Part shown: in pieces, positions 1 to 64,000 of the stretch | How the letters are laid out: every line of letters starts with the position of its first letter | Numbering within the stretch: position 1 is the stretch's first letter | From: Aquisalimonas sp. 2447 | Lineage (GTDB): Bacteria; Pseudomonadota; Gammaproteobacteria; Nitrococcales; Aquisalimonadaceae | DNA length: 64,000 bases | NCBI RefSeq assembly: GCF_012044895.1 | Contig: NZ_CP050695.1 | Span: forward strand, 1-64,000 | Direction: 5' to 3' | Position numbers and translations under genes: made by a program | Notes under the pieces: generated by a model | Told to the model about the DNA's origin: nothing | What the model saw: the letters and a program-made list of their open reading frames with translations, nothing else | The model's database searches: none

Positions 1-1347
1 GTGGCCGACTCGGTGTGGCACTATTGTCTCTCGCGGCTCGAAGGCGAGGTACCGGAGCAGCAGCTCAATACCTGGATTCGGCCATTGCAGGCCGTGGAGG
101 ACGGACGACGGTTACGGCTGCTGGCACCGAACCGATTCGTCATGGATTGGGTCCGTGATCATTTCCTCGAACGCATTCGCAGGCTGCTGGCAGAGCGGAC
201 CGGATCAACCGATACCTGGGACGTGGTACTGGAAATCGGAAGTCAGGCAGCTGCAACGCCAGCCGGAACATCGAGCGCCCGCACACGGGGGCCGAGCCCG
301 AGCAATAGCGGAGCGCGCACGCCGGCAACCAGCAACATCAACCCCAAGTTCACCTTCGACACCTTTGTGGAAGGCAAATCCAACCAGCTGGCGCGGGCCG
401 CTTGTACCCAGGTCGCCGGGAATCCGGGCGAGGCCTACAATCCGCTGTTTCTTTACGGCGGCGTCGGCCTGGGCAAGACCCACCTCATGCATGCCGTCGG
501 TAATCTGATCCTCCGGGACCGGCCGGGTGCGAAGGTCCTGTACCTGCACTCGGAGCGGTTCGTGGGCGACATGGTCAAGGCGCTGCAACACAACGCCATC
601 AACGAATTCAAGCGCCATTACCGAGGCGCGGATGCATTGCTGATTGACGACATCCAGTTCTTCGCCGGAAAAGAGCGTTCCCAGGAGGAATTCTTCCACA
701 CTTTCAATGCGTTGCTTGAAGGTCAGCAGCAGGTTGTCCTCACCTGTGACCGTTACCCCAAGGAGGTGGAGGGCCTCGAGGAGCGCCTGAAGTCCCGCTT
801 CGGCTGGGGGCTCACCGTGGCCATCGAACCACCGGAACTGGAAACCCGCGTTGCCATCCTCATGAGCAAGGCCAGTCAGGGAGGCGTGGAGTTGCCGAAC
901 GAAGTCGCGTTCTTCATCGCCAAACGCATCTGGTCCAACATTCGTGAACTCGAAGGCGCTCTGCGGCGCGTGGTGGCGAACGCGCAATTCACCGGTCAAC
1001 CCATTACCGTGGACTTCACCAAGGAAGCACTGCGGGATCTTCTGGCATTGCAGGATAAACTGGTCACCATCGAGAACATCCAGAAGACGGTGGCAGAGTA
1101 TTTCAAGATCCGGGTGGCGGACCTGTTATCCAAACGCCGCAGTCGGTCCATTACCCGGCCGCGGCAAATCGGCATGTCCCTGGCCAAGGAGCTCACCAGC
1201 CACAGCCTGCCGGAGATCGGGGACGCCTTCGGCGGCAGGGACCACACCACGGTGTTGCATGCCTGTCGCAAGGTCCAGGAACTCAGGGACGCGGATACAC
1301 GCATTGATGAGGACTACAACAACCTGTTGAGAACCCTGACCACATGA
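1..1347 (+). CDS. dnaA: Chromosomal replication initiator protein DnaA
   Basis: ATP-dependent initiator that binds DnaA boxes, melts the origin and loads DnaB. The 448-residue protein has the full family architecture: an N-terminal interaction domain (about 1-75), a Ser/Pro/Ala-rich linker (about 80-110), an AAA+ domain with Walker A GGVGLGKT at 153-160 and Walker B LLIDD near 213-217, and a C-terminal DNA-binding domain with the signature DHTTVLHA at 414-421. The start is GTG at base 1, so its promoter and ribosome site lie outside the window; the sequence appears to have been opened at this codon. It heads the conserved dnaA-dnaN-recF-gyrB block. A perfect DnaA box lies immediately after the stop codon, which suggests autoregulation or a role as an origin element. 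Confidence 0.98.
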
Positions 1348-1402
1348 TGTGGATAAGTCGTGGATGGCAAAGACGGGCACTGCGGGGTGAAATCTATCCA
1401 CA
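1348..1402. promoter_or_regulatory. DnaA-box-like sites between dnaA and dnaN
   Basis: TGTGGATAA at 1348-1356 is a perfect reverse-complement DnaA box (TTATCCACA). CTATCCACA at 1394-1402 matches the box with one mismatch in the opposite orientation. The 235-bp dnaA-dnaN spacer also has an AT-rich stretch at about 1515-1566, unusual in this GC-rich window. Two boxes plus an AT-rich segment could be part of the replication origin or an autoregulatory site. The other usual origin position, upstream of dnaA, is not visible here. Confidence 0.6.
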
Positions 1403-1492
1403 GGTTATGACCAGGGAGTACCCGGTCAGCCTCACCGGATGTACCCCGGGGAAGTCCATCCCAAGCGGTTCTCACTGCAGACAAAACGCGAC

Positions 1493-1521
1493 TTGTCCCA
1501 TGGAGACCGCTGCCCTAGTAA
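1493..1521 (+). promoter_or_regulatory. Possible sigma-70 promoter for dnaN
   Basis: TTGTCC (1493-1498) and TAGTAA (1516-1521) are separated by 17 bp and lie about 60 bp before the dnaN start, in the AT-rich part of the spacer. The match is weak and is a guess from spacing and composition. Confidence 0.3.
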
Positions 1522-1582
1522 CAACAACAGGTTTTCTTCAAGATTCCCTAATTAGTAATTCATTGACCAGGTGGACGGTGTC

Positions 1583-2683
1583 ATGAAGATCAAACTCCAA
1601 CGTGAAGAGCTCCTCCGGCCGCTACAGTCCGTGATCGGCGTGGTTGAACGCAGGCAGACGTTGCCGGTCCTGGGTAACGTGCTGTTGGTCGCTGGCGACG
1701 ACGGCATCTCGCTGACTGCGACGGATCTGGAAGTGGAACTCGTGGCAGCGGCCACGCAGGGTGTCCTGGAACCGGGGCAGGTCACGCTGCCGGCACGAAA
1801 GTTCATGGATATCGTCCGCAACCTCCCGGAGGGTGCGGAGGTCACCTTGGCGCTGGATGGTGACCGTGCCGTAGTGACCGCAGAGCGGAGCCGGTTCACG
1901 TTGTCGACCTTGCCGGCCAGCGAGTTCCCGACGGTCGAGGACATCGGGGAAACCCATCCACTGGTGTTGCCTCAGCATGACCTCCGGGAGCTCATCGACA
2001 AGACCCACTTCGCCATGGCCCTGCAGGACGTGCGCTATTATCTGAACGGTCTGCTACTGGAACTCGAACCGGGGCGGCTGCGCGCGGTGGCCACGGACGG
2101 GCACCGTCTGGCGCTGGGCGAAATCGACGGCGATGTCAGTACCGAACGACAGCAGCAGGTTATCGTGCCGCGTAAAGGGGTGCAGGAATTGTTGCGGCTT
2201 CTGGATGACACGGATGAGCAGGTACGGGTGGAGCTGGGTGGCAACCACATCCGCGTGACGCTCCCCCACTTGCGCTTTACGTCGAAGCTCATCGACGGAC
2301 GTTTCCCGGACTACCAACGGGTCATTCCCGCGGTGGACGATCGGGTGCTGGAGACATCCCGGGAGACGTTGCGGCAGGCGCTGGTACGGGCGTCGATTCT
2401 CTCCAATGAAAAGTACCGGGGAGTCCGCTTCGTCCTGGCATCGGAGGAGCTGCGCATTCAGTCCAATAATCCGGAGCAGGAACAGGCTGACGAGGAGCTC
2501 GCGGTGCAGTATCAGGCGGAAGGCATGGAGGTGGGTTTCAATGCCAGTTACCTGCTGGACGCCCTGAACGCGATTGACGGCGCGAACGTGCGGATGGGGC
2601 TGGTGGATTCCAGCTCCAGCACCATCCTCGAGGATCCCGAAAACGGGCGCTTCCGGTACGTCGTCATGCCGATGCGGCTGTAA
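1583..2683 (+). CDS. dnaN: DNA polymerase III beta subunit (sliding clamp)
   Basis: Ring-shaped processivity clamp of DNA polymerase III. Initiation at ATG 1583 gives 366 residues beginning MKIKLQREELLRPLQ, the same length and N-terminal pattern as the E. coli clamp. An in-frame GTG at 1571 would add four residues with no family counterpart, so I reject it. Three repeated clamp domains are expected across the length, with the conserved stretch RQTLPVLGNVLL at about 23-34 and the C-terminal YVVMPMRL that forms part of the peptide-binding surface. It is second gene of the replication block, 73 bp ahead of recF. Confidence 0.97.
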   Translation: MKIKLQREELLRPLQSVIGVVERRQTLPVLGNVLLVAGDDGISLTATDLEVELVAAATQGVLEPGQVTLPARKFMDIVRNLPEGAEVTLALDGDRAVVTAERSRFTLSTLPASEFPTVEDIGETHPLVLPQHDLRELIDKTHFAMALQDVRYYLNGLLLELEPGRLRAVATDGHRLALGEIDGDVSTERQQQVIVPRKGVQELLRLLDDTDEQVRVELGGNHIRVTLPHLRFTSKLIDGRFPDYQRVIPAVDDRVLETSRETLRQALVRASILSNEKYRGVRFVLASEELRIQSNNPEQEQADEELAVQYQAEGMEVGFNASYLLDALNAIDGANVRMGLVDSSSSTILEDPENGRFRYVVMPMRL

Positions 2684-2756
2684 TGCAGGGTGTATCAGGG
2701 CCCTTGATGGGGCTCCGGATGGGATTCGTTGACGGGGATAAAGGGAGCGGCCGCCA

Positions 2757-3824
2757 GTGGCGGTACATAAGCTGAGCCTGTCTGGAATCCGCAATCTCGT
2801 CGATGGGCGGGTGGGATTTCACCCGCACTGCAACGTGATCACTGGTGCGAATGCGGCGGGCAAGACCAGCGTGCTCGAGGCGATCCATATCCTGGCGCGG
2901 GCTCGGAGCTTCCGTGCGGGTCGGCTTGACCGGGTCCGTCGGGATGGCAAGGCTCCCTTGATCCTCCAGGGCGAAGTTGATGACGGGTGGCAGGTGCATC
3001 GGGTCGGGGTGGGCCGGGATGATAGCGGGACCCGGGTTCGCGTGGATGGCGAGGATGCCCGGGGGCTGTCGCAGCTGGCGCGACTGTTGCCGGTGCAGAT
3101 CGTCAATACGGAGAGCCAGCGGCTGCTACAGGACGGTCCGGAAACGCGGCGGAGTTACCTCAACTGGACCGTGTTTCACGTGGAACACGATTTCCATGGC
3201 GCCTGGCGGCGTTTCGATCGCGCGCTGCGACAGCGGAATGCTGCCTTGCGCGAAGGACAGTGGCGGCTCGCTTACTCGCTTGAGCCGGAGCTGGTGAGCG
3301 CTGGCGAAGTCGTGGACGGACTACGACGGCGGGTTCTGGCGGCGCTGGAACCCCGGGTCCAGGAACGGGCGGCGCAGTGGCTGGGACCGATAAAGATCGA
3401 GCTGCACTACCGCCAGGGCTGGGCCAAGAATCGGGGGCTTGGGGAGGCCCTGGAGGCGCAGCACGCCTCCGAAGCCGCCGTGGGTTTCACCATGGTTGGT
3501 CCCCAGCGTGCAGAACTGCAGATTCTGGCCGAAGGCATGGAAGCGCGCGAGCGGCTTTCCCGTGGGCAGCAGAAAGTGCTGGTGATTGCGCTGCTGCTTG
3601 CCCAGGCGGAGGTTGTTGCAGCCGTTGGCGGGCCGCGCCCGGTGCTGCTGGTGGATGATCTTCCCGCGGAACTCGATAACGAACACCGGGATGACGTGGT
3701 GGCGTCACTGCTGGCGAGCTCCAGTCAGTGCTTCTTCACTGCCATCGCTGCGGCTGCACTTCCCGTGGACCAGGGGACACAGTTCCACGTGGAACAAGGC
3801 GTTATTACGGAAATGGTATACTGA
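2757..3824 (+). CDS. recF: DNA replication and repair protein RecF
   Basis: SMC-like ATPase that works with RecO and RecR to load RecA at gapped DNA. The 355-residue product has Walker A GANAAGKTS at about 30-38, the signature LSRGQQKVL near 263-271 and Walker B VLLVDDLPAELD near 297-308. The start is GTG 2757 preceded by GGGAG. Two parS-like palindromes (3172-3187 and 3781-3796) lie inside the gene in the same reading frame, and both encode Phe-His-Val-Glu. The gene thus carries both protein and centromere information. The end of the gene also holds the extended -10 promoter proposed for gyrB. Confidence 0.96.
   Translation: MAVHKLSLSGIRNLVDGRVGFHPHCNVITGANAAGKTSVLEAIHILARARSFRAGRLDRVRRDGKAPLILQGEVDDGWQVHRVGVGRDDSGTRVRVDGEDARGLSQLARLLPVQIVNTESQRLLQDGPETRRSYLNWTVFHVEHDFHGAWRRFDRALRQRNAALREGQWRLAYSLEPELVSAGEVVDGLRRRVLAALEPRVQERAAQWLGPIKIELHYRQGWAKNRGLGEALEAQHASEAAVGFTMVGPQRAELQILAEGMEARERLSRGQQKVLVIALLLAQAEVVAAVGGPRPVLLVDDLPAELDNEHRDDVVASLLASSSQCFFTAIAAAALPVDQGTQFHVEQGVITEMVY
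3172..3187. promoter_or_regulatory. parS site 1 (ParB-binding palindrome) inside recF
   Basis: TGTTTCACGTGGAACA is 16 bp and has one asymmetric pair relative to the perfect palindrome TGTTCCACGTGGAACA, the chromosomal parS type of many gammaproteobacteria. It lies about 3.2 kb from the dnaA start, where origin-proximal parS sites are usually found. It encodes FHVE in the RecF frame, a motif that also fits RecF itself. Confidence 0.85.
3781..3796. promoter_or_regulatory. parS-like site 2 at the 3' end of recF
   Basis: AGTTCCACGTGGAACA matches the parS palindrome at 15 of 16 bases; only the first base differs. It is inside the last codons of recF and abuts the -35 region of the likely gyrB promoter, so ParB binding here could affect gyrB transcription (inference). 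Confidence 0.8.
3814..3822 (+). promoter_or_regulatory. Extended -10 promoter, likely for gyrB
   Basis: TGGTATACT is an extended -10 element (TG-N-TATACT) at the end of recF. No good -35 is visible, as is common for extended -10 promoters. Transcription would begin near 3829, leaving a leader of about 170 nt before gyrB. A hairpin with 8-bp arms (3824-3831 and 3839-3846) lies right at the predicted 5' end, and also directly after the recF stop, where it could help end recF transcripts. Confidence 0.5.
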
Positions 3825-3940
3825 CGGACTTTGGCCCCAAGTCCGTATGCTGTTGCCCCGCTGTCCCTGGACGCGTCGGGGGTGCCGTTATCGCAGAACA
3901 CGGGCCCGGGGTTCGGGCACTGCACGACGTTGCCGAGTAG

Positions 3941-6418
<2,478 letters not shown>

Positions 6419-6430
6419 TGCGCTCTCCGT

Positions 6431-6454
6431 CCGGACCCCGAATTCGGGGTCCGG
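6431..6454. terminator. Palindrome downstream of gyrB, possible terminator
   Basis: A perfect 24-bp inverted repeat centred on GAATTC begins 12 bases after the gyrB stop. It would form a GC-rich hairpin in RNA and lies between gyrB (+) and the convergent acyltransferase gene (-). There is no T-tract, so termination is plausible but not shown by the sequence. Confidence 0.4.
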
Positions 6455-6467
6455 AACGCGAACACTT

Positions 6468-6497
6468 CCGGAGGTGTTCCACGTGGAACACCTCCGG
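6468..6497. promoter_or_regulatory. parS site 3 within a 30-bp perfect palindrome
   Basis: TGTTCCACGTGGAACA at 6475-6490 is a perfect parS palindrome. The symmetry continues on both sides to a total of 30 bp, so the two 15-base arms are exact complements. It lies in the 83-bp spacer between gyrB and the convergent acyltransferase gene. Besides binding ParB, the extended dyad could act as an RNA hairpin at the 3' end of both genes. Confidence 0.9.
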
Positions 6498-6501
6498 GAC
6501 G

Positions 6502-7311
6502 TCAGTCCCTCCCCTGCCCCGGCCCGTCCGTCACCGGGGTTTCGTACACCTGGCTGATCTCCCGTGTATTGCCCTCGATCCACTGCCGGATCCGCTCCAG
6601 AAACTCCTCCGGAGTCGGCTCCTCGGACACCATGGGCTTGCCAATCCGCACCCGCACAACGCCCGGGTACTTCAGGAACGAGTTTCTGGGCCAGAATTCA
6701 CCCGCGTTATGCGCCACTGGTACCACCGGCGTTCCGGTTTCCCACGCCAGGACGGCCCCGCCACGGCGATAATTGCCGCTACGGCCGGCGGGTATGCGCG
6801 TCCCTTCCGGGAAAACGATGACCCAGCGTCCTTGGGCTAGCCGCTCACGGCCCTGCTCAAGCATCTGCTGCATTGCTTCCTTGCGTGCACCTCGATCAAT
6901 GCCAATGGGCGACAGCATGCCCAGGGCCCAGCCGATCATGGGCAGCTTCAGCAGCTCACGCTTGAGCACCCAGGTTTGTGGGTTGAACCAGTTCTGCAGG
7001 GCCAGGGTTTCCCACGCTGACTGGTGCTTGCACATCACGACGCAGGGGGTATCGGGAATGTTGTCGGCGCCTTCCACCTCGTAACGGATGCCACAGACCA
7101 TCCGCGTCCACCACTGGAGGCTGTAGCTCCAGCTGACGAAGAACCAGTAACGCCGTTGATAAGGCAGTAGCGCGGCAATGCCCAGGCCGACAGTGCCGTA
7201 GGGCAGCGTGATCGCCAGCGCCCCTAGCGCCCAGATTACCGAACGCGGCAGCGCCCGCAGTTTCTCCCCAGCGGATCGCTGCAGCAGCGGAGGTTTGCGC
7301 TTGATCTCCAC
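6502..7311 (-). CDS. 1-acylglycerol-3-phosphate O-acyltransferase family protein (PlsC-like)
   Basis: Membrane-associated acyltransferase that probably acylates lysophosphatidate or another lysophospholipid. A hydrophobic segment at about 25-50 would anchor it to the inner membrane. The acyltransferase motifs are KHQSAWET (block I), GIDRGAR (block II) and VIFPEGTRIP (block III). Block I reads H-x4-E rather than the usual H-x4-D, a variant I associate with a proteobacterial subfamily. The start is ambiguous: GTG 7311 and TTG 7314 are adjacent, both served by GAGGAG; I chose GTG (269 aa). It is last in the run glyQ-glyS-gmhB-plsC, as in other gammaproteobacteria where gmhB sits beside an acyltransferase. 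Confidence 0.85.
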   Translation of the reverse strand: MEIKRKPPLLQRSAGEKLRALPRSVIWALGALAITLPYGTVGLGIAALLPYQRRYWFFVSWSYSLQWWTRMVCGIRYEVEGADNIPDTPCVVMCKHQSAWETLALQNWFNPQTWVLKRELLKLPMIGWALGMLSPIGIDRGARKEAMQQMLEQGRERLAQGRWVIVFPEGTRIPAGRSGNYRRGGAVLAWETGTPVVPVAHNAGEFWPRNSFLKYPGVVRVRIGKPMVSEEPTPEEFLERIRQWIEGNTREISQVYETPVTDGPGQGRD

Positions 7312-7356
7312 CAATGGCTCTCCTCTTGTTGGTCTTTGTGGTGTTGCTGTCCCCGC

Positions 7357-7926
7357 CTACCGCCCGTCTTTGCTCTCCGGGGCGTGGGCTCCCAGCAGCA
7401 GCGCGTCCGCGGCGGCGGCCAGGTCGGTATAGACGGCCACAGCACCGTGGGCTGTCTGCGCGGCGGTGGCTTCGCCGTTCCCTGTACGCACCAGCAGGGG
7501 CAGCGCCCCCACCGCGGCTGCGGCATCCAGGTCCCTTTGACTGTCCCCGATCACGGGAAGGTTCTGCAAGTCGAGGTCGAACGTCTCCGCCGCACGGCGC
7601 AGCAGCCCAGGACGGGGCTTGCGGCAGTCGCAGCCGTCCTCCGGTCGGTGCGGACAATGGAAAATGGCGTCAACCTGCCCGCCGCACTCGGCGACTTGAC
7701 TGCACAAGACGTCGTGGATGTCCGTCAGCATGGCTTCGGAGAGCAGGCCACGCCCAACGCCGGATTGATTGGTGCAGACAATCACCCGCCAGCCCGCGCT
7801 GCTCAGACGGGCCATGGCCTCGATGCTCCCGGGTAACGGCTGCCACTCTGCCACGGACTTGATGTACGCGTCGGAATCGGCGTTGATGACGCCGTCCCGG
7901 TCCAGGATGACCGCTGGCCCGCTCAT
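7357..7926 (-). CDS. gmhB: D-glycero-beta-D-manno-heptose 1,7-bisphosphate 7-phosphatase
   Basis: HAD-family phosphatase that removes the C7 phosphate in ADP-heptose synthesis for the lipopolysaccharide inner core. The 189 residues carry the nucleophile motif LDRDGVIN (about 8-15), the second motif VCTNQSGVGRG (about 50-60), a Cys/His zinc-binding loop CPHRPEDGCDCRKP (about 91-104) typical of GmhB, and the acidic motif VIGDSQRDLDAA. It overlaps the end of glyS by 4 bp (ATGA), implying translational coupling with the glycyl-tRNA synthetase genes, a common gammaproteobacterial arrangement. Confidence 0.94.
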   Translation of the reverse strand: MSGPAVILDRDGVINADSDAYIKSVAEWQPLPGSIEAMARLSSAGWRVIVCTNQSGVGRGLLSEAMLTDIHDVLCSQVAECGGQVDAIFHCPHRPEDGCDCRKPRPGLLRRAAETFDLDLQNLPVIGDSQRDLDAAAAVGALPLLVRTGNGEATAAQTAHGAVAVYTDLAAAADALLLGAHAPESKDGR

Positions 7927-10007
7927 GCACCGCCGGCGGGCAGCCGGGAGATATCCGCAACCCGGGTGAACAGACCGGCCAGCCGTTGCAGCAATGCCAG
8001 ACGGTTTGCCCGCACGGCGGCATCCTCGGCCATCACCATGACGCCGTCGAAGAACCGGTCCACCACCTCCCGCAGGGTGGCCAGCCGTTCCAGGGCTTCC
8101 CCGTAGTGGCCTTGCCCGGCCAGGTCGTCGATTTCCGCCACCAGGGGTGCCATGGCGTCGGCCAGGGCACGCTCCTCAGCCATGGCAAACAGGGCCGGGT
8201 CCGGCTCCCCGGGGATGGGCTCGTCGCTTTTGCGCAGAATGTTGCGCACCCGCTTGTTCGCCGCCGCAAGACTTTCCGCCGCGTCGAGCTCCAGGAAGCG
8301 GGCGCAGGCCTGGAGCCGGTGGTGGATGTCCAGGGGATCATCCAGGTCGAGGGCGGCGACGGCGTCGAAGACTTCCGCACCAATCCCCTGCTCCTGGTAG
8401 TAGCGTTTCAGGCGATCCAGGCAGAAAGTCAGCACCGCCTCGCCGTCCGCGGCGCTGGCCACGTCCTCGGGCAGTGCTGCCGCAGCCGCGCCGAACAACT
8501 GGCGCAGTGGCAGGGAACGTTCCCGTTCGATCAGCGTCCGCATCAGGCCCAGCGCCGCCCGGCGCAGGGCGAAGGGATCCTTGTCGCCGGTGGGGCCCTG
8601 GCCAATGGCGAAAATGCCCACCAGGGTATCCACCCGGTCGGCGATGGCCAGCACCTGACCCACCGGGCTTTGTGGCGTGTCATCCCCGGCAAAGCGCGGC
8701 TGGTACTGCTCCTCCATGGCGGCGGCAATCTCGGGATCCTCGCCATCGTGCCGCGCGTAGTACCGACCCATGATCCCCTGGAGTTCCGGGAACTCATCCA
8801 CCATTTCCGTGAGCAGATCGCACTTCGCCAGCAGTGCTGCCCGCTCTCCGGCGCGGGCCTCCACGCCGATGCGATCCGCCACGGCGCCGGCCAGGGTTGC
8901 CACCCGCTGCTGTTTGTCGTGGAGCGACCCCAGGCGCTGCTGGAAGACGATGCCCTTCAGCCCCTCGATCCGGTCGGCCAGCGCCTGCCGCCGATCCTGA
9001 TTCCAGAAGAACTCGGCGTCGGCGAGCCGCGGGCGGATAACGCGCTCGTTGCCCCGCACTACCTCATCCGGATCGTAGCTCTCCAGGTTGGCGATCATGA
9101 TGAACCGCGGCAGCAGGGCACCATCGCCACCCCGCACGGGAAAAACCTTCTGATGGCCCTGCATGCTGGAGATCAACGCCTCGGCGGGGACCTTCAGGAA
9201 GCGCTGGTCGAAGCTGCCCACCATGGCCACGGGCCACTCCACCAGCGCAGCGACTTCATCCAGAAGCGCGTCGTCCGCCACCAGTGCACCGCCCAGCGTC
9301 GTGGCCAACCGCCGACCCTCCTCGGCGATGGTGTCACGTCGCCGAGCCAGATCCGCGATGACATAACCCTCGCGCTCCAGGCGCTCCGCGTACTCCGCCC
9401 CATGGGAAAGAGTCAACGGCTGCGGCGCATGGAACCGGTGCCCCCGTGTGGTGCGTCCGCTGGAGGTCCCCAGTATCGGCATCTCCACCACCTCATCGCC
9501 GAACAGCACAATGCTCCAGTGCACCGGGCGCACGAACGCGACATCGCTGCTGCCCCAGCGCATGCGCTTGGGGATCGGCAGGGCATCCAGCGCCGCGTGG
9601 ATGATTGCCGGCAGCAGCGCCGTGGTGCGTTCTCCGGCCTGTTCACCGCGATAGACCAGCCAGGCGCCCTTGTCCGTCTCCATGGTCTCCAGGGCATCAA
9701 GGCCCACACCACAGGAGCGTGCGAACCCCTCGGCGGCCTTGGTGGGTTGGCCCTCAGCGTCGTAGGCTGCCTGGATCGCCGGACCTTTGCGCTCAATGGT
9801 TTGATCGGGCTGGCGATCAGCCAGGGCGTCCACCACCACAGCCAGTCGCCGCGGGGTGGCATACGCTGAGCTGTGCTTGAAGCCAATGCCGGCGCCTTCC
9901 AGCCCAGCGGTCACCCCGCGCTGGAAGGCATCCCGCAGCGTCCGCAGGGCCGCGGGCGGCAGTTCCTCAGTGCCGATCTCGATCAGCAGATCCTTGAACT
10001 CAGCCAT
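7923..10007 (-). CDS. glyS: Glycyl-tRNA synthetase beta subunit
   Basis: Beta chain of the heterotetrameric bacterial glycyl-tRNA synthetase, responsible mainly for tRNA binding. The 694 residues match the family length (E. coli 689). The N-terminus [19 protein letters not shown] is the family hallmark, and [10 protein letters not shown] (about 275-284) and [20 protein letters not shown] (about 475-494) are recognisable conserved stretches. A DALR-like anticodon-binding region fills the C-terminus. The ATG is preceded by GGAGGTG and overlaps glyQ by 8 bp, so the two subunits are translated together. Confidence 0.97.
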
Positions 10008-10938
10008 GGGCCACCTCCGCCGAGGCCGGCTGCAGCGGGAAGCCCAGTTCCTCGCGGCGCTGGTAGTAGAGTTTCGCCACCTCCCGGGCCAGGGTGCGCA
10101 CCCGGAGAATGTAGCGTTGCCGCTCGGTCACCGAGATGGCATGCCGGGCATCCAGGAGATTGAAGGTGTGCGAAGCCTTCAGGCACTGCTCGTACGCCGG
10201 CAGTGGCAATCCCAGTTCCACCAGGCGCAGACTCTCCCGTTCGCACTGCTCGAACCAGCGGAAGTGTGCCTCCACGTCGGCGTGTTCGAAGTTGTAAGCG
10301 GACTGCTCCACCTCGTTCTGGTGATAGACATCGCCGTAGGTGACCACGCCCTGGGGGCCACGGGCCCACACCAGCTCGAAGACGCTCTCGCAGGACTGCA
10401 GATACATGGCGATGCGTTCCAGCCCATAGGTGATCTCCCCCATCACCGGGCGGCAGTCCAGCCCGCCCACCTGCTGGAAGTAGGTGAACTGGCTGATTTC
10501 CATGCCGTTCAGCCACACTTCCCAGCCCAGACCCCAGGCACCCAGAGTGGGAGACTCCCAGTTGTCCTCGACGAAACGGATGTCGTGCACCAGCGGGTCC
10601 AGGCCCAGGTGGCGCAGCGAGCCCAGATACAGTTCCTGGAACTCCGCTGGCGAGGGTTTCATCACCACCTGGAACTGGTAGTAGTGCTGCAGGCGATTGG
10701 GATTCTCGCCGTAACGCCCGTCGGTGGGGCGCCGGGACGGCTGCACATAGGCCGCATTCCAGGGTTCCGGACCGATGGCCCGCAGACAGGTTGCCGGGTG
10801 GAAGGTCCCGGCCCCGACCTCCATGTCCAGCGGCTGCATGACGACGCAGCCCTGGCTGGCCCAGTAGTCCTGCAACGCCTGGATCAGGCCCTGGAACGTG
10901 TCCGTGGCCCGCGCCGGTATCTGCTGGTGTTCAGCCAC
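10000..10938 (-). CDS. glyQ: Glycyl-tRNA synthetase alpha subunit
   Basis: Catalytic class II chain that activates glycine and charges tRNA-Gly with GlyS. The 312 residues include the family signatures [18 protein letters not shown] (about 13-30), [20 protein letters not shown] (about 66-85) and [14 protein letters not shown]. The start is GTG 10938, preceded by AGGGGG at 6-bp spacing. It is the first gene of the glyQ-glyS-gmhB-plsC run. The 630 bases upstream contain no gene but two foldback elements, so its promoter is presumably within the first ~50 bases upstream. Confidence 0.97.
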
Positions 10939-10986
10939 AATGCCCCCTGGTTGCTCGTTTTGCCTGCATGCGCCTTCAACCGGGCG

Positions 10987-11174
10987 CTAGTGTCCTGTAA
11001 CTCAAATTCGTTGCATTTTGAGCGCCTGTGCGGCGCCAGGGCCTGTCCTCTGGGCGGCTGAGCCGGCGTTATCGGTCCTCGCCGTAGTGACGGCTACGCC
11101 TTCGGACCGATGGCCTTGTCTCAGCCGCCCAGAGGACAGGCAAAATACAACGAACTTGGGTTACAGGACACTAG
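10987..11174. mobile_element. MITE-like foldback element 1, CTAG-bounded
   Basis: Both ends are CTAGTGTCCTGTAAC (10987-11001) and its exact complement (11160-11174). The complementarity continues inward with a few mismatches, including CCTGTCCTCTGGGCGGCTGA in one arm paired to the other arm, and an unpaired ~20-base insertion in the left arm. Nearly the whole 188 bp can fold on itself. It has no coding capacity. Length, terminal inverted repeats and CTAG at each end suggest a miniature transposable element; I cannot assign a family. Confidence 0.65.
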
Positions 11175-11440
11175 GGAAACGCTGAACAATTCCCGCGTGC
11201 CTCTGCGCGTCATGGCGGCGCTCTGGCAAGGCGGCGTTCGCAGTGAATGGCCGCAACCCTTTACAAGAACGCCAACGCAGTCCGGAGCGCCCCCATGACG
11301 CGCCCTGCGGCCGATCAGCGCGCCCACAGCCGGCGTTGCGCTGCTTGACTGTACCGGCAGTACAGCGCTGCGCAGCGCGCCTTGTCTGTGGGTGCGCTGA
11401 TCGGCCAGAGGCGCGCGCGAATTGTTCAGCGTTTCCCTAG
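11171..11440. mobile_element. MITE-like element 2 or insertion-sequence remnant, CTAG-bounded
   Basis: Perfect 22-bp terminal inverted repeats (11171-11192 and 11419-11440) begin with CTAGGGAAACGC. An inner palindrome pairs GGCCGATCAGCGC with its complement near 11390-11405. The 270-bp element encodes no transposase. It shares its left CTAG with the right CTAG of element 1, so the order is CTAG-element-CTAG-element-CTAG, as expected if each insertion duplicated a CTAG target (inference). Confidence 0.65.
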
Positions 11441-11571
11441 CCCGGGCAGACGAGTATACCTGTTCGGGCTTTGGCCCGAGAAGGCGCCAACGCGCTCCCG
11501 TCAACCACGGGCATGTTACCCTTTGCGGCTATCCGTACCACCGGAACGAACGCGAGCTAACGGACCGAGAC

Positions 11572-12621
11572 ATGATGAGCAGGACACCGCGCGCTGTCGC
11601 GCTGATTTCCGGAGGCCTGGATTCCATGCTTGCTGCCCGCGTGGTCAAGGAGCAGGGCGTCCACGTGGAGGGCCTCAATTTCTACACCGGCTTTTGCGTC
11701 GAGGGCCACACTCACGCCGTGCGCGCCCAGGACAAGGCGCGGCCGAAACGCAACAACGCCCTGTGGGTTGCCGAGCAGTTGGACATGAAGCTCCACATCA
11801 TCGATGTCGTGGAGGATTACAAGGACGTGGTGATCAATCCGCGTCACGGTTATGGCCAGTTCATGAACCCGTGTCTCGATTGCAAGGGTTTCATGGTGGG
11901 CAAGGCCCGGGAGTGGATGGAGGCCAACGGCTTCGATTTCATCATCACCGGTGAAGTCATCGGCCAGCGCCCGAAATCCCAGCTCAAGCGGACCATGCCG
12001 GTGATCGCCACGGAGTCCGGTGCCCACGAGCGGCTGCTGCGGCCCCTGTGCGCCAAACTGCTGGAGCCCACGCTGCCGGAGCGCGAGGGCTGGGTGGACC
12101 GGGAGCAGCTGTTCGACTGGAGCGGGCGCTCCCGCAAGCCGCAGATGGACCTGGCGGAGTCCTTCGGCCTGGAAGACTACGCTCAACCCGCCGGCGGCTG
12201 CTGCTTCCTTACCGATCCCAGTTATTCACGCAAGCTCCGGGATCTCTGGCAGGCGCGGGGAGAGCGTCGTTACGAGCTCGACGACATCATGCTACTGAAG
12301 ATGGGGCGGCACCTCCGCCCAAGGCCCCATTTCAAGCTCATCATTTCCCGCGAGGACGGGGAAAACCGGTTCATGCACGGCTACCGCAAGCAGTTCACGC
12401 ACCTTGTCCCCACCAGTCACGGTGGACCGCTGGCGCTGCTGGACGGGGAGGCCCGTGACGGTGACCTGGAGCTAGCCGCACGCCTGGTGGCACGATTCAG
12501 CCAGGGGCGCGATGCCGATCAGGTCCGTGTCGCGGTCACCGAGCGGAACGGACCGGAACGGGAGCTGGAGGTCACCCCCATGGCTGCCGACGACGTGCCG
12601 CGGGAGTGGTACGTTGCCTGA
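11572..12621 (+). CDS. PP-loop ATPase, ThiI/MnmA-like tRNA thiolation-type protein
   Basis: Starts ATG 11572, 349 residues. An adenylating PP-loop, SGGLDS, lies at 13-18 in the position seen in ThiI- and MnmA-type tRNA thiouridylases. Two cysteine sites are visible: CLDC at 101-104 and a CC pair at 210-211 (GGCCFLTD). The C-terminal third has no motif I can name. The next gene encodes a TusA-like sulphur carrier and overlaps it by 8 bp, which supports a sulphur-transfer reaction with an adenylated substrate, most likely tRNA. It is neither canonical ThiI (no rhodanese or THUMP domain) nor canonical MnmA. The substrate is not established. Confidence 0.75.
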   Translation: MMSRTPRAVALISGGLDSMLAARVVKEQGVHVEGLNFYTGFCVEGHTHAVRAQDKARPKRNNALWVAEQLDMKLHIIDVVEDYKDVVINPRHGYGQFMNPCLDCKGFMVGKAREWMEANGFDFIITGEVIGQRPKSQLKRTMPVIATESGAHERLLRPLCAKLLEPTLPEREGWVDREQLFDWSGRSRKPQMDLAESFGLEDYAQPAGGCCFLTDPSYSRKLRDLWQARGERRYELDDIMLLKMGRHLRPRPHFKLIISREDGENRFMHGYRKQFTHLVPTSHGGPLALLDGEARDGDLELAARLVARFSQGRDADQVRVAVTERNGPERELEVTPMAADDVPREWYVA

Positions 12622-12865
12622 ACCAGCAATCGTCGACGCCCGTGGCCTGCTTTGCCCCCTGCCGGTGATTCGCACGCAGGATGCCATTGCCGGGCTGTCG
12701 CCGGGCTGCCGTGTCCGGGTCCTCGCCACCGATCCCGGTGTCCATGCGGACATTCCGGCCTGGTGCCGCGTTCATGGCCATACCCTCGAGGCCATCGAAC
12801 ACAGCGGTGATGACGATGGTGCGATCAGCGTGTGGATTCGCGTGGCCGCTGACGAGGCCAGCTGA
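12614..12865 (+). CDS. TusA-like sulphur-carrier protein
   Basis: An 83-residue protein with the TusA/SirA fold pattern DARGLLCPLPVI, in which Cys14 of the CPxP motif would carry a persulfide sulphur. I chose TTG 12614 as start because it is preceded by GGGAG at 7-bp spacing, places the CPxP motif at the usual distance from the N-terminus, and overlaps the upstream PP-loop gene. Its likely partner is that PP-loop protein, to which it could hand sulphur. It may be a dedicated paralogue rather than the general TusA of mnm5s2U synthesis. Confidence 0.82.
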   Translation: MPEPAIVDARGLLCPLPVIRTQDAIAGLSPGCRVRVLATDPGVHADIPAWCRVHGHTLEAIEHSGDDDGAISVWIRVAADEAS

Positions 12866-12891
12866 TTGACGGCCTGGCACATGCCGGCAAG

Positions 12892-12939
12892 TGCACGTTT
12901 ATGGTGCAAATGCCCTGTCTCATGCTTTACCGTGGTGCA
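12892..12939 (+). promoter_or_regulatory. Two NtrC-binding-site-like dyads upstream of glnA
   Basis: TGCACGTTTATGGTGCA (12892-12908) fits the NtrC consensus TGCAC-N7-GTGCA well. TGCTTTACCGTGGTGCA (12923-12939) has one good and one poor half. The centres are 31 bp apart, three helical turns, and lie about 110-140 bp upstream of the predicted transcription start, as in glnA enhancers. A further TGCACC half-site occurs at 12964-12969. Confidence 0.75.
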
Positions 12940-13000
12940 TTGTTGCGTCTTTCAGCGCGTCCTTGCACCAGAAACGCCCGTAACTCGCTGTATTGTGGTG

Positions 13001-13018
13001 CTGGCACGGTCCATGCTT
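13001..13018 (+). promoter_or_regulatory. Sigma-54 promoter of glnA
   Basis: CTGGCACGGTCCATGCTT matches the sigma-54 consensus: GG at 13003-13004 (-24) and GC at 13015-13016 (-12), separated by the required 10 bp. Transcription would start near 13027, about 52 nt before the glnA ATG. With the NtrC dyads upstream, this predicts glnA induction under nitrogen limitation by the NtrB/NtrC pair encoded downstream. Confidence 0.8.
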
Positions 13019-13078
13019 CATAGAGCCGCGAGTCGAATTCTCAACTGACGCACAATGCAGTCTGATCTGGAGGTAGGC

Positions 13079-14494
13079 ATGTCAAGCACCGCAGCTGACG
13101 TTCTCAAAATGATTCAGGACGAGGACATCAAGTTCGTCGACCTGCGCTTCACGGATACGAAGGGTAAGGAACAGCACGTCACCATCCCCGCCACCGAGGT
13201 GGAGGACGACTTTTTCGAAGACGGCAAGATGTTCGATGGCTCCAGCATCCAGGGCTGGAAGGGCATCAACGAGTCGGACATGATTCTCATGCCCGATCCG
13301 TCCACGGCCACCATGGACCCGTTCTTCGATGAGCCGACCCTGAACATCACCTGCGACATCATCGAACCCAACACCATGCAGGGCTATGAGCGCGATCCGC
13401 GCTCGGTGGCCAAGCGCGCTGAGGCCTACCTGCAGTCCACCGGCCTGGGTGACACCGCCTTCTTCGGCCCGGAACCGGAGTTCTTCGTCTTCGATGACGT
13501 CCGCTGGGGCGCCACCATGAGCGGCAACTTCTACCGGATCGATTCCGAAGAGGCCGGCTGGAACTCCGAGCGCGTCTACGACGACGGCAACATGGGTCAC
13601 CGCCCGAAGGTCAAGGGCGGTTACTTCCCGGTGCCGCCGGTGGACAGCCTGCACGACATCCGGACTTCGATGGTCCTGGCCATGGAAGAACTCGGCCTCA
13701 AGGTGGAGGTGCATCACCACGAGGTGGCCACCGCCGGGCAGTGCGAGATCGGCGTTGCCTTCAACACCCTGGTGAAGAAGGCCGACGAAGTGCAGAAGCT
13801 CAAGTACGCCGTGCACAACGTCGCCTCTGCCTACGGCAAGACCGCCACCTTCATGCCCAAACCCCTGGTGGGTGATAACGGCAGCGGCATGCACGTGCAC
13901 ATGTCCTTCGCGAAGGACGGCACCAACCAGTTCACCGGTGACCAGTACGGTGGCCTGAGCGAGACCGCGCTCTACTACATTGGCGGCATTATCAAGCACG
14001 CCAAGGCCATCAACGCCTTCGCCAACGCCTCCACCAACAGCTACAAGCGTCTGGTTCCGGGCTTCGAAGCGCCGGTGCTGCTGGCCTACTCCGCCCGCAA
14101 CCGCTCGGCGTCCATCCGGGTGCCGTGGATCTCCAATCCCAAGGCCCGTCGCGTCGAGGTGCGTTTCCCCGATCCCACGGCCAACCCGTATCTGGCGTTC
14201 GCAGCCATGCTGATGGCCGGCCTTGACGGCGTCCAGAACAAGATCCACCCCGGCGATGCCATGGACAAGGACCTCTACGATCTGCCACCGGAAGAAGAGG
14301 CCGAGATCCCCAAGGTCGCCTTCTCCCTGGAGGAAGCCCTGGAGGCCCTGGACAAGGACCGCGAGTTCCTCAAGCAGGGTGGCGTGTTCACCGACGACAC
14401 CATCGACGCCTACATCGAACTCAAGGGCGAGGATGTGCAGCAGCTGCGCATGACCACGCACCCGATGGAGTTCGACCTGTACTACAGCGTCTGA
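13079..14494 (+). CDS. glnA: Glutamine synthetase, type I
   Basis: Makes glutamine from glutamate, ammonia and ATP; central to nitrogen assimilation. ATG 13079 follows a perfect GGAGGT and yields 471 residues (E. coli 469). Conserved stretches include the N-terminal [33 protein letters not shown], the metal-binding FGPEPEFF, and GSGMHVHMS. Tyr400 in [11 protein letters not shown] aligns with the adenylylated Tyr397 of E. coli, so GlnE control is expected. It is expressed from a sigma-54 promoter with NtrC dyads and ends at a strong intrinsic terminator. It precedes a DUF4124 gene and ntrB-ntrC. Confidence 0.98.
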
Positions 14495-14518
14495 CTGCGC
14501 CCGTCCATGCGGCAATCG

Positions 14519-14548
14519 AAACCCCGGCTCCGGCCGGGGTTTTTTTTG
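14519..14548 (+). terminator. Intrinsic terminator of glnA
   Basis: ACCCCGGC and its complement GCCGGGGT form a compact GC-rich hairpin followed by eight T residues. It starts about 25 bases after the glnA stop codon, so the glnA transcript is separated from the DUF4124-ntrBC genes. Confidence 0.93.
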
Positions 14549-14605
14549 GCCTGGCAATGTCGAACCATCTCTGCCGGACCGTCTCCCCCGCTCTTCGTCC
14601 TCCTG

Positions 14606-14614
14606 TGCTAAATT
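14606..14614 (+). promoter_or_regulatory. Extended -10 element at the DUF4124 gene, possibly leaderless
   Basis: TGCTAAATT fits an extended -10 (TG-N-TAAATT). A start seven bases downstream would fall on the A of the ATG at 14621, giving a leaderless transcript; no Shine-Dalgarno sequence is visible in front of that ATG. This is a weak prediction from spacing. Confidence 0.35.
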
Positions 14615-14620
14615 CTGACC

Positions 14621-15202
14621 ATGATGATCCGTGTGCTGACTCTGCTGATCTGCCTCGCCCCGGCGGCACTGCTGGCGGACGTCTACAAGCATGTCGACGA
14701 GGATGGCAATGTCACCTACACCGACGAGCCGCGGGAAGGCGCTGAGCGTCTGGAGTCCGACGAACCGGTGTCGTCCTACCAGTTTCGTGCTCCGTCACGT
14801 CAGCAGCCGCGTTCCGCGCCGGCAGATGACGACCGGGATGATCCGTCCGCCTATGCACGCGTGCGCATCATCCAGCCGGAGGATGAGGGTACGGTGCGGG
14901 ACAACCAGGGCTACGTGGACGTCCAGGTAGCCCTGGATCCGAATCTCCGTGACGGGCATCGGGTCCAGTTCGTCCTTGACGGCGAACCGCGGGGCGAGCT
15001 CAGTCGCTCCACCAGCCAACGCCTCACCGAGGTGCATCGGGGTGAGCACCGGCTGCAGGTCCGGGTCGTCGATGGTGCAGGCAACACTGTCGCCGAGTCG
15101 GATCCGGTGACGTTCTATATGCATCAAGCCTCTCGACTGATGCCTGGAAGCCAGCAGGGCGCCGGCCCCAACCCGGGTGGCGTGCCCTTCCCCGGGAACT
15201 GA
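14621..15202 (+). CDS. DUF4124 domain-containing periplasmic protein
   Basis: A 193-residue secreted protein of unknown function. Residues about 1-19 form a signal peptide (hydrophobic run, then LLADVYKH). The mature N-terminus is a DUF4124 domain, recognised by VYKHVDEDGNVTYTDEP. It is followed by a charged Ser/Arg/Asp linker (about 60-80) and a region resembling an immunoglobulin-like fold (about 85-165). DUF4124 genes are commonly found between glnA and ntrB in related gammaproteobacteria, so the position is ordinary, but no link to nitrogen control has been shown that I know of. The next codon, 14624, is also ATG. Confidence 0.85.
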   Translation: MMIRVLTLLICLAPAALLADVYKHVDEDGNVTYTDEPREGAERLESDEPVSSYQFRAPSRQQPRSAPADDDRDDPSAYARVRIIQPEDEGTVRDNQGYVDVQVALDPNLRDGHRVQFVLDGEPRGELSRSTSQRLTEVHRGEHRLQVRVVDGAGNTVAESDPVTFYMHQASRLMPGSQQGAGPNPGGVPFPGN

Positions 15203-15218
15203 CCCCCCCGTTTCTCTT

Positions 15219-15235
15219 TGCACCAAAATAGGGCA
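15219..15235 (+). promoter_or_regulatory. NtrC-site-like dyad upstream of ntrB
   Basis: TGCACCAAAATAGGGCA matches the NtrC palindrome except at two positions of the right half (GGGCA for GTGCA context). It lies about 160 bp before ntrB. A second TGCACC half-site occurs at about 15250-15255. In enteric bacteria NtrC represses its own ntrBC promoter through such a site; the same loop is likely here. Confidence 0.55.
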
Positions 15236-15394
15236 TCCTGATAGTGCGCGTGCACCTGAAGTGCGCGCCGGTCTCTCGCCTTCCCCGGTCAATGAAGCGC
15301 CGCGGTGCCCGGCATTGCTGGCGTTAGCGGCCCTGCTGCGCCCTGTTTGTCGTTGCCCGGCAATGCTGGTTTGGTTTTTGCTAGGACACTGGTC

Positions 15395-16468
15395 ATGAGC
15401 CCGCAAGAGCAACCGACACCCGCCGCGCGCGCACTGGATAACATGAGCAGCGCCGTGCTGCTCTGCGATGACGGTGGCTGCATCCGCTACATCAACAGTG
15501 CCGCCGAGGTGATGTTCGGTCTCAGCGCCCGTCAGGTGATGGGGCATCGGCTCCCCGCCAACGCGGTTCCGTGCGCCACAAGCTTGGAAGATGCCGTTAT
15601 CCACGCCCTGGGCACCGGCGAGCCCTATACGAACAGGGAGATGGTGCTGGAAGTCGGCCTGGACCGCCGGGTGACCGTGGACCTGACGGTGACGCCCCTG
15701 AGCCGGAGTGAGGTGCTGCTGGAGATCAGCGACCTCAACCGGCGGCTGCGGATCACCCGGGAGCAGAACCTGATCAACCAGAACCAGGCCACGCGCCATC
15801 TTCTGCGCGGCCTGGCCCACGAGATCAAGAATCCCCTGGGCGGGCTGCGTGGCGCCGCCCAGTTACTGGAGCGTGAGCTGGGTGACTCGGATCTCAGGGA
15901 GTACACGCAGATCATCATCGGCGAAGCCGATCGCTTGCGCACGCTGGTCAACGGGCTGCTGGGGCCCAACACCCGGCCGCAGCGACGCGAGACCAACATC
16001 CACGAAGTCCTGGAGCGGGTTCGGCAGTTGGTGGCTGCAGAGGCGCCCCCCGGGATCACCATCCGGCGGGATTACGATCCCAGCATTCCGGCGCTGATCG
16101 CAGAACCCAATCAGTTGATTCAGGCGACGCTGAACATCCTGCGCAACTCCCTGCAGTCCCTGGGGGACAGTGGCGAAATCACGTTGCGCACGCGTACCCA
16201 GCGCCAGTTCACCATCGCGGACACGCCGCACCGCCTGGTGGTGCGGGTGGATCTCATCGACAACGGGCCCGGCATCCCACCGGACCTGCAGGAACGCATT
16301 TTCTATCCCATGGTCACGGGGCGTCCCGAAGGCACCGGGCTCGGTCTGTCCATTGCGCAGACGCTGGTCCACCAGCACGGCGGTCTGATCGAGTGCTGGA
16401 GTGAGCCCGGGCATACGGAATTCACCCTGTGGTTACCGCTGGAGGCGGATGATGACAACGAAGGATGA
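15395..16468 (+). CDS. glnL: Nitrogen regulation sensor histidine kinase NtrB
   Basis: Cytoplasmic histidine kinase/phosphatase that, under PII control, phosphorylates NtrC. I chose ATG 15395 (357 residues), which matches the family length and follows AGGACA; longer in-frame extensions have no family counterpart. A PAS domain spans about 15-115. The H-box LAHEIKNPLGG contains His142, and the catalytic domain shows the N-box ILRNSLQSL and G motifs DNGPGIP and GTGLGLSI. It overlaps the start of ntrC, so the kinase and its regulator are translated together. It is separated from glnA by a terminator and the DUF4124 gene. Confidence 0.96.
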   Translation: MSPQEQPTPAARALDNMSSAVLLCDDGGCIRYINSAAEVMFGLSARQVMGHRLPANAVPCATSLEDAVIHALGTGEPYTNREMVLEVGLDRRVTVDLTVTPLSRSEVLLEISDLNRRLRITREQNLINQNQATRHLLRGLAHEIKNPLGGLRGAAQLLERELGDSDLREYTQIIIGEADRLRTLVNGLLGPNTRPQRRETNIHEVLERVRQLVAAEAPPGITIRRDYDPSIPALIAEPNQLIQATLNILRNSLQSLGDSGEITLRTRTQRQFTIADTPHRLVVRVDLIDNGPGIPPDLQERIFYPMVTGRPEGTGLGLSIAQTLVHQHGGLIECWSEPGHTEFTLWLPLEADDDNEG

Positions 16469-17852
16469 TGTCTGGCTGGTCGACGACGATCGCTCCATCC
16501 GTTGGGTCCTGGATAAGGCCCTGCGCCAGGCGGGAATGCAGTCACGCAGTTTCGAAACGGGTGATGCAGCCCTGCAGGCGCTGCAGCATGGACGTCCCGG
16601 GGTCCTGATGACCGACATCCGCATGCCCGGTCTCGACGGCCTGGGCTTGCTGGAGCGCGTCCAGGAGCGCTGGCCGGACTTGCCGGTGATCGTGATCACC
16701 GCCCACTCCGATCTGGACGCGGCGGTGTCCGCCTACCAGGGCGGAGCCTTCGAGTACCTGCCGAAACCCTTCGACGTGGACGAGGCCGTGGACCTGGTCC
16801 GCCGTGCCCTGCAGAGTGCCCGGGAGCAGGCCGCCACCAGTGCCGCCCAGGACGAGAGCACGCCGGAGATCATCGGCGAGGCGCCGGCCATGCAGGAGGT
16901 CTTCCGCGCCATCGGGCGCCTGTCCTCTTCCAATATCACCGTGCTTATCAACGGTGAATCCGGCACCGGCAAGGAGTTGGTGGCTCAGGCGCTGCATCGG
17001 CACAGCCCGCGGCGGGATAACCCGTTCATCGCGCTGAACATGGCGGCGATTCCCCGGGACCTGATGGAGTCGGAGCTGTTCGGTCACGAGAAGGGCGCCT
17101 TCACGGGGGCCCAGCAGACCCGACAGGGGCGCTTCGAGCAGGCGGACGGCGGCACGCTGTTCCTGGATGAAATCGGCGACATGCCTGCCGAGCTGCAGAC
17201 GCGCCTGCTCCGCGTCCTTGCCGACGGCGAGTTCTACCGTGTCGGTGGCCATACCTCGCGGACGGTGGACGTGCGCATCATTGCCGCCACCCACCAGGAC
17301 CTGGAGAGCCGGGTCGCCGAGGGCAGTTTCCGCGAGGATCTGTTTCACCGGCTCAATGTCATTCGGGTGCATCTACCGGCGCTGCGGGAGCGTCGCGAGG
17401 ACATCCCCAAGCTGGCACGCTTTTTCCTTGCCAAGGCCGCTGACGATCTCAACGTCGAGATCAAGCAGCTACGTCCGGAGGTGGAACGCTTTCTGATGGG
17501 GCTGACGTGGGCCGGCAATGTTCGCCAGCTGGAGAATACCTGCCGCTGGCTGACGGTGATGGCCAACGGCAGCGAGATCCACATGGAGGACCTGCCACCG
17601 GAGCTCCGCCAGGACAAGGTGGTGGAGGGCAGCACCGAGGACTGGGAAGAGTCGCTTGCAGTCTGGGCGGAGCGGGCGCTCGCCCGGGGTGAGGAGCACA
17701 TTCTAGACAACGCCACCCCGCGCTTCGAGCGCATCATGATCGAAGTGGCCGTGCGTGCCACCGGCGGACGTCGCCAGGAGGCAGCGCGGCTGTTGGGCTG
17801 GGGGCGCAACACCCTGACCCGCAAGATCAAGGAACTGAATCTGGATTTCTGA
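16452..17852 (+). CDS. glnG: Nitrogen regulation response regulator NtrC
   Basis: Sigma-54-dependent enhancer-binding activator. The receiver domain (about 1-120) has acidic VDDD and the phosphoacceptor in MTDIRMPG. The AAA+ domain has Walker A GESGTGKE and the sigma-54 contact loop GAFTGA. A Fis-type helix-turn-helix, [19 protein letters not shown], ends the protein. Two ATGs at 16449 and 16452 are possible; GGAGG at 16441-16445 has the better spacing (6 bp) to 16452, giving 466 residues. The gene overlaps ntrB by 17 bp. Its predicted targets in the window are the glnA sigma-54 promoter and the site upstream of ntrB. Confidence 0.97.
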
Positions 17853-17853
17853 A

Positions 17854-17878
17854 CCCCGGGGCCGCGCCGGCCCCGGGG
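17854..17878. terminator. Hairpin between convergent ntrC and the reductase gene
   Basis: Two 10-base arms, CCCCGGGGCC and its complement, flank a 5-base loop directly after the ntrC stop codon and just before the stop of the minus-strand gene. The position suits a shared 3' end, but there is no T-tract on either strand. Confidence 0.5.
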
Positions 17879-17886
17879 GAAGGGCG

Positions 17887-18630
17887 TTACATGTAGACGC
17901 CGCCGTTGACGTTGATCTGCTGTCCGGTGACATAACTGCCGTGGGCGGCCAGGAACACCACCGCTTCGGCGATCTCCTCCGGCTGACCGAACCGGCCCAT
18001 GGGAATCTTGGCCAGTATTTTCTCCTGCACGTTCTCCGGGACCTGCTGCAGCATCTCCGTCATGGTAAAACCCGGTGCGATGGCGTTGACGGTGATGTTG
18101 TTTTTCGCCACTTCCTGGGCCGCACTCTTGGTAAAAGCGATGATGCCGCCCTTGCTGGCGGAATAGTTGGTCTGGCCGAAGTTGCCGGCCTGCCCCACGA
18201 ACGAGCTGATGTTGATGATGCGCCCGTACTTCTGTTCCTGCATCGTCGGCAGCGCCGCGCTCACGGTGTAGTAGACGCTGTTGAGGTTGGTGTTGATGAC
18301 ATCTTCCCAGTCGTCGTCCGTGAGCTTTTTCAGGGTCTTGTCCTTGGTGATGCCGGCGTTGTTCACCAGGATGTCCAGCCGTCCCCAGTGGTCAATGGTC
18401 TTGGTGACGATGCCGCGGGCCTCGTCCTTCTTGCTGACATCGGCCTGCAGGACCAGCGCCTCGCCGCCCTTCTGCTTGATCTCCTCGGCGACCTGCTCGG
18501 CCTCCTTCTGGCCACCACGGTAGTTGATGGCCACCTTGGCGCCCAGGGATGCCAGCTCCAGGGCAATGACCCGCCCGATCCCGCGGGATCCGCCGGTGAC
18601 GATGGCTACCTGATTGTCCAGTCGATTCAT
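17887..18630 (-). CDS. Short-chain dehydrogenase, PhaB/FabG-type 3-oxoacyl reductase
   Basis: NAD(P)H-dependent reductase of a 3-oxoacyl thioester, probably acetoacetyl-CoA (PhaB-like) or acetoacetyl-ACP (FabG-like). The 247 residues have the Rossmann motif TGGSRGIG (about 12-19), NNAG (about 89-92), and the catalytic Ser-Tyr-x3-Lys within [20 protein letters not shown]. The stretch [12 protein letters not shown] resembles PhaB enzymes of polyhydroxyalkanoate synthesis. I chose ATG 18630 because GAGGAGGTG precedes it; upstream in-frame extensions are not supported. It stands alone, not in a fatty-acid or PHA operon, so its substrate is undecided. PHA use would fit the alpha/beta hydrolase at 57131, but that is speculative. 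Confidence 0.85.
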
Positions 18631-18826
18631 CTCAACACCTCCTCTCACTTGCTTCTGCTTGGTATTCGGGGCTGGAGCACGTTCCGCTTCATGGTCGGGC
18701 CAGGCCCGGGTCGGGATCAAGTCCTTTCGCGTCGTTGCCCGATCCTCGGCCGCCCCCTGCAAGCATAGCCGGGTTGTCCTGTCTTCTCATTGCGCAGTGC
18801 CGGCCGTGGCGGGAGAATGCGTTGTC

Positions 18827-19291
18827 ATGCTCCACGTCATCCTGCTGCACCCGGAAATTCCCCCGAACACGGGCAATGCCATGCGTCTGTGCGCGAATAC
18901 CGGCGCCGAACTGCACCTGGTGGAGCCATTGGGGTTCACATTGGATGACAGCCGCCTGCGCCGGGCGGGACTGGACTACGCCGAGTGGTCCCGCATCCAC
19001 GTACATGCCGATCTGCAAAGCTGTCTGCTGGCCACGGACGCTGAACGGTGTTTCGCCCTCACCACACGCGGCACGGCCAGTGTCTACGCAACGTGCTTTC
19101 GCCCGGGCGACGCCCTGTTGTTTGGTCAGGAGACGGCGGGGCTGCCGGATGCGGTGCTGGCGGGAATACCACCCGAGCGGTGGCTGCGATTGCCCATGCG
19201 GCCGGACAGCCGTAGCCTCAACCTCTCCAATGCGGTGGCGGTCACGGTGTTCGAGGCCTGGCGACAGTTGGGGTTTCCGGGCGCCCGGTGA
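18827..19291 (+). CDS. trmL: tRNA (cytidine(34)-2'-O)-methyltransferase TrmL
   Basis: SPOUT methyltransferase that 2'-O-methylates the wobble base of tRNA-Leu. The 154 residues match E. coli TrmL (157), with the family N-terminus [19 protein letters not shown] and the knot motifs [11 protein letters not shown] (about 95-105) and [16 protein letters not shown] (about 122-137). ATG 18827 is the start that fits the family; GGGAG lies about 10 bases upstream. It stands next to gpsA as in E. coli, where the order is secB-gpsA-cysE-trmL, although here it is convergent with gpsA and cysE is missing. Confidence 0.95.
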
Positions 19292-19330
19292 AGCCCGGCT
19301 GTCGGGGACAGCGCACTATTCTGCGTTTCC

Positions 19331-20332
19331 TTAGAATTCCGATTTGCGGCTGCGGGCCATAAGCGCGTCCAGGGCCTCATGAGCGGGACGCCCGTGGTTT
19401 ACCACGGCGTGCACTTGCTCGCAGATGGGCATCTCCACCGCCTGGGCTGCGGCCAGGGAGTGAACTTCTGCCGCCGTGCGCACACTTTCCACCGTCTGGC
19501 CAATGGCGGTCACCGCCTCGGTGAGCGATTGCCCCCGTCCCAGCGCCAGCCCCAGCCGCCGGTTGCGGGACTGGTCGTCGGTGCAGGTGAGGATGAGATC
19601 CCCCACCCCGGAGAGGCCCATGAAGGTGCGGGAATCCGCGCCCATGGCCTCCCCCAGCCGCACCACCTCGGCCAGACCACGGGTAATCAGCCCGGCCCGG
19701 GTGTTGGCACCCAGCCCCATGCCGTCACCGATGCCGGTGGCCACCGCGAGTACGTTCTTCACCGCTCCGCCCAGTTCCACGCCGACGATGTCGTCGCTGG
19801 TGTAGGGGCGGAAGTTGCTGCCATGAAAAGCCGCCGCCAGTTCGGTGGCAAAGCGGTGGTCGCCGGAAGCGATGGTCACGGCAGTGGGCAGGCCCGCCGC
19901 CACCTCCCGGGCGAAGCTGGGCCCGGAGAGGACGGCCGTGGGGCGCCCGGGCAGATGTTGCTCCACCACCTGATGCAGCAGGCCCCCGGAGTTGGCTTCC
20001 AGGCCCTTGGTGGCCCAGGCAATCCGGGTATCTGGACCCGCCAGCGGCACCAGTTCCGCAATAAGCTCGACGAAGCCATGGCTGGGAACGACGATCAGTA
20101 CATCCTGAACACCGTCCAGTGCCGCGGCCAGGTCACCGGTGGCCGCGAGATTGTCCGGGAACGTACTGTCCGGTAGATGACGGTGATTGCAGCGGGCCTG
20201 TTCCAGGGTGGCCATGTGGCCGGCATCGTGGCCCCAGAGGCGCACCGGCACGCCGTTGCGGGCCAGCACCAGGGCCAGTGCCGTGCCCCAGGAGCCGGCG
20301 CCGAGAACGGCCATGGGCTGCATCGTCGTCAT
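19331..20332 (-). CDS. gpsA: Glycerol-3-phosphate dehydrogenase [NAD(P)+]
   Basis: Reduces dihydroxyacetone phosphate to sn-glycerol 3-phosphate for phospholipid synthesis. The 333 residues show the Rossmann motif LGAGSWGTALA (about 9-19), the substrate-binding lysine regions WATKGLE and VELGGAVKNVLAVATG (about 185-200), and LSGVGDLILTCTDDQSRNRR. It starts 5 bp after the end of secB on the same strand, and the pair is conserved in gammaproteobacteria. The ATG at 20332 has only a weak ribosome site; a second ATG three codons later is also possible. Confidence 0.96.
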   Translation of the reverse strand: MTTMQPMAVLGAGSWGTALALVLARNGVPVRLWGHDAGHMATLEQARCNHRHLPDSTFPDNLAATGDLAAALDGVQDVLIVVPSHGFVELIAELVPLAGPDTRIAWATKGLEANSGGLLHQVVEQHLPGRPTAVLSGPSFAREVAAGLPTAVTIASGDHRFATELAAAFHGSNFRPYTSDDIVGVELGGAVKNVLAVATGIGDGMGLGANTRAGLITRGLAEVVRLGEAMGADSRTFMGLSGVGDLILTCTDDQSRNRRLGLALGRGQSLTEAVTAIGQTVESVRTAAEVHSLAAAQAVEMPICEQVHAVVNHGRPAHEALDALMARSRKSEF

Positions 20333-20337
20333 GCCCG

Positions 20338-20859
20338 TTAGTGCGTGCTGCCGGACTGGTTATCGTCCGCCGTCTCGGCGGCCTGCTGCTGTTCCTGCTG
20401 CTGCTTGCGTCGCTGCATGTAAAGCGCCTCGAAGTTCACCGGCGCCAGCACCATCTGCGGGAAGCCGCCCTTGGTGACGGCGTCGGAAATCGCCTCGCGG
20501 GCATAGGGGAACAGCTGCGCCGGGCAGTAGCTGCCCAGCAACGCCTCCAGGGTCTGCTCCTCGAACCCGGAGAGCACGAAAATGCCGGCCTGCTGGACTT
20601 CGCACAGGTACGCCGTCTTGTCGTCCTGCTTGGCGGTGACGGTGACGCGGACCACCGTCTCGTAGGTGTTCTCGGCGATGCGCGTGGTGCGCGTGTCCAG
20701 GTCCACGCTGACTTCGGGCTTCCATTCGCCGGAGAAGATTCCGGGAGAGTTGGGTGCCTCGAAGGAGAAATCACGCACGTAGATCTTGCGGATGGCGAAC
20801 TGCTGCTTGTTTTCCTGCTGTTGCCCCTGTCCGCCGGCGGCTTCGTTGTCTTCTGCCAT
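20338..20859 (-). CDS. secB: Protein-export chaperone SecB
   Basis: Tetrameric cytoplasmic chaperone that holds secretory precursors unfolded and hands them to SecA. The 173 residues include the conserved core FAIRKIYVRDFSFEAPNSP (about 21-39), the SPGIF stretch, and LCEVQQAGIFVLSGF and PYAREAISDAVTKGGFPQM. The C-terminus is Gln/Glu-rich (QQQEQQQAAETADD), consistent with the acidic tail that can bind SecA. ATG 20859 is preceded by GGGAG. It lies between a YibN-like gene and gpsA, as in E. coli but without grxC. Confidence 0.97.
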   Translation of the reverse strand: MAEDNEAAGGQGQQQENKQQFAIRKIYVRDFSFEAPNSPGIFSGEWKPEVSVDLDTRTTRIAENTYETVVRVTVTAKQDDKTAYLCEVQQAGIFVLSGFEEQTLEALLGSYCPAQLFPYAREAISDAVTKGGFPQMVLAPVNFEALYMQRRKQQQEQQQAAETADDNQSGSTH

Positions 20860-20917
20860 GTTGGCAACTCCCTGTGTTTTGTCGTGGAGCGGTTCGCGCG
20901 AAGTGCTCGCTATTCGA

Positions 20918-21346
20918 TCAAGTATGGACGGGGAGGTTGGCCTCCTGCCAGCCGTTGAAGCCGCCCTGGAGCTGATGCACCTTCTCGAAGCCCTTCTCCT
21001 TGAGCTGCTTGCCGACCTTGCCGCCCTGCATGCCCTGGGCATCATAGACGATCACCGGCTTGTCCTTGTGCTTGTCCAGCTTCTTGTGGCGCTGGTCCAG
21101 GTTGCCGTTGGGCACGTTGATGGCGCCGGGCAGATGACCCTTGCCGAAATCCGCCTCGCTGCGGATGTCGACGAAGAGCGCGTCCTCGCGGTTGTACAAC
21201 CGCGTGGCCTCGGTGCTGTCCACCGGCGGCACGCCCCGGGCGAAGCGCGTGGACTCGCTCACCACGATCCACACGACGACCATGGCCAGGGCCAGAAACA
21301 GGACCCAGTTGTTGGTAACGAATTCGATCAGCTGGTCCATCGACAT
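20918..21346 (-). CDS. YibN-like membrane protein with a degenerate rhodanese domain
   Basis: A 142-residue protein with one N-terminal transmembrane segment (about 13-29, NWVLFLALAMVVVWIVV) and a cytoplasmic rhodanese-like domain (about 45-140). The position of the rhodanese active-site cysteine reads DAQGMQGG, with no cysteine, so it should not be a sulfurtransferase. E. coli YibN, encoded in the same place next to secB, has a similar cysteine-less loop, and YibN is reported to associate with the YidC/Sec membrane-insertion machinery. The secB neighbourhood supports that kind of role. It starts with ATG 21346. Confidence 0.85.
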   Translation of the reverse strand: MSMDQLIEFVTNNWVLFLALAMVVVWIVVSESTRFARGVPPVDSTEATRLYNREDALFVDIRSEADFGKGHLPGAINVPNGNLDQRHKKLDKHKDKPVIVYDAQGMQGGKVGKQLKEKGFEKVHQLQGGFNGWQEANLPVHT

Positions 21347-21527
21347 AAGGTATTGTCCTGGTGACTCGGGCATTCCGGATGGCGCCGGCGCATTGCCGCG
21401 CCAATACGCGGTTGGCGCGTCAGGGTAGCGGCTCCGTCCCGGGTTGCCAATCCCGCGACGAATCTGGAAGCCCGGCGGCAAAAGCCCGTATTATACAACC
21501 GGCCGATGGCGGCGATTCGTTACCGGC

Positions 21528-22730
21528 ATGTCCGCACGCCGCCCGCCGCGATCTTTTTGCCGCTGCGCTTCAGGGGTCCCGTTGCCACGCTCTCCCGTTC
21601 TCCGTGTCTGTGCCGGCCTGACCGTGCTGTATGTGGCGGTCACAGGCGCGCGGGCAGAGGATTACCGGGAGTCCGCCGCGGAACTCGAGGCACTGCGCGA
21701 GCGCATCGAAGCGGTGGAGAGCGACCTCAGCGAGCGTCAGCAGCGCCGGGATCAAGTGGTCACCGAGCTGCGGGAACTCGAGCAGGCCATCGGTGCGGCG
21801 GTGAATCGCCTCGAGGATCTGGATCAGCGTCTGCAGCAGGGCGAGGCGCGGGCGGACGAGCTCCGCGAGGCGGTGGCCGCCGAGGAGGAGACTGTTCGCG
21901 AGCACCGGCGGGTGCTGCGCGCCGCCGTGCGCGAAGCCTACGTCAGCGGCCGTCAGGAGGTGCTGAAACTGCTGCTCAACCAGCAGGATCCTGCAGCAGT
22001 GGACCGTCTGCTGGTGTACATGGACTACGTCGGCGAGGCCCGTGCCGAGCGCATCCAGAGCGCGATGGTGGCGATGCAGGAGTACCGCGACCTGCGCGAC
22101 GAACTGGAACAGGAACTGGCAGAAGTGGAACGCCTGCACCAGCAACAGCAGGCGGAACGCCGCAGCCTGAGCCAGCGCCGCCAGGAGCGCAGCAGCGTTC
22201 TGGAGCGCGTGGAGGCCGCCATTGGCGACGACGAGCAGCGCCTGGAGCGTCTGGCCGAAGATGAAGCCGAGCTCGAGGCGCTGCTGGATGACCTGCGTGA
22301 CGCTCTGGCTGACGTCCCCGAACGTGACCTTGACCGTGCATCCTTCAGCGAACAGCGCGGTGGCCTGCCCTGGCCGGTCACCGGTGAACTGGCGGCGGAG
22401 TTTGGCGATCCACGACGCAGCGGCGGCGACTGGCGCGGCGTGCTGGTGCGCAGCGAAATGGGGACGCCGGTGGAAGCCGTGGCTCACGGGCGCGTTGTCT
22501 TCGCGGACTGGTTGCGCGGTCTGGGTTTATTGGTGATCATCGAGCATGGCGATGGCCACATGACGCTGTATGGCCACAACCAGAGTCTGTACAAGGACGT
22601 CGGTGACTGGGTCGAGGCGGGTGACGTGATCGCCCGGGTCGGTGACAGTGGCGGTCGTGACCGCGCCGGCTTGTACTTCGAACTGCGCGTCGCCGGTCAG
22701 CCCGAGGATCCGCTGCGCTGGCTGGACTGA
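21528..22730 (+). CDS. envC: Murein hydrolase activator EnvC
   Basis: Periplasmic coiled-coil protein that activates amidases AmiA/AmiB at the septum. I chose ATG 21528, giving 400 residues (E. coli 419). The N-terminus has a signal segment (about 23-44, ending ARA-ED), followed by a long Glu/Arg/Gln-rich coiled coil (about 50-260) and a C-terminal LytM (M23) domain (about 275-400). The LytM domain shows GLPWPVTGELAAEFGD, DWRGVLVRSEMGTPVEAVAHG and IIEHGDGHMTLYGHNQ. The metal-ligand histidine pattern of active M23 enzymes looks incomplete, as usual for EnvC. It heads envC-ctp-yibQ, a conserved order. It is divergent from the YibN-like gene. Confidence 0.92.
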   Translation: MSARRPPRSFCRCASGVPLPRSPVLRVCAGLTVLYVAVTGARAEDYRESAAELEALRERIEAVESDLSERQQRRDQVVTELRELEQAIGAAVNRLEDLDQRLQQGEARADELREAVAAEEETVREHRRVLRAAVREAYVSGRQEVLKLLLNQQDPAAVDRLLVYMDYVGEARAERIQSAMVAMQEYRDLRDELEQELAEVERLHQQQQAERRSLSQRRQERSSVLERVEAAIGDDEQRLERLAEDEAELEALLDDLRDALADVPERDLDRASFSEQRGGLPWPVTGELAAEFGDPRRSGGDWRGVLVRSEMGTPVEAVAHGRVVFADWLRGLGLLVIIEHGDGHMTLYGHNQSLYKDVGDWVEAGDVIARVGDSGGRDRAGLYFELRVAGQPEDPLRWLD

Positions 22731-22808
22731 CGGCCCTTCCGGCCGGCGCCGTGTTCCCGAACCCGACGGTATTTCCGGAGAGTCGCTGCCCCGGGGGGCA
22801 GAACCACT

Positions 22809-24029
22809 ATGAAACGATTAGCTCGCAAGACCCTGCTGCCGCTGGTAGCGGGGGTGATGCTCGGCGTCGCCGGCACCCTGACCACCAGTGTCATTGCCGA
22901 CCGCAGCGGTGTCTCCGTGGACCTGCCCCTGGAGCAGTTACGCACCTTCAGTGAAGTCTTCAACCGGGTGAAGAGCGACTATGTCGCCGAGACCACCTCC
23001 GGCGAGCTGATCGAAGACGCCATCCGCGGCATGCTCAGTGGCCTCGACCCCCACTCCAGCTACCTCAAGCCGGACGAGTTCGAAGAGGTTCAGTCCGGTA
23101 CCCGGGGGGAGTTCGGTGGCCTGGGTATCGAGGTGGGCCGTGAGGACGGCTTCGTCAAGGTGATCGCACCCATCGACGACACGCCGGCGGAGCGGGCCGG
23201 GCTGCAGCCCGGTGACCTCATCATCCGTGTGGATGGACAATCCACCAAGGGCCTGGAACTGAACGAAGCGGTGCGCCTGATGCGTGGCGAACCCGGCACG
23301 GAAATCGAGCTCACCATCATGCGCGACACGGACGACGGGCCGTTCACCGTCACCCTGGAGCGGGCGGTGATCCAGGTCACCAGCGTGCGCGCACGCATGC
23401 TCGACGATGACTACGGCTACGTCCGCATCAGTCAGTTCCAGTCCCGCACCGGGCCGCAGCTGCTGGATGCCATCGAGGAGCTGCAGACCGAGGGCAACGG
23501 GCGCATGCGCGGCCTGGTGCTGGATCTGCGCAACAACCCCGGTGGTGTGCTCCAGGCTGCCGTCGCCGTGTCCGACGCCTTCCTGCACGAGGGTCGCATC
23601 GTCTACACCGAGGGTCGCCGCGATCGCGCGCGTATGGAGTTCGACGCAACACCCAATGACGTCCTGGGGGGGGCGCCCATCGTGGTGCTGATCAACAGCG
23701 GCTCCGCCTCTGCCTCGGAGATTGTTGCCGGGGCGCTGCAGGACCATCGCCGCGCCGTGCTCATGGGCAACAACACCTTCGGCAAGGGCTCGGTGCAGAG
23801 CATCCTGCCCCTGAGCGGCGGCTCGGCGGTGAAACTCACCACTGCCAAGTATTTCACGCCCTCGGGCCGGGTGATCGAGGAGGGCGGCATCGATCCTGAC
23901 GTGCGCCTGGATCGCGAGACCCGGCCCCGGCGGGGTGATGACGACGACGAGCGTGATCACGCCATCGACGAGGCGCTGAACCTGCTCAAGGGGCTCAACA
24001 TCTTTCAGGAGCAGGGGGCCGGGCGCTGA
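22809..24029 (+). CDS. Carboxy-terminal processing protease (S41, CtpA family)
   Basis: Periplasmic serine protease of the C-terminal processing type. The 406 residues have an N-terminal signal or anchor (about 9-30), a tricorn-like region with GLDPHSSYL, a PDZ domain (about 100-180; GLQPGDLIIRVDGQ), and the catalytic S41 domain. Catalytic Ser is in GSASASEIVAG (about 302) and the Lys dyad partner in FGKGSVQ (about 327). It follows envC by 78 bp and overlaps the YibQ-like gene by one base. The envC-ctp-yibQ order is common in proteobacteria and suggests a joint role in cell-wall turnover. Confidence 0.93.
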   Translation: MKRLARKTLLPLVAGVMLGVAGTLTTSVIADRSGVSVDLPLEQLRTFSEVFNRVKSDYVAETTSGELIEDAIRGMLSGLDPHSSYLKPDEFEEVQSGTRGEFGGLGIEVGREDGFVKVIAPIDDTPAERAGLQPGDLIIRVDGQSTKGLELNEAVRLMRGEPGTEIELTIMRDTDDGPFTVTLERAVIQVTSVRARMLDDDYGYVRISQFQSRTGPQLLDAIEELQTEGNGRMRGLVLDLRNNPGGVLQAAVAVSDAFLHEGRIVYTEGRRDRARMEFDATPNDVLGGAPIVVLINSGSASASEIVAGALQDHRRAVLMGNNTFGKGSVQSILPLSGGSAVKLTTAKYFTPSGRVIEEGGIDPDVRLDRETRPRRGDDDDERDHAIDEALNLLKGLNIFQEQGAGR

Positions 24030-24775
24030 TGGGGCGGTTCGTAGCCCTGCTGGCGGCGCTTGTGTGGCTGCCGGCCCTGGTGGGCGCCGGTGACCGACCG
24101 GCGGTGCTGCTGGTGATCGACGACATGGGTGACCGCCCGGCGGAGGGGGATCGCGTGGTCGCCGTGGATGCACCCCTGGTCTGTTCCATGCTGCCGCACA
24201 CGCCCCATGCCGAGCGTCAGGCCCGTGCCTGTCATGCGGCGGGCAAGGACGTCATGCTGCATCTGCCCATGCAGGCCACCGAGGACGTGCCCCTGGGGCC
24301 CGGTGGCGTGACCCTGGACATGCCGCCGGAGGAGTTCCGCGAGGTGGTCACCGACAGCCTCGACGCCGTGCCCCACGCGCGCTCGCTGAACAACCATATG
24401 GGCAGCCTGCTCACTCGCCACCCGGGGCATATGACCTGGCTCATGGAGGTGTTGCAGGAGGAGGGCGGGCTGTTATTCCTGGACAGCCGCACCTCGGAGC
24501 GCACCGTCGCCAAAGACATGGCACTGGAGGCGGAGCTGCCGGCACTGGCGCGGGACGTGTTCCTGGATCATCACCGGGATACCGAGGCGATCCGCGCTCA
24601 GCTCCATCAGTTGTTCCGCACGGCGCACCGCGAAGGCACCGCCGTGGGCATCGGCCACCCCTACCCCGAGACCCTGGATGTTCTCGAGCAGGATCTGCGC
24701 CAGTTCGCAGAGACGTACCAGGTAGAGCTGGTAGGCTTGGACGAACTCTATGAGCGCCGGAACAACCAGCACTGA
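24029..24775 (+). CDS. Divergent polysaccharide deacetylase family protein (YibQ-like)
   Basis: A 248-residue exported protein of the divergent polysaccharide deacetylase family. It has a signal peptide (about 1-20, ending VGAG-DRP) and the beta-barrel start AVLLVIDDMGDRP. Conserved segments are HLPMQATEDVPLGPG, LNNHMGSLLTRHP and LDSRTSERTVAKDMA, matching the YibQ pattern. It probably acts on peptidoglycan-derived or other polysaccharide in the periplasm, but activity is not established for the family. The ATG overlaps the last base of the S41 protease gene (TGATG), so translation is coupled. Confidence 0.87.
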   Translation: MGRFVALLAALVWLPALVGAGDRPAVLLVIDDMGDRPAEGDRVVAVDAPLVCSMLPHTPHAERQARACHAAGKDVMLHLPMQATEDVPLGPGGVTLDMPPEEFREVVTDSLDAVPHARSLNNHMGSLLTRHPGHMTWLMEVLQEEGGLLFLDSRTSERTVAKDMALEAELPALARDVFLDHHRDTEAIRAQLHQLFRTAHREGTAVGIGHPYPETLDVLEQDLRQFAETYQVELVGLDELYERRNNQH

Positions 24776-24811
24776 CCCGGCGCCGACCTGCTTGCAACGG
24801 TAGAGGCGCCC

Positions 24812-25630
24812 ATGAACCCGTCCACAATGATCGGCATGATCTTCGGCCTGGTCCTGCTGGCCGCCGTGCTGCTGTTTGCCGCCGAAGACGCCTACGCCTA
24901 TCTCAATCTGCCCGGCCTCGGTATTGTCATTGTCGGTACCCTGGCGGCCACCTTCATCAGCTATCCGTTGCGCGAAGTCCTGCGGGTCCTGGGATTGCTG
25001 GGTATCGTCTTCCGTAACGAGCGCCTCTACACCCGGGACGACATGAACGAGCTGGTCAACATGGCCACGCTCTGGTTCCGGGACGACCTGCGCGCCGTGG
25101 AACGGGCCCTGGACCGGGTGCGCAATCCCTTCCTGCGCACCGGCGTGCAGCTGGTCATTGACGGCACCCCCGAGCAGGACATCCTGGATCTGCTGCGCTG
25201 GCGTATCGCCCGGCTGCGTACCCGCGAGCATGCCGAGGCACAGATGTTCCGTTCCATGGCCAGCTTCGCCCCGGCGTTCGGAATGATCGGCACCCTGGTG
25301 GGGTTGATCAACATGCTGTTCGTGCTGGATACCGGCGACATGACCGTCATCGGCCAGCACATGGGCGTGGCCCTGCTCACCACCTTCTACGGCATTCTGC
25401 TGGCAAACCTGCTGTTCAAGCCGGTGGCGGTGAAGCTGGAGCGCCGTACCGAGGAGCGGCTGATCGCCATGAACATGGTGCTCGAAGGGGTGGCGCTGAT
25501 CTGCCAGAAGCGTAACCCGACCTTCGTGCGCGAGACCCTGCGCTCGTTCATGGCCGAGTACCAGGACGAAATCCGCGAAGCCCCGGCAACGGCGCCGAAG
25601 AACCCGAGCACGGGGGCGCGGCGGTCATGA
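24812..25630 (+). CDS. MotA/PomA-like ion-channel stator subunit
   Basis: Integral membrane protein of the MotA/TolQ/ExbB proton- or sodium-channel superfamily. The 272 residues have four predicted membrane segments: about 6-23, 33-52, 147-170 and 182-203. FAPAFGMIGTLVGLINML is the conserved third-segment pattern. A long charged cytoplasmic loop (about 60-140) is typical of MotA/PomA and is longer than in TolQ/ExbB. Its partner, encoded with a 4-bp overlap, has a MotB-like segment and an OmpA domain. No other flagellar gene is in the window, so it may be a second stator or another envelope channel. Confidence 0.82.
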   Translation: MNPSTMIGMIFGLVLLAAVLLFAAEDAYAYLNLPGLGIVIVGTLAATFISYPLREVLRVLGLLGIVFRNERLYTRDDMNELVNMATLWFRDDLRAVERALDRVRNPFLRTGVQLVIDGTPEQDILDLLRWRIARLRTREHAEAQMFRSMASFAPAFGMIGTLVGLINMLFVLDTGDMTVIGQHMGVALLTTFYGILLANLLFKPVAVKLERRTEERLIAMNMVLEGVALICQKRNPTFVRETLRSFMAEYQDEIREAPATAPKNPSTGARRS

Positions 25631-26358
25631 GCGAACTGTTGGCCCAGGGGCGTCACGGGGACGGCGGCAGCCGCTTCCGCGAAGAGCTGCTGGTGCCCGA
25701 GGGGGCTGACACGGAGGCGGAATCCGGTTGGATGCTGATCTACCTGGACGTGCTGACCCTGCTGCTGGTGCTGTTCATCGTCCTGCTCGCCTTCTCCGAC
25801 CCGGACCCGAGTCCGCCCCAGGCCGCCCCCGAGACGCTGGTGATTCCGGTGCCGGCGCCGGCCACGGGCACGGCACTGCTGCCGGGCACCGAACAACCCG
25901 GCATGGAGGCGGAGCCCGCGGCCCGGGAAATGGACGGGCCTGATCTGGAGACCGACCGGGTGGAGGTGATCGAGGAGCGCGATCGGGTCAGCCTGCGCAT
26001 CCAGGACAGTCTGCTGTTTCAGTCAGGGGCCGCCAGTCTCACCACCGAGGGCACCAGCGTGCTGGACGAGCTGGTGCAGGTCCTGCAGGATCACCCCGGC
26101 CAGATCTCCGTGGAAGGCCACACCGACAATGTGCCCATCCGCACCCAGGCATTCCCTTCCAACTGGGAACTCTCCACCGCCCGGGCGACGGAGGTGCTGC
26201 GCTACCTGGAGTCCGCCGGTGTGCCGGCGGAACGCATGCGGGCCGTGGGGCGTGCGGATACCGACCCGGTGGCACCCAATACCAATGCTCCCGGTCGAGC
26301 CGCCAATCGTCGCGTGGACCTCATTCTCCACCGGGACGACGAACAGACCGCACCCTGA
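25627..26358 (+). CDS. MotB-like stator protein with OmpA peptidoglycan-binding domain
   Basis: A 243-residue partner of the MotA-like protein. It has one membrane segment (about 36-58, WMLIYLDVLTLLLVLFIVLLAF); Asp41 sits where MotB has the ion-conducting aspartate. A Pro/Ala/Glu-rich linker (about 60-110) follows, then an OmpA C-terminal peptidoglycan-binding domain (about 115-235) with EGHTDNVPI and NWELSTARATEVLRYL. ATGA overlap with the motA-like stop implies a fixed stoichiometry. Together they form a two-gene stator module with no other motility gene nearby. Confidence 0.85.
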   Translation: MSELLAQGRHGDGGSRFREELLVPEGADTEAESGWMLIYLDVLTLLLVLFIVLLAFSDPDPSPPQAAPETLVIPVPAPATGTALLPGTEQPGMEAEPAAREMDGPDLETDRVEVIEERDRVSLRIQDSLLFQSGAASLTTEGTSVLDELVQVLQDHPGQISVEGHTDNVPIRTQAFPSNWELSTARATEVLRYLESAGVPAERMRAVGRADTDPVAPNTNAPGRAANRRVDLILHRDDEQTAP

Positions 26359-26435
26359 GCCGTAACGCAGCAGCTCTTGCCGTCGGGTCCCGGAGTGTGG
26401 ATACTCCCGGCGCCCGACCACGGTGAGGTTCTGCT

Positions 26436-26690
26436 ATGTTATGTGCTGTCTACAAGGGCCCCAAGGCGCCCGATACCTACTTGTTCGTGCCTGGCCACGC
26501 AGCGCTGGATGAGGTGCCGGAGAACGTGCGGCAGGGCTTTGGCCCGCTGGAGCACGTCATGGATCTGGTACTGACCCCGGAGCGCCGTCTGGCCCGCATC
26601 CACGCCTGCGATCTCATGCGCCGCTTGCTGCGGGATGGCTGCTTCATTCAGATGCCTCCGGAGGATGATCGCGAGCCCCGGGAGATGTGA
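26436..26690 (+). CDS. YcgL domain-containing protein
   Basis: An 84-residue cytoplasmic protein of the YcgL family (DUF709), found across gammaproteobacteria and of unknown function. The pattern MLCAVYKGPKAPDTYLFV at the N-terminus and GCFIQMPP near the C-terminus match E. coli YcgL. It begins at ATG 26436, with GTGAGG ten bases before. The isolated position gives no functional clue. Confidence 0.88.
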   Translation: MLCAVYKGPKAPDTYLFVPGHAALDEVPENVRQGFGPLEHVMDLVLTPERRLARIHACDLMRRLLRDGCFIQMPPEDDREPREM

Positions 26691-26777
26691 CGGACATCAC
26701 TATGCTGCAGCGCGATGTACGGGTAGAATTCAGAGAGCTACGCGAATATCTTCCAGACCTGAGTGAGGTGTGTGGCA

Positions 26778-27134
26778 ATGCAACGGATCTGCCTGCTACT
26801 TGGCGTTTTGTGTACCCTGGCCGTCCCCGGCCTGGCAACGGCTCAGGACACCGTCGACCCCGTGCCGCTGCAGCTGAGCCTGCAGCTGGAGGCCGATGAC
26901 GCGCTGCTCGACAGCGATGCGGCCCGGGCGAATGCTACCGCAGACCAGCCGCAGCCCCGTCCCGCTGTCCGCGGCGCGGTGAATCGCTCCGGTTCGGGCT
27001 ACCAGGTTCGCGCCGTCATTCCGTCACTGTGTGAGGACGGCCTGCCCGGTGGACAGGTGGTGGATACCTATAATCGGGTCATGGACTGCGAGGACGACAC
27101 CGTCGGCGTGTCCATCTCCATTCGCAATTACTGA
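26778..27134 (+). CDS. Hypothetical secreted protein
   Basis: A 118-residue protein that I do not recognise. It has a clear signal peptide (about 1-22, LLLGVLCTLAVPGLATA-QD). The mature part is acidic and low in hydrophobics, with an Ala/Pro/Gln-rich stretch (about 50-65) and two cysteines (about 86 and 106), which could form one disulphide. I chose ATG 26778, with GAGGTG seven bases before it. The neighbouring genes (ycgL, tesB) give no hint about its function. Confidence 0.6.
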   Translation: MQRICLLLGVLCTLAVPGLATAQDTVDPVPLQLSLQLEADDALLDSDAARANATADQPQPRPAVRGAVNRSGSGYQVRAVIPSLCEDGLPGGQVVDTYNRVMDCEDDTVGVSISIRNY

Positions 27135-27150
27135 GGCCTTCTCCTGCCCG

Positions 27151-28017
27151 TCAGTCCTCGTCGGTGGGGCGGATCAGCCCTTCCTGCACCACCGAAGCCA
27201 CCAGGTCGCCATCACGGCTGAAGATATGGCCGCGGGTGAACCCCCGCGCATTGGAGGCACTGGGGCTGTCCATGTGGTAAAGCAACCACTCATCCATGCG
27301 GAACGGGCGGTGGAACCACATGGCGTGGTCCAGGCTGGCCATCTGCGTGCGCTCCTGAAAGATGCTGCGGCCATGGGGAAGCAGGGCCGTGGCTAGCAGT
27401 CGGAAATCCGAGGCATAGGCCAGCAGGGCTCGGTGGACGCCATCGTCGTCAGGGAGCGGGCCGCGGGCGCGCATCCAGGAGTTGCGGAATGGCGCCATGG
27501 GTTCGGGGGCCATGGGGTCGTCGGGCTCGATGGGGCGAATTTCGATGGGGCGCTGGTGGATCAGCGTATCCAGGAAGTGCTGTGGTAGCCGGTCGCGGAA
27601 GCGCTCCATCAGGTCCACTTCGCTCTCCACGTCCTCCGGTGCCGGGATGTCCTCGGGCATGTCCAGCTGGTGGTCGCAGCCCTCTTCCTGGATCTGGAAC
27701 GACACGGACATGTTGAAGATCGGCCGCCCATGCTGGATGGCAACGATGCGCCGGGTGTTGAAGCTGCCGCCGTCCCGGGTGCGCTCCACGTCATAGACAA
27801 TGGGCGCCTCGGCATCGCCGGCGCGCAGGAAGTAGGCGTGCAGGGAGTGGGCGAAACGGTCCTCCGCCACGGTGCGGCCGGCGGCCACCAGGGCCTGGCC
27901 CAGCACCTGACCGCCGAACACCCGCGACCCGACGATGGCCCGGCTTTCGCCCCGGAAAAGATTGACTTCCAGCTGCTCAAGATCGAGCAGGCCGACCAGT
28001 TTGTCCAGTTGACTCAT
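27151..28017 (-). CDS. tesB: Acyl-CoA thioesterase II
   Basis: Cytoplasmic double-hotdog thioesterase that hydrolyses acyl-CoA to fatty acid and CoA. The 288 residues match E. coli TesB (286). The active-site residues appear in context: Asp in SLDHAMWFHRPF, Ser/Thr in MDSPSASNARGF, and Gln in SVVQEGLIR. The N-terminal SRVFGGQVLGQALVAA is also typical. It is convergent with the small secreted protein gene (16-bp gap) and is followed upstream by ubiB, 136 bp away. Confidence 0.95.
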   Translation of the reverse strand: MSQLDKLVGLLDLEQLEVNLFRGESRAIVGSRVFGGQVLGQALVAAGRTVAEDRFAHSLHAYFLRAGDAEAPIVYDVERTRDGGSFNTRRIVAIQHGRPIFNMSVSFQIQEEGCDHQLDMPEDIPAPEDVESEVDLMERFRDRLPQHFLDTLIHQRPIEIRPIEPDDPMAPEPMAPFRNSWMRARGPLPDDDGVHRALLAYASDFRLLATALLPHGRSIFQERTQMASLDHAMWFHRPFRMDEWLLYHMDSPSASNARGFTRGHIFSRDGDLVASVVQEGLIRPTDED

Positions 28018-28153
28018 GTCGCAACCCCGTCAATAGCCATGTCCTTGCCGCGGCGCAGCAGCAGGTGCAGGCGGAAGGTCGTTTCAAAGAATGATGATGC
28101 GATGCCGCACCGACATCACGATAACGCGGCAGGATACCAGATTTCCCCGAGGC

Positions 28154-29812
28154 TCAGCGGCGTAGCCAGCCAACTCCGGCGATGATGGCGCCGATGACAC
28201 CCAGCCCCCAGCTGGCCACGGAGACCCCGCCTAGCTCCGGCTCCGGCGGCGAACCCAGGATTTCCAGCACGATGGCGCCGATGATCACCAGCGCGCCCAC
28301 CAGCGTGCCCTCACGGCGCCAGCCGCTGCGGTCCACCGCCTGACGCAACGCCTGCAGCTCCTGGCGCTGGTTGTCCATCTGTCGGCGGGTGTCGTGCAGT
28401 GCCTCCAGGGCTTCCAGCAGCCGCTGTGGCATGCGCGGCAGCTCTTCGCCCCAGTGGGGAAGCTCGCGGCGGATGTTGCGCAGCACCGCGCCGACGCCGA
28501 GTTCCTCGCGCATCCAGCGCTCCATGTAAGGCTTGGCGGTGCGCCAGAGATCGAGTTCGGGGTAGAGCTGCCGCCCCAGGCCTTCAATGTTCAGCAGGGT
28601 CTTCTGCAGCAGCACCAGCTGCGGCTGGATCTCCATGTCGAAACGCCGGCCGGTCTGGAACAGCCGCATCAGCAGGGCGCCAAAGGAGATCTCCCGCAGC
28701 GGGCGCTCGAAGATCGGTTCGCATACGGTGCGGATGGCCGCTTCAAACTCCTCCACGCGGGTGCCCGGGGGCACCCAGCCGGATTCCACATGTAGCTCGG
28801 CCACCCGGCGGTAGTCGCGGTTGAAGAAGGCGAGAAAGTTCTCTGCCAGGTAGCGGTGGTCCACCGGCCCGAGACTGCCGACAATGCCGAAGTCAACGGC
28901 GATGTAGCGCGGGTCCGCCGGCGCGGAGGTGTCCACGAAGATGTTGCCCGGGTGCATGTCGGCGTGGAAGAAGCTGTCGCGGAAGACCTGGGTGAAGAAG
29001 ATCTCCACACCCTTCTCCGCCAGACGGCGCAGATCCACCTCCTGTGCCCGCAGCGTCTCCATGTGGTTCACCGGTACCCCGCTGATCCGCTCCATGACCA
29101 TGACGTGCGCGGTGGTGAGATGGAAGTGCACCGCCGGGACGTACAGCAACTCCGAGTCCTGGAAATTGCGTCGCAGCTGCGAGGCGTTGGCGGCCTCGCG
29201 CATGAGATCCAGCTCGTCGATCAGGGTTTTCTCGAACTCCGCCACCACTTCCCGCGGCCGCAGTCGCCGGCCGTGAGACCAGTACCGCTGGGTCAGGGTG
29301 GCGAAGGTGTACATGAGGCCGAGATCACGCCGGATAACCGGCTCGATGTCCGGGCGCACGACCTTGACCACCACTTCCTGGCCGTCGCGCAGGCGCGCGC
29401 CATGGACCTGGGCAATGGAGGCCGACGCAATCGGTGTGTCGTCGAAGCGCTGGAACACCTCGCCCAGCGGGTGTTCGTAGGAGCGCTCGATGATGGCCCG
29501 GGCCGCATCGGCGGGGAACGGCGGCACCCGGTCCTGCAGCCGCGCCAGCTCGTCGGCGATGTCCGGTGGCAGCAGGTCGCGCCGGGTGGAGAGGATCTGG
29601 CCGAACTTGACGAAAATCGGCCCCAATTCCTCCAGAGCTTGCCGGATGCGCTCGCCCCGGGTGCCGTGGCTGCGTCGTACCCAGTTCCAGGGCATGAAAT
29701 ACCGGGTCCACTGCAGCGGCCGCAGCAGCCGGGTGGCCAGGATGACGTCGTCCAGGCCGTACTTCACCAGCACCCAGTTGATGTGCAGTAGTCGCAGGCC
29801 GCGCCGGATCAT
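28154..29812 (-). CDS. ubiB: Ubiquinone biosynthesis regulatory protein kinase-like UbiB
   Basis: Membrane-bound atypical kinase/ATPase of the ABC1/ADCK family needed for ubiquinone synthesis. The 552 residues match the family length. The KxGQ motif ([16 protein letters not shown]) lies at about 70-85, followed by the A-loop region and the ATP-binding motif [20 protein letters not shown] (about 300-320). Two C-terminal membrane helices (about 500-548) anchor it. It overlaps ubiJ by 4 bp and closes the ubiE-ubiJ-ubiB run. Confidence 0.96.
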
Positions 29813-30423
29813 GCTCCGTCGTCCCGTGTACGCTGTTCCAGCAGGGTAACGCGTGCCGCCAGGCGGTCGGCGTCGCTGCGCAGGCGGTCCACGTCGTCCA
29901 GGAAGGCATCCAGTTCGGCCCGTGGGGGCAGGTCACGCCGCTCCTCGGTGAGGTATTCCGCCAGGTTGCGTCCGGCGGCGTCGCGACTCTCGGCGAACCA
30001 GCCACGCACACCGCGGACCAGGCGGCCGATCTGGTGGGCCGGCGCGTCGCCCAGGTAGGTGGCGAGTCCCTCTTCCCAGTCCACGTCCAGGTCACGGAAG
30101 AAGCGCCGTACCTGCTGGGCCACGGCGGCATCACCCTCGAAGCGCAGGCCACTGCCGCCCGTCTCCGGGTTCCGTGCCAGGGCGAGCAGATCGCCGAGCC
30201 GCCCGTTGACCGTGACGTCGGCGACGTCCTCCCCGGGTTCTGCCAGGTGCAGGCCGTCGGTGGTGAAGGTGGCGTCGACGGTGATCTCCGGCTCGCTCAG
30301 GGCGACGCGGATGCGGCGGCCGGTGAGTGGCGCGACCCGCGTGGCGGCGTCCGGGTCCAGCCGTATGATGCGGGCGAGGATGCGGTTTGCCGGATCCAGC
30401 AGCAAGCCCAGGGGAGTGGTCAT
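29809..30423 (-). CDS. ubiJ: Ubiquinone biosynthesis accessory factor UbiJ
   Basis: Lipid-binding scaffold of the soluble ubiquinone-biosynthesis complex. The 204 residues comprise an N-terminal SCP2 sterol-carrier-like domain (about 15-115; [14 protein letters not shown]) and a C-terminal coiled coil (about 160-200). I start it at ATG 30423, preceded by GGAGG at 6-bp spacing; a TTG one codon earlier is also possible. It sits between ubiE and ubiB, as in E. coli. Confidence 0.9.
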
Positions 30424-30451
30424 CAAGCGCCTCCGGTGGCTGCCGTATGGC

Positions 30452-31213
30452 TCAGTAGCGGTAGCCGCGGTGGATGGCCACCACGCCGCCGCTCATGTTG
30501 GTGTAGTCGCAGTCTTCCAGTCCGGCGCCGAGCATCATGTCCCGCAACGTGGCCTGATCCGGGTGCATACGGATGGACTCGGCCAGATAGCGGTAGCTGT
30601 CGGCATCATTGGTGACCAGCTTGCCCATGCGGGGTAGCACCTGGAACGAGTAGGCGTCGTAGACCGGGCGCAGCGCCTTGATGTAGAGCTGGGAGAACTC
30701 CAGCACCAGGGCGAACCCACCGGGCTTGAGCACCCGACGCATCTCCCGCAGGGCCTGTTCCTTGTCGGTGACGTTACGTAGGCCGAAGGCGATGGTCACC
30801 CGGTCGAAGCTGCCGCTGGCAAAGGGCAGGTGTTCGGCGTTGACCTGGGCATGGTCGATGGGGCGCAGCCAGCCGGCGTCGATGAGGCGGTTGCGGCCCT
30901 CGGTGAGCATGGCCTCGTTGATGTCGGTCATCACCACCTGCCCCTCGCGCCCGACCTTCGGCGCCATGAGCTCTACCAGGTCACCGGTGCCCGCGGCGAG
31001 ATCCAGCACCCGCTGTCCCGGGCGCAGCCGTGCCATGGCCACCGTCTGGCGCTTCCACAGGCGGTGCAGTCCGGCGGACATCAGATCGTTCATCAGGTCG
31101 TAGCGACCGGCCACAGAGCGAAAGACCTCGCCCACCCGGGCAGCCTTCTCGCCGCGCGGCACGCGCTGGTAGCCGAAGTCGATGGTGTCGTCGTCCGGGG
31201 TCTGGGTGGTCAC
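30452..31213 (-). CDS. ubiE: Ubiquinone/menaquinone C-methyltransferase UbiE
   Basis: SAM-dependent methyltransferase that adds the C2 methyl group of ubiquinone. The 253 residues (E. coli 251) have the conserved start [19 protein letters not shown] and the family motifs [16 protein letters not shown] (about 70-85) and [15 protein letters not shown] (about 150-165). The start is GTG 31213 with AGGAA 8 bp upstream; an ATG far upstream would add nonhomologous residues. It is the first gene of the ubiE-ubiJ-ubiB run. A foldback element and a REPIN lie upstream. Confidence 0.94.
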
Positions 31214-31320
31214 GGGTGCGTTCCTGTTCGCTACTGGCTGTCGATGATGGTTGCCAACGGTACCACTATGGCGGGGTGCGGAGAACTGGGTCACGGTTGC
31301 TCGTGTGCCGTGGGTCGGGG

Positions 31321-31431
31321 CGCCGGAGTCGGGTACATCGGTCACGGACACGCCGTGAATACATCCATGTAGGCTCGACTGCGGCCGTCCTGGCCGCAGA
31401 CGGTCCGTGACCGATGCACCCGACTCCGGCG
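31321..31431 (-). repeat. Covariant foldback element, family 1, copy A
   Basis: Two 29-base outer arms (31321-31349 and 31403-31431) pair with one mismatch. Between them is the family core: ACGCCGTGAATACATCCATG and flanking bases, ending AGGCTCG, then an inner hairpin of 8-bp arms CTGCGGCC. TACATCCATGTA is at 31360-31371; on the minus strand it reads TACATGGATGTA. The minus strand is the one that shows GGA in both hairpin loops, and it is the sense strand of the downstream ubiE transcript. Copies B, C and D have the same core and unrelated arms. Confidence 0.85.
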
Positions 31432-31449
31432 CCGCGGCCTGTGAGAGCG

Positions 31450-31539
31450 TAGGGTGGACCTTCAGGTCCACCATGACGGCTTCGATGGACCGCCTTGGCT
31501 TGCGGGTGGCAAGGCGGTGGACCTGAAGGTCCACCCTAC
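31450..31539. repeat. REPIN: two GTAG-type REP units in inverted orientation
   Basis: GTAGGGTGGACC at the head of the left unit (31450-31473) and its inverted copy (31516-31539) enclose 42 bp. Each unit is itself a hairpin, GGTGGACCTtcAGGTCCACC style, preceded by GTAG. The pattern matches the GTRG-headed REP elements mobilised by REP-associated tyrosine transposases (established class); no such transposase gene is in the window. Confidence 0.85.
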
Positions 31540-31571
31540 GTCTATGTAGGACAACATGGGAGCGCCTCAGC

Positions 31572-31594
31572 GTAGGAGCGGCGCGAGCCGCGAC
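31572..31594 (+). repeat. REP unit of a second type (GTAGGAGCGGC)
   Basis: GTAGGAGCGGCGCGAGCCGC contains a GAGCGGC/GCCGC-type hairpin headed by GTAG. It resembles the well-known Pseudomonas/Xanthomonas-type REP and differs from the GTAGGG units nearby. A related unit with GTGG head is at 38226-38248. Confidence 0.65.
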
Positions 31595-31646
31595 CCGTCG
31601 GGCGCATTTTGAATGCACCGGTCACCCACCGCCGTCCGTGCCCGCA

Positions 31647-32000
31647 TCACACCCGCCGCTGATACCCCGCGGCGGCCAGTGCATCCAGGTACTTCTGCCA
31701 GTAGTCGTCCTTGTTCGCGCCCAGCTCGTACAGATACTCCCACGTGTACAGCCCGGTGTGGTGTCCGTCGTCGAAATGCAGGCGCACCGCGTAGTTGCCC
31801 ACCGGCTCGATGCGGGTGATGTTCACGTCTTCCTTGTTCACCTGCAGCACTTCCTGCCCCGGGCCATGGCCCTTCACCTCCGCCGAGGGGGAGTGGACGC
31901 GCAGGTATTCACAGGAAAGCTCGAAGCGGCTGCCGTCGTCGAAGCTCACCTCGAGCACCTTCGAGGCCTGGTGCAGTTGCAGTTCGGTCGGGTTCGGCAT
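31647..32000 (-). CDS. DUF971 domain-containing protein
   Basis: A 117-residue cytoplasmic protein made up almost entirely of a DUF971 domain, related to the N-terminal domain of gamma-butyrobetaine hydroxylase and found in Fe-S and metal-related contexts. The visible signature is LSCEYLRVHSPSAEVKGHGPG followed by VGNYAVRLHFDDGHHTGLYTWEYL. The function is not established. It is commonly encoded next to hslVU in gammaproteobacteria, as here. Confidence 0.87.
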   Translation of the reverse strand: MPNPTELQLHQASKVLEVSFDDGSRFELSCEYLRVHSPSAEVKGHGPGQEVLQVNKEDVNITRIEPVGNYAVRLHFDDGHHTGLYTWEYLYELGANKDDYWQKYLDALAAAGYQRRV

Positions 32001-32043
32001 GGCGGTCTCCCGGACAGGTGTTTATGCGCTGGGGCAGCAGACC

Positions 32044-32067
32044 GTAGGGCAGACCTTCGGGTCTGCC
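32044..32067 (+). repeat. Single GTAG-type REP unit with a variant stem
   Basis: GTAG head, then GGCAGACCTtcGGGTCTGCC hairpin. The stem bases differ from the other units (G-C and A-T swaps), but base pairing is kept, a compensatory pattern. Confidence 0.75.
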
Positions 32068-32088
32068 GCTCGAGCGTCGATTAGCCGT

Positions 32089-32180
32089 GTAGGGCGGACC
32101 TTCAGGTCCGCCATTGCGGGCTCCGACGAGCCGCCTTGGCCGGCATGTTGGGGGAAGGTGGACCTGAAGGTCCACCCTAC
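32089..32180. repeat. REPIN overlapping the 3' end of hslU
   Basis: A GTAGGGCGGACC unit (32089-32112) and an inverted GTAGGGTGGACC unit (32157-32180) with a 44-bp spacer. The TAG of the inverted unit's GTAGGG is the stop codon of hslU. Confidence 0.85.
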
Positions 32181-33505
32181 AGAATGTACCGGCTGAGATC
32201 CTCGTCCTTGGCCAGATCCCGCAGGTGCTCGTCCACGTACGCCGCGTCCACGGTGATGGTGTCGTTGCTGCGGTCCGGGGCCTGATAGGAGATCTCCTCC
32301 AGCAGGCGCTCCATGACCGTGTGTAGACGCCGGGCACCGATGTTCTCGGTGCGCTCGTTCACCTCCCAGGCCACCTGGGCGATGCGGTCGATCCCGTCAT
32401 CGGTGAACACGAGCTCGCAGCCCTCGGTCTTCATCAACGCCGTGTACTGCTCGGTGAGCGAGGCGCTGGGTTCGGTGAGGATGCGCACGAAGTCCTCCAC
32501 CTGGAGCGCGCTTAGCTCCACGCGGATGGGCAGGCGGCCCTGGAGCTCGGGGATCAGGTCCGAGGGCTTGGACAGGTGGAAGGCGCCGGAGGCGATGAAC
32601 AGGATGTGATCGGTGCGGACCATGCCGTGCTTGGTGGACACGGTGGAGCCCTCCACCAGGGGCAGCAGGTCTCGCTGCACGCCCTCCCGGGAGACATCGC
32701 CGCCCTGCCCGCTCTCGGCGCGCTTGGCCACCTTGTCCAGCTCGTCCAGGAAGACGATGCCGTTCTGCTCCACCCGCTCCACGGCGGCGACCTTGACCTC
32801 CTCTTCATTGACCAGCCGCGCCGCTTCCTCTTCCTGGAGCACCTTGCGGGCATCACGGATCTTCATCTTGCGCTTCTGCGTACGCTGCCCGCCCATGTTC
32901 TGGAACATGCTCTGGAGCTGGTTGGTCATCTCCTCCATGCCCGGCGGGGCCATGATGTCCACGCTGGGGGAGTGCGCGGAGACGTCGACTTCCACCTCGC
33001 GGTCGTCCAGGTCACCGAAGCGCAGCTTGTTGCGCATTTTCGTGCGGGTGGCCTCGCTGTGGTCGTCGGCGTCACTGCTGTGGGTGGTGGCCCGCGGCAG
33101 CAGGATGTCCAGCAGCCGTTCCTCGGCGGCCTCCTCGGCGCGGTACTGGACCTTCTCCATTTCCTCTTCGCGGATCATCTTGATGGCGTAGTCCACCAGA
33201 TCCCGGACGATGGACTCCACGTCACGGCCCACGTAGCCCACTTCGGTGAACTTGGTGGCCTCCACTTTCACGAAGGGCGCCCGGGCCAGCTTCGCCAGGC
33301 GCCGGGCGATCTCGGTCTTGCCCACGCCGGTGGGGCCGATCATGAGAATGTTCTTGGGCGTCACCTCACCGCGCAGGGGCTCGTCGAGCTGCATGCGCCG
33401 CCAGCGGTTGCGCAGGGCGATGGCCACGGCCCGCTTGGCATCGGCCTGGCCGATGATGTGGGTATCCAGCTCCTGGACGATCTCCCGGGGGGTCATCTCG
33501 GACAT
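32177..33505 (-). CDS. hslU: ATP-dependent protease ATPase subunit HslU
   Basis: AAA+ unfoldase that feeds substrates to the HslV protease. The 442 residues match E. coli (443). Walker [19 protein letters not shown] is at about 60-77, with an HslU-specific insertion domain in the middle (about 130-230) and sensor/second-region motifs including [11 protein letters not shown]. It starts at ATG 33505, 7 bp after hslV ends. Its TAG stop codon lies inside the head of a REP unit (see 32089-32180). Confidence 0.97.
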
Positions 33506-33512
33506 GGTCTTC

Positions 33513-34073
33513 TCAGGCCTCCACGGTGGGGTTGCTACCTGGCAGTTCCTCGATGGTGAGGTACCGGTTGGTGTAGACACAGATGTCGGCGGCGATGTTC
33601 AGCCCCTTTTCGACGATCTCGCGGGCGCCCAGCTGCGTCTCGTCCAGCAGGGCGGTGGCGGCGGCCTGGGCGTACGGACCGCCGGAGCCGATGCTGATCA
33701 GGTCCCGTTCGGGTTCGATGACGTCGCCATTGCCGGAGATCATCAGGGTGAGATCCTTGTCCGCCACCACCAGCAGCGCCTCCAGGCGCCGCAGCGCGCG
33801 GTCCGAGCGCCAGTCCTTGGCCAGCTCCACGGCGGAGCGCGCCAGGTTGCCCCGGTGCTTCTCGAGCTGGCCTTCGAAGCGCTCGAACAGGGTGAATGCG
33901 TCGGCCGTGCCGCCGGCGAAGCCGGCAATGACCTCGTTGTGGAAGAGCCGTCGCACCTTGCGGGCGTTGCCCTTCATCACGGTGTTGCCCAGGGAGACCT
34001 GGCCGTCGCCGCCCAGGGCCACCTGGCCGTTGCGGCGTACGGCGAGAATGGTAGTGCCTTCAAACTGTTCCAC
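33513..34073 (-). CDS. hslV: ATP-dependent protease peptidase subunit HslV
   Basis: Proteasome-like threonine peptidase. The mature N-terminus begins at Thr7 in [17 protein letters not shown], so a six-residue propeptide must be removed; this is longer than in E. coli but normal in other lineages. The 186 residues also show GDGQVSLG and the catalytic Lys region NARKVRRL. The start is GTG 34073. It is followed by hslU and preceded by xerC. Confidence 0.96.
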
Positions 34074-34173
34074 GAGCCTGCGACTCCTGTGCCGGGGTGG
34101 ATAGCGCCCGATAGTCTATCAGGCAGGGCTCCCCCGGTGATGGGGGCGGGGCTGCCGATTTAAAGGGCGCGGG

Positions 34174-35088
34174 TCACTGGTCGTCACCACGGCGACGGGC
34201 CCGGGGGTGGGCGGCGTCATAGGTCCGGGCCAGGTGCTGGAAGTCCAGGTGGGTGTAGACCTGGGTGGTGCCGATGCTGGCGTGCCCCAACAGCTCCTGC
34301 ACGGCGCGGAGATCACCGCTGGATTCCAGCATGTGGCTGGCGAAGGAGTGGCGCAGCATATGCGGGTGGACGGCCTGACCCAGCAGCTGCCCGGCCAGCC
34401 GCGCCAGGCGGTCCTCGATGCTGCGCACGGACAGCCGCCCGCCGCGACGATTGACGAACACCGCCTGTTCCTCGATGCGGGCCAGGCCGCCGCGGGTCTG
34501 CAGCCATTCGCCCAGGCGCTCCCTTGCCTTGCGACCGATGGGCAGCAGGCGGTCCTTGGCCCCCTTGCCGGTGACGCGCACCACGCCTTCCCGCAGATCC
34601 AGGCCGTTCAGGTCCAGGGAGGCGGCCTCGCTCAGTCGCAGGCCGCAGGAGTAGAGCAGCTCGAACAGGGCCAGGTCGCGGAGCAGGAGCGAGTCCTCCC
34701 CCGGATCCAGGCCGTCCAGCAGGCGTGCCACGCTGTCCACGTCCAGGGTGCGGGGCAGGCGCTTGCCACTCTTGGGTGCAGGGATATCGGTGGCCGGATC
34801 GTGCTGCAGGGCGCCCTCGCGCACCAGATAGCGGAAGAACGTACGCAGGGCCGCCAGGCGGCGCTGCAGGGAGCGTCCGGAGAGTCCGTGGCGATGACCG
34901 TCGGCCACGAACTGGCGAACATGGCTGGCGTGGAGGTCGCTCCAGTCGGCGAGGGCCTGTTGGTCGCACCATCGGATCAGGGCGTCCAGATCGCGGCCGT
35001 AGTGCTTCCGGGTCAGATGGGCAAGTCGGCGTTCACTGCGCAGGTGGTTGTCGAAACGCTGCAGCCACTCCAGCGCCGCCGGGTCCAT
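34174..35088 (-). CDS. xerC: Site-specific tyrosine recombinase XerC
   Basis: Resolves chromosome dimers at dif with XerD and FtsK. The 304 residues have an N-terminal SAM-like core-binding domain (about 1-95) and a catalytic domain with the Arg of GLRLSEAAS (about 155), Lys, HPHMLRHSFASHML (about 250-263) and the nucleophile Tyr in IGTTQVYTHLD (about 282). The neighbours dapF, the DUF484 gene and xerC are the conserved gammaproteobacterial order, which supports XerC over other integrases. The gene starts 2 bp after the DUF484 gene ends. Confidence 0.96.
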   Translation of the reverse strand: MDPAALEWLQRFDNHLRSERRLAHLTRKHYGRDLDALIRWCDQQALADWSDLHASHVRQFVADGHRHGLSGRSLQRRLAALRTFFRYLVREGALQHDPATDIPAPKSGKRLPRTLDVDSVARLLDGLDPGEDSLLLRDLALFELLYSCGLRLSEAASLDLNGLDLREGVVRVTGKGAKDRLLPIGRKARERLGEWLQTRGGLARIEEQAVFVNRRGGRLSVRSIEDRLARLAGQLLGQAVHPHMLRHSFASHMLESSGDLRAVQELLGHASIGTTQVYTHLDFQHLARTYDAAHPRARRRGDDQ

Positions 35089-35090
35089 GG

Positions 35091-35786
35091 CTATGCCGAG
35101 GCCGTCCGGTAGGGGCGCAGGGCGCGGCCGGCGAGCTGGCCCAGCTGGCGCAGGAACACGGTGCCCTGACTGGGGTTGAAGCGATCGGCGTCGAAGCTGC
35201 CCACCGCCAGCACACCCGTGACGTCGTGATTGTCACTGATGGGCACCACCGCCGCGGAGCCCAGCCGGGTGCTGGCGTGGCCGAACAGCGCCTGTGCCTG
35301 CTCCTCGCCCAGGTGACCCAGTCGCGGCTGGCCCGAGGCCATCAGGTCCGCGAGGGCGTCGCGCCCGGTTCCGCTCAGGCAGTCCTGATCACCCACCGCG
35401 AACTCCTCGGGGAAGAGGGCGATGGCCATCAGGTCGGACTCGAACTGGTGGCGCAGCCCGTCCTTGAGGGTCTGCAGCAGCCCGTCCAGGTCCTGGCTGT
35501 CCATGAGCTCCAGGGTGAGCCGGTGTAGCTGGTCGGCCAGGCGGTCGTTGTCCCGGGCCACCTGCAGGAGTTCGTCCAGACGGCCCTTGAGTTTCCGGTT
35601 CTCGTCCCGCAACCGGTCCACCTGGTAGGTGATCAGCGAGGTGGCATCGCCACACTCGTGGGGGACGCGCAGGTGAACCGTGAGTTCCGGGTGCCGGTTG
35701 AAGAACTCCGGGTTCTGCTGCAGATAGGCCGCAATGGCCTCTTCCGGGAGCTGTTCGTCCACTCCCGCGCTGTTCTGGCTGGTCAT
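35091..35786 (-). CDS. DUF484 family protein
   Basis: A 231-residue cytoplasmic protein conserved between dapF and xerC. It has an N-terminal helical region (EEAIAAYLQQNPEFFNRHPEL), a Leu/Arg-rich coiled coil (about 50-95) and a C-terminal GAF-like domain (about 100-230). The family is of unknown function. Two ATGs are possible: 35792 abuts GGGAGG directly, while 35786 has 6-bp spacing from it, so I chose 35786. Confidence 0.88.
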   Translation of the reverse strand: MTSQNSAGVDEQLPEEAIAAYLQQNPEFFNRHPELTVHLRVPHECGDATSLITYQVDRLRDENRKLKGRLDELLQVARDNDRLADQLHRLTLELMDSQDLDGLLQTLKDGLRHQFESDLMAIALFPEEFAVGDQDCLSGTGRDALADLMASGQPRLGHLGEEQAQALFGHASTRLGSAAVVPISDNHDVTGVLAVGSFDADRFNPSQGTVFLRQLGQLAGRALRPYRTASA

Positions 35787-35907
35787 CGCCATCCTCCCGT
35801 GAGGCGCCTGCGATGGTGTTGTTGTCGTCCGGGTGCCCTGCCCGTGGGCCGGCGGGGCCGCCGATAGCAACGAATGCGTGTCAGTCTATCGGACCTGGCC
35901 GGAGCCG

Positions 35908-36750
35908 TCATCGTCCGGGTGGCAGGTCGATGCTGCCGTGGAAGACCGTGGTGGCCGGGCCGGTCATCCACACCGGCGACCCCTCGCCGGCCCATTCAAT
36001 CACCAGGCGGCCGCCGGGGAGATCCACCCGGACGATGCTGTCCAGCAGACCCTGCACATGTCCTGCGACCGCCGCCGCGCAGGCGCCGGTGCCACAGGCC
36101 AGGGTTTCGCCGGCGCCGCGCTCGTACACCCGCAGCCGGATGTGCCCACGGTCGACGACCTCCATGAAACCGGCGTTGACCCGGGCCGGAAATGCCGCAT
36201 GGCGCTCGATGGCGGGGCCCAGCCGGTCCACTGGCGCGGTGTCGACGCGGTCCACCTGCAGCACGGCATGGGGGTTGCCCATGGAGACGGCGCCGATGGT
36301 GAGTTCCTCGCCGGCCACCTCCAGGGGATACAGGGCCGCCCGCAGCCCGGCATGGAAGGGGATGGCCTCCGGCTCCAGGCGAGGCGGCCCCATGTTCACG
36401 GTAATGCGCCCGTCGGATTCCACGGTGACCTCCGTGGGCCCGCCCAGGGTCTGGATGCGCAGATGGGTCTGTGTTGTCAGCCCCTGATCCAGCAGGAAAC
36501 GTGCAAGGCAGCGCACCCCGTTGCCGCACTGCTCCACTTCCGAGCCATCGCCGTTGAAGATGCGGTAGCGGAAGTCCATGCCGGGCTCCGTGGCGGATTC
36601 GGCCAGCAGCACCTGATCGCAGCCGACGCCGAACCGGCGGTCCGCCAGGTGGCGGATCGTTGCCGTGTCCAGGTCCACGGACTGGCGGATGGCATCAATG
36701 ACCACGAAGTCGTTGCCCAGACCGTGCATCTTGGTGAACGCCAGGCTCAT
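35908..36750 (-). CDS. dapF: Diaminopimelate epimerase
   Basis: Interconverts LL- and meso-diaminopimelate for lysine and peptidoglycan synthesis. The 280 residues contain the two catalytic cysteines, Cys in [16 protein letters not shown] (about 77) and Cys in [13 protein letters not shown] (about 221), plus [13 protein letters not shown] at the N-terminus. It overlaps lysA by 4 bp (ATGA), so dapF and lysA are translationally coupled in the order lptM-lysA-dapF. Confidence 0.97.
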
Positions 36751-38006
36751 GCCGACGCCTCCGGCAGGGTGCGCTCCGGGGCCAGCTGATCCTCCACGGT
36801 TTCCCGCCGGCGAGCCAGGTGCACCTGGTCGCCGTCTACCAGCAGTTCCGGCGGCCGCCCACGGGTGTTGTAGTTGGAGCTCATGACGAAGCCGTAGGCG
36901 CCGGCGGAATGCACCGCCAGCAGATCGCCGGGTGCCAGGGCCAGCTGTCGGTCCTTGCCCAGGAAATCCCCGGTTTCGCAGACCGGACCGACAATGTCCC
37001 ATCTGTGGGCTGGTGTGTCGCTGCGCTCCTGCACCGGCACGATCGCCTGCCAGGCGGAATAGAGGGACGGGCGCAGCAGGTCGTTCATGGCGGCGTCGAC
37101 GATGGCGAAGTTCCGCGCTTCCGTGGGCTTCAAGTATTCCACCCGCGTGAGCAGTACCCCCGCATTGGCGGCGATGGAGCGGCCCGGCTCCACCAGTACC
37201 CGCAGGCCGCGCCGGCGCAGGTGCGGCAGCAGGGCGCTGGCGTACTCCGCCGGCTCCGGCGGGGTTTCGTCGTCGTAGCACACGCCGAGGCCGCCACCGA
37301 TGTCGATGTGCTCCAGGGAGACGCCGCTGCCCTCGAGCCGGTCCAGCAGGGCCAGCACCCGCTCCAGGGCGTCCTCGAAGGGCGCTGTGCGGGTGAGCTG
37401 GGAGCCGATGTGGAAGTCCACGCCGGTGAAGCGCAGATGCGCGAAGGTGGCATGGCGCCGGTACAGCGCCTCCGCGGAGGCGACGTCGATGCCGAACTTG
37501 TTCTCGTGCAGGCCGGTGGAGATGTAGGGGTGGGTGCCCGCGTCCACGTCGGGGTTCACCCGCAGGGACACCCGCGCCACGTGACCGAGTCGCCCGGCCA
37601 CGTGGTCCAGGCGCTCCAGCTCCGCCTCGGATTCCACGTTGAAACAGCCAACCCCGGCATTCAGGGCCTGCGCCATTTCATAGCGGCTCTTGCCGACCCC
37701 GGAGAACACCACCTTGGCGGGATCGGCGCCCACGCGCAGCACCCGCTCCAGTTCGCCGCCGGAGACGATGTCAAAGCCCGACCCCAGTCGCGCCAGGGTG
37801 TCCAGTACCGCCAGATTGCTGTTGGCCTTGACCGCGTAGCAGATCAGGTGGTCCACGCCCTCGAAGGCCCGGTCGTAGGCGCGCCAGTGCGCCTCCAGTG
37901 CGCCACGGGAGTACACGTAGGCCGGCGTGCCGTGCTCTGCGGCGATGTCCGCCAGGGGCACGTCCTCGGCGTGGAGGGAACCGTTCCGGTCGCTGAACGG
38001 GGTCAT
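36747..38006 (-). CDS. lysA: Diaminopimelate decarboxylase
   Basis: PLP-dependent decarboxylase that converts meso-diaminopimelate to L-lysine. The 419 residues have the PLP-binding Lys in [14 protein letters not shown] (about 57), the phosphate-binding and dimer motifs [11 protein letters not shown], and [11 protein letters not shown] with the conserved Cys and Asp. It overlaps the lptM-like gene by 4 bp and dapF by 4 bp, making a three-gene operon. Confidence 0.97.
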
Positions 38007-38149
38007 GCAGTCTCCTTCTCCGGCACGCTCACGGGCGTCGGGCTGGCGCTGGCGTTGTCGTCCTCGTCTTCGGGCAGATACAGATCACCCTTCTGCCCGC
38101 ACCCGGCCAGCAACAGGGTCAGCAGTAAAATAAAGGCGATTCGCCGCAT
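38003..38149 (-). CDS. lptM: LPS-assembly lipoprotein LptM-like small lipoprotein
   Basis: A 48-residue lipoprotein. The N-terminus is a lipoprotein signal: positive MRR, hydrophobic FILLLTLLL, lipobox LAGC at about 14-17, followed by GQKGDLYLP, which is the YifL/LptM hallmark. E. coli LptM helps the LptD disulphide maturation. It sits before lysA-dapF, as in E. coli. ATG 38149 has GGGAGG 7 bp upstream. Longer in-frame versions on this strand are not supported. Confidence 0.9.
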   Translation of the reverse strand: MRRIAFILLLTLLLAGCGQKGDLYLPEDEDDNASASPTPVSVPEKETA

Positions 38150-38225
38150 GACCAATCCTCCCGCGAAACGCATCAGTATACCGGTTGCCCCACCAACGAC
38201 GCGACGACCACTGATTCCCCTCCTT

Positions 38226-38248
38226 GTGGGAGCGACGTCAGTCGCGAC
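38226..38248 (+). repeat. REP unit of the second type (GTGGGAGCGAC)
   Basis: GTGGGAGCGACGTCAGTCGC has a GCGAC/GTCGC hairpin headed by GTGG, like REPs common in Pseudomonas and relatives. A single copy, related to 31572-31594. Confidence 0.65.
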
Positions 38249-38383
38249 AGAGGGGGCCTGCGTCATGCCGACGACCGTAGTGCATCTTGATGCACCGTCT
38301 ACCCCAACGCCCTGTGAGGATGGCGCTTCCCTGGAATGCTCCCGGACAGGTCGCCGCAGATCGTGTTGCGGGCTTCGTCCCGG

Positions 38384-38497
38384 GGCCGCTGACCGGGTAC
38401 TCCGGTCCCGGACACGCTGTGAATACATCCCTGTACGCTCGGCACTGGCCTTCCATGGCCAGTGACGGTCCGGGACCGGAGTACCCGGTCAGCGGCC
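38384..38497 (-). repeat. Covariant foldback element, family 1, copy B
   Basis: Outer arms 38384-38413 and 38468-38497 are perfect 30-base complements. The core reads GACACGCTGTGAATACATCC and CTGTACGCTCG, then an inner hairpin with 8-bp arms CACTGGCC. TACATCCCTGTA is at 38424-38435; the minus strand reads TACAGGGATGTA, preceded by G, which matches the CsrA consensus RUACARGGAUGU at every position. This strand is the sense strand of the lptM-lysA-dapF leader. The arms are unrelated to those of copies A, C and D. Confidence 0.88.
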
Positions 38498-38641
38498 GTG
38501 CCTGTTTGATGCTGCCCTGCTTCGACCCCCTGGCTCCGACGTTGTCGGCGACTGCCGGATCGGCCACGCCCAGTGGCACAACCCGCCGTGGCGGCGGTAG
38601 GATGCAGCGAACTTTGGTACCGGAACCGGACGGAGATACCC

Positions 38642-39313
38642 ATGAGCGAGGAAGTGCTGGATTGTGTCGAGGCGGGGGCGCGGGACAACGCCGTGGCCAG
38701 CGTCATCTGGCTGCACGGCCTGGGGGCCGACGGCCACGACTTCGAGCCCATTGTTCCCGAGCTGCGCCTGCCCGAAAACCTGCCCGTGCGCTTCGTCTTC
38801 CCGCACGCGCCGGTGCGACCGGTGACCCTCAACGGCGGCATGGCCATGCGGGCCTGGTACGACATCATCGCCCTGGGCGGCAATGCGCAGCAGGATGAGC
38901 CGGGGATTCGCGAGTCCGAGCAGCATGCCCATGCGCTGATCCGCCGTGAGAACGACCGCGGCATTCCCAGTGGCCGTATCGTTCTGGCCGGCTTCTCCCA
39001 GGGCGGCGCCATCGCCCTGCACACCGGCGTGCGCTATCCGGAGCCCCTGGCCGGGGTCATGGGCCTGTCCACCTATCTGCCACTTACCGAATCCGTCTCC
39101 GCGGAGCGAAGCAGCGCCAACAGTGACACGCCGATGTTCATGGCCCACGGCACCGCCGACCCGGTGCTGCCCATGCAGATGGGCCAGAAGTCCCGGGAAT
39201 TCCTGGAGCAGCTGGGCTACCGCGTGGAGTGGCACGACTACCCCATGGAACACGCGGTGTGCCTGGAGGAGATCCAGGCCATCGGCGACTGGCTGCAGCG
39301 GGTGCTGGCGTAG
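38642..39313 (+). CDS. Alpha/beta hydrolase, phospholipase/carboxylesterase family
   Basis: A 223-residue cytoplasmic esterase related to the EstB/YpfH-type carboxylesterases. The catalytic triad is visible: Ser in AGFSQGGAIAL (about 116), Asp in HGTADPVLP (about 169) and His in PMEHAVCLEE (about 202). Conserved start: VIWLHGLGADGHDF. The true start is ATG 38642; earlier in-frame codons lie in the repeat. It is divergent from lptM-lysA-dapF and convergent with argH. The natural ester is unknown; a short-chain acyl ester or lysophospholipid is likely for this family. Confidence 0.88.
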   Translation: MSEEVLDCVEAGARDNAVASVIWLHGLGADGHDFEPIVPELRLPENLPVRFVFPHAPVRPVTLNGGMAMRAWYDIIALGGNAQQDEPGIRESEQHAHALIRRENDRGIPSGRIVLAGFSQGGAIALHTGVRYPEPLAGVMGLSTYLPLTESVSAERSSANSDTPMFMAHGTADPVLPMQMGQKSREFLEQLGYRVEWHDYPMEHAVCLEEIQAIGDWLQRVLA

Positions 39314-39321
39314 AGCGAACC

Positions 39322-39412
39322 GTAGGGCGGACCTTCAGGTCCGCCGTCAAAAGCCATGCACGCCAAGGCGGCTTCTGGAAGCCTGATCGGCGGATCTGAA
39401 GATCCGCCCTAC
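39322..39412. repeat. REPIN overlapping the 3' end of argH
   Basis: GTAGGGCGGACC unit (39322-39345) and an inverted unit (39389-39412) with stem GGCGGATCT/AGATCCGCC, again compensatory. It fills the gap between the convergent esterase gene and argH. The TAG of the inverted unit's GTAGGG is the argH stop codon. Confidence 0.85.
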
Positions 39413-40806
39413 GCCTGGTTCAGGCGCTCGCGTGCCTTCTTGACCTGCGCCCGCACCTGCGCCGGGGCGGTGCCGCCGATGTGGTTGCGGGCGGCCAGGG
39501 AGCCTTCCAGGGTGAGCACCTCGTAGACGTCGTCACCGATGGTGTCGGAGAAGCCCTGCAGGGTGGCCAGATCCATGTCGGCCAGGTCCACGCCGTTGTC
39601 CACCCCGTGGCGGACGGCGGCGCCGACGATGGCGTGGGCGTCGCGGAAGGCCACGCCCTGGCGCACCAGGTAGTCGGCCAGGTCCGTCGCGGTGGAAAAC
39701 CCCTTCTTGGCCGCGGCGAACATGTTGTCCCGTTTGGGCGCCATGGCCGGCACCATGTCGGCGAAGGCGCGCAGACAGTCCAGCACCGTGTCCACGGTAT
39801 CGAACAGCGGCTCCTTGTCCTCCTGGTTGTCCCGGTTGTAGGCCAGCGGCTGGGACTTCATCAGCGTCAGCAGACCCACCAGGTGGCCGTTCACCCGGGC
39901 GGTCTTGCCGCGCACGATCTCCGCCACGTCCGGGTTCTTCTTCTGCGGCATGATGCTGGAGCCGGTACAGAAGCGGTCCGGCAGGTCGACGAAGTCGAAC
40001 ATGGGCGAGGTCCAGAGGATCATCTCCTCGGCCATGCGCGAGGTGTGGGTCAGCAGAATCGCCGCCGCCGCCGTGAACTCCATGGCGAAGTCGCGATCCG
40101 ACACTGAATCCAGCGAGTTGTCGCTGGGGCGGTCAAAGTCGAGCTCCGCGCAGGTCATGTCGCGGTCGATGGGGTAACTGGTTCCCGCCAGGGCCGCCGA
40201 CCCCAGGGGCATGACGTTCAGCCGCCGCCGGCAGTCTTCCATGCGCGCCTGGTCCCGCACCAGCATCTCGTACCAGGCCAGCAGGTGGTGGCCGAAACTC
40301 AGCGGCTGGGCCACCTGCAGGTGGGTGAACCCGGGCATGATGGTGTCCGCCTCGCGGTCGGCGAGCTCCACCAGCCCCCGCTGGAAGCGCATGAGCTCCG
40401 CGCAGACGGCATCGATCGCCTCGCGCAGGTAAAGCCGGATATCGGTGGCGATCTGATCGTTGCGCGAGCGCCCGGTATGCAGCTTCTTGCCCGCCTCGCC
40501 GATGCGATCGGTGAGGCGCTTTTCGATGTTCATGTGCACATCTTCCAGGGCTGGTGACCACTGGAACTCGCCGCCATCGATCTCCGCCTCGATCTCCCGC
40601 AGCCCTTGGACGATGGCATCGCGGTCCGCCTCGGTGAGCACCCCCCCGGCGGCGAGCATGCGCGCATGGGCAATGGAGCCCCGGATGTCCTGTCGGTACA
40701 GCCGCCGGTCGAAGTGCTCCGAGGCGGTGAAAGCCTCGACGAAGGCGTCAGTCGCTTCGGTGAAGCGGCCGGTCCAGAGTTGCTGGCTGGAGTTGTTATC
40801 GCTCAT
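39409..40806 (-). CDS. argH: Argininosuccinate lyase
   Basis: Last step of arginine synthesis: cleaves argininosuccinate to arginine and fumarate. The 465 residues carry the fumarase/aspartase superfamily signature [12 protein letters not shown] (about 285-296), HTGRSRNDQ (about 110-118) and TGRF near the N-terminus. ATG 40806 gives a normal family length; earlier in-frame starts cross a foldback repeat. It is next to algZ, as in Pseudomonas. Its stop codon TAG is supplied by a REP unit. Confidence 0.96.
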
Positions 40807-40882
40807 GGATGGAGAACCGATGTCGGCGGTGGATGTAGAGGGCGTCGAGCGAAGGTTCAATCGCTGACGCGCCACGCGTGGG

Positions 40883-40980
40883 ACCCGGGTTTCCGGTGAC
40901 GGACCGTCTCCAGCCATGGACGGCTGGAGACGAGCGTACAGGGATGTATCCACAGCGTGTCCGTCACCGGAAACGCGGGT
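40883..40980 (+). repeat. Covariant foldback element, family 1, copy C
   Basis: Outer arms 40883-40904 and 40959-40980 pair with one mismatch (21 of 22). The core is on the complementary strand relative to copies A and B. The plus strand shows an inner hairpin TCTCCAGCC/GGCTGGAGA with loop ATGGAC, then TACAGGGATGTA at 40937-40948, preceded by G, matching RUACARGGAUGU fully. The element lies 110 bp before algZ, so the plus strand is the sense strand of its leader. Confidence 0.85.
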
Positions 40981-41089
40981 TCTACGCCCCGGATCGAAGC
41001 CCCAGAGTATATCAGCGCCGGAACACCCGCTGCTTGCCGTGCGCTCCGTCACCCACCACACTTGACGGCAAACGGCCCAACGGCGCGCC

Positions 41090-42190
41090 ATGGACAACAA
41101 CCAACGAACTGACACGCCGGTCGACACCGGCTTCCTGCCGGACTTCTGCAACCTGCGCACCATCCTGGTGGTGGTGGTGATCGCCGAGTTGCTGGTGTTC
41201 GTGCTGGTGCTTGCCCAGCCCCCCGGAGTTGATCGCTGGCATGCGCTGAGTCTGTATACCCTCTACGTCCAGTGGATCGCCCTCGGCTGCACCGTGGCTC
41301 TGTGCCTCAGCCGTGGCTGGCTTGCCCGCATGCGTCCCCAAAAGGCCGGCATGATCGCCTGGCTGATGGTGCTCGCCATCACCGCTGCCGTCGCCTGGCT
41401 TGCATGGAGCCTGGTGCTCACCGCGGGCGGCGATCACCCCGCGGGCTTCATCCTCCGCAGCCTGGGCATTGCCGCACTGGTGTCCGCCCTGGCCCTACGC
41501 TACTTCTACCTGCAACAGGACTGGCGGCGGCGCGTCGAAGGCGCCTCCGCCGCCCGCGTGCAGGCCCTGCAGGCGCGCATTCGCCCCCACTTCCTGTTCA
41601 ACAGCCTCAACACCATCGCGTCCATGATCCGTGCCCGACCCGAGCAGGCCGAAACCGCCGTGGAAGACCTGGCCGACCTGTTCCGCGCCAGCCTCGAATC
41701 CGGTGACCGTCTGGCGAGACTGGATGACGAGATCCAGCTGGCGGAAGGGTACCTGCACATGGAGGAGCTCCGCCTGGGGGAACGCCTGGTGGTGGAGTGG
41801 CAGATTGACGCACTGCCCGGCGACGCCGCGCTGCCGCCGCTGACCCTGCAGCCGCTGCTGGAGAACGCCGTCTACCATGGCATCGAGCCCCGCCGGGATG
41901 GCGGTACCATCCGTATCCTGGGCCAGTGCCAGGAGCACACCCTGATGATCTGCGTCGACAATCCGCTGCCCGCCCCGGGGCGGGATGGGGCCTCCCAGGG
42001 CGGGCTGGGCATGGCCCAGGCCAACGTGGCCGAGCGGTTACGCCACGCGTTTGGCACCACCGCGGAGCTGCTGACGGCGACGGACGCAGAGCGGTACCGT
42101 GTCTGCCTCCATCTGCCGTACCGGCCGGTGGGCGCCGGAACACAGGGAGGCAGTGACGGAGAGAGCGATGCGCATCCTCATCGTCGATGA
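41090..42190 (+). CDS. algZ: AlgZ/FimS-type sensor histidine kinase
   Basis: Unorthodox LytS-type inner-membrane kinase, partner of AlgR. The first 145 residues hold several membrane segments (for example [21 protein letters not shown]). The kinase half has the atypical H-box [15 protein letters not shown] (about 165-179) and an ATPase domain with [15 protein letters not shown] and [14 protein letters not shown]. The 366-residue length fits. It lies next to argH and directly upstream of algR, as in Pseudomonas aeruginosa, where this pair regulates alginate, twitching and rhamnolipids. Confidence 0.92.
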
Positions 42191-42920
42191 CGAAGCCCCG
42201 GCTCGCGAACGGCTGGCACAGCAGGTGTCCGACCTGGGCGGGCACGAGGTGGTGGCCGGCGCCAGCGACGGCGACGAGGCCATCCGCCTGGCCCGCAAGC
42301 ACCAGCCGGACGTGGTGCTCATGGACATCCGTATGCCCGGCACCGACGGCGTCGCCGCCGCCCGCGCTCTGGCGGATGCTGATGCGCCACCGGCGGTGAT
42401 CTTTGTCACCGCATACGGCGAACACGCTCTGGCCGCCTTCGATGCCCAGGCGGTGGACTACCTGGTCAAGCCCGTGCGACGCCAGCGCCTGCAGCAGGCA
42501 CTTGAACGCGCCTGCCGGGTCACCCGGCCGCAGTTGGAGGCCCTGGGTACCCAGGGCGGCAGCGGCGAGGGGCCCCGGGGCCACATTCTCTGCCGGCGTC
42601 GGGGGGTGCTGGAGCTCCTGCCGGTGGCGGATATCCACTACCTCCGGGCCGATAACAAGTATGTCAGTGTCTGCCATACCGGTGGCGAAGACCTGATCGA
42701 GGAATCCCTGCGCCAGCTGGAAGACGAGTTCAACGGCTGGTTCGTGCGCATTCACCGCAATGCCCTGGTGGCCCGGGACCGGCTCGGGCGGCTCGAGAAG
42801 GACGGCGCCGGCCGCTACTGCCTGGCGCTCCGTGGGCTGACCGCCCGGCTTGAAGTCAGTCGCCGGCACGTCAGTCACGTCAAGGAGCTGCTTGAGTCCA
42901 TGGGCCAGCCATCGGGCTGA
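42168..42920 (+). CDS. algR: AlgR-type LytTR response regulator
   Basis: DNA-binding response regulator. The 250 residues comprise a receiver domain (about 1-120; acidic VDDE, phosphoacceptor Asp53 in LMDIRMPG) and a LytTR DNA-binding domain (about 150-245) with the pattern [11 protein letters not shown] and [17 protein letters not shown] 42168 follows GGAGAG and overlaps the 3' end of algZ by 23 bp. Followed by hemC as in Pseudomonas. Confidence 0.93.
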
Positions 42921-43009
42921 GGGGCCGCCCGCTGGAGCGCGGGATTCGGCAGCCATGGTCAACTCGTGGCATCCTGTTGCGTCACCGCACCACGCCCGAG
43001 GAGCCCGGA

Positions 43010-43951
43010 ATGTCCGTCGAGACGCTGCGTATTGCCACTCGTAAATCACCCCTCGCCGTGTGGCAGGCCGAGCACGTTGCCGAACGGCTGCAGGCGGCGC
43101 ATCCCGGGCTGAACGTCGAGCTTGTGCGCATGAGTACGCGCGGTGATCGCATCCTTGATGCGCCGTTGGCGCGCATCGGCGGCAAGGGATTGTTTCTCAA
43201 GGAGCTGGAAGAGGGGCTTCTGGACGGGCGTGCCGATATCGCCGTGCACTCCATGAAGGATGTCCCCGCCGCCATCACCCCCGACCTCCATCTGCCGGTG
43301 ATTCCCGAGCGGGCGGATCCCCGTGATGCCTTTCTCTCCGTACACTACACCAGCCTGTCCGACATCCCCGAAGGCGGCCTTGTGGGGAGTGCCAGTCTGC
43401 GTCGCCAGTGCCAGATCCGCGCGGCGCGGCCCGATCTGCGGGTCGAGACCTTGCGAGGCAGCGTGAATACCCGGCTGGCAAAGCTCGATGAAGGTCAGTT
43501 CGACGCCATCATTCTCGCCGCATCCGGCCTCCAGCGCCTGCAGATGGAGGCGCGCATCACACGCACCCTGCCGCCGGAGGAAAGCCTGCCCGCCGTGGGC
43601 CAGGGAGCGCTGGGGATCCAGTGCCGCACGGGCGACGATGTGGTGGAGCGGTTGATCGCACCGCTGGATCATCAGCACAGCCATATCCGCGTTGCTGCGG
43701 AGCGGGCCATGAACCGGGAGCTTGAAGGCAGTTGTCAGGTGCCCTTCGGCGCCTACGCCGAACTGGATGGTGACCGCCTGCGTCTGCGAGGCCTGGTGGG
43801 TTCACCGGATGGCAGCGAGGTTGTCCGGGGGGAAATCACCGGCACCGCCGCCGAGGCCGACACCCTGGGAACCGCTCTCGGAAGGGATCTTCTTGATCGC
43901 GGCGCCCGCGAGATCCTCACGCGGCTGTTCGCCGAGGACGAGGCCCACTGA
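43010..43951 (+). CDS. hemC: Porphobilinogen deaminase (hydroxymethylbilane synthase)
   Basis: Polymerises four porphobilinogens into hydroxymethylbilane. The 313 residues show [18 protein letters not shown] at the N-terminus, [11 protein letters not shown], and the dipyrromethane-binding Cys in [17 protein letters not shown] (about 244). ATG 43010 gives the family length. It starts the hemC-hemD-hemX-hemY run. Confidence 0.97.
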
Positions 43952-43954
43952 GCC

Positions 43955-44761
43955 GTGTCCGCGGGCGACGGCGAGCTCGCCGGCGTGGGTGTGCTGGTGA
44001 CACGGCCGGCGCACCAGGCCGAGCCCCTGTGCGCCGAACTGGAACGGCGGGGCGCCACCGTCACCCGTTTTCCGGTGCTGGCAATCGGTCCGCCCGAGGA
44101 CCCGGCAGCCAGGGATCAGGGAATCCAGCGGCTGGCCGTGATGGACTGGGTCATTTTTGTCAGCCCCAATGCTGTGCATGCCCTGCTCGGTCGCCTGCAT
44201 GAACTGGGTTGCGCCTGGCCAACCGGCGTGCGCACCGCCGGAGTCGGTGCCGGTACCGCCGCGGCGCTGGAAGAGTGGGGGCTGCATGTGGACTGTGTGC
44301 CGGATACTGGATTCGACAGTGAATCCCTGCTGGTGCAGCCGGCGTTCCGGCAGATGACCGGGCGGCGGACTATGCTGGTGCGAGGCGACGGTGGGCGGGA
44401 GATTCTGCGGCAAACCCTGGAGACGCGTGGCGCCGAGGTCGATGTGGTGACCGCGTACCGTCGCCTGCGGCCCGCCACGGACCCGGCGGTGCTGGACGCT
44501 GCATGGGCAGGCGGGGCGCTGGATGTGGCTGTGGTGACCAGCAGTACTGCGTTGGATAACCTGCTCACGCTGGCCGGGCCGCGGCGCCGTGAGCGCTTGC
44601 TTGCCACTGGCCTGGTGGTGATCAGCGAGCGTGTTGCCGCCCGGGCCTCGGGGCTTGGGTTCGCTAATGGTATTGTTGCAATAGAAGGCACCAGCGCAGC
44701 GGCCATGAGTGATGCCGTGGCCCGCTGGGCGAACGAAAACCGGAGACAGGCCAACCCATGA
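43955..44761 (+). CDS. hemD: Uroporphyrinogen-III synthase
   Basis: Cyclises hydroxymethylbilane with inversion of ring D. The 268-residue two-domain protein is poorly conserved as usual; GVLVTRPAHQAEPLCAELE and VFVSPNAVHALL are recognisable, and the C-terminal domain has VVTSSTALDNLLTL. GTG 43955 is the likely start, 3 bp after the hemC stop. It overlaps hemX by 4 bp. Confidence 0.92.
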   Translation: MSAGDGELAGVGVLVTRPAHQAEPLCAELERRGATVTRFPVLAIGPPEDPAARDQGIQRLAVMDWVIFVSPNAVHALLGRLHELGCAWPTGVRTAGVGAGTAAALEEWGLHVDCVPDTGFDSESLLVQPAFRQMTGRRTMLVRGDGGREILRQTLETRGAEVDVVTAYRRLRPATDPAVLDAAWAGGALDVAVVTSSTALDNLLTLAGPRRRERLLATGLVVISERVAARASGLGFANGIVAIEGTSAAAMSDAVARWANENRRQANP

Positions 44762-46005
44762 CTGATCCTTCCAGGAACAACGACAAACCGGATGAACCGT
44801 CAACGGAGAGCACCGTCGACGAATCCACGCGGCCGCAGGCAGAGACAGCCGCCGCTGAGAGCGACGCGGTCACGCCGGAAGGTGGCCAGGGCAATGGTGG
44901 TGCCCCGGTGCCCGCCACCGGCGCTGCAGATGGCGGTGACGGTGGCAATCGCCGTGCACTGACCACGGCGACGGTGGCCTTGATCGTGGCGCTGCTGGTG
45001 CTGGTGGCCGTTGCTGTCGGCGGCTGGTGGCTCTGGGATCGGCTGCAGGCCCTGGAGGACGCCAGCGACGAGTATGCCGAGCGCATGGAAGTCGCCGAGC
45101 TGCGGGAACAGCTGAGCAGCCGCGACGAGCGGCTCACTGGCCGGGTGGACAACCTTTCCGAGGAGCATGCCAGCCACGTTCGCTCGCTGGCTCGGGCCGA
45201 GGAGAGCATGGAGACCATCCGCGAAAGCCAGCGGCGGGCGGATGAGCAGATGGACCGGATCGAAGAGCTGGCCGCTGCGCACCGGGACGACTGGATCCAC
45301 GCCGAGGCCGCCTACCTCTACGGCATCGCGCGGTACCGCACCCGTTTCCATGGTGACGTGGACGGCGCCCTGCAGGCCCTGAAGGAGGCGGACAGGCTGC
45401 TGGAGGAACTCGGCGGTGAGACCGTCGAGCAACGCCAGGCTGTCGCCGATGCCATCAATGCCCTGCTCGACGTGCGCCGCCCCGACCGCGAAGGCATGGC
45501 CGGAGACCTCCGTGGTCTGATCAGGGCGATCGATACCTGGCCTCTGAAACAGCCCGAACGGCGGGTGGAAACCGGCGAGGTCCCGCGCCAGCGCGAAGCA
45601 GAGCTGGACTCCCTGGAAGGCTGGGCCGATGCCGGCGTCCGCGCCTGGGAGCAGTTCCGTGAGGCCATTGGTTCGCTGGTGGTGGTGCGTCGGGACGAGG
45701 CGCCACCGCGCCTCATGGCACCCGAGGAGAGCCACTACCTGCGCGAGAATCTGCGGTTGAAACTGCTCACCGCGAGGCTGGCGCTGCTCGACGGCGAGAC
45801 GGCGATCTACCGCGACAGCCTCGCGGATGTGGAGGATTGGCTGGAGCGTCACTTCGAGACCGACGACGACAGCGTGCGCGAGGCCCTGAGCACGGTTCGG
45901 GATCTGCGTGATGCCCGTCTGACCGCGGACCTGCCGGACCTTGGCGAGATCCTGCCGGATCACAGGGCACCGGCTCGGGGCGCGACCAGGGAGGATGCTG
46001 AATGA
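44758..46005 (+). CDS. hemX: HemX-like inner-membrane protein
   Basis: Single-pass inner-membrane protein, annotated as uroporphyrinogen-III methylase-like but without the enzyme fold. The 415 residues have an acidic, disordered N-terminus (about 1-65), one membrane helix (about 66-91) and a coiled coil (about 95-165), then a periplasmic alpha-helical domain. ATGA overlap with hemD; 4-bp overlap with hemY. It is thought to organise haem synthesis. Confidence 0.88.
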   Translation: MTDPSRNNDKPDEPSTESTVDESTRPQAETAAAESDAVTPEGGQGNGGAPVPATGAADGGDGGNRRALTTATVALIVALLVLVAVAVGGWWLWDRLQALEDASDEYAERMEVAELREQLSSRDERLTGRVDNLSEEHASHVRSLARAEESMETIRESQRRADEQMDRIEELAAAHRDDWIHAEAAYLYGIARYRTRFHGDVDGALQALKEADRLLEELGGETVEQRQAVADAINALLDVRRPDREGMAGDLRGLIRAIDTWPLKQPERRVETGEVPRQREAELDSLEGWADAGVRAWEQFREAIGSLVVVRRDEAPPRLMAPEESHYLRENLRLKLLTARLALLDGETAIYRDSLADVEDWLERHFETDDDSVREALSTVRDLRDARLTADLPDLGEILPDHRAPARGATREDAE

Positions 46006-47261
46006 AACGCCTGTTCGTCATCCTCGTTATTCTGTTCGCCAGCGCCGCGGCGGCCATCTGGTTCCACGAGCAGTCCGGGTACGTGCTCGTCTCCGTCGGT
46101 GGCACTGCCGTGGAGACTAGCCTGTTCTTTGCCGTGGGTGCCGTCGTCGTTGCGGTCATCGCCGTGCTGGTGGTTGTCGGCGTGCTACGGCGTGCCGGTT
46201 CCATGCCCCGGAACATGCGCCGCTGGATGGCCGAGCGTCGCGCCGGACGTGCCCGCGGACGGCTGGTGCGTGGCCTGGCCCGGCTAGCCGAGGGCAACTA
46301 CCAGCAGGCCGAGCGCTCGCTGATCCAATCCGTGGACGCCAGCGAAACGCCGGTGCTCCACTACCTGAGTGCGGCCTGGGCCGCCCACCGCTCCGGTGCC
46401 GACGGTCGCCGCGACAGCTACCTGGCCCTGGCCGACAAGGCCGATCCCGATGCGCGCCTGGCCATTGGGCTGCTGCAGGCCCAGCTGTACCTGGAAGACG
46501 AACAGTGGGAGACGGCGTTCGCGACCTTGAACCTGCTCCAGGAGCGGTATCCGCGGCATTCGCGGGTGCTGCACCTGCTGGTGCGCGCCTGTGAAGTGCT
46601 GGGTGAGTGGGAGCGGGTTCTGGATCTGCTGCCGCGTCTGCGCCGCCACGCGGAGATGGACTCGGCGCGGCTGCAGCAACTGGAGCGCAAGGCCGCCATC
46701 GGTCTGCTGGATCAGGCTTCGCGGCAGTCCATGGATGCCGTGGAACGCGCCTGGGCGCGGTTGCCGCGCCATCTCAACGACGACCCGGAGGTTCTCCTGG
46801 CGTATGCCGATGCCGCGCTCGGCAATGCACCGGGCAGCGAACAACTGGAGAAGCGCCTGCGCCTCGCCCTTCGCGGCAAATGGGATCCGCGCTACGTGGA
46901 CCGCTACGGGCGCCTGCAGCTGGACGATCCCGAGCGGCCCTTCAACATTGCCGAGGGCTGGCTGCGCGAGCATCCGGAGGATCCGGACCTGCTCCTGGCA
47001 GTGGGCCGACTGGCCGTCCGCAGCCGCCTTTGGGGGCGGGCGCGCTCGTATCTGGAAGCCTGCGTTGCCCGCAAACCCAGTGCCGAGGCCTCCTACCTGC
47101 TGGCGGACCTGCTGGAACACATGGGCGAGCGTGATGCTGCCCGTCGTGCCTACCGGCGCGCCGCCGAACAGGCCGCCGGCCTGCAGCCGCTCCCCGAACT
47201 GGAGCATCTGCGCCAGCCGCAGCCCAGCGAGGCCGGGGAGACTCGCGAGAAGTCGGCGTAG
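46002..47261 (+). CDS. hemY: HemY-like protein with TPR repeats
   Basis: Inner-membrane protein with two N-terminal helices (about 1-22 and 40-62) and a periplasmic TPR region (about 90-400; for example LYLEDEQWETAFATLNLL). It is not a protoporphyrinogen oxidase despite the name. The 419 residues match the family (E. coli 398). Coupled to hemX by a 4-bp overlap. The stop codon TAG lies inside the head of a compact REP unit. Confidence 0.9.
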   Translation: MKRLFVILVILFASAAAAIWFHEQSGYVLVSVGGTAVETSLFFAVGAVVVAVIAVLVVVGVLRRAGSMPRNMRRWMAERRAGRARGRLVRGLARLAEGNYQQAERSLIQSVDASETPVLHYLSAAWAAHRSGADGRRDSYLALADKADPDARLAIGLLQAQLYLEDEQWETAFATLNLLQERYPRHSRVLHLLVRACEVLGEWERVLDLLPRLRRHAEMDSARLQQLERKAAIGLLDQASRQSMDAVERAWARLPRHLNDDPEVLLAYADAALGNAPGSEQLEKRLRLALRGKWDPRYVDRYGRLQLDDPERPFNIAEGWLREHPEDPDLLLAVGRLAVRSRLWGRARSYLEACVARKPSAEASYLLADLLEHMGERDAARRAYRRAAEQAAGLQPLPELEHLRQPQPSEAGETREKSA

Positions 47262-47285
47262 GGCGGACCTGAAGGTCCGCCCTAC
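47258..47285. repeat. Compact REP palindrome at the 3' end of hemY
   Basis: GTAGGGCGGACCT and its complement form a 28-bp near-perfect palindrome, as if the two units of a REPIN had collapsed into one. It lies between convergent hemY and qor and provides the hemY stop codon. Confidence 0.8.
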
Positions 47286-47309
47286 TGTCGGCTCCGAGCT
47301 CGCGCTTAC

Positions 47310-48290
47310 TCAGTCCAGGGTCAGCACCGTCGACCCCGTGGTCCGGCGTCCTTCCAGCGCCCGGTGCGCTTCGGCAGCGTCCTTCAGCGGGAAGCGGTGA
47401 TTGACTTCGATGGTCACCACCCCCTTCTGCACCAGATCGAACAGTTCGCCTGCGGCGTTTTCCAGCTCCTCGCGGGCGGCCACGTAGTTGAACAGCGTCG
47501 GCCGGGTGATGAACAGCGAGCCCTTCGCCGCCAGGGCGCCCAGATTCAGCGGTGCCACCGGCCCCGAGGACTGGCCGAAGGTCACCATCAGGCCGCGGGG
47601 CCGCAGGCAGTCCAGGGAGCCGTCAAAGGTGGCCTGGCCCACGGAGTCGTAGACCACCGGCAGGCCCACGCCGCCGGTCAGCTCCTTCACCCGCTGCACG
47701 AAATCCTCGGTGTTGTAGTTGATGGTGTGGTGGCAACCGTGGGCGCGGGCGAGTTCCGCCTTTTCCTCGTTGCCCACGGTACCGATCACCGTCGCCCCCA
47801 GGTGGCTGGCCCACTGGCACACAATCAGGCCCACCCCGCCGGCCGCCGCATGGATCAGGATGGTGTCGCCGGCCTTCACTGGGTAGGTGCGCCGCAGCAG
47901 ATACCAGGCCGTCATGCCCTTGAGCATCATGGCGGCGGCGGTCTCGTCGCTGATGCCGTCCGGCACTTTCACCAGTCGGTCCGCGGCCATGACGCGCTGT
48001 TCGCAGTAGGCGCCCGGCGGGCCGGCCGCGTACGCGACCCGGTCACCGGGCGCAACGTGGGTCACATCCGGGCCCACGGCCTCCACCACGCCGGCCGCCT
48101 CCATGCCCGGGGTGAAAGGCAGCTGCGGCGGCGGATACAGGCCCGTGCGGAAATACACGTCGATGAAGTTCAGCCCCACTACCGTGTGCCGGATCAACGC
48201 CTGTCCCTGACCAGGCTCACCGACGCTGACGTCCTCCCAGGCCATGTTCTCCGGGCCGCCGGTTTGCTGAACGACGATTGCCTTGGCCAT
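47310..48290 (-). CDS. NADPH:quinone oxidoreductase, zinc-free MDR family
   Basis: Medium-chain dehydrogenase/reductase of the zeta-crystallin/Qor type, reducing quinones with NADPH. The 326 residues have VGLNFIDVYFRTGLYP near the N-terminus, the nucleotide-binding AAAGGVGLIVCQWASHLGA (about 146-164) and no zinc ligands. ATG 48290 follows GGAGGGG. It is convergent with hemY, 31 bp downstream of maeB on the same strand. Confidence 0.9.
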   Translation of the reverse strand: MAKAIVVQQTGGPENMAWEDVSVGEPGQGQALIRHTVVGLNFIDVYFRTGLYPPPQLPFTPGMEAAGVVEAVGPDVTHVAPGDRVAYAAGPPGAYCEQRVMAADRLVKVPDGISDETAAAMMLKGMTAWYLLRRTYPVKAGDTILIHAAAGGVGLIVCQWASHLGATVIGTVGNEEKAELARAHGCHHTINYNTEDFVQRVKELTGGVGLPVVYDSVGQATFDGSLDCLRPRGLMVTFGQSSGPVAPLNLGALAAKGSLFITRPTLFNYVAAREELENAAGELFDLVQKGVVTIEVNHRFPLKDAAEAHRALEGRRTTGSTVLTLD

Positions 48291-48321
48291 TGTTTCCCCT
48301 CCTCCAGTTGTCTCGTGTTGG

Positions 48322-50616
48322 TCAATCGGCTCTCGCGGCGTCCTCACCGGAGGGCATCATGCTCGCCTCCACGGCCGAAAGGGCGGTCATGTTAATGATG
48401 CCACGCACCGTCACCGACGGAGTGAGGATGTGGGCGGGACGGTTGGTGCCCAGCAGGATCGGCCCCACCGAAACCCCTTCGCTGGTGGCCTTGAGCAGGT
48501 TGAAGGCGATGTTGGAGGCGTCCAGGGTGGGCAGGATCAGCAGGTTCGCCGTGCCCTTGAGCCGCGCGTTGGGGAAGATGCGCTGGCGAATCTCCTCGGA
48601 AATGGCGGCATCGCCGTGCATCTCGCCTTCCACTTCCAGATTCGGGTCCCGCGCCTCGATGAGCTGCAGCGCCTCCCGCATCTTCACCGCCGAGGCGGCA
48701 TCGGAGGAGCCGAAACTGGAGTGCGACAGCAGCGCCACCTTGGGCGTCATGCCGAAGCGGCGTACCTCGTCGGCGGCGAGAATGGTCATCTCCGCGAGCT
48801 GCTGGGCCGTGGGGTCCTGGTTGACGTAGGTGTCACACAGGAAGAACGTGCCCTTGGGCAGGATCAGCGTGTTCATGGCCGCCATGTTACGCACTCCGGG
48901 GCGACGCCCCAGCACCGACTCGATGTGGCCCAGCTGGCGGTGGTAGCGGCCGTCGATGCCGCAGAGCATGGCGTCCGCCTCGCCGCGCCGGACCATTAGC
49001 GCGGCGATCACCGTATTGCGGGTGCGCACCACGTTGCGTGCCTGGTCCGGCGTGATGCCCTTGCGCTCCATGATGGAGTGGTACAGCGTCCAGTACTCGC
49101 GGTAGCGCGGGTCATCCTCCGGGTCCGCCAGCTCGAAGTCTTCGTCCATCTTCAGGCGCAGCCCCATCCGTTCCAGGCGCATTTCCACGACCTTGCGACG
49201 GCCGATGAGAATGGGCTTCGCCAGGCGGTCATCCACGACCACCTGCACGGCGCGCAGCACGCGCTCCTGTTCCCCTTCGGCGTAGACCACCCGCTTGGGG
49301 TTCTCCCGGGCGCGCTCGAATAGCGGTTTCATCAGCAGCCCGGACTGGAACACGAACTGGTTCAGTCGCAGCTTGTAGGCCTGCATGTCCTCGATGGGGC
49401 GCACGGCCACGCCGCTATCCATGGCGGCCTGGGCCACCGCCGGGGCGATGCGCGAGATCAGCCGCGGGTCGAAGGGCTTGGGGATGAGGTAGTCGCGGCC
49501 GAACTGCAGCGGCTTGCCGCCGTAGGCGGTGACCACCACGTCGGAGGATTCCTCCATGGCCAGTGCGGCGATGGCCTCGACACAGGCGAGTTTCATTTCC
49601 TCGTTGATGGTGGTGGCGCCGACGTCCAGGGCCCCGCGGAAGATGAACGGGAAACACAGGACGTTGTTCACCTGGTTGGGGTAATCCGAGCGACCGGTGG
49701 CGATAACGCAGTCCGGGCGTTCCTCCTGGGCCTCCTCGGGGATGATCTCCGGGGTCGGGTTGGCCATGGCGAACACCAGCGGATCGCGGGCCATCTTCGC
49801 GACCATGGCGCGGGTGAGCACGCCGGGCCCGGAGAGGCCGATGAAGATGTCGGCACTGTCCATGGCATCGTCCAGGGTGCGCGCGTCGGTGTCCCGGGCA
49901 AAGGCGGCCTTGCGCTTGTCCAGGTTGTCGCGGCCGCTGTGGATCACGCCCCGGGAGTCCAGCATGGTGATGTGCTCACGGGGCAAGCCCAGGCTGACCA
50001 GCAGCTCCAGGCAGGAAATGGCTGCGGCGCCGGCGCCGGAGCACACCACGGTGACGTCCTCCACGTTCTTGCCCACCACCCGCAGACCGTTGCGGACTGC
50101 TGCCGCGGTAATGATGGCGGTGCCATGCTGGTCGTCGTGGAAGACCGGGATGTTCATGCGCTCCTTGAGCTGCTCCTCCACCTGGAAGCACTCCGGCGCC
50201 TTGATGTCCTCCAGGTTGATGCCGCCGAAGGTGGGTTCCAGGCTGGCAATGATCTCCACCAGGCGGTCCGGGTCGCGTTCCTGGATCTCGATATCGAACA
50301 CGTCGATGCCCGAGAACTTCTTGAACAGCACGCCCTTGCCTTCCATCACCGGCTTGGAGGCCAGCGGACCGATGGCGCCGAGACCCAGTACCGCCGTGCC
50401 GTTGGTGACCACGCCCACCAGGTTGCCGCGGGCGGTAACGCTGGCCGCCTCGGTTTCGTCCTCGACGATGAGCTCGCAGGCCGCGGCGACTCCGGGTGAG
50501 TAGGCCAGGGCCAGGTCGCGCTGGGTGGCCAGGGGCTTGGTGGGGACGACCTGGAGTTTTCCGGGTCTGGGGTGGCGATGGTATTCCAGCGCGTTTTCGC
50601 GCAAGTCATCGGACAT
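48322..50616 (-). CDS. maeB: NADP-dependent malic enzyme with phosphotransacetylase-like domain
   Basis: Decarboxylates malate to pyruvate with NADP, an anaplerotic NADPH source. The 764 residues (E. coli 759) consist of a malic-enzyme half (about 1-420), with the metal/substrate region [19 protein letters not shown], and a C-terminal phosphotransacetylase-like half (about 430-764), which lacks obvious independent activity in the family. The start ATG 50616 follows GAGGAG. It precedes the oxidoreductase by 31 bp. Confidence 0.95.
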
Positions 50617-50720
50617 GCTGTTTCTCCTCGATGGTTCTGGGCCGTGGGCGTCCTTTACCCAGGGCTGCGGTCGGCTGGCACCATGATACCGGCCGGATCA
50701 ACAGGGTCCACCGATGGCGG

Positions 50721-51497
50721 TCACGGGCCGTCGGCCAGGAAAGCGCGCAGCCGCCGGGTGAACGCATCCGGCTGTTCGGCGTGTAGCCAGTGGCCAGCCC
50801 CGGGAAGCGCCTCGATCCGCGCCTCCGGGAATAGCGATCTGATGTCTGCATGGGCGGATTCCGGCACATAGTCGGATTTCTCGCCGTGCAGGAACAGGGA
50901 TGGCCCCGCATAGTTGGTATCGAACTCCGGGAAATCCGCAATCACCGGCAGATTGCTCTCCAGCGTCGCCAGCGGGATACGCCAGCGGAAGCCACCGTTG
51001 GCCGCCTCGAGATTGGTGAGCAGGAACTGGCGCAGCCCGGCCTCGGGGATGTCGTCGGCCAGCGCCTCGCTGGCGGCGCCGCGTGAGCCGAGACGCTGGG
51101 GATCCATGCGCTGCAGCGCGCGCAGCAGCCGCCCGTGGCCGTGATCGCCGTAGGCCATGGGCGCGATGTCGGCCACCAGTAGCCGGCGCACGTAGTCGCT
51201 ATCAGTGAGTGCCAGCGCCATGGCCACTTTGCCGCCCATGCTGTGACCGACCACGGTCGCCGGAGGAATGCCGTGCTGGTCCATGGTGGCGGCCACGGCG
51301 CTGGCCATGTCCGGGTAGTGCATGTGTTCCACATGGGGCGACTGGCCGTGGTTGGGCAGATCCATGGTCACCACCAGATGATCGGATGCCAGATCACGGG
51401 CGATCCGGTTCCAGTTGGTGCCGGAACCGAACAGTCCGTGCAGGATGACCACGGCCGGCCCCTCGCCCTGGATGCGGGTGTTCAACGACTGGTTCAT
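50721..51497 (-). CDS. Alpha/beta hydrolase, YbfF-like esterase
   Basis: A 258-residue cytoplasmic esterase of the YbfF type. It has VILHGLFGSGTNWNRIARDL at the N-terminus, the nucleophile elbow GHSMGGKVAMALA, an acidic residue in LHGEKSDYVP and the catalytic His in LPGAGHWLHAEQP. The ATG overlaps the gdhB stop by 4 bp, so it is probably co-transcribed with gdhB, an unusual partner. The substrate is unknown; YbfF esterases hydrolyse acyl-CoA-like esters in vitro. Confidence 0.85.
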   Translation of the reverse strand: MNQSLNTRIQGEGPAVVILHGLFGSGTNWNRIARDLASDHLVVTMDLPNHGQSPHVEHMHYPDMASAVAATMDQHGIPPATVVGHSMGGKVAMALALTDSDYVRRLLVADIAPMAYGDHGHGRLLRALQRMDPQRLGSRGAASEALADDIPEAGLRQFLLTNLEAANGGFRWRIPLATLESNLPVIADFPEFDTNYAGPSLFLHGEKSDYVPESAHADIRSLFPEARIEALPGAGHWLHAEQPDAFTRRLRAFLADGP

Positions 51498-54400
51498 GAT
51501 TCGGGCATGCCCTGGCTGTGTTGCCGTCCGGAAAGGACGGCCACGTTTTTCAGGTCCTGCACCGCCACCGTCAGCATGGCAAGGTCCGGGTGACCACCAC
51601 CGTCGATGTCAGCCAGGGTCTGCTGCAGGCGTGCCGCCGGTCCGGCCAGGGCCAGCTGCCACTGGTCCACGAGGTCGGCGGGCGCCAGTGCCGGATCATC
51701 CTGTTGCAGGACACTGGTGGCAAGCAAGCGCAGGTAGAGAGCGTAATCGTCTTCCAGGCCCATGCGGCACCGCTCTTCCCAGGCGTTGCCGGTCTCCAGG
51801 GCGTGGATGGCAGTCTCCAGCCAGCGCAGGGACATGGCCTGGCCGAGCTGGAAGTAGACCGCCGCCGCTCGCTCCGGGTCGGCACCGGTCTCGGCGGCGA
51901 CAATGGAGATGTCCAGTGCTGCCGCCAGCGGGCTCAGACAGGCCAGCCTCCGGGCCAGATCCACGGGCACGTTGCTGGCGGTCAGTTCGTCGACCCGGGC
52001 GACCAGGGCTTCGTGGTCCGGCTGCGGCAGCACCTGGTCAAGGCGTCCGCCCAGGGTCTCGATCAGGGCCGCCATGCGCTCCACCAATTCGGGGCTGGAC
52101 AGGCCCGAGGGCAGCTGCCGCAGCAGCCACAGCGCAGTGCTTTCGGCCAGCCGCAGGGTCTCCAGCCGCAGGGACTGCTGCAGACCGGCATCGATCAGGT
52201 TGTCCTGGGCGTCCAGGGCGTCCCAGAGCGATTCCAGGGCATAGACCCGGCGGGCCGCGAAGTAGGCGCGTGCCACGTCCCCGGCGGCGACGCCGGTCTT
52301 GTCCTGCATGCGGAACAGAAACCCGGCGCCCATGCGGTTGAGCATGTCGTTGGTGATCTGGGTGGCAATGATCTCCCGGCGCAGGCGGTGGTCGGGCATG
52401 AACGCCCGGTGTCCCTCCTGAAGCGGTCGCGGGAAATAGCGCACCAGGATGTCCTGCAGGCTCTCGTCGTCGACCAGGTCACTGTCCACCAGGGTTTGGA
52501 AGCCGGTGAGCTTGGCGTACGCCAGCAGCACCGCGAGTTCCGGCCGGGTCAGTCCCTGTCCGGCCTGGGCTCGCTCCTCCAGTTCCACATCGTCCGGCAG
52601 CGCCTCCAGGGAGCGATCCAGTTCGCCGGCCTGCTCCAGGGCACGGAGCTGGCGGGCGTGCTCGCCCACCAGGTCGCCAGCACGGGCACTCATGGTGCTC
52701 AGCGCCTCGGTCTGCCGGTAGTTGTCCGTGAGCACCAGCCCGGCCACCTCATCGGACATCTCTGCCAGCAGGCGACTGCGCTGTTTGGCAGTGAGGTCAC
52801 CCCGCTCCATCTCCTCGTTGAGCAGGATCTTGATGTTCACCTCGTGATCGGAGCAGCTAACGCCGCCGGCGTTGTCGATGGCATCGGTGTTGATGTAGCC
52901 GCCGTGGCGGGCGAATTCCACGCGTCCCCGCTGGGTGACGCCCAGATTGCCGCCCTCGCCCACCACGCGGCAGCGCAGCTGCCCCGCGTCCACCCGAATG
53001 GCGTCGTTGGCGCGGTCGCCGACCTCCAGGTGTGTCTCCGTGGAGGCCTTGATGTAGGTCCCGATACCACCGTTCCAGAACAGGTCCACCGGGGCCAGGA
53101 GAATGGCGTGCATGAGCTCGTTGGGGGTGAGCCGGTCGGCCTCGATGCCCAGCGCCTGTCGTGCCTCCGGACCTAGCTCGATGGATTTCGCGGAGCGGGG
53201 GAAAATCCCCCCGCCCCGGGAGATCAGCTTGCGGTTGTAGTTATCCCAGCTGGAGCGGGGCTTGTGGAACAGCCGCTGGCGTTCGGCGTAGCTCGTGGCG
53301 GGGTCAGGCTCGGGATCGATGAAGATGTGGCGGTGATCGAAGGCGGCCACCAGCCGGATGTGTTCCGAGAGCAGCATGCCGTTGCCGAACACGTCGCCGG
53401 ACATATCGCCGACGCCGGCCACGGTGAACGCCTCGTTCTGGATGTCGCGGCCGAGTTCACGGAAGTGACGCATCACCGCCACCCAGGCTCCCCGCGCCGT
53501 GATGGCCATTTTCTTGTGGTCGTACCCATTGGAGCCCCCGGAGGCGAAGGCGTCCTGGAGCCAGAAACCGTAATCCTGGGCGATGCCGTTGGCGATGTCG
53601 GAAAAGGTTGCGGTGCCCTTGTCGGCGGCTACCACCAGATAGGGGTCGTCGTCATCGTGGCGGACCACCGACGGTGGTGGCTCGATGCGGTCGCCCACGT
53701 AGTTGTCGGTGACATCCAGCAGGGCGCTGATGAACAGACGGTAGCAGGCCTCCACCTCCGCGGGCTGCGCGTCGCGCTCCTCGGGCAACTGCTTGGCGAT
53801 GAACCCGCCCTTGGCCCCCACGGGGATGATGACCGCGTTCTTGACCATCTGGGCCTTCATCAGCCCCAGCACCTCCGTGCGGAAGTCCTCCCTGCGTTCG
53901 GACCAGCGCAGCCCGCCGCGGGCCACCTTGCCGCCGCGCAAATGCACGCCCTCGGTGCGCGGCGAGTAGACGTAGACTTCATAGGCCGGCCAGGGTCGCG
54001 GCATTTCCGGAATGCGTGCCGGAATCAGTTTGAAGCTCAGTGCCGATCCGGGTGAACCGACGGCCTTGCTCTGATAGGCATTGGTGCGCACCGTGGCCTG
54101 GATGGCCGCCAGCAATCGGCGCAGCATGCGGTCCTCGTCCAGACTGGGGACGTCCACCAGGGCGCGTTCGATCTGCTCGGCCAGGCGGGTGGCACGCTTG
54201 CTGTCACAGCGCTCGAGATCGAAAAGGTTGTGGAACAGGCGGATCAGCAGCCGCGCGATGCGCGGATTGTTGGCCAGGGTCTCTTCCATGTACGCCTGGC
54301 TGTAGGGGGTGCCCGCCTGGCGGAGATAGCGGCTGTAGGCCCGGAGAACGGCGATTTCGTCCCAGCTCAGGCGGGCGGCCAGCACCAGGTGGTTGAAACC

Positions 54401-56335
54401 GTCATCCTCGGCGTGGCGATACCAGACCGCGGTGAAGGCCTGCTCGACGTTGCCCCGGAGCTGCTCCACGTCCAGCTCACCGCCGGGGTAGCGCAGGCCG
54501 AAGTCGTGGATCCAGGCATCCGCGGTCCCGGCGCCCCGGGGCTGCACCACGTAGGGGCGTTCGTCCAGGACACGCACCCCCATGTTCTCGAGGACCGGCA
54601 GCGCATCGGACAGGGTAATGCTGCCACCGCGATGGTAGAGCCGCAGCCGCAGGGTGTCTTCGGGGGCTTCCAGGGGGCGGTAGAGGACGATGTTGAGGCT
54701 GTGCTGAGCGTCCAGTTCCTCCAGGCGCTCGATGTCGTGAGCGGCGACCCGCGCCGAGGTGTCCTCGCGGTATGCGGCGCTGAAACTCTGGCCGTAGCGC
54801 TCATACAGCAGGTTGCCACGGGCTTCGCCGCAGTAGTCGCGCAGTGAGTCGTGGAGGTCGTCCGTCCAGGCGCGGATGGTCTCGGCCAGCTGCCGTTCCA
54901 GTTCGGTGGTGTCCACCTCCAGGGACGCGCCGTGTTGCACGTGCACGATGAAGTGGATGCGCGCCAGCACGGACTCCGAGAGGTTGACCGTGAATTCACA
55001 GTGGGCGGCGTCATAGGCCGCCTCCAGCAGCGCCTGCATGCGCTGCCGTACATCGGTGTTGTAGCGGTCCCGTGGCACGAACACCAGGCAGGAGACAAAA
55101 CGCCGGTAGGTGTCCTCGCGCACGAACAGGCGCACCCGCTGCCGCTCCTGCAGCTGCAGGATGCCCATGGCGATGTCGTAGAGCCGCTCCGGATGGACCT
55201 GGAACAGCTCGTCCCGGGGGAAGGTCTCCAGGATGTTGATCAGGGCCTTGCTGGCGTGCCCCGGATGGGGCAGATCGGCCTGCTCCAGTACCTGCTGGAT
55301 CTTGCGGCGCAGCAGCGGGATCGCCCGCGGGTTGCGGTTGTACGCCGCCGAGGTGTAGAGGCCGAGGAACCGGTGCTCGCCGATGACCCGGCCCTGTTCG
55401 TCCAGGCGCTTCACGCCCACGTAATCCATGTAGCCCGGCCGGTGGATCGGGGCCCGGTGGGTGGACTTGGTCAGGATCAGGAGTTCGGGTTCCCTGGCCA
55501 TGGCGCGCACGGCCTCGGGAAGGGCGCTGAAGCTGTCCGACGGCCCCTTGGCACCCGGCCGGCGCAGGATGCCGAGCCCGGAGCCCTTGACCGGGGTCAG
55601 GGCGTCCTCGCCGTTACGGGTCTCGAGTTCGTAGCAGCGGTAGCCGAGAAAGGTAAAGTGGTCGGCGCTCAGCCACTCCAGGAAGGCGAGGCTCTCGTCG
55701 CGGTCCGCTCCCGCTGACCCGCGGGTTTCCAGTTCCCGGCGCGCCTCCTCCATGCGCTGGTGCATGGGTTTCCAGTCCGTGACCACCAGGTCCACGTTCT
55801 CCAGCACGGAGGTGACGTCCTGTTCGATGGTCTGCAGGCGCTCGGGGGAGCTCTGGCGATCCACCTCGAAGTGCATGCACGCTTCCGCCTGACTGCCCTG
55901 GTCCTGCGAGATGGCCTCGACCGTGCCCTGGGCATCGCGGCGCAACGGAATGATGGGGTGGATGATCAGGTGCACTGTCAGGCCCTGGCGGTTCAGTGCC
56001 ATGGCCAGTGAGTCCACCAGGAACGGTTGGTCCGGGCAGACAACCTGGACAATGGTGTGGGTGGATTCCCAGCCGTGGTGCTCGGGTTCCGGGTTGTATA
56101 CGTGGACCCGGTGCTGATTGTGGCGGCGTTTGCGTGCCAGGTGCCAGTGCGACAGGGCGGCGCCGTAAAGATCCGCCGCGGGCCGGCTTGTCAGGTCGTC
56201 CGCCGCCACACGGGCGAAGAACCAGCGCATGAACGTGGTGATGGCTTCCTGCTCGTCCGGCGGGCATCGTTCGGCGACGCGCTGTTCGACGGTCTGCAGC
56301 AGCTCGGCTTTGCGTCGCTCGGCATTCGTGGTCAT
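51494..56335 (-). CDS. gdhB: NAD-dependent glutamate dehydrogenase (large, GdhB type)
   Basis: Large (1613 residues) catabolic NAD-specific glutamate dehydrogenase, as in Pseudomonas GdhB (1620). The central catalytic region contains GGKVARGGLRWSERREDFRT and the lysine-rich KAQMVKNAVIIPVGAKGGF (about 800-840), with long regulatory flanks that include ACT-like segments. The start is ATG 56335 rather than an earlier in-frame codon, which would add about 39 nonhomologous residues. A 142-bp spacer separates it from a divergent gene. It overlaps the YbfF-like gene. In this window both the assimilatory (glnA) and catabolic (gdhB) sides of glutamate metabolism are encoded. Confidence 0.95.
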   Translation of the reverse strand: MTTNAERRKAELLQTVEQRVAERCPPDEQEAITTFMRWFFARVAADDLTSRPAADLYGAALSHWHLARKRRHNQHRVHVYNPEPEHHGWESTHTIVQVVCPDQPFLVDSLAMALNRQGLTVHLIIHPIIPLRRDAQGTVEAISQDQGSQAEACMHFEVDRQSSPERLQTIEQDVTSVLENVDLVVTDWKPMHQRMEEARRELETRGSAGADRDESLAFLEWLSADHFTFLGYRCYELETRNGEDALTPVKGSGLGILRRPGAKGPSDSFSALPEAVRAMAREPELLILTKSTHRAPIHRPGYMDYVGVKRLDEQGRVIGEHRFLGLYTSAAYNRNPRAIPLLRRKIQQVLEQADLPHPGHASKALINILETFPRDELFQVHPERLYDIAMGILQLQERQRVRLFVREDTYRRFVSCLVFVPRDRYNTDVRQRMQALLEAAYDAAHCEFTVNLSESVLARIHFIVHVQHGASLEVDTTELERQLAETIRAWTDDLHDSLRDYCGEARGNLLYERYGQSFSAAYREDTSARVAAHDIERLEELDAQHSLNIVLYRPLEAPEDTLRLRLYHRGGSITLSDALPVLENMGVRVLDERPYVVQPRGAGTADAWIHDFGLRYPGGELDVEQLRGNVEQAFTAVWYRHAEDDGFNHLVLAARLSWDEIAVLRAYSRYLRQAGTPYSQAYMEETLANNPRIARLLIRLFHNLFDLERCDSKRATRLAEQIERALVDVPSLDEDRMLRRLLAAIQATVRTNAYQSKAVGSPGSALSFKLIPARIPEMPRPWPAYEVYVYSPRTEGVHLRGGKVARGGLRWSERREDFRTEVLGLMKAQMVKNAVIIPVGAKGGFIAKQLPEERDAQPAEVEACYRLFISALLDVTDNYVGDRIEPPPSVVRHDDDDPYLVVAADKGTATFSDIANGIAQDYGFWLQDAFASGGSNGYDHKKMAITARGAWVAVMRHFRELGRDIQNEAFTVAGVGDMSGDVFGNGMLLSEHIRLVAAFDHRHIFIDPEPDPATSYAERQRLFHKPRSSWDNYNRKLISRGGGIFPRSAKSIELGPEARQALGIEADRLTPNELMHAILLAPVDLFWNGGIGTYIKASTETHLEVGDRANDAIRVDAGQLRCRVVGEGGNLGVTQRGRVEFARHGGYINTDAIDNAGGVSCSDHEVNIKILLNEEMERGDLTAKQRSRLLAEMSDEVAGLVLTDNYRQTEALSTMSARAGDLVGEHARQLRALEQAGELDRSLEALPDDVELEERAQAGQGLTRPELAVLLAYAKLTGFQTLVDSDLVDDESLQDILVRYFPRPLQEGHRAFMPDHRLRREIIATQITNDMLNRMGAGFLFRMQDKTGVAAGDVARAYFAARRVYALESLWDALDAQDNLIDAGLQQSLRLETLRLAESTALWLLRQLPSGLSSPELVERMAALIETLGGRLDQVLPQPDHEALVARVDELTASNVPVDLARRLACLSPLAAALDISIVAAETGADPERAAAVYFQLGQAMSLRWLETAIHALETGNAWEERCRMGLEDDYALYLRLLATSVLQQDDPALAPADLVDQWQLALAGPAARLQQTLADIDGGGHPDLAMLTVAVQDLKNVAVLSGRQHSQGMPES

Positions 56336-56477
56336 GGGGCACCGCCTTTGTTGTTCTTCGCCTCCTCTCAGCATACGAGGTGCACCGGCAGTGTGCACAC
56401 CCGGCGACGGCGATGTGCGGGCCGGCGGTGATCCGTTAGACTGCGGGATCACAGGTATTGGCAGCGAGGCAGAGGTA

Positions 56478-57131
56478 ATGACCGAGTCGCTCGAGGAAGT
56501 GCAGCGTCGGGTGCGGCGGCAGCTCCGCCATGGCCCTCCGGATGCCGAGGATCAGACCCGCATCGCGCTCTATCTGCAGGCCGTGAAAGGGCTCAACGCC
56601 TCCGTGCTGGCCAAGCTGGAGTGGCAGCCCGTGGAGTGGCTGCCGTACCGCTTCCTGCACGGCCAGTATTACCGGGAGCTGGAATTGTCCACGCTGCTGG
56701 GCCGCGCGACACGGTGGTCTTCCCAGCCGCTGATCTATATGGAGGCGGGGACACTGAGTATGGATCTCTGGTCGCGTACCGAGGCGGCTCGTTATCTGCC
56801 CGGCTTTTTCGAAGTGGACGAGCGCTTCTACAGCTACATGGCTTTGAGCCATGCGTTCATGTCCGTGATCCGGTTCCTGCCGTTGCTGCCCCCGCACCAG
56901 GACCTGGAGTCCGACTCCTTCCTCAGTGCCATCAAGGCCATTGAGGACGAGAACGGCCGCCAGATCCAGACCCAGATCCGGATGCTTAAGGAGCTGGACG
57001 GCGGACTGTCCCGGGACGAGCGCGAGCGGGTCGTCGAGGATCAGCGCCAGCGCGTGGAGGCCTCGTTCGCGCAGCTCCTGGGCACGCTGGGGCAGCCGCC
57101 CGGGGCAACGATGCAGGGAGGTGACTCCTGA
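56478..57131 (+). CDS. Hypothetical protein, possibly partner of the following hydrolase
   Basis: A 217-residue protein that I do not recognise. It is rich in charged and aromatic residues, has no signal peptide or membrane segment, and ends in a Glu/Arg/Gln-rich helix (about 165-205). ATG 56478 has GAGG nearby. Its stop codon overlaps the ATG of the next gene by one base (TGATG), so the two are translated together. With the hydrolase's Lys-rich tail and its proximity, it might act in polyester or lipid granule metabolism, but that is speculation. Confidence 0.55.
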   Translation: MTESLEEVQRRVRRQLRHGPPDAEDQTRIALYLQAVKGLNASVLAKLEWQPVEWLPYRFLHGQYYRELELSTLLGRATRWSSQPLIYMEAGTLSMDLWSRTEAARYLPGFFEVDERFYSYMALSHAFMSVIRFLPLLPPHQDLESDSFLSAIKAIEDENGRQIQTQIRMLKELDGGLSRDERERVVEDQRQRVEASFAQLLGTLGQPPGATMQGGDS

Positions 57132-58177
57132 TGCCGGTGTTCGAGCACGACGGCCAGTCGCTGTACTACGAGCTGCACGGCCGCGAGGGTGACCCGGTTG
57201 TTACCATCATCAATGGCTTGTCCATGCGTACCAGCCATTGGGCGCCTTACTTCGAGCAGTTGCCGGCGCGGGGCTGCCGGGTGCTCACCTATGACATGGT
57301 GGGCCAGGGGGCATCCTCGAAGCCGGTGCTGGGTGCGGACTTCGACGACCACGCCACTATGCTGGCGGCGCTGCATACCCATCTAGGCCTGGAGCGGCCG
57401 TATGTGATGGGGATTTCCTTCGGCGGCGTGGTGGCGCTCAAGTATGCGATTCGTTATCCGAATCGCATTGGCGGCCTGATCCCGGCGAGCACTTTCTCCG
57501 AGCTGGACGCCCAGCTCGAGGGGCACTCGGTGAACCTCTACCAGGGGCTGGCCAGGGTGGGTTTCGAGTTCTATCTCGATCTGCTCATGCCGCTGAATTT
57601 CAGCAACGACTATATTGCCGCCAACCGCGATCTGCTGCACGTGATCAAGCGCGTGGGGGCGTCCAACAACGAGCTCTATGGTATCCAGAATCTCATGGAG
57701 TCGCTGGCGGATTTCCGCTCCATCACGCCGGAGCTGAAGCACATCACCTGCCCGACCATGATCCTCAATGCCGAGTTCGATTGCCTCACGCCGCGGCATC
57801 TCCACGACATTATGCGGGAGAACATCCCCAGTTCACGGCTGGTGCTGGTGCCCTGGGTCTGCCATGCGTTCACGCTGGAGATACCGGAGCTGACCAGTCG
57901 GTTGTTGGCCGATTTCGTGAAATCCGTGGAATCGGGGCAGTGGGAGGGGGATCAGAGTGTGTGGATTGCCGCGGAGAATCCCGAGGCCAGCACCATACTC
58001 ACCCGCTGCTCCCAGGATCACCTGCGGTCGATCCCGGTAGCGAAGCCCGGGCAGAAGGCGGCCGGTGGCGGCAGCACCGGGAAGAGCACGACTACCCGGC
58101 GGGAGAGCGTTACACCCCGAAAGAAGTCGGCCAGCAAGCCGGCCAAGGCGTCGAGCAAGAAGACCTCGAAGACTTGA
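57131..58177 (+). CDS. Alpha/beta hydrolase with a Lys/Ser/Thr-rich C-terminal tail
   Basis: A 348-residue alpha/beta hydrolase. The core (about 1-265) has the nucleophile elbow GISFGGVVAL (Ser about 96), an acidic residue in EFDCLTP and the catalytic His in WVCHAFTLE. The last ~50 residues (about 298-348) form a low-complexity tail of Lys, Ser, Thr, Ala and Arg, reminiscent of the histone-like tails of PhaF granule proteins. Such a tail could bind nucleic acid or a negatively charged granule surface. The gene follows a hypothetical partner with a 1-bp overlap and is convergent with the FabH-like gene. Confidence 0.75.
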   Translation: MPVFEHDGQSLYYELHGREGDPVVTIINGLSMRTSHWAPYFEQLPARGCRVLTYDMVGQGASSKPVLGADFDDHATMLAALHTHLGLERPYVMGISFGGVVALKYAIRYPNRIGGLIPASTFSELDAQLEGHSVNLYQGLARVGFEFYLDLLMPLNFSNDYIAANRDLLHVIKRVGASNNELYGIQNLMESLADFRSITPELKHITCPTMILNAEFDCLTPRHLHDIMRENIPSSRLVLVPWVCHAFTLEIPELTSRLLADFVKSVESGQWEGDQSVWIAAENPEASTILTRCSQDHLRSIPVAKPGQKAAGGGSTGKSTTTRRESVTPRKKSASKPAKASSKKTSKT

Positions 58178-58204
58178 GCTGAACGGTCCGTCGAGGAGGG
58201 GACG

Positions 58205-58233
58205 GGTTGCCACTCCATGCTGGAGTGGCAACC
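58205..58233. terminator. Hairpin between convergent genes
   Basis: GGTTGCCACTCCA (58205-58217) and its exact complement (58221-58233) flank a 3-base loop. The 13-bp stem lies between the hydrolase (+) and the FabH-like gene (-), so it can serve both 3' ends. No T-tract follows. Confidence 0.5.
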
Positions 58234-58246
58234 TGCACTGCTCTGG

Positions 58247-59242
58247 CTACATCCGGAAAGCGACGGCGGCCTGGTTGTAGCCGACGCCGGAACCGATCAT
58301 GACCACCAGGTCTCCACTCTTGATGCGCCCTTCGTCCACGCTCCTGGACAGCGCCATGGGTATGCAGGCGGAGCCGGTGTAGCCCCACTTGTCCATGATC
58401 TTGGGCGCCTTTTCCTGGGGCAGCCCGATGTTGTCGGCGGCAAGTTCCACGGTATGGCGGTTCACCTGGGTGAAAATCACCTGGTCCACGTCAGCGACGG
58501 TGAAGCCGTTCTGCTCGGACAGGCGCTTGAACAGCAGGGGCCAGCCTTCGTCGTTGATCTCCGGCGGGTAGCGCTTGACCATGCGCACGTTGGTGCGACC
58601 TGCGCGTACCGATTCCTCGGTGGCGGGTTCGGCGGTGCCGCCGGAGTAGATGCCCCAGCAGTCGGAGTATTCGCCATTGGCCAGGAAGGAGGAGCCGATG
58701 AAGCCGGGCTCCTCGGAGGGCTCCACCACGGCTGCCCCGGCGCCGTCACCGTAGAAGAACACGGTGGGGTCGGTGGGGTCGGCGAGCTTGCGCATCATGT
58801 ACACGCCCACTACCAGGATGGTGCGGAAGTGGTTGTTGGTGGCCAGCAGGCCGGCGGCGTTGGCCAGCGCCGTGGGGAAGGAGGCGCAGGCGCAGGCGAC
58901 GTCGAAGGTGCCGGCCTGTTTTGCGCCCAGCTTCTGCTGCAGGACCACGGAGGTGGACGGAGTAATGTAGTCCGGCGAGTCGGTGCCCAGAATGATGAGG
59001 TCCACGTCCTCGGGCTTGCGGCCGGCCTTTTCCAGCGCCTGTTTCGCGGCCGGCAGGGCGAGATCGGAGGAGGCCCAGTCGTCGGGGGCGTACCAGCGCT
59101 GCTCGATACCGGTGCCGGCGTGGAGTTTACCCACCACTTCGGGCTTGCCAAGTTTCGTGAAGCGCTCGTTGAGCTCGTCGTTGGTGATGCAGCGTTCGGG
59201 CAGGTAGTGCGCCGTAGAGACGATCTTGGCGTTACGATTCAT
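58247..59242 (-). CDS. FabH-like 3-oxoacyl-ACP synthase III with an altered active site
   Basis: KAS III-like protein, 331 residues, normal length, thiolase fold. The active-site Cys is kept in FDVACACASFP. However, the catalytic His of FabH (in PHQAN) aligns with Thr in IFTQVNRHT, and the Asn (in GNTS) aligns with Tyr in WGYTGSA. It therefore may not decarboxylate malonyl-ACP like a true FabH; a plain acyl transfer or another condensation is possible. It stands alone before a long gene-free repeat stretch, and its ATG 59242 has only a weak ribosome site. Confidence 0.75.
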   Translation of the reverse strand: MNRNAKIVSTAHYLPERCITNDELNERFTKLGKPEVVGKLHAGTGIEQRWYAPDDWASSDLALPAAKQALEKAGRKPEDVDLIILGTDSPDYITPSTSVVLQQKLGAKQAGTFDVACACASFPTALANAAGLLATNNHFRTILVVGVYMMRKLADPTDPTVFFYGDGAGAAVVEPSEEPGFIGSSFLANGEYSDCWGIYSGGTAEPATEESVRAGRTNVRMVKRYPPEINDEGWPLLFKRLSEQNGFTVADVDQVIFTQVNRHTVELAADNIGLPQEKAPKIMDKWGYTGSACIPMALSRSVDEGRIKSGDLVVMIGSGVGYNQAAVAFRM

Positions 59243-59338
59243 GGGTGATGGACCTCTGAATTAAAACATGACTCGGTAGTCACACAAGTGTTGCAGAGTA
59301 CCTGAAAGATGCAAACAGTCCAACGGGTGGGGCGGGGT

Positions 59339-59566
59339 GTTCGTTGTCTTGTGGCGGCGGGGATGGTGTCCGCGGCTCCGCACGCTCCGCTTACGGAAGC
59401 TGCGCTTCCTACCCGCCGCTCCGGGTTGGCCTGGCGACAGCACATCCCTGTGCTGACGCCAGGTCGCTTCATCCATGAAGCGACCCCTAACGGGGCCGGA
59501 CACCCTCCGCTCTGGCGCTGCGCAAGTCGCTGCGGACACCATCCCCGCCGCCACAAGACAACGAAC
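59339..59566 (-). repeat. Covariant foldback element, family 2, copy E1
   Basis: Outer arms 59339-59373 and 59532-59566 are perfect 35-base complements. Inner features follow a fixed order: CAGCACATCCCTGTGCTG (59438-59455), TCGCTTCATCCATGAAGCGA (59464-59483), and a CCCCTAACGGGG hairpin. The minus strand shows ACAGGGATGT and ATGGAT in its loops. Copy E2 repeats the same order on the opposite strand with different arms. Confidence 0.85.
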
Positions 59567-59617
59567 GAATTGTTGATGGGTGGAGTTGGCGAATGCCGTG
59601 CCGCTATCAATCGCCGC

Positions 59618-59844
59618 GTTCGGATTTCCGGGGTGGGAAGTGCGGTTGGGGCGACTAGCGGAGCTCCGGCCCGGAGGCCGCCCGGCCCCGAAGGGGTGGC
59701 CGCATGGATGCGGCCACCGGCGCCCAGCACAAGGATGTGCTGTAAGCCGGCCAGGCCGGAGGGACGGAAACTTTCCTTCGTAAGAAGGAAAGTTAGGCGG
59801 AGCTTCGGAGCCACAACCGCACTTCCCACCCCGGAAATCCGAAC
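59618..59844 (+). repeat. Covariant foldback element, family 2, copy E2
   Basis: Outer arms 59618-59648 and 59814-59844 are perfect 31-base complements. On the reverse strand, the inner order is the same as E1: a GGCTCCG region, a variable hairpin, CAGCACATCCTTGTGCTG, a CATCCATG hairpin and CCCCTTCGGGG. On the plus strand the motifs are CAGCACAAGGATGTGCTG (59725-59742) and GCCGCATGGATGCGGC within 59695-59718. The arms and variable hairpin differ completely from E1. Confidence 0.85.
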
Positions 59845-59870
59845 CCCGATCAGGCCCCGGAGCTATCCCC

Positions 59871-61649
59871 CTACTTCTTCTTCGGAATATACAGATCCGT
59901 GATCGTCCCCTCGGCCACTTCCGCGGCGAAGCCCACCGTTTCGCTGAGGGTGGGGTGGGGGTGGATGGTGAGGCCGATGTCGGTGGCGTCGCTGCCCATC
60001 TCGATGGCGTGGACCACCTCGGCGATGAGATCACCGGCGCTGACACCGACGATGGCGCCGCCCACCACCTGGCCGGTGGCCTCGTCGAACAGCAGCTTGG
60101 TCATGCCCTCCTCGCGGCCCATGGCCAGGGCCCGGCCGCTGGCCTGCCAGGGGAACGTGGCCTTCTCCACCTTCACGCCCTGCTCCTTCGCCTGCTCCTC
60201 GGTGAGGCCCACCCAGGCGACTTCCGGATCCGTGTACGCCACCGACGGAATCACCCGGGCGTCGAAGGCGCTCTTCTGGCCGGCGATGACCTCGGCGGCC
60301 ACCTTGCCCTCGTGGGTGGCCTTGTGGGCGAGCATGGGCTGGCCGATGACGTCGCCGATGGCGAAGATGTGAGGTACCTGCGTGCGCATCTGCTCGTCGG
60401 CATGAATGAAACCGCGATCCAGCTCCAGCCCCGCCGCCTCGGCATTGATGAGATCACCGTTGGGTCGCCGGCCCACCGACACCAGCACCCGGTCGAAGGT
60501 GTCCGATTCCGGCGCGTCCTTGCCCTCGAAGGACACCTTGATGCCCTTCTTCTGGGCCTCCATGCCGGTGACCTTCGCGCCGGTGTAGATGTTCTCGTAG
60601 CGGGCGCGGATGCGCTTCTCGAAGGGGCGGAGAATGTCCTTGTCGGCGCCGGCCATGAGCCGGTCCATGAGCTCCACCACCGTCACCTTGGAGCCCAGGG
60701 CCTCGTAGACCGTGGCCATCTCCAGGCCGATGATGCCGCCGCCCACCACCAGCAGCCGCTTGGGGATGTCCGCCAGTTCCAGGGCACCGGTGGAGTCCAT
60801 GACCCGCGGGTCGTCCAGGTCCATCCCCGGCGGCGCCACCGGTCGGGAGCCGGCGGCGACGATGGCGTGCTTGAACTTGATCGTGCGCGCGCCGTCCTTG
60901 CCGTCGACTTTCAGCTCATGGGGGCCCGCAAACTCTGCCTTGCCCGTGACCGTTTCCACCTTGCGCTGCTTGGCCATGCTGGCCAGCCCGCCGGTGAGCT
61001 TCTTCACCACGCTGGACTTCCAGTCCCGCAGCTTGTCCAGCTCGATCTTCGGCTTGCCGAAGACCACGCCGTGGTCCTTGAACTGCTCGGCGGTGTCGAG
61101 AATGTGACCCACGTGGAGCAGCGCCTTGGAGGGAATGCAGCCCACGTTCAGGCAGACCCCACCCAGCGTCTCGTAGCGCTCCACGAGAATCACCTTGAGC
61201 CCCAGGTCGGCGGCCCGGAAGGCGGCGGTATAGCCACCAGGGCCGGCGCCGATGACGACGACATCGCAATCGGCATCGGCGGGGGCGTTGGAGGGTGTGG
61301 CGGTCGGAGCGGGCTTCGGGGCCTCCGGCGCTGCCGCCGGGGCCGGCTTCTCGGGCGCCTTTTCCGGCTCCGTGGGCTTGTCCGCGGGCGCCTGGCTTGC
61401 GCCCCCGCCCTCGGTGGCCTCCAGTTCCAGGATGACGTCGCCTTCCTTCACCTGGTCGCCGACCTTGATCTTCACCGAGGTCACCGTGCCGCCGGTGGTG
61501 GCGGGCACCTCCATGGTGGCCTTGTCGGACTCCAGGGTGATGAGCGACTGCTCCGGCTCCACCGTGTCGCCGTCGCTCACCAGGACTTCGATGACATCCA
61601 CGGCGTTGAAATCGCCGATGTCCGGAACCGTGATCGTTGTTGTCGCCAT
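59871..61649 (-). CDS. lpdA: Dihydrolipoyl dehydrogenase with N-terminal lipoyl domain (PDH E3)
   Basis: E3 of the pyruvate dehydrogenase complex, reoxidising dihydrolipoamide with NAD. The 592 residues consist of a lipoyl domain (about 1-80; lipoyl-Lys in ESDKATMEVPA), a Pro/Ala linker (about 85-120) and the flavoenzyme proper (about 125-592). The FAD motif GAGPGGYTAAFRAADLG, redox disulphide GGVCLNVGCIPSK and catalytic HPHPTLSE are present. A fused lipoyl domain on E3 is a known variant in some bacteria. It is last of aceE-aceF-lpd and separated from aceF by a foldback element. Confidence 0.96.
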   Translation of the reverse strand: MATTTITVPDIGDFNAVDVIEVLVSDGDTVEPEQSLITLESDKATMEVPATTGGTVTSVKIKVGDQVKEGDVILELEATEGGGASQAPADKPTEPEKAPEKPAPAAAPEAPKPAPTATPSNAPADADCDVVVIGAGPGGYTAAFRAADLGLKVILVERYETLGGVCLNVGCIPSKALLHVGHILDTAEQFKDHGVVFGKPKIELDKLRDWKSSVVKKLTGGLASMAKQRKVETVTGKAEFAGPHELKVDGKDGARTIKFKHAIVAAGSRPVAPPGMDLDDPRVMDSTGALELADIPKRLLVVGGGIIGLEMATVYEALGSKVTVVELMDRLMAGADKDILRPFEKRIRARYENIYTGAKVTGMEAQKKGIKVSFEGKDAPESDTFDRVLVSVGRRPNGDLINAEAAGLELDRGFIHADEQMRTQVPHIFAIGDVIGQPMLAHKATHEGKVAAEVIAGQKSAFDARVIPSVAYTDPEVAWVGLTEEQAKEQGVKVEKATFPWQASGRALAMGREEGMTKLLFDEATGQVVGGAIVGVSAGDLIAEVVHAIEMGSDATDIGLTIHPHPTLSETVGFAAEVAEGTITDLYIPKKK

Positions 61650-61744
61650 GGGTCGGATCCTTCTGTGTTCGGTTGCGCAGGCCCGGGCCGGGAGCTGCCG
61701 GGGACCGTCCGATATCGTGATCGATCGTTGCCAGGTGGCACGAA

Positions 61745-61854
61745 GCGGCGAGGGCGGGGAACGGGTGGCGGACTGTCTGCGAGAGGGACCTCGCAGACAA
61801 GCCTACAAGGACGTATTCACGGCGTGTCCGCCAGCCGTTCCCCGCCCTCGCCGC
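61745..61854 (+). repeat. Covariant foldback element, family 1, copy D (inside the PDH cluster)
   Basis: Outer arms 61745-61773 and 61826-61854 pair with one mismatch (28 of 29). The core, read on the minus strand, is GACACGCCGTGAATACGTCC then TTGTAGGC. On the plus strand the loops are TACAAGGACGTA (61804-61815) and AGGGAC in the inner hairpin with arms GTCTGCGAG. The element lies between aceF and lpd, where the GGA strand is antisense to the genes. The arms are unrelated to copies A-C. Confidence 0.85.
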
Positions 61855-61894
61855 GCCCCGAACCCCGGCACCTCCACACCTCGGCCGATTCACC

Positions 61895-63574
61895 TCAAAG
61901 CAGCAGCTTCCGCAAATCCGCCAGCAGGCCCGCCAGATAGCTGGTGAACCGGGCTGCCGCGGCCCCGTCGATCACCCGGTGGTCGTAGGAGAGCGACAGC
62001 GGCAGCATCAGCCGCGGCTCGAACTCCTTGCCGTTCCACTTGGGCTTCATCTCCGACTTCGACACCCCGAGAATCGCCACCTCCGGCGCATTGACGATGG
62101 GCGTGAACGCGGTGCCGCCAATCCCGCCCAGACTGGAGATGCTGAACGTGCCGCCCTGCATGTCCTTTGGTCCGAGCTTGCCGTCCCGCGCCTTCACGCT
62201 GAGTTCGCCGAGATCCCGGGCAATCTGGTAGACACCCTTCTTGTCGGCATCCTTGATCACCGGCACCACTAGCCCCTGGGGCGTATCCACCGCCACGCCC
62301 ACATTGATGTAGTGCTTGACGATGATGGCGTCGCCCTCGGGCTTGAGCGAACTGTTGAACTCCCTGTATTTCGCCAGCGCCCCGGCGGAGGCCTTGACCA
62401 TGAACGCCAGCGGCGTGAGCTTCACACCTTCCTTGTCGGCGGCATCCTTCTCTGTCTTGCGGAAGGCCTCCAGCTCCGTGATGTCCGCCTCGTCGAACTG
62501 GGTGACGTGGGGCAGGTTCAGCCAGCTGCGCTGCAGGTGCGGCCCGGAGAGCTTCTTGATCCGGGAGAGCGGGACTTCCTCCACCTCGCCGAACTTGCTG
62601 AAATCCACCGGCGGGATCGGCGGAATGCCCGTTCCGCTGCCGGTTGCCGGGGCGGCGGCGGGAGCGCCGGCACCGCTTTGGGCCTGACTGACAATGCCCT
62701 TCACGAAACGCTGCACGTCCTCTTTGAGGATGCGTCCCTTGCGCCCGGATCCCGCGTCCTTGAGGTGGCCCAGGTCCACGCCAAGGTCCCGGGCGAAGCG
62801 CCGTACCGCCGGGGAAGCGTGGGCCCGCTTGTGGGCATCGCTGTCGATCTTCTGGGTGGGAATCGGCGCGGCGTCGGCCTCCACCTGGTGCACGTGATGT
62901 TCCGCTGGAGCCGGCTGGACCGGTTGTTCGCTGCCGCCAGCCGGGGCCTCCGCGTCGGGTTTCTCCGCGGCGGGTGCGGCCGCTGCCTCACCGCCACCGG
63001 CACCCTCAAGCTCCAGGATGCGATCCCCTTCGGCCACCTGGTCACCCACCTTGATGTGGACGGTGCCGACGGTGCCGCCCGCCGGGGCGGGCACCTCCAT
63101 GGTGGCCTTGTCGGACTCCAGGGTGATGAGGGATTGCTCGGGCTCCACCGTGTCGCCCTCGCTCACCAGGACTTCGATGACGTCGACCTTGTCGAAATCG
63201 CCGATGTCCGGAACGGTGACCGTCTGGCTGCCGCCGCTACCGCCGGACGACGTGGACTGTGGCGCCTGCTCGGGCTGCGGTGCCGGCGCGTTCTGTGCCG
63301 CAGCCGGCTCCTCTGCCGGGCCGGAGCTGCCGTCCGCGGCGGGCTCCAGCTCGAGAATGGTGTCCCCCTCCTTGACCTGGTCGCCCACCTTGATTTTGAC
63401 CCCTTTGACCGTGCCCGCTTCCGGCGCGGGCACTTCCATGGTGGCCTTGTCGGATTCCAGGGTGATGAGGGATTGCTCGGCCTCCACGGTGTCACCGTCG
63501 GAGACCAGGACTTCGATGACATCGACGGCGTCGAAATCGCCGATGTCGGGTACCGTGATCGTCTTCGTGGCCAT
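61895..63574 (-). CDS. aceF: Dihydrolipoamide acetyltransferase with two lipoyl domains (PDH E2)
   Basis: E2 core of the pyruvate dehydrogenase complex. The 559 residues carry two lipoyl domains (about 1-80 and 118-196; lipoyl-Lys in LESDKATMEVPA of each), Pro/Ala-rich linkers, an E1/E3-binding domain (about 255-292; SPAVRRFARDLGVDL) and the catalytic domain (about 330-559) ending in YDHRVIDGAAAARF. E. coli AceF has three lipoyl domains, so this is a shorter version. The 65-bp gap to aceE and the 245-bp gap to lpd suggest a common transcript. Confidence 0.97.
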   Translation of the reverse strand: MATKTITVPDIGDFDAVDVIEVLVSDGDTVEAEQSLITLESDKATMEVPAPEAGTVKGVKIKVGDQVKEGDTILELEPAADGSSGPAEEPAAAQNAPAPQPEQAPQSTSSGGSGGSQTVTVPDIGDFDKVDVIEVLVSEGDTVEPEQSLITLESDKATMEVPAPAGGTVGTVHIKVGDQVAEGDRILELEGAGGGEAAAAPAAEKPDAEAPAGGSEQPVQPAPAEHHVHQVEADAAPIPTQKIDSDAHKRAHASPAVRRFARDLGVDLGHLKDAGSGRKGRILKEDVQRFVKGIVSQAQSGAGAPAAAPATGSGTGIPPIPPVDFSKFGEVEEVPLSRIKKLSGPHLQRSWLNLPHVTQFDEADITELEAFRKTEKDAADKEGVKLTPLAFMVKASAGALAKYREFNSSLKPEGDAIIVKHYINVGVAVDTPQGLVVPVIKDADKKGVYQIARDLGELSVKARDGKLGPKDMQGGTFSISSLGGIGGTAFTPIVNAPEVAILGVSKSEMKPKWNGKEFEPRLMLPLSLSYDHRVIDGAAAARFTSYLAGLLADLRKLLL

Positions 63575-63601
63575 GATCGGGTCCTTTTCGAGACGTCTCG
63601 G

Positions 63602-63628
63602 CCCGGGGCGACGGCCCGCCCCGGGCGC
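63602..63628. repeat. GC hairpin between aceE and aceF
   Basis: CCCGGGGC and its complement GCCCCGGG are separated by about 11 bases in the 65-bp gap between aceE and aceF. It could set relative expression of the two genes, but nothing else supports that. Confidence 0.4.
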
Positions 63629-63639
63629 AGGAATGCCGG

Positions 63640-64000
63640 TTACGCCCGGGCCGGGTTGGGCTTGTCCGGGTCGATGCCGTACTTCTTGATGGCCTTGGTC
63701 ACCGTGGCGGCGTCTAGCTGACCCTCATCGGCCAGGGCCTTCAGGGCGGCGACGGTGACGTAGTAGCGGTCCACCTCGAAGTGATGGCGCAACTGCTCGC
63801 GGGTGTCCGAGCGGCCGAAACCGTCGGTGCCGAGCACGTAGAAGCGCCGATCCATGAAGCCACGGATCTGATCCGGCACGGCCTGCATGTAGTCGGTGGC
63901 GGCGATGGCCGGACCCTTGCGGCCCTTCATCTGATCCTCCACCCAGCACGTTGTCGGCTTCTTGTCCGGGTGCAGCAGATTCCAGCGTTCCGCCTCCAGC
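63640..64000 (-). CDS. aceE: Pyruvate dehydrogenase E1 component, C-terminal part (truncated by the window)
   Basis: C-terminal ~120 residues of the homodimeric E1 (AceE), which decarboxylates pyruvate with thiamine diphosphate. The window end cuts the gene; the 5' part lies beyond 64000. Recognisable sequences are AERWNLLHPDKK, ATDYMQAVPDQIRGFM, VLGTDGFGRSDTREQLRHHF and the C-terminal KYGIDPDKPNPARA. It lies upstream of aceF with a 65-bp gap. Confidence 0.95.
   Translation of the reverse strand, partial: LEAERWNLLHPDKKPTTCWVEDQMKGRKGPAIAATDYMQAVPDQIRGFMDRRFYVLGTDGFGRSDTREQLRHHFEVDRYYVTVAALKALADEGQLDAATVTKAIKKYGIDPDKPNPARA

Follow-up and report, generated by a model that had tools for sequence, protein, structure and literature searches.

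Dispersed foldback elements of the genus Aquisalimonas with paired GGA hairpin loops resembling CsrA-binding sites

REP and REPIN sequences are short, conserved palindromes with tetranucleotide tags (GTAG/CGTC-type) and RAYT partners. The two families of elements described here share with REP/BIME/REPIN and ERIC their occurrence as dispersed intergenic palindromes; family 2, our main subject, differs from REP/REPIN in that its arms are mostly unconserved between copies and its loops carry CANGGATG. For CsrA the recognition motif has been given as a consensus, A/UCANGGANGU/A, and as ACARGGAUGU from SELEX (a string that occurs in PMC3937308); CANGGANG in a hairpin loop is the motif recognised by RsmE/CsrA (CsrA/RsmA). 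CsrB/CsrC and RsmX/Y/Z/V are single-locus sRNAs with a promoter and a terminator. These sponge RNAs each carry several GGA hairpins as CsrA/RsmA sites (PMC4333381), and the families described here are unlike such CsrB/RsmX-type sponges in having two sites per copy and many copies. The same source also presents TwoAYGGAY (RF01731) and Bacillaceae-1 (RF01690), with two CsrA-binding-hairpin matches each, as proposed CsrA-binding RNAs; the passages on them mention no copy-specific long arms, unlike what is found in family 2 (PMC4333381).

A further point of comparison is YPAL/RU-2, a Yersinia palindromic sequence of about 168 bp. Its sequence, printed in Table 1b of PMC2759123, holds the core CGCGCCAAGGATGGCGCG, followed by CGAGCCTACATGGATGTATTTACGGCG, and is in this respect like our family 1. 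YPAL is reported to insert in or beside dyad symmetry and possibly to affect upstream transcripts (PMC2229807). YPAL/RU-2 also resembles both families in being a dispersed, intergenic foldback. The Yersinia copies (L209, L228, L267, L299) share similar arms, in contrast to the mostly copy-specific arms of family 2, whose core is also different and longer. CsrA is mentioned nowhere in three texts that were checked (PMC2759123, PMC2267715, PMC2229807). A literature text search with four 16-letter variants of the family 1 core had the RU-2 paper as its sole match, and in the literature searched no paper was seen that ties these repeats to CsrA. The class is already known in part, as it includes YPAL, and paired GGA hairpins have earlier been proposed as CsrA sites in TwoAYGGAY and Bacillaceae-1 RNAs (PMC4333381); as far as the literature search goes, family 2, the breadth of family 1, the RNA-strand signature of family 1 and the mosaic of arms and cores appear to be new.

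Our locus lies in Aquisalimonas sp. 2447, within the window (the whole 64-kb stretch of DNA that was analysed). Two foldback elements, E1 and E2, share a gap of 628 bp that is bounded on one side by a gene of the beta-ketoacyl-ACP synthase III type (KAS III-like) and on the other by a gene for dihydrolipoyl dehydrogenase. The features of this locus, together with two copies of family 1 from elsewhere in the window, are the following:

31319..31433, minus strand: family 1 copy, core CGAGCCTACATGGATGTATTCACGGCG
38384..38497, GGA strand minus: family 1 copy with the same GGA-hairpin logic
58247..59242, minus strand: neighbour gene, beta-ketoacyl-ACP synthase III-like, whose best matches in NCBIfam fall short of the cut-offs
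59339..59566, GGA/CsrA-type strand minus: E1, whole foldback element, 228 bp
59339..59373: E1 left arm, 35 bp perfect
59395..59409: E1 variable hairpin 1, GGAAGC-TGC-GCTTCC, read from the sequence
59438..59455, minus strand: E1 GGA hairpin, CAGCACAGGGATGTGCTG
59465..59482, minus strand: E1 GGA hairpin, CGCTTCATGGATGAAGCG
59484..59495: E1 CCCCTAACGGGG hairpin, read from the sequence
59532..59566: E1 right arm, 35 bp perfect
59567..59617: spacer separating E1 from E2, 51 bp
59618..59844, GGA/CsrA-type strand plus: E2, whole foldback element, 227 bp
59618..59648: E2 left arm, 31 bp perfect
59686..59696: E2 CCCCGAAGGGG hairpin, the opposite strand reading CCCCTTCGGGG, read from the sequence
59698..59715, plus strand: E2 GGA hairpin, GGCCGCATGGATGCGGCC
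59725..59742, plus strand: E2 GGA hairpin, CAGCACAAGGATGTGCTG
59769..59794: E2 variable hairpin 1, AACTTTCCTTC-GTAA-GAAGGAAAGTT, read from the sequence
59814..59844: E2 right arm, 31 bp perfect
59871..61649, minus strand: neighbour gene for a dihydrolipoyl dehydrogenase whose N-terminal part is of lipoyl type

A sequence-only reading of the window had delimited both elements and claimed perfect arms of 35 and 31 bp, and an arm search returned the same coordinates and lengths; allowing one mismatch extends the arms to 38 bp in E1 and 35 bp in E2. The inner parts of E1 are a GGCTCCG block, a variable hairpin, CAGCACA-TCCN-TGTGCTG, a hairpin whose loop is CATCCATG and whose stem varies, a CCCCT..GGGG hairpin and a CTCCGC..GTCGC block, and E2 holds these parts in the reverse order, just as that reading had it. 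Its view that the arms of E1 and E2 are unrelated stands for this pair, apart from a common outer GTTCG, but does not extend to recent subfamilies elsewhere, which do share arms. In DNA folding compared with shuffles, E1 scores z = -14.4 and E2 z = -15.8, with 0 of 200 shuffles equalling either. The variable hairpin 1 of the E2 type is frequent, not universal, in copies of Aquisalimonas sp. 2447 and its nearest sister. E2 ends 26 bp beyond the stop of the dihydrolipoyl dehydrogenase gene and its GGA strand is antisense to both neighbour genes, while the GGA strand of E1 is sense to both and lies about 97 bp upstream of the KAS III start. In a different genus, a family 1-type element sits beside a dihydrolipoyl dehydrogenase gene, on the same gene side as E2 (L179, G006:C1:428000-432500). 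No Rfam family reached its gathering cut-off in the 64-kb window; at E1/E2 all permissive Rfam hits were far below the cut-offs (RsmV on E2 at 9.2 bits, with one hairpin only), and neither RF01731 (up to E = 5) nor RF01690 was among the permissive-scan hits of 59300-59900.

The second foldback family that had been proposed from this pair does exist, with 17 copies found by a genome-wide search in the own genome. BLAST of E1-E2 against this genome (3,972,634 bp) gave 31 matches, including overlapping and self matches, which correspond to these 17 copies; 15 of them match a covariance model of the two GGA hairpins, and 2 of the 17 are devoid of such hairpins. Besides the 15 matches in the own genome, this model of the two middle hairpins finds 32 in Aquisalimonas lutea CECT 8326 (G001) and 8, 3 and 4 in three further species of the genus; at E <= 0.01, a match is present in 19 of 54 genomes of the order, some of these matches being weak and some of the family 1 type. 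Copies of family 2 consist of a core of about 160 bp within near-perfect arms of 25-44 bp, which mostly differ from copy to copy. A profile of the whole core recovered 66 copies among the fetched loci, 54 of them with callable arms; the remaining 12, several at contig ends and others partial cores, were left out of the arm counts and the loop tally. In the 54 copies, 1799 of 1828 arm pairs are Watson-Crick. Among the 42 hits examined outside the genus, arms of at least 20 bp (up to 55 bp) occur in 26, two or more CANGGANG in 35 and one in 7; in genome G029 the arms are common to most of its copies. The E1/E2 family is a dispersed foldback found in Aquisalimonas, and related elements occur elsewhere in the order. 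In G002, draft contigs break off inside elements at the end of C170 and the start of C466 (L052, L094); taken together, these two ends resemble a single element, cut in half, with arms of about 34 bp, so that family 2 may be undercounted in draft assemblies. Repeats of order relatives at L172-L177 (G020, G034) have two CANGGANG hairpins and GAGCATCGCAG-type flanks, and the caller found no long outer arms there.

The central feature of these elements is the loop of their paired hairpins. The TCCN loops had been taken as a tie between family 2 and family 1, and this tie is borne out on the opposite strand, where both families show identical CANGGANG hairpin loops. Pairs of such loops, as in CsrA/RsmA-binding RNA elements, are present in E1/E2 and in the 54 copies of family 2 with callable arms; the two hairpins of the core lie 27 nt apart. 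The constancy of the loop was tested on two sets, the 54 copies of family 2 found by the whole-core profile, and not by the loop, and hairpin 1 of family 1. In the former, 107 of 108 loops (two per copy) fit CANGGANG; the six specified letters are invariant, with a one-base deletion in L011 as the single misfit. The first N can be G, T, A or C; at the second, 101 loops have T and 6 have C. Hairpins with CANGGANG and a stem of at least 4 bp number six in the window, compared with 0.32 expected (100 dinucleotide shuffles, maximum 2), and all six lie in foldbacks: four in E1/E2, one in 38384-38497 and one in 40889-40974. The stems covary: across 30 cores, both partners have changed in 14 of the 30 base pairs predicted. 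These 30 rows (alignment A1) are diverse copies kept from the 50 of 66 that passed a selection for both loops CATCCNTG 27 apart; since they were chosen by loop, loop invariance in A1 and the hits of its model prove nothing, and its stems alone are informative. A canonical csrA gene is present in the genome; its product matches NCBIfam TIGR00202 at 101 bits, against a cut-off of 70, and looks nearly identical to CsrA of E. coli. A second, diverged CsrA match occurs in a 76 aa frame at G000:C1:477215-477370 (L129). As csrA is nearly universal in the order (found in 50 of 54 genomes), its presence is uninformative as a test; genome G010 has no csrA match, yet two weak element matches.

Family 1 is found across many gammaproteobacteria. 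In the window its layout consists of arms, a variable hairpin and then a core of the type CGAGC.T.CA.GGATG.ATT.ACGGCG; the CGAGCNTNCANGGATGNATTNACGGCG-type core of YPAL is matched letter for letter in 31319-31433 and, apart from single letters, in 38384-38497, whereas E1 and E2 have the two GGA hairpins on a core that is not of this type. Public genomes hold at least 119 stretches with the family 1 pattern. The labels among the matches listed (80) are all gammaproteobacterial or plain 'Proteobacteria', and the genera listed include Xanthomonas, Stenotrophomonas, Pseudomonas, Marinobacter, Rheinheimera and Yersinia. Of the 127 listed matches, 105 have arms with 15 or more matching pairs and 54 have arms with 25 or more; after removal of repeated stretches 118 of the 127 were kept, 103 of these with arms of 15 or more. 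GGA is found in the first-hairpin stretch of 109 of the 118 listed. This hairpin 1 lies outside the family 1 search pattern and therefore provides an independent test of the loop: among the matches listed, 79 hairpins read C73 A77 N G76 G77 A76 N G73 (38 of 117 listed stretches, in which no even-loop stem of 4 bp was present, were left out). The free positions, in these same listed hairpins, are T37 G36 A6 at the first N and T65 C9 G4 A1 at the second, so that the variable loop positions in families 1 and 2 are the two N of the CsrA motif. One of the Yersinia matches overlaps the Rfam sRNA Ysr224, on the strand opposite to the model hit.

Arm mismatches offer a way to distinguish the two nucleic acids. 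In a stem kept as RNA, mismatches are expected to be G-U on the working strand, and an A-C mismatch corresponds to G-U on the other strand. On the GGA strand of the 103 listed family 1 copies, mismatches comprise 149 G-U, 22 A-C and 121 others (G-U versus A-C, binomial p about 2e-24, the copies not being independent of each other). Counted per copy in the 82 listed copies with stronger arms, G-U prevails in 51, A-C in 5, and 26 are equal; in the same 82, purine-purine mismatches on this strand outnumber pyrimidine-pyrimidine ones by 76 to 8, a pattern that RNA pairing on the GGA strand would tolerate. A separate set of 14 family 1-like elements of this order gave 17 G-U and 3 A-C. Because G-U far exceeds A-C on the GGA strand, the data point strongly to action of this strand of family 1 at the RNA level. 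The arms of family 2 show no strand bias (54 copies: 12 G-U, 9 A-C, 5 purine-purine, 3 pyrimidine-pyrimidine), nor do those of 14 order relatives of family 2 (1, 2, 4 and 4, respectively), and in the internal stems of family 2 the 5 G-U and 2 A-C, from loops pre-filtered for A..CC.T-like, are too few to count. For family 2, including E1/E2, we infer by analogy that action at the RNA level is plausible, because its architecture is shared with family 1. Orientation to the neighbour genes in tandem gaps, with crude gene calls, is without clear bias (sense versus antisense 18 vs 9 in family 2 and 16 vs 23 in family 1), which speaks against a role in cis; no promoter or T-run is evident by eye in the flank composition around the 82 listed family 1 copies.

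The neighbouring, oppositely oriented arrangement noticed in the window was confirmed, and in A. lutea, too, copies are found close together in opposite orientation (L099, L100, L101, L105). The cores of E1 and E2 are 61% identical in a gapped alignment and 76% over about 118 nt in BLAST, and they belong to different subfamilies. The nearest relative of E2 is L002 (96%, core alignment), and that of E1 in the same alignment is an A. lutea copy (83%); part 75-192 of E1 is 90% like the own-genome copy L014 in BLAST. In A. lutea the orthologous spacer contains a single element, which lies on the side of E2 and is oriented like it. The inner arm of this element resembles that of E2, with changes on both arms; since its inner TTGGGGC part is also found in other copies, homology with E2 is likely rather than certain. 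E1 would accordingly represent either a separate gain or a loss in A. lutea. Flanks in relatives had been proposed as a means to decide between one insertion and a duplication for the pair; they favour neither, because the nearest relatives differ and the A. lutea gap holds a single element. Together with the core identity, this rules out a single insertion or a tandem duplication as the source of E1/E2. No known mobile element was found of which both could be fragments.

Arms and cores have largely separate histories. Non-covarying arms, which would have spoken against the proposed family, are not what other copies display: of the 13 differences in the closest arm pairs (8 edges at 93% identity or more), 6 have a matching change in the other arm and 7 do not, which is far more matching than independent change would give. 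Over all 16 edges at 70% or more there are 61 paired and 12 single differences, with the reservation that edges under about 80% may connect arms of no relation, in which case differences are paired by construction. Transversions are the more frequent kind among the paired changes (35 of 61; 4 of 6 in the closest pairs), and DNA-level copying from arm to arm therefore fits better than G-U intermediates. Among 23 copy pairs with cores at least 96% identical, arm identity is 0.70 or more in 4 and 0.69 in 2; the ortholog pair L002/L032, one of the 23, has under-scored arms because of a bulge. The cores of L072 and L082 are 98.8% identical and their arms at background (0.47), whereas L064 and L101 agree in 97% of their arm sequence and in 80% of the core; taken together, arm and core identity show a weak positive correlation (Spearman 0.18). 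Cores that are nearly the same thus occur within unrelated arms, and arms that are nearly the same enclose different cores; the cores therefore move between, or convert within, arms specific to a locus and are exchanged between loci, presumably by some moving or exchanging agent. The conserved terminal inverted repeats of a MITE are not seen, mean arm identity being 0.51 with 14 of 1431 pairs at 0.90 or more. No target-site duplication was seen by eye in the flanks, and the species compared gave no clean recent insertion pair.

Comparison of sites between species adds to this picture. The core is inverted relative to its flanks at two of the nine loci compared (L010 vs G001, L012 vs G003), and at a third G001 has one copy in each orientation; the remaining loci, including E2, keep the same orientation. 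Mapping of empty sites between species met intergenic regions that were too diverged in most cases tried. In the closest sister, about 11 bp of the left arm are left at L008, apparently the scar of a deletion. This sister retains a hairpin without core at the L010 site, which reads as a deletion and could also be an empty stem, and G004 is plainly empty at this site; the arms of the filled species are partly alike there and, by eye, much diverged. Ortholog pairs at L002, L004 and L005 show few arm changes, some matched and some not; given the many at L010, arm rates therefore seem to differ between loci.

We propose, and consider about evenly balanced between right and wrong, that family 2 is a dispersed foldback and that transcription of its GGA strand yields an RNA with a long stem, topped by a module with two CsrA-binding sites. 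The GGA strand (minus in E1, plus in E2) would be transcribed, so that the element works as RNA; the two hairpins, 27 nt apart, would each present a CANGGATG loop and so form a two-site module for a CsrA dimer, held at the tip of a double-stranded stem of 30-40 bp. The likeliest effect would be the binding of CsrA in cis on the host transcript, or its titration. Long perfect RNA stems are RNase III substrates, and release of the module from the host transcript by this enzyme is possible.

A selfish, MITE-like DNA foldback, in which a protein recognises the CANGGATG hairpins as single-stranded or cruciform DNA and the resemblance to CsrA sites is incidental, would account for the turnover of intergenic sites between species, for the lack of a clear sense bias towards genes and for the near-perfect arms of family 2 with their missing G-U bias. 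The genome also has four matches to PF01797, the Y1 transposase domain of IS200/IS605 and REP transposases, but no link between Y1 proteins and foldbacks was found. The one-stranded 149:22 bias towards G-U in the arms of the listed family 1 copies points instead to selection on RNA, and in both families the loops vary just where the CsrA motif has its two N; altogether we regard this explanation as unlikely. If the stems were structural mRNA or terminator hairpins that end or stabilise transcripts, with the loops as passengers, one would understand why copies are intergenic, several of them directly after stop codons, and why convergent gaps (16) exceed divergent ones (3) in family 2. A plain stem, however, needs no two hairpins with loops fixed at C, A, GGA and G, and no T-run is evident after the arms of family 1, which makes this role very doubtful.

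The arms could also be inverted copies of target DNA made at insertion, and hence copy-specific, an idea suggested by arms that differ between copies with cores 98-99% identical and by A+T-containing arms of some order-level copies that resemble the local intergenic sequence. Such an inverted target duplication was rejected on comparison of 54 copies, whose arms resemble their own flanks no more than they resemble those of other copies, whichever side or strand is compared, with L102 as the one exception. The arms shared by recent subfamilies, with some differences matched on both sides, and the partly alike, much diverged arms (by eye) of the filled species at the L010 site also count against this origin, which we hold to be quite improbable.

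Extending the CsrA-module reading beyond family 2, we tentatively envisage, as a possibility short of a probable one, a gammaproteobacterial superfamily of dispersed foldback RNAs in which nothing but the CsrA/RsmA hairpin pair is fixed. Their cores would jump or convert between stems that are specific to each locus and are kept palindromic through correction of one arm by the other; interchangeable CsrA-binding modules would in this way be scattered beside genes, where they could rewire or buffer the Csr regulon. If true, anonymous palindromes, including YPAL of yersiniae, would be a dispersed source of sites for a global post-transcriptional regulator, and Csr regulons could grow through the spread of repeats. 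The arms themselves pose the question of how stems of 30-40 bp stay near-perfect while their sequence changes and cores are swapped.

Other foldbacks are present in the window. Two inverted repeats contain no CANGGANG hairpins: one at 10987-11174 has nested arms of 15 and 22 bp, and one at 11171-11440, in which 22-bp arms CTAGGGAAACGCTGAACAATTC enclose 226 bp, resembles the termini of a small insertion element. A short foldback at 40889-40974, with GTTTCCGGTGACGGAC arms and one CANGGANG hairpin, is possibly a diverged family 1 copy. A third foldback type is represented by GGACCTTCAGGTCC palindromes at 31448-31540 and 32096-32173, with 25-bp perfect arms at 31448. At the L078 site, a gap in which A. 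lutea has a family 2 element, relatives have a foldback of the GGACCTTCAGGTCC type, and different foldbacks therefore occupy the same gene end in different species.
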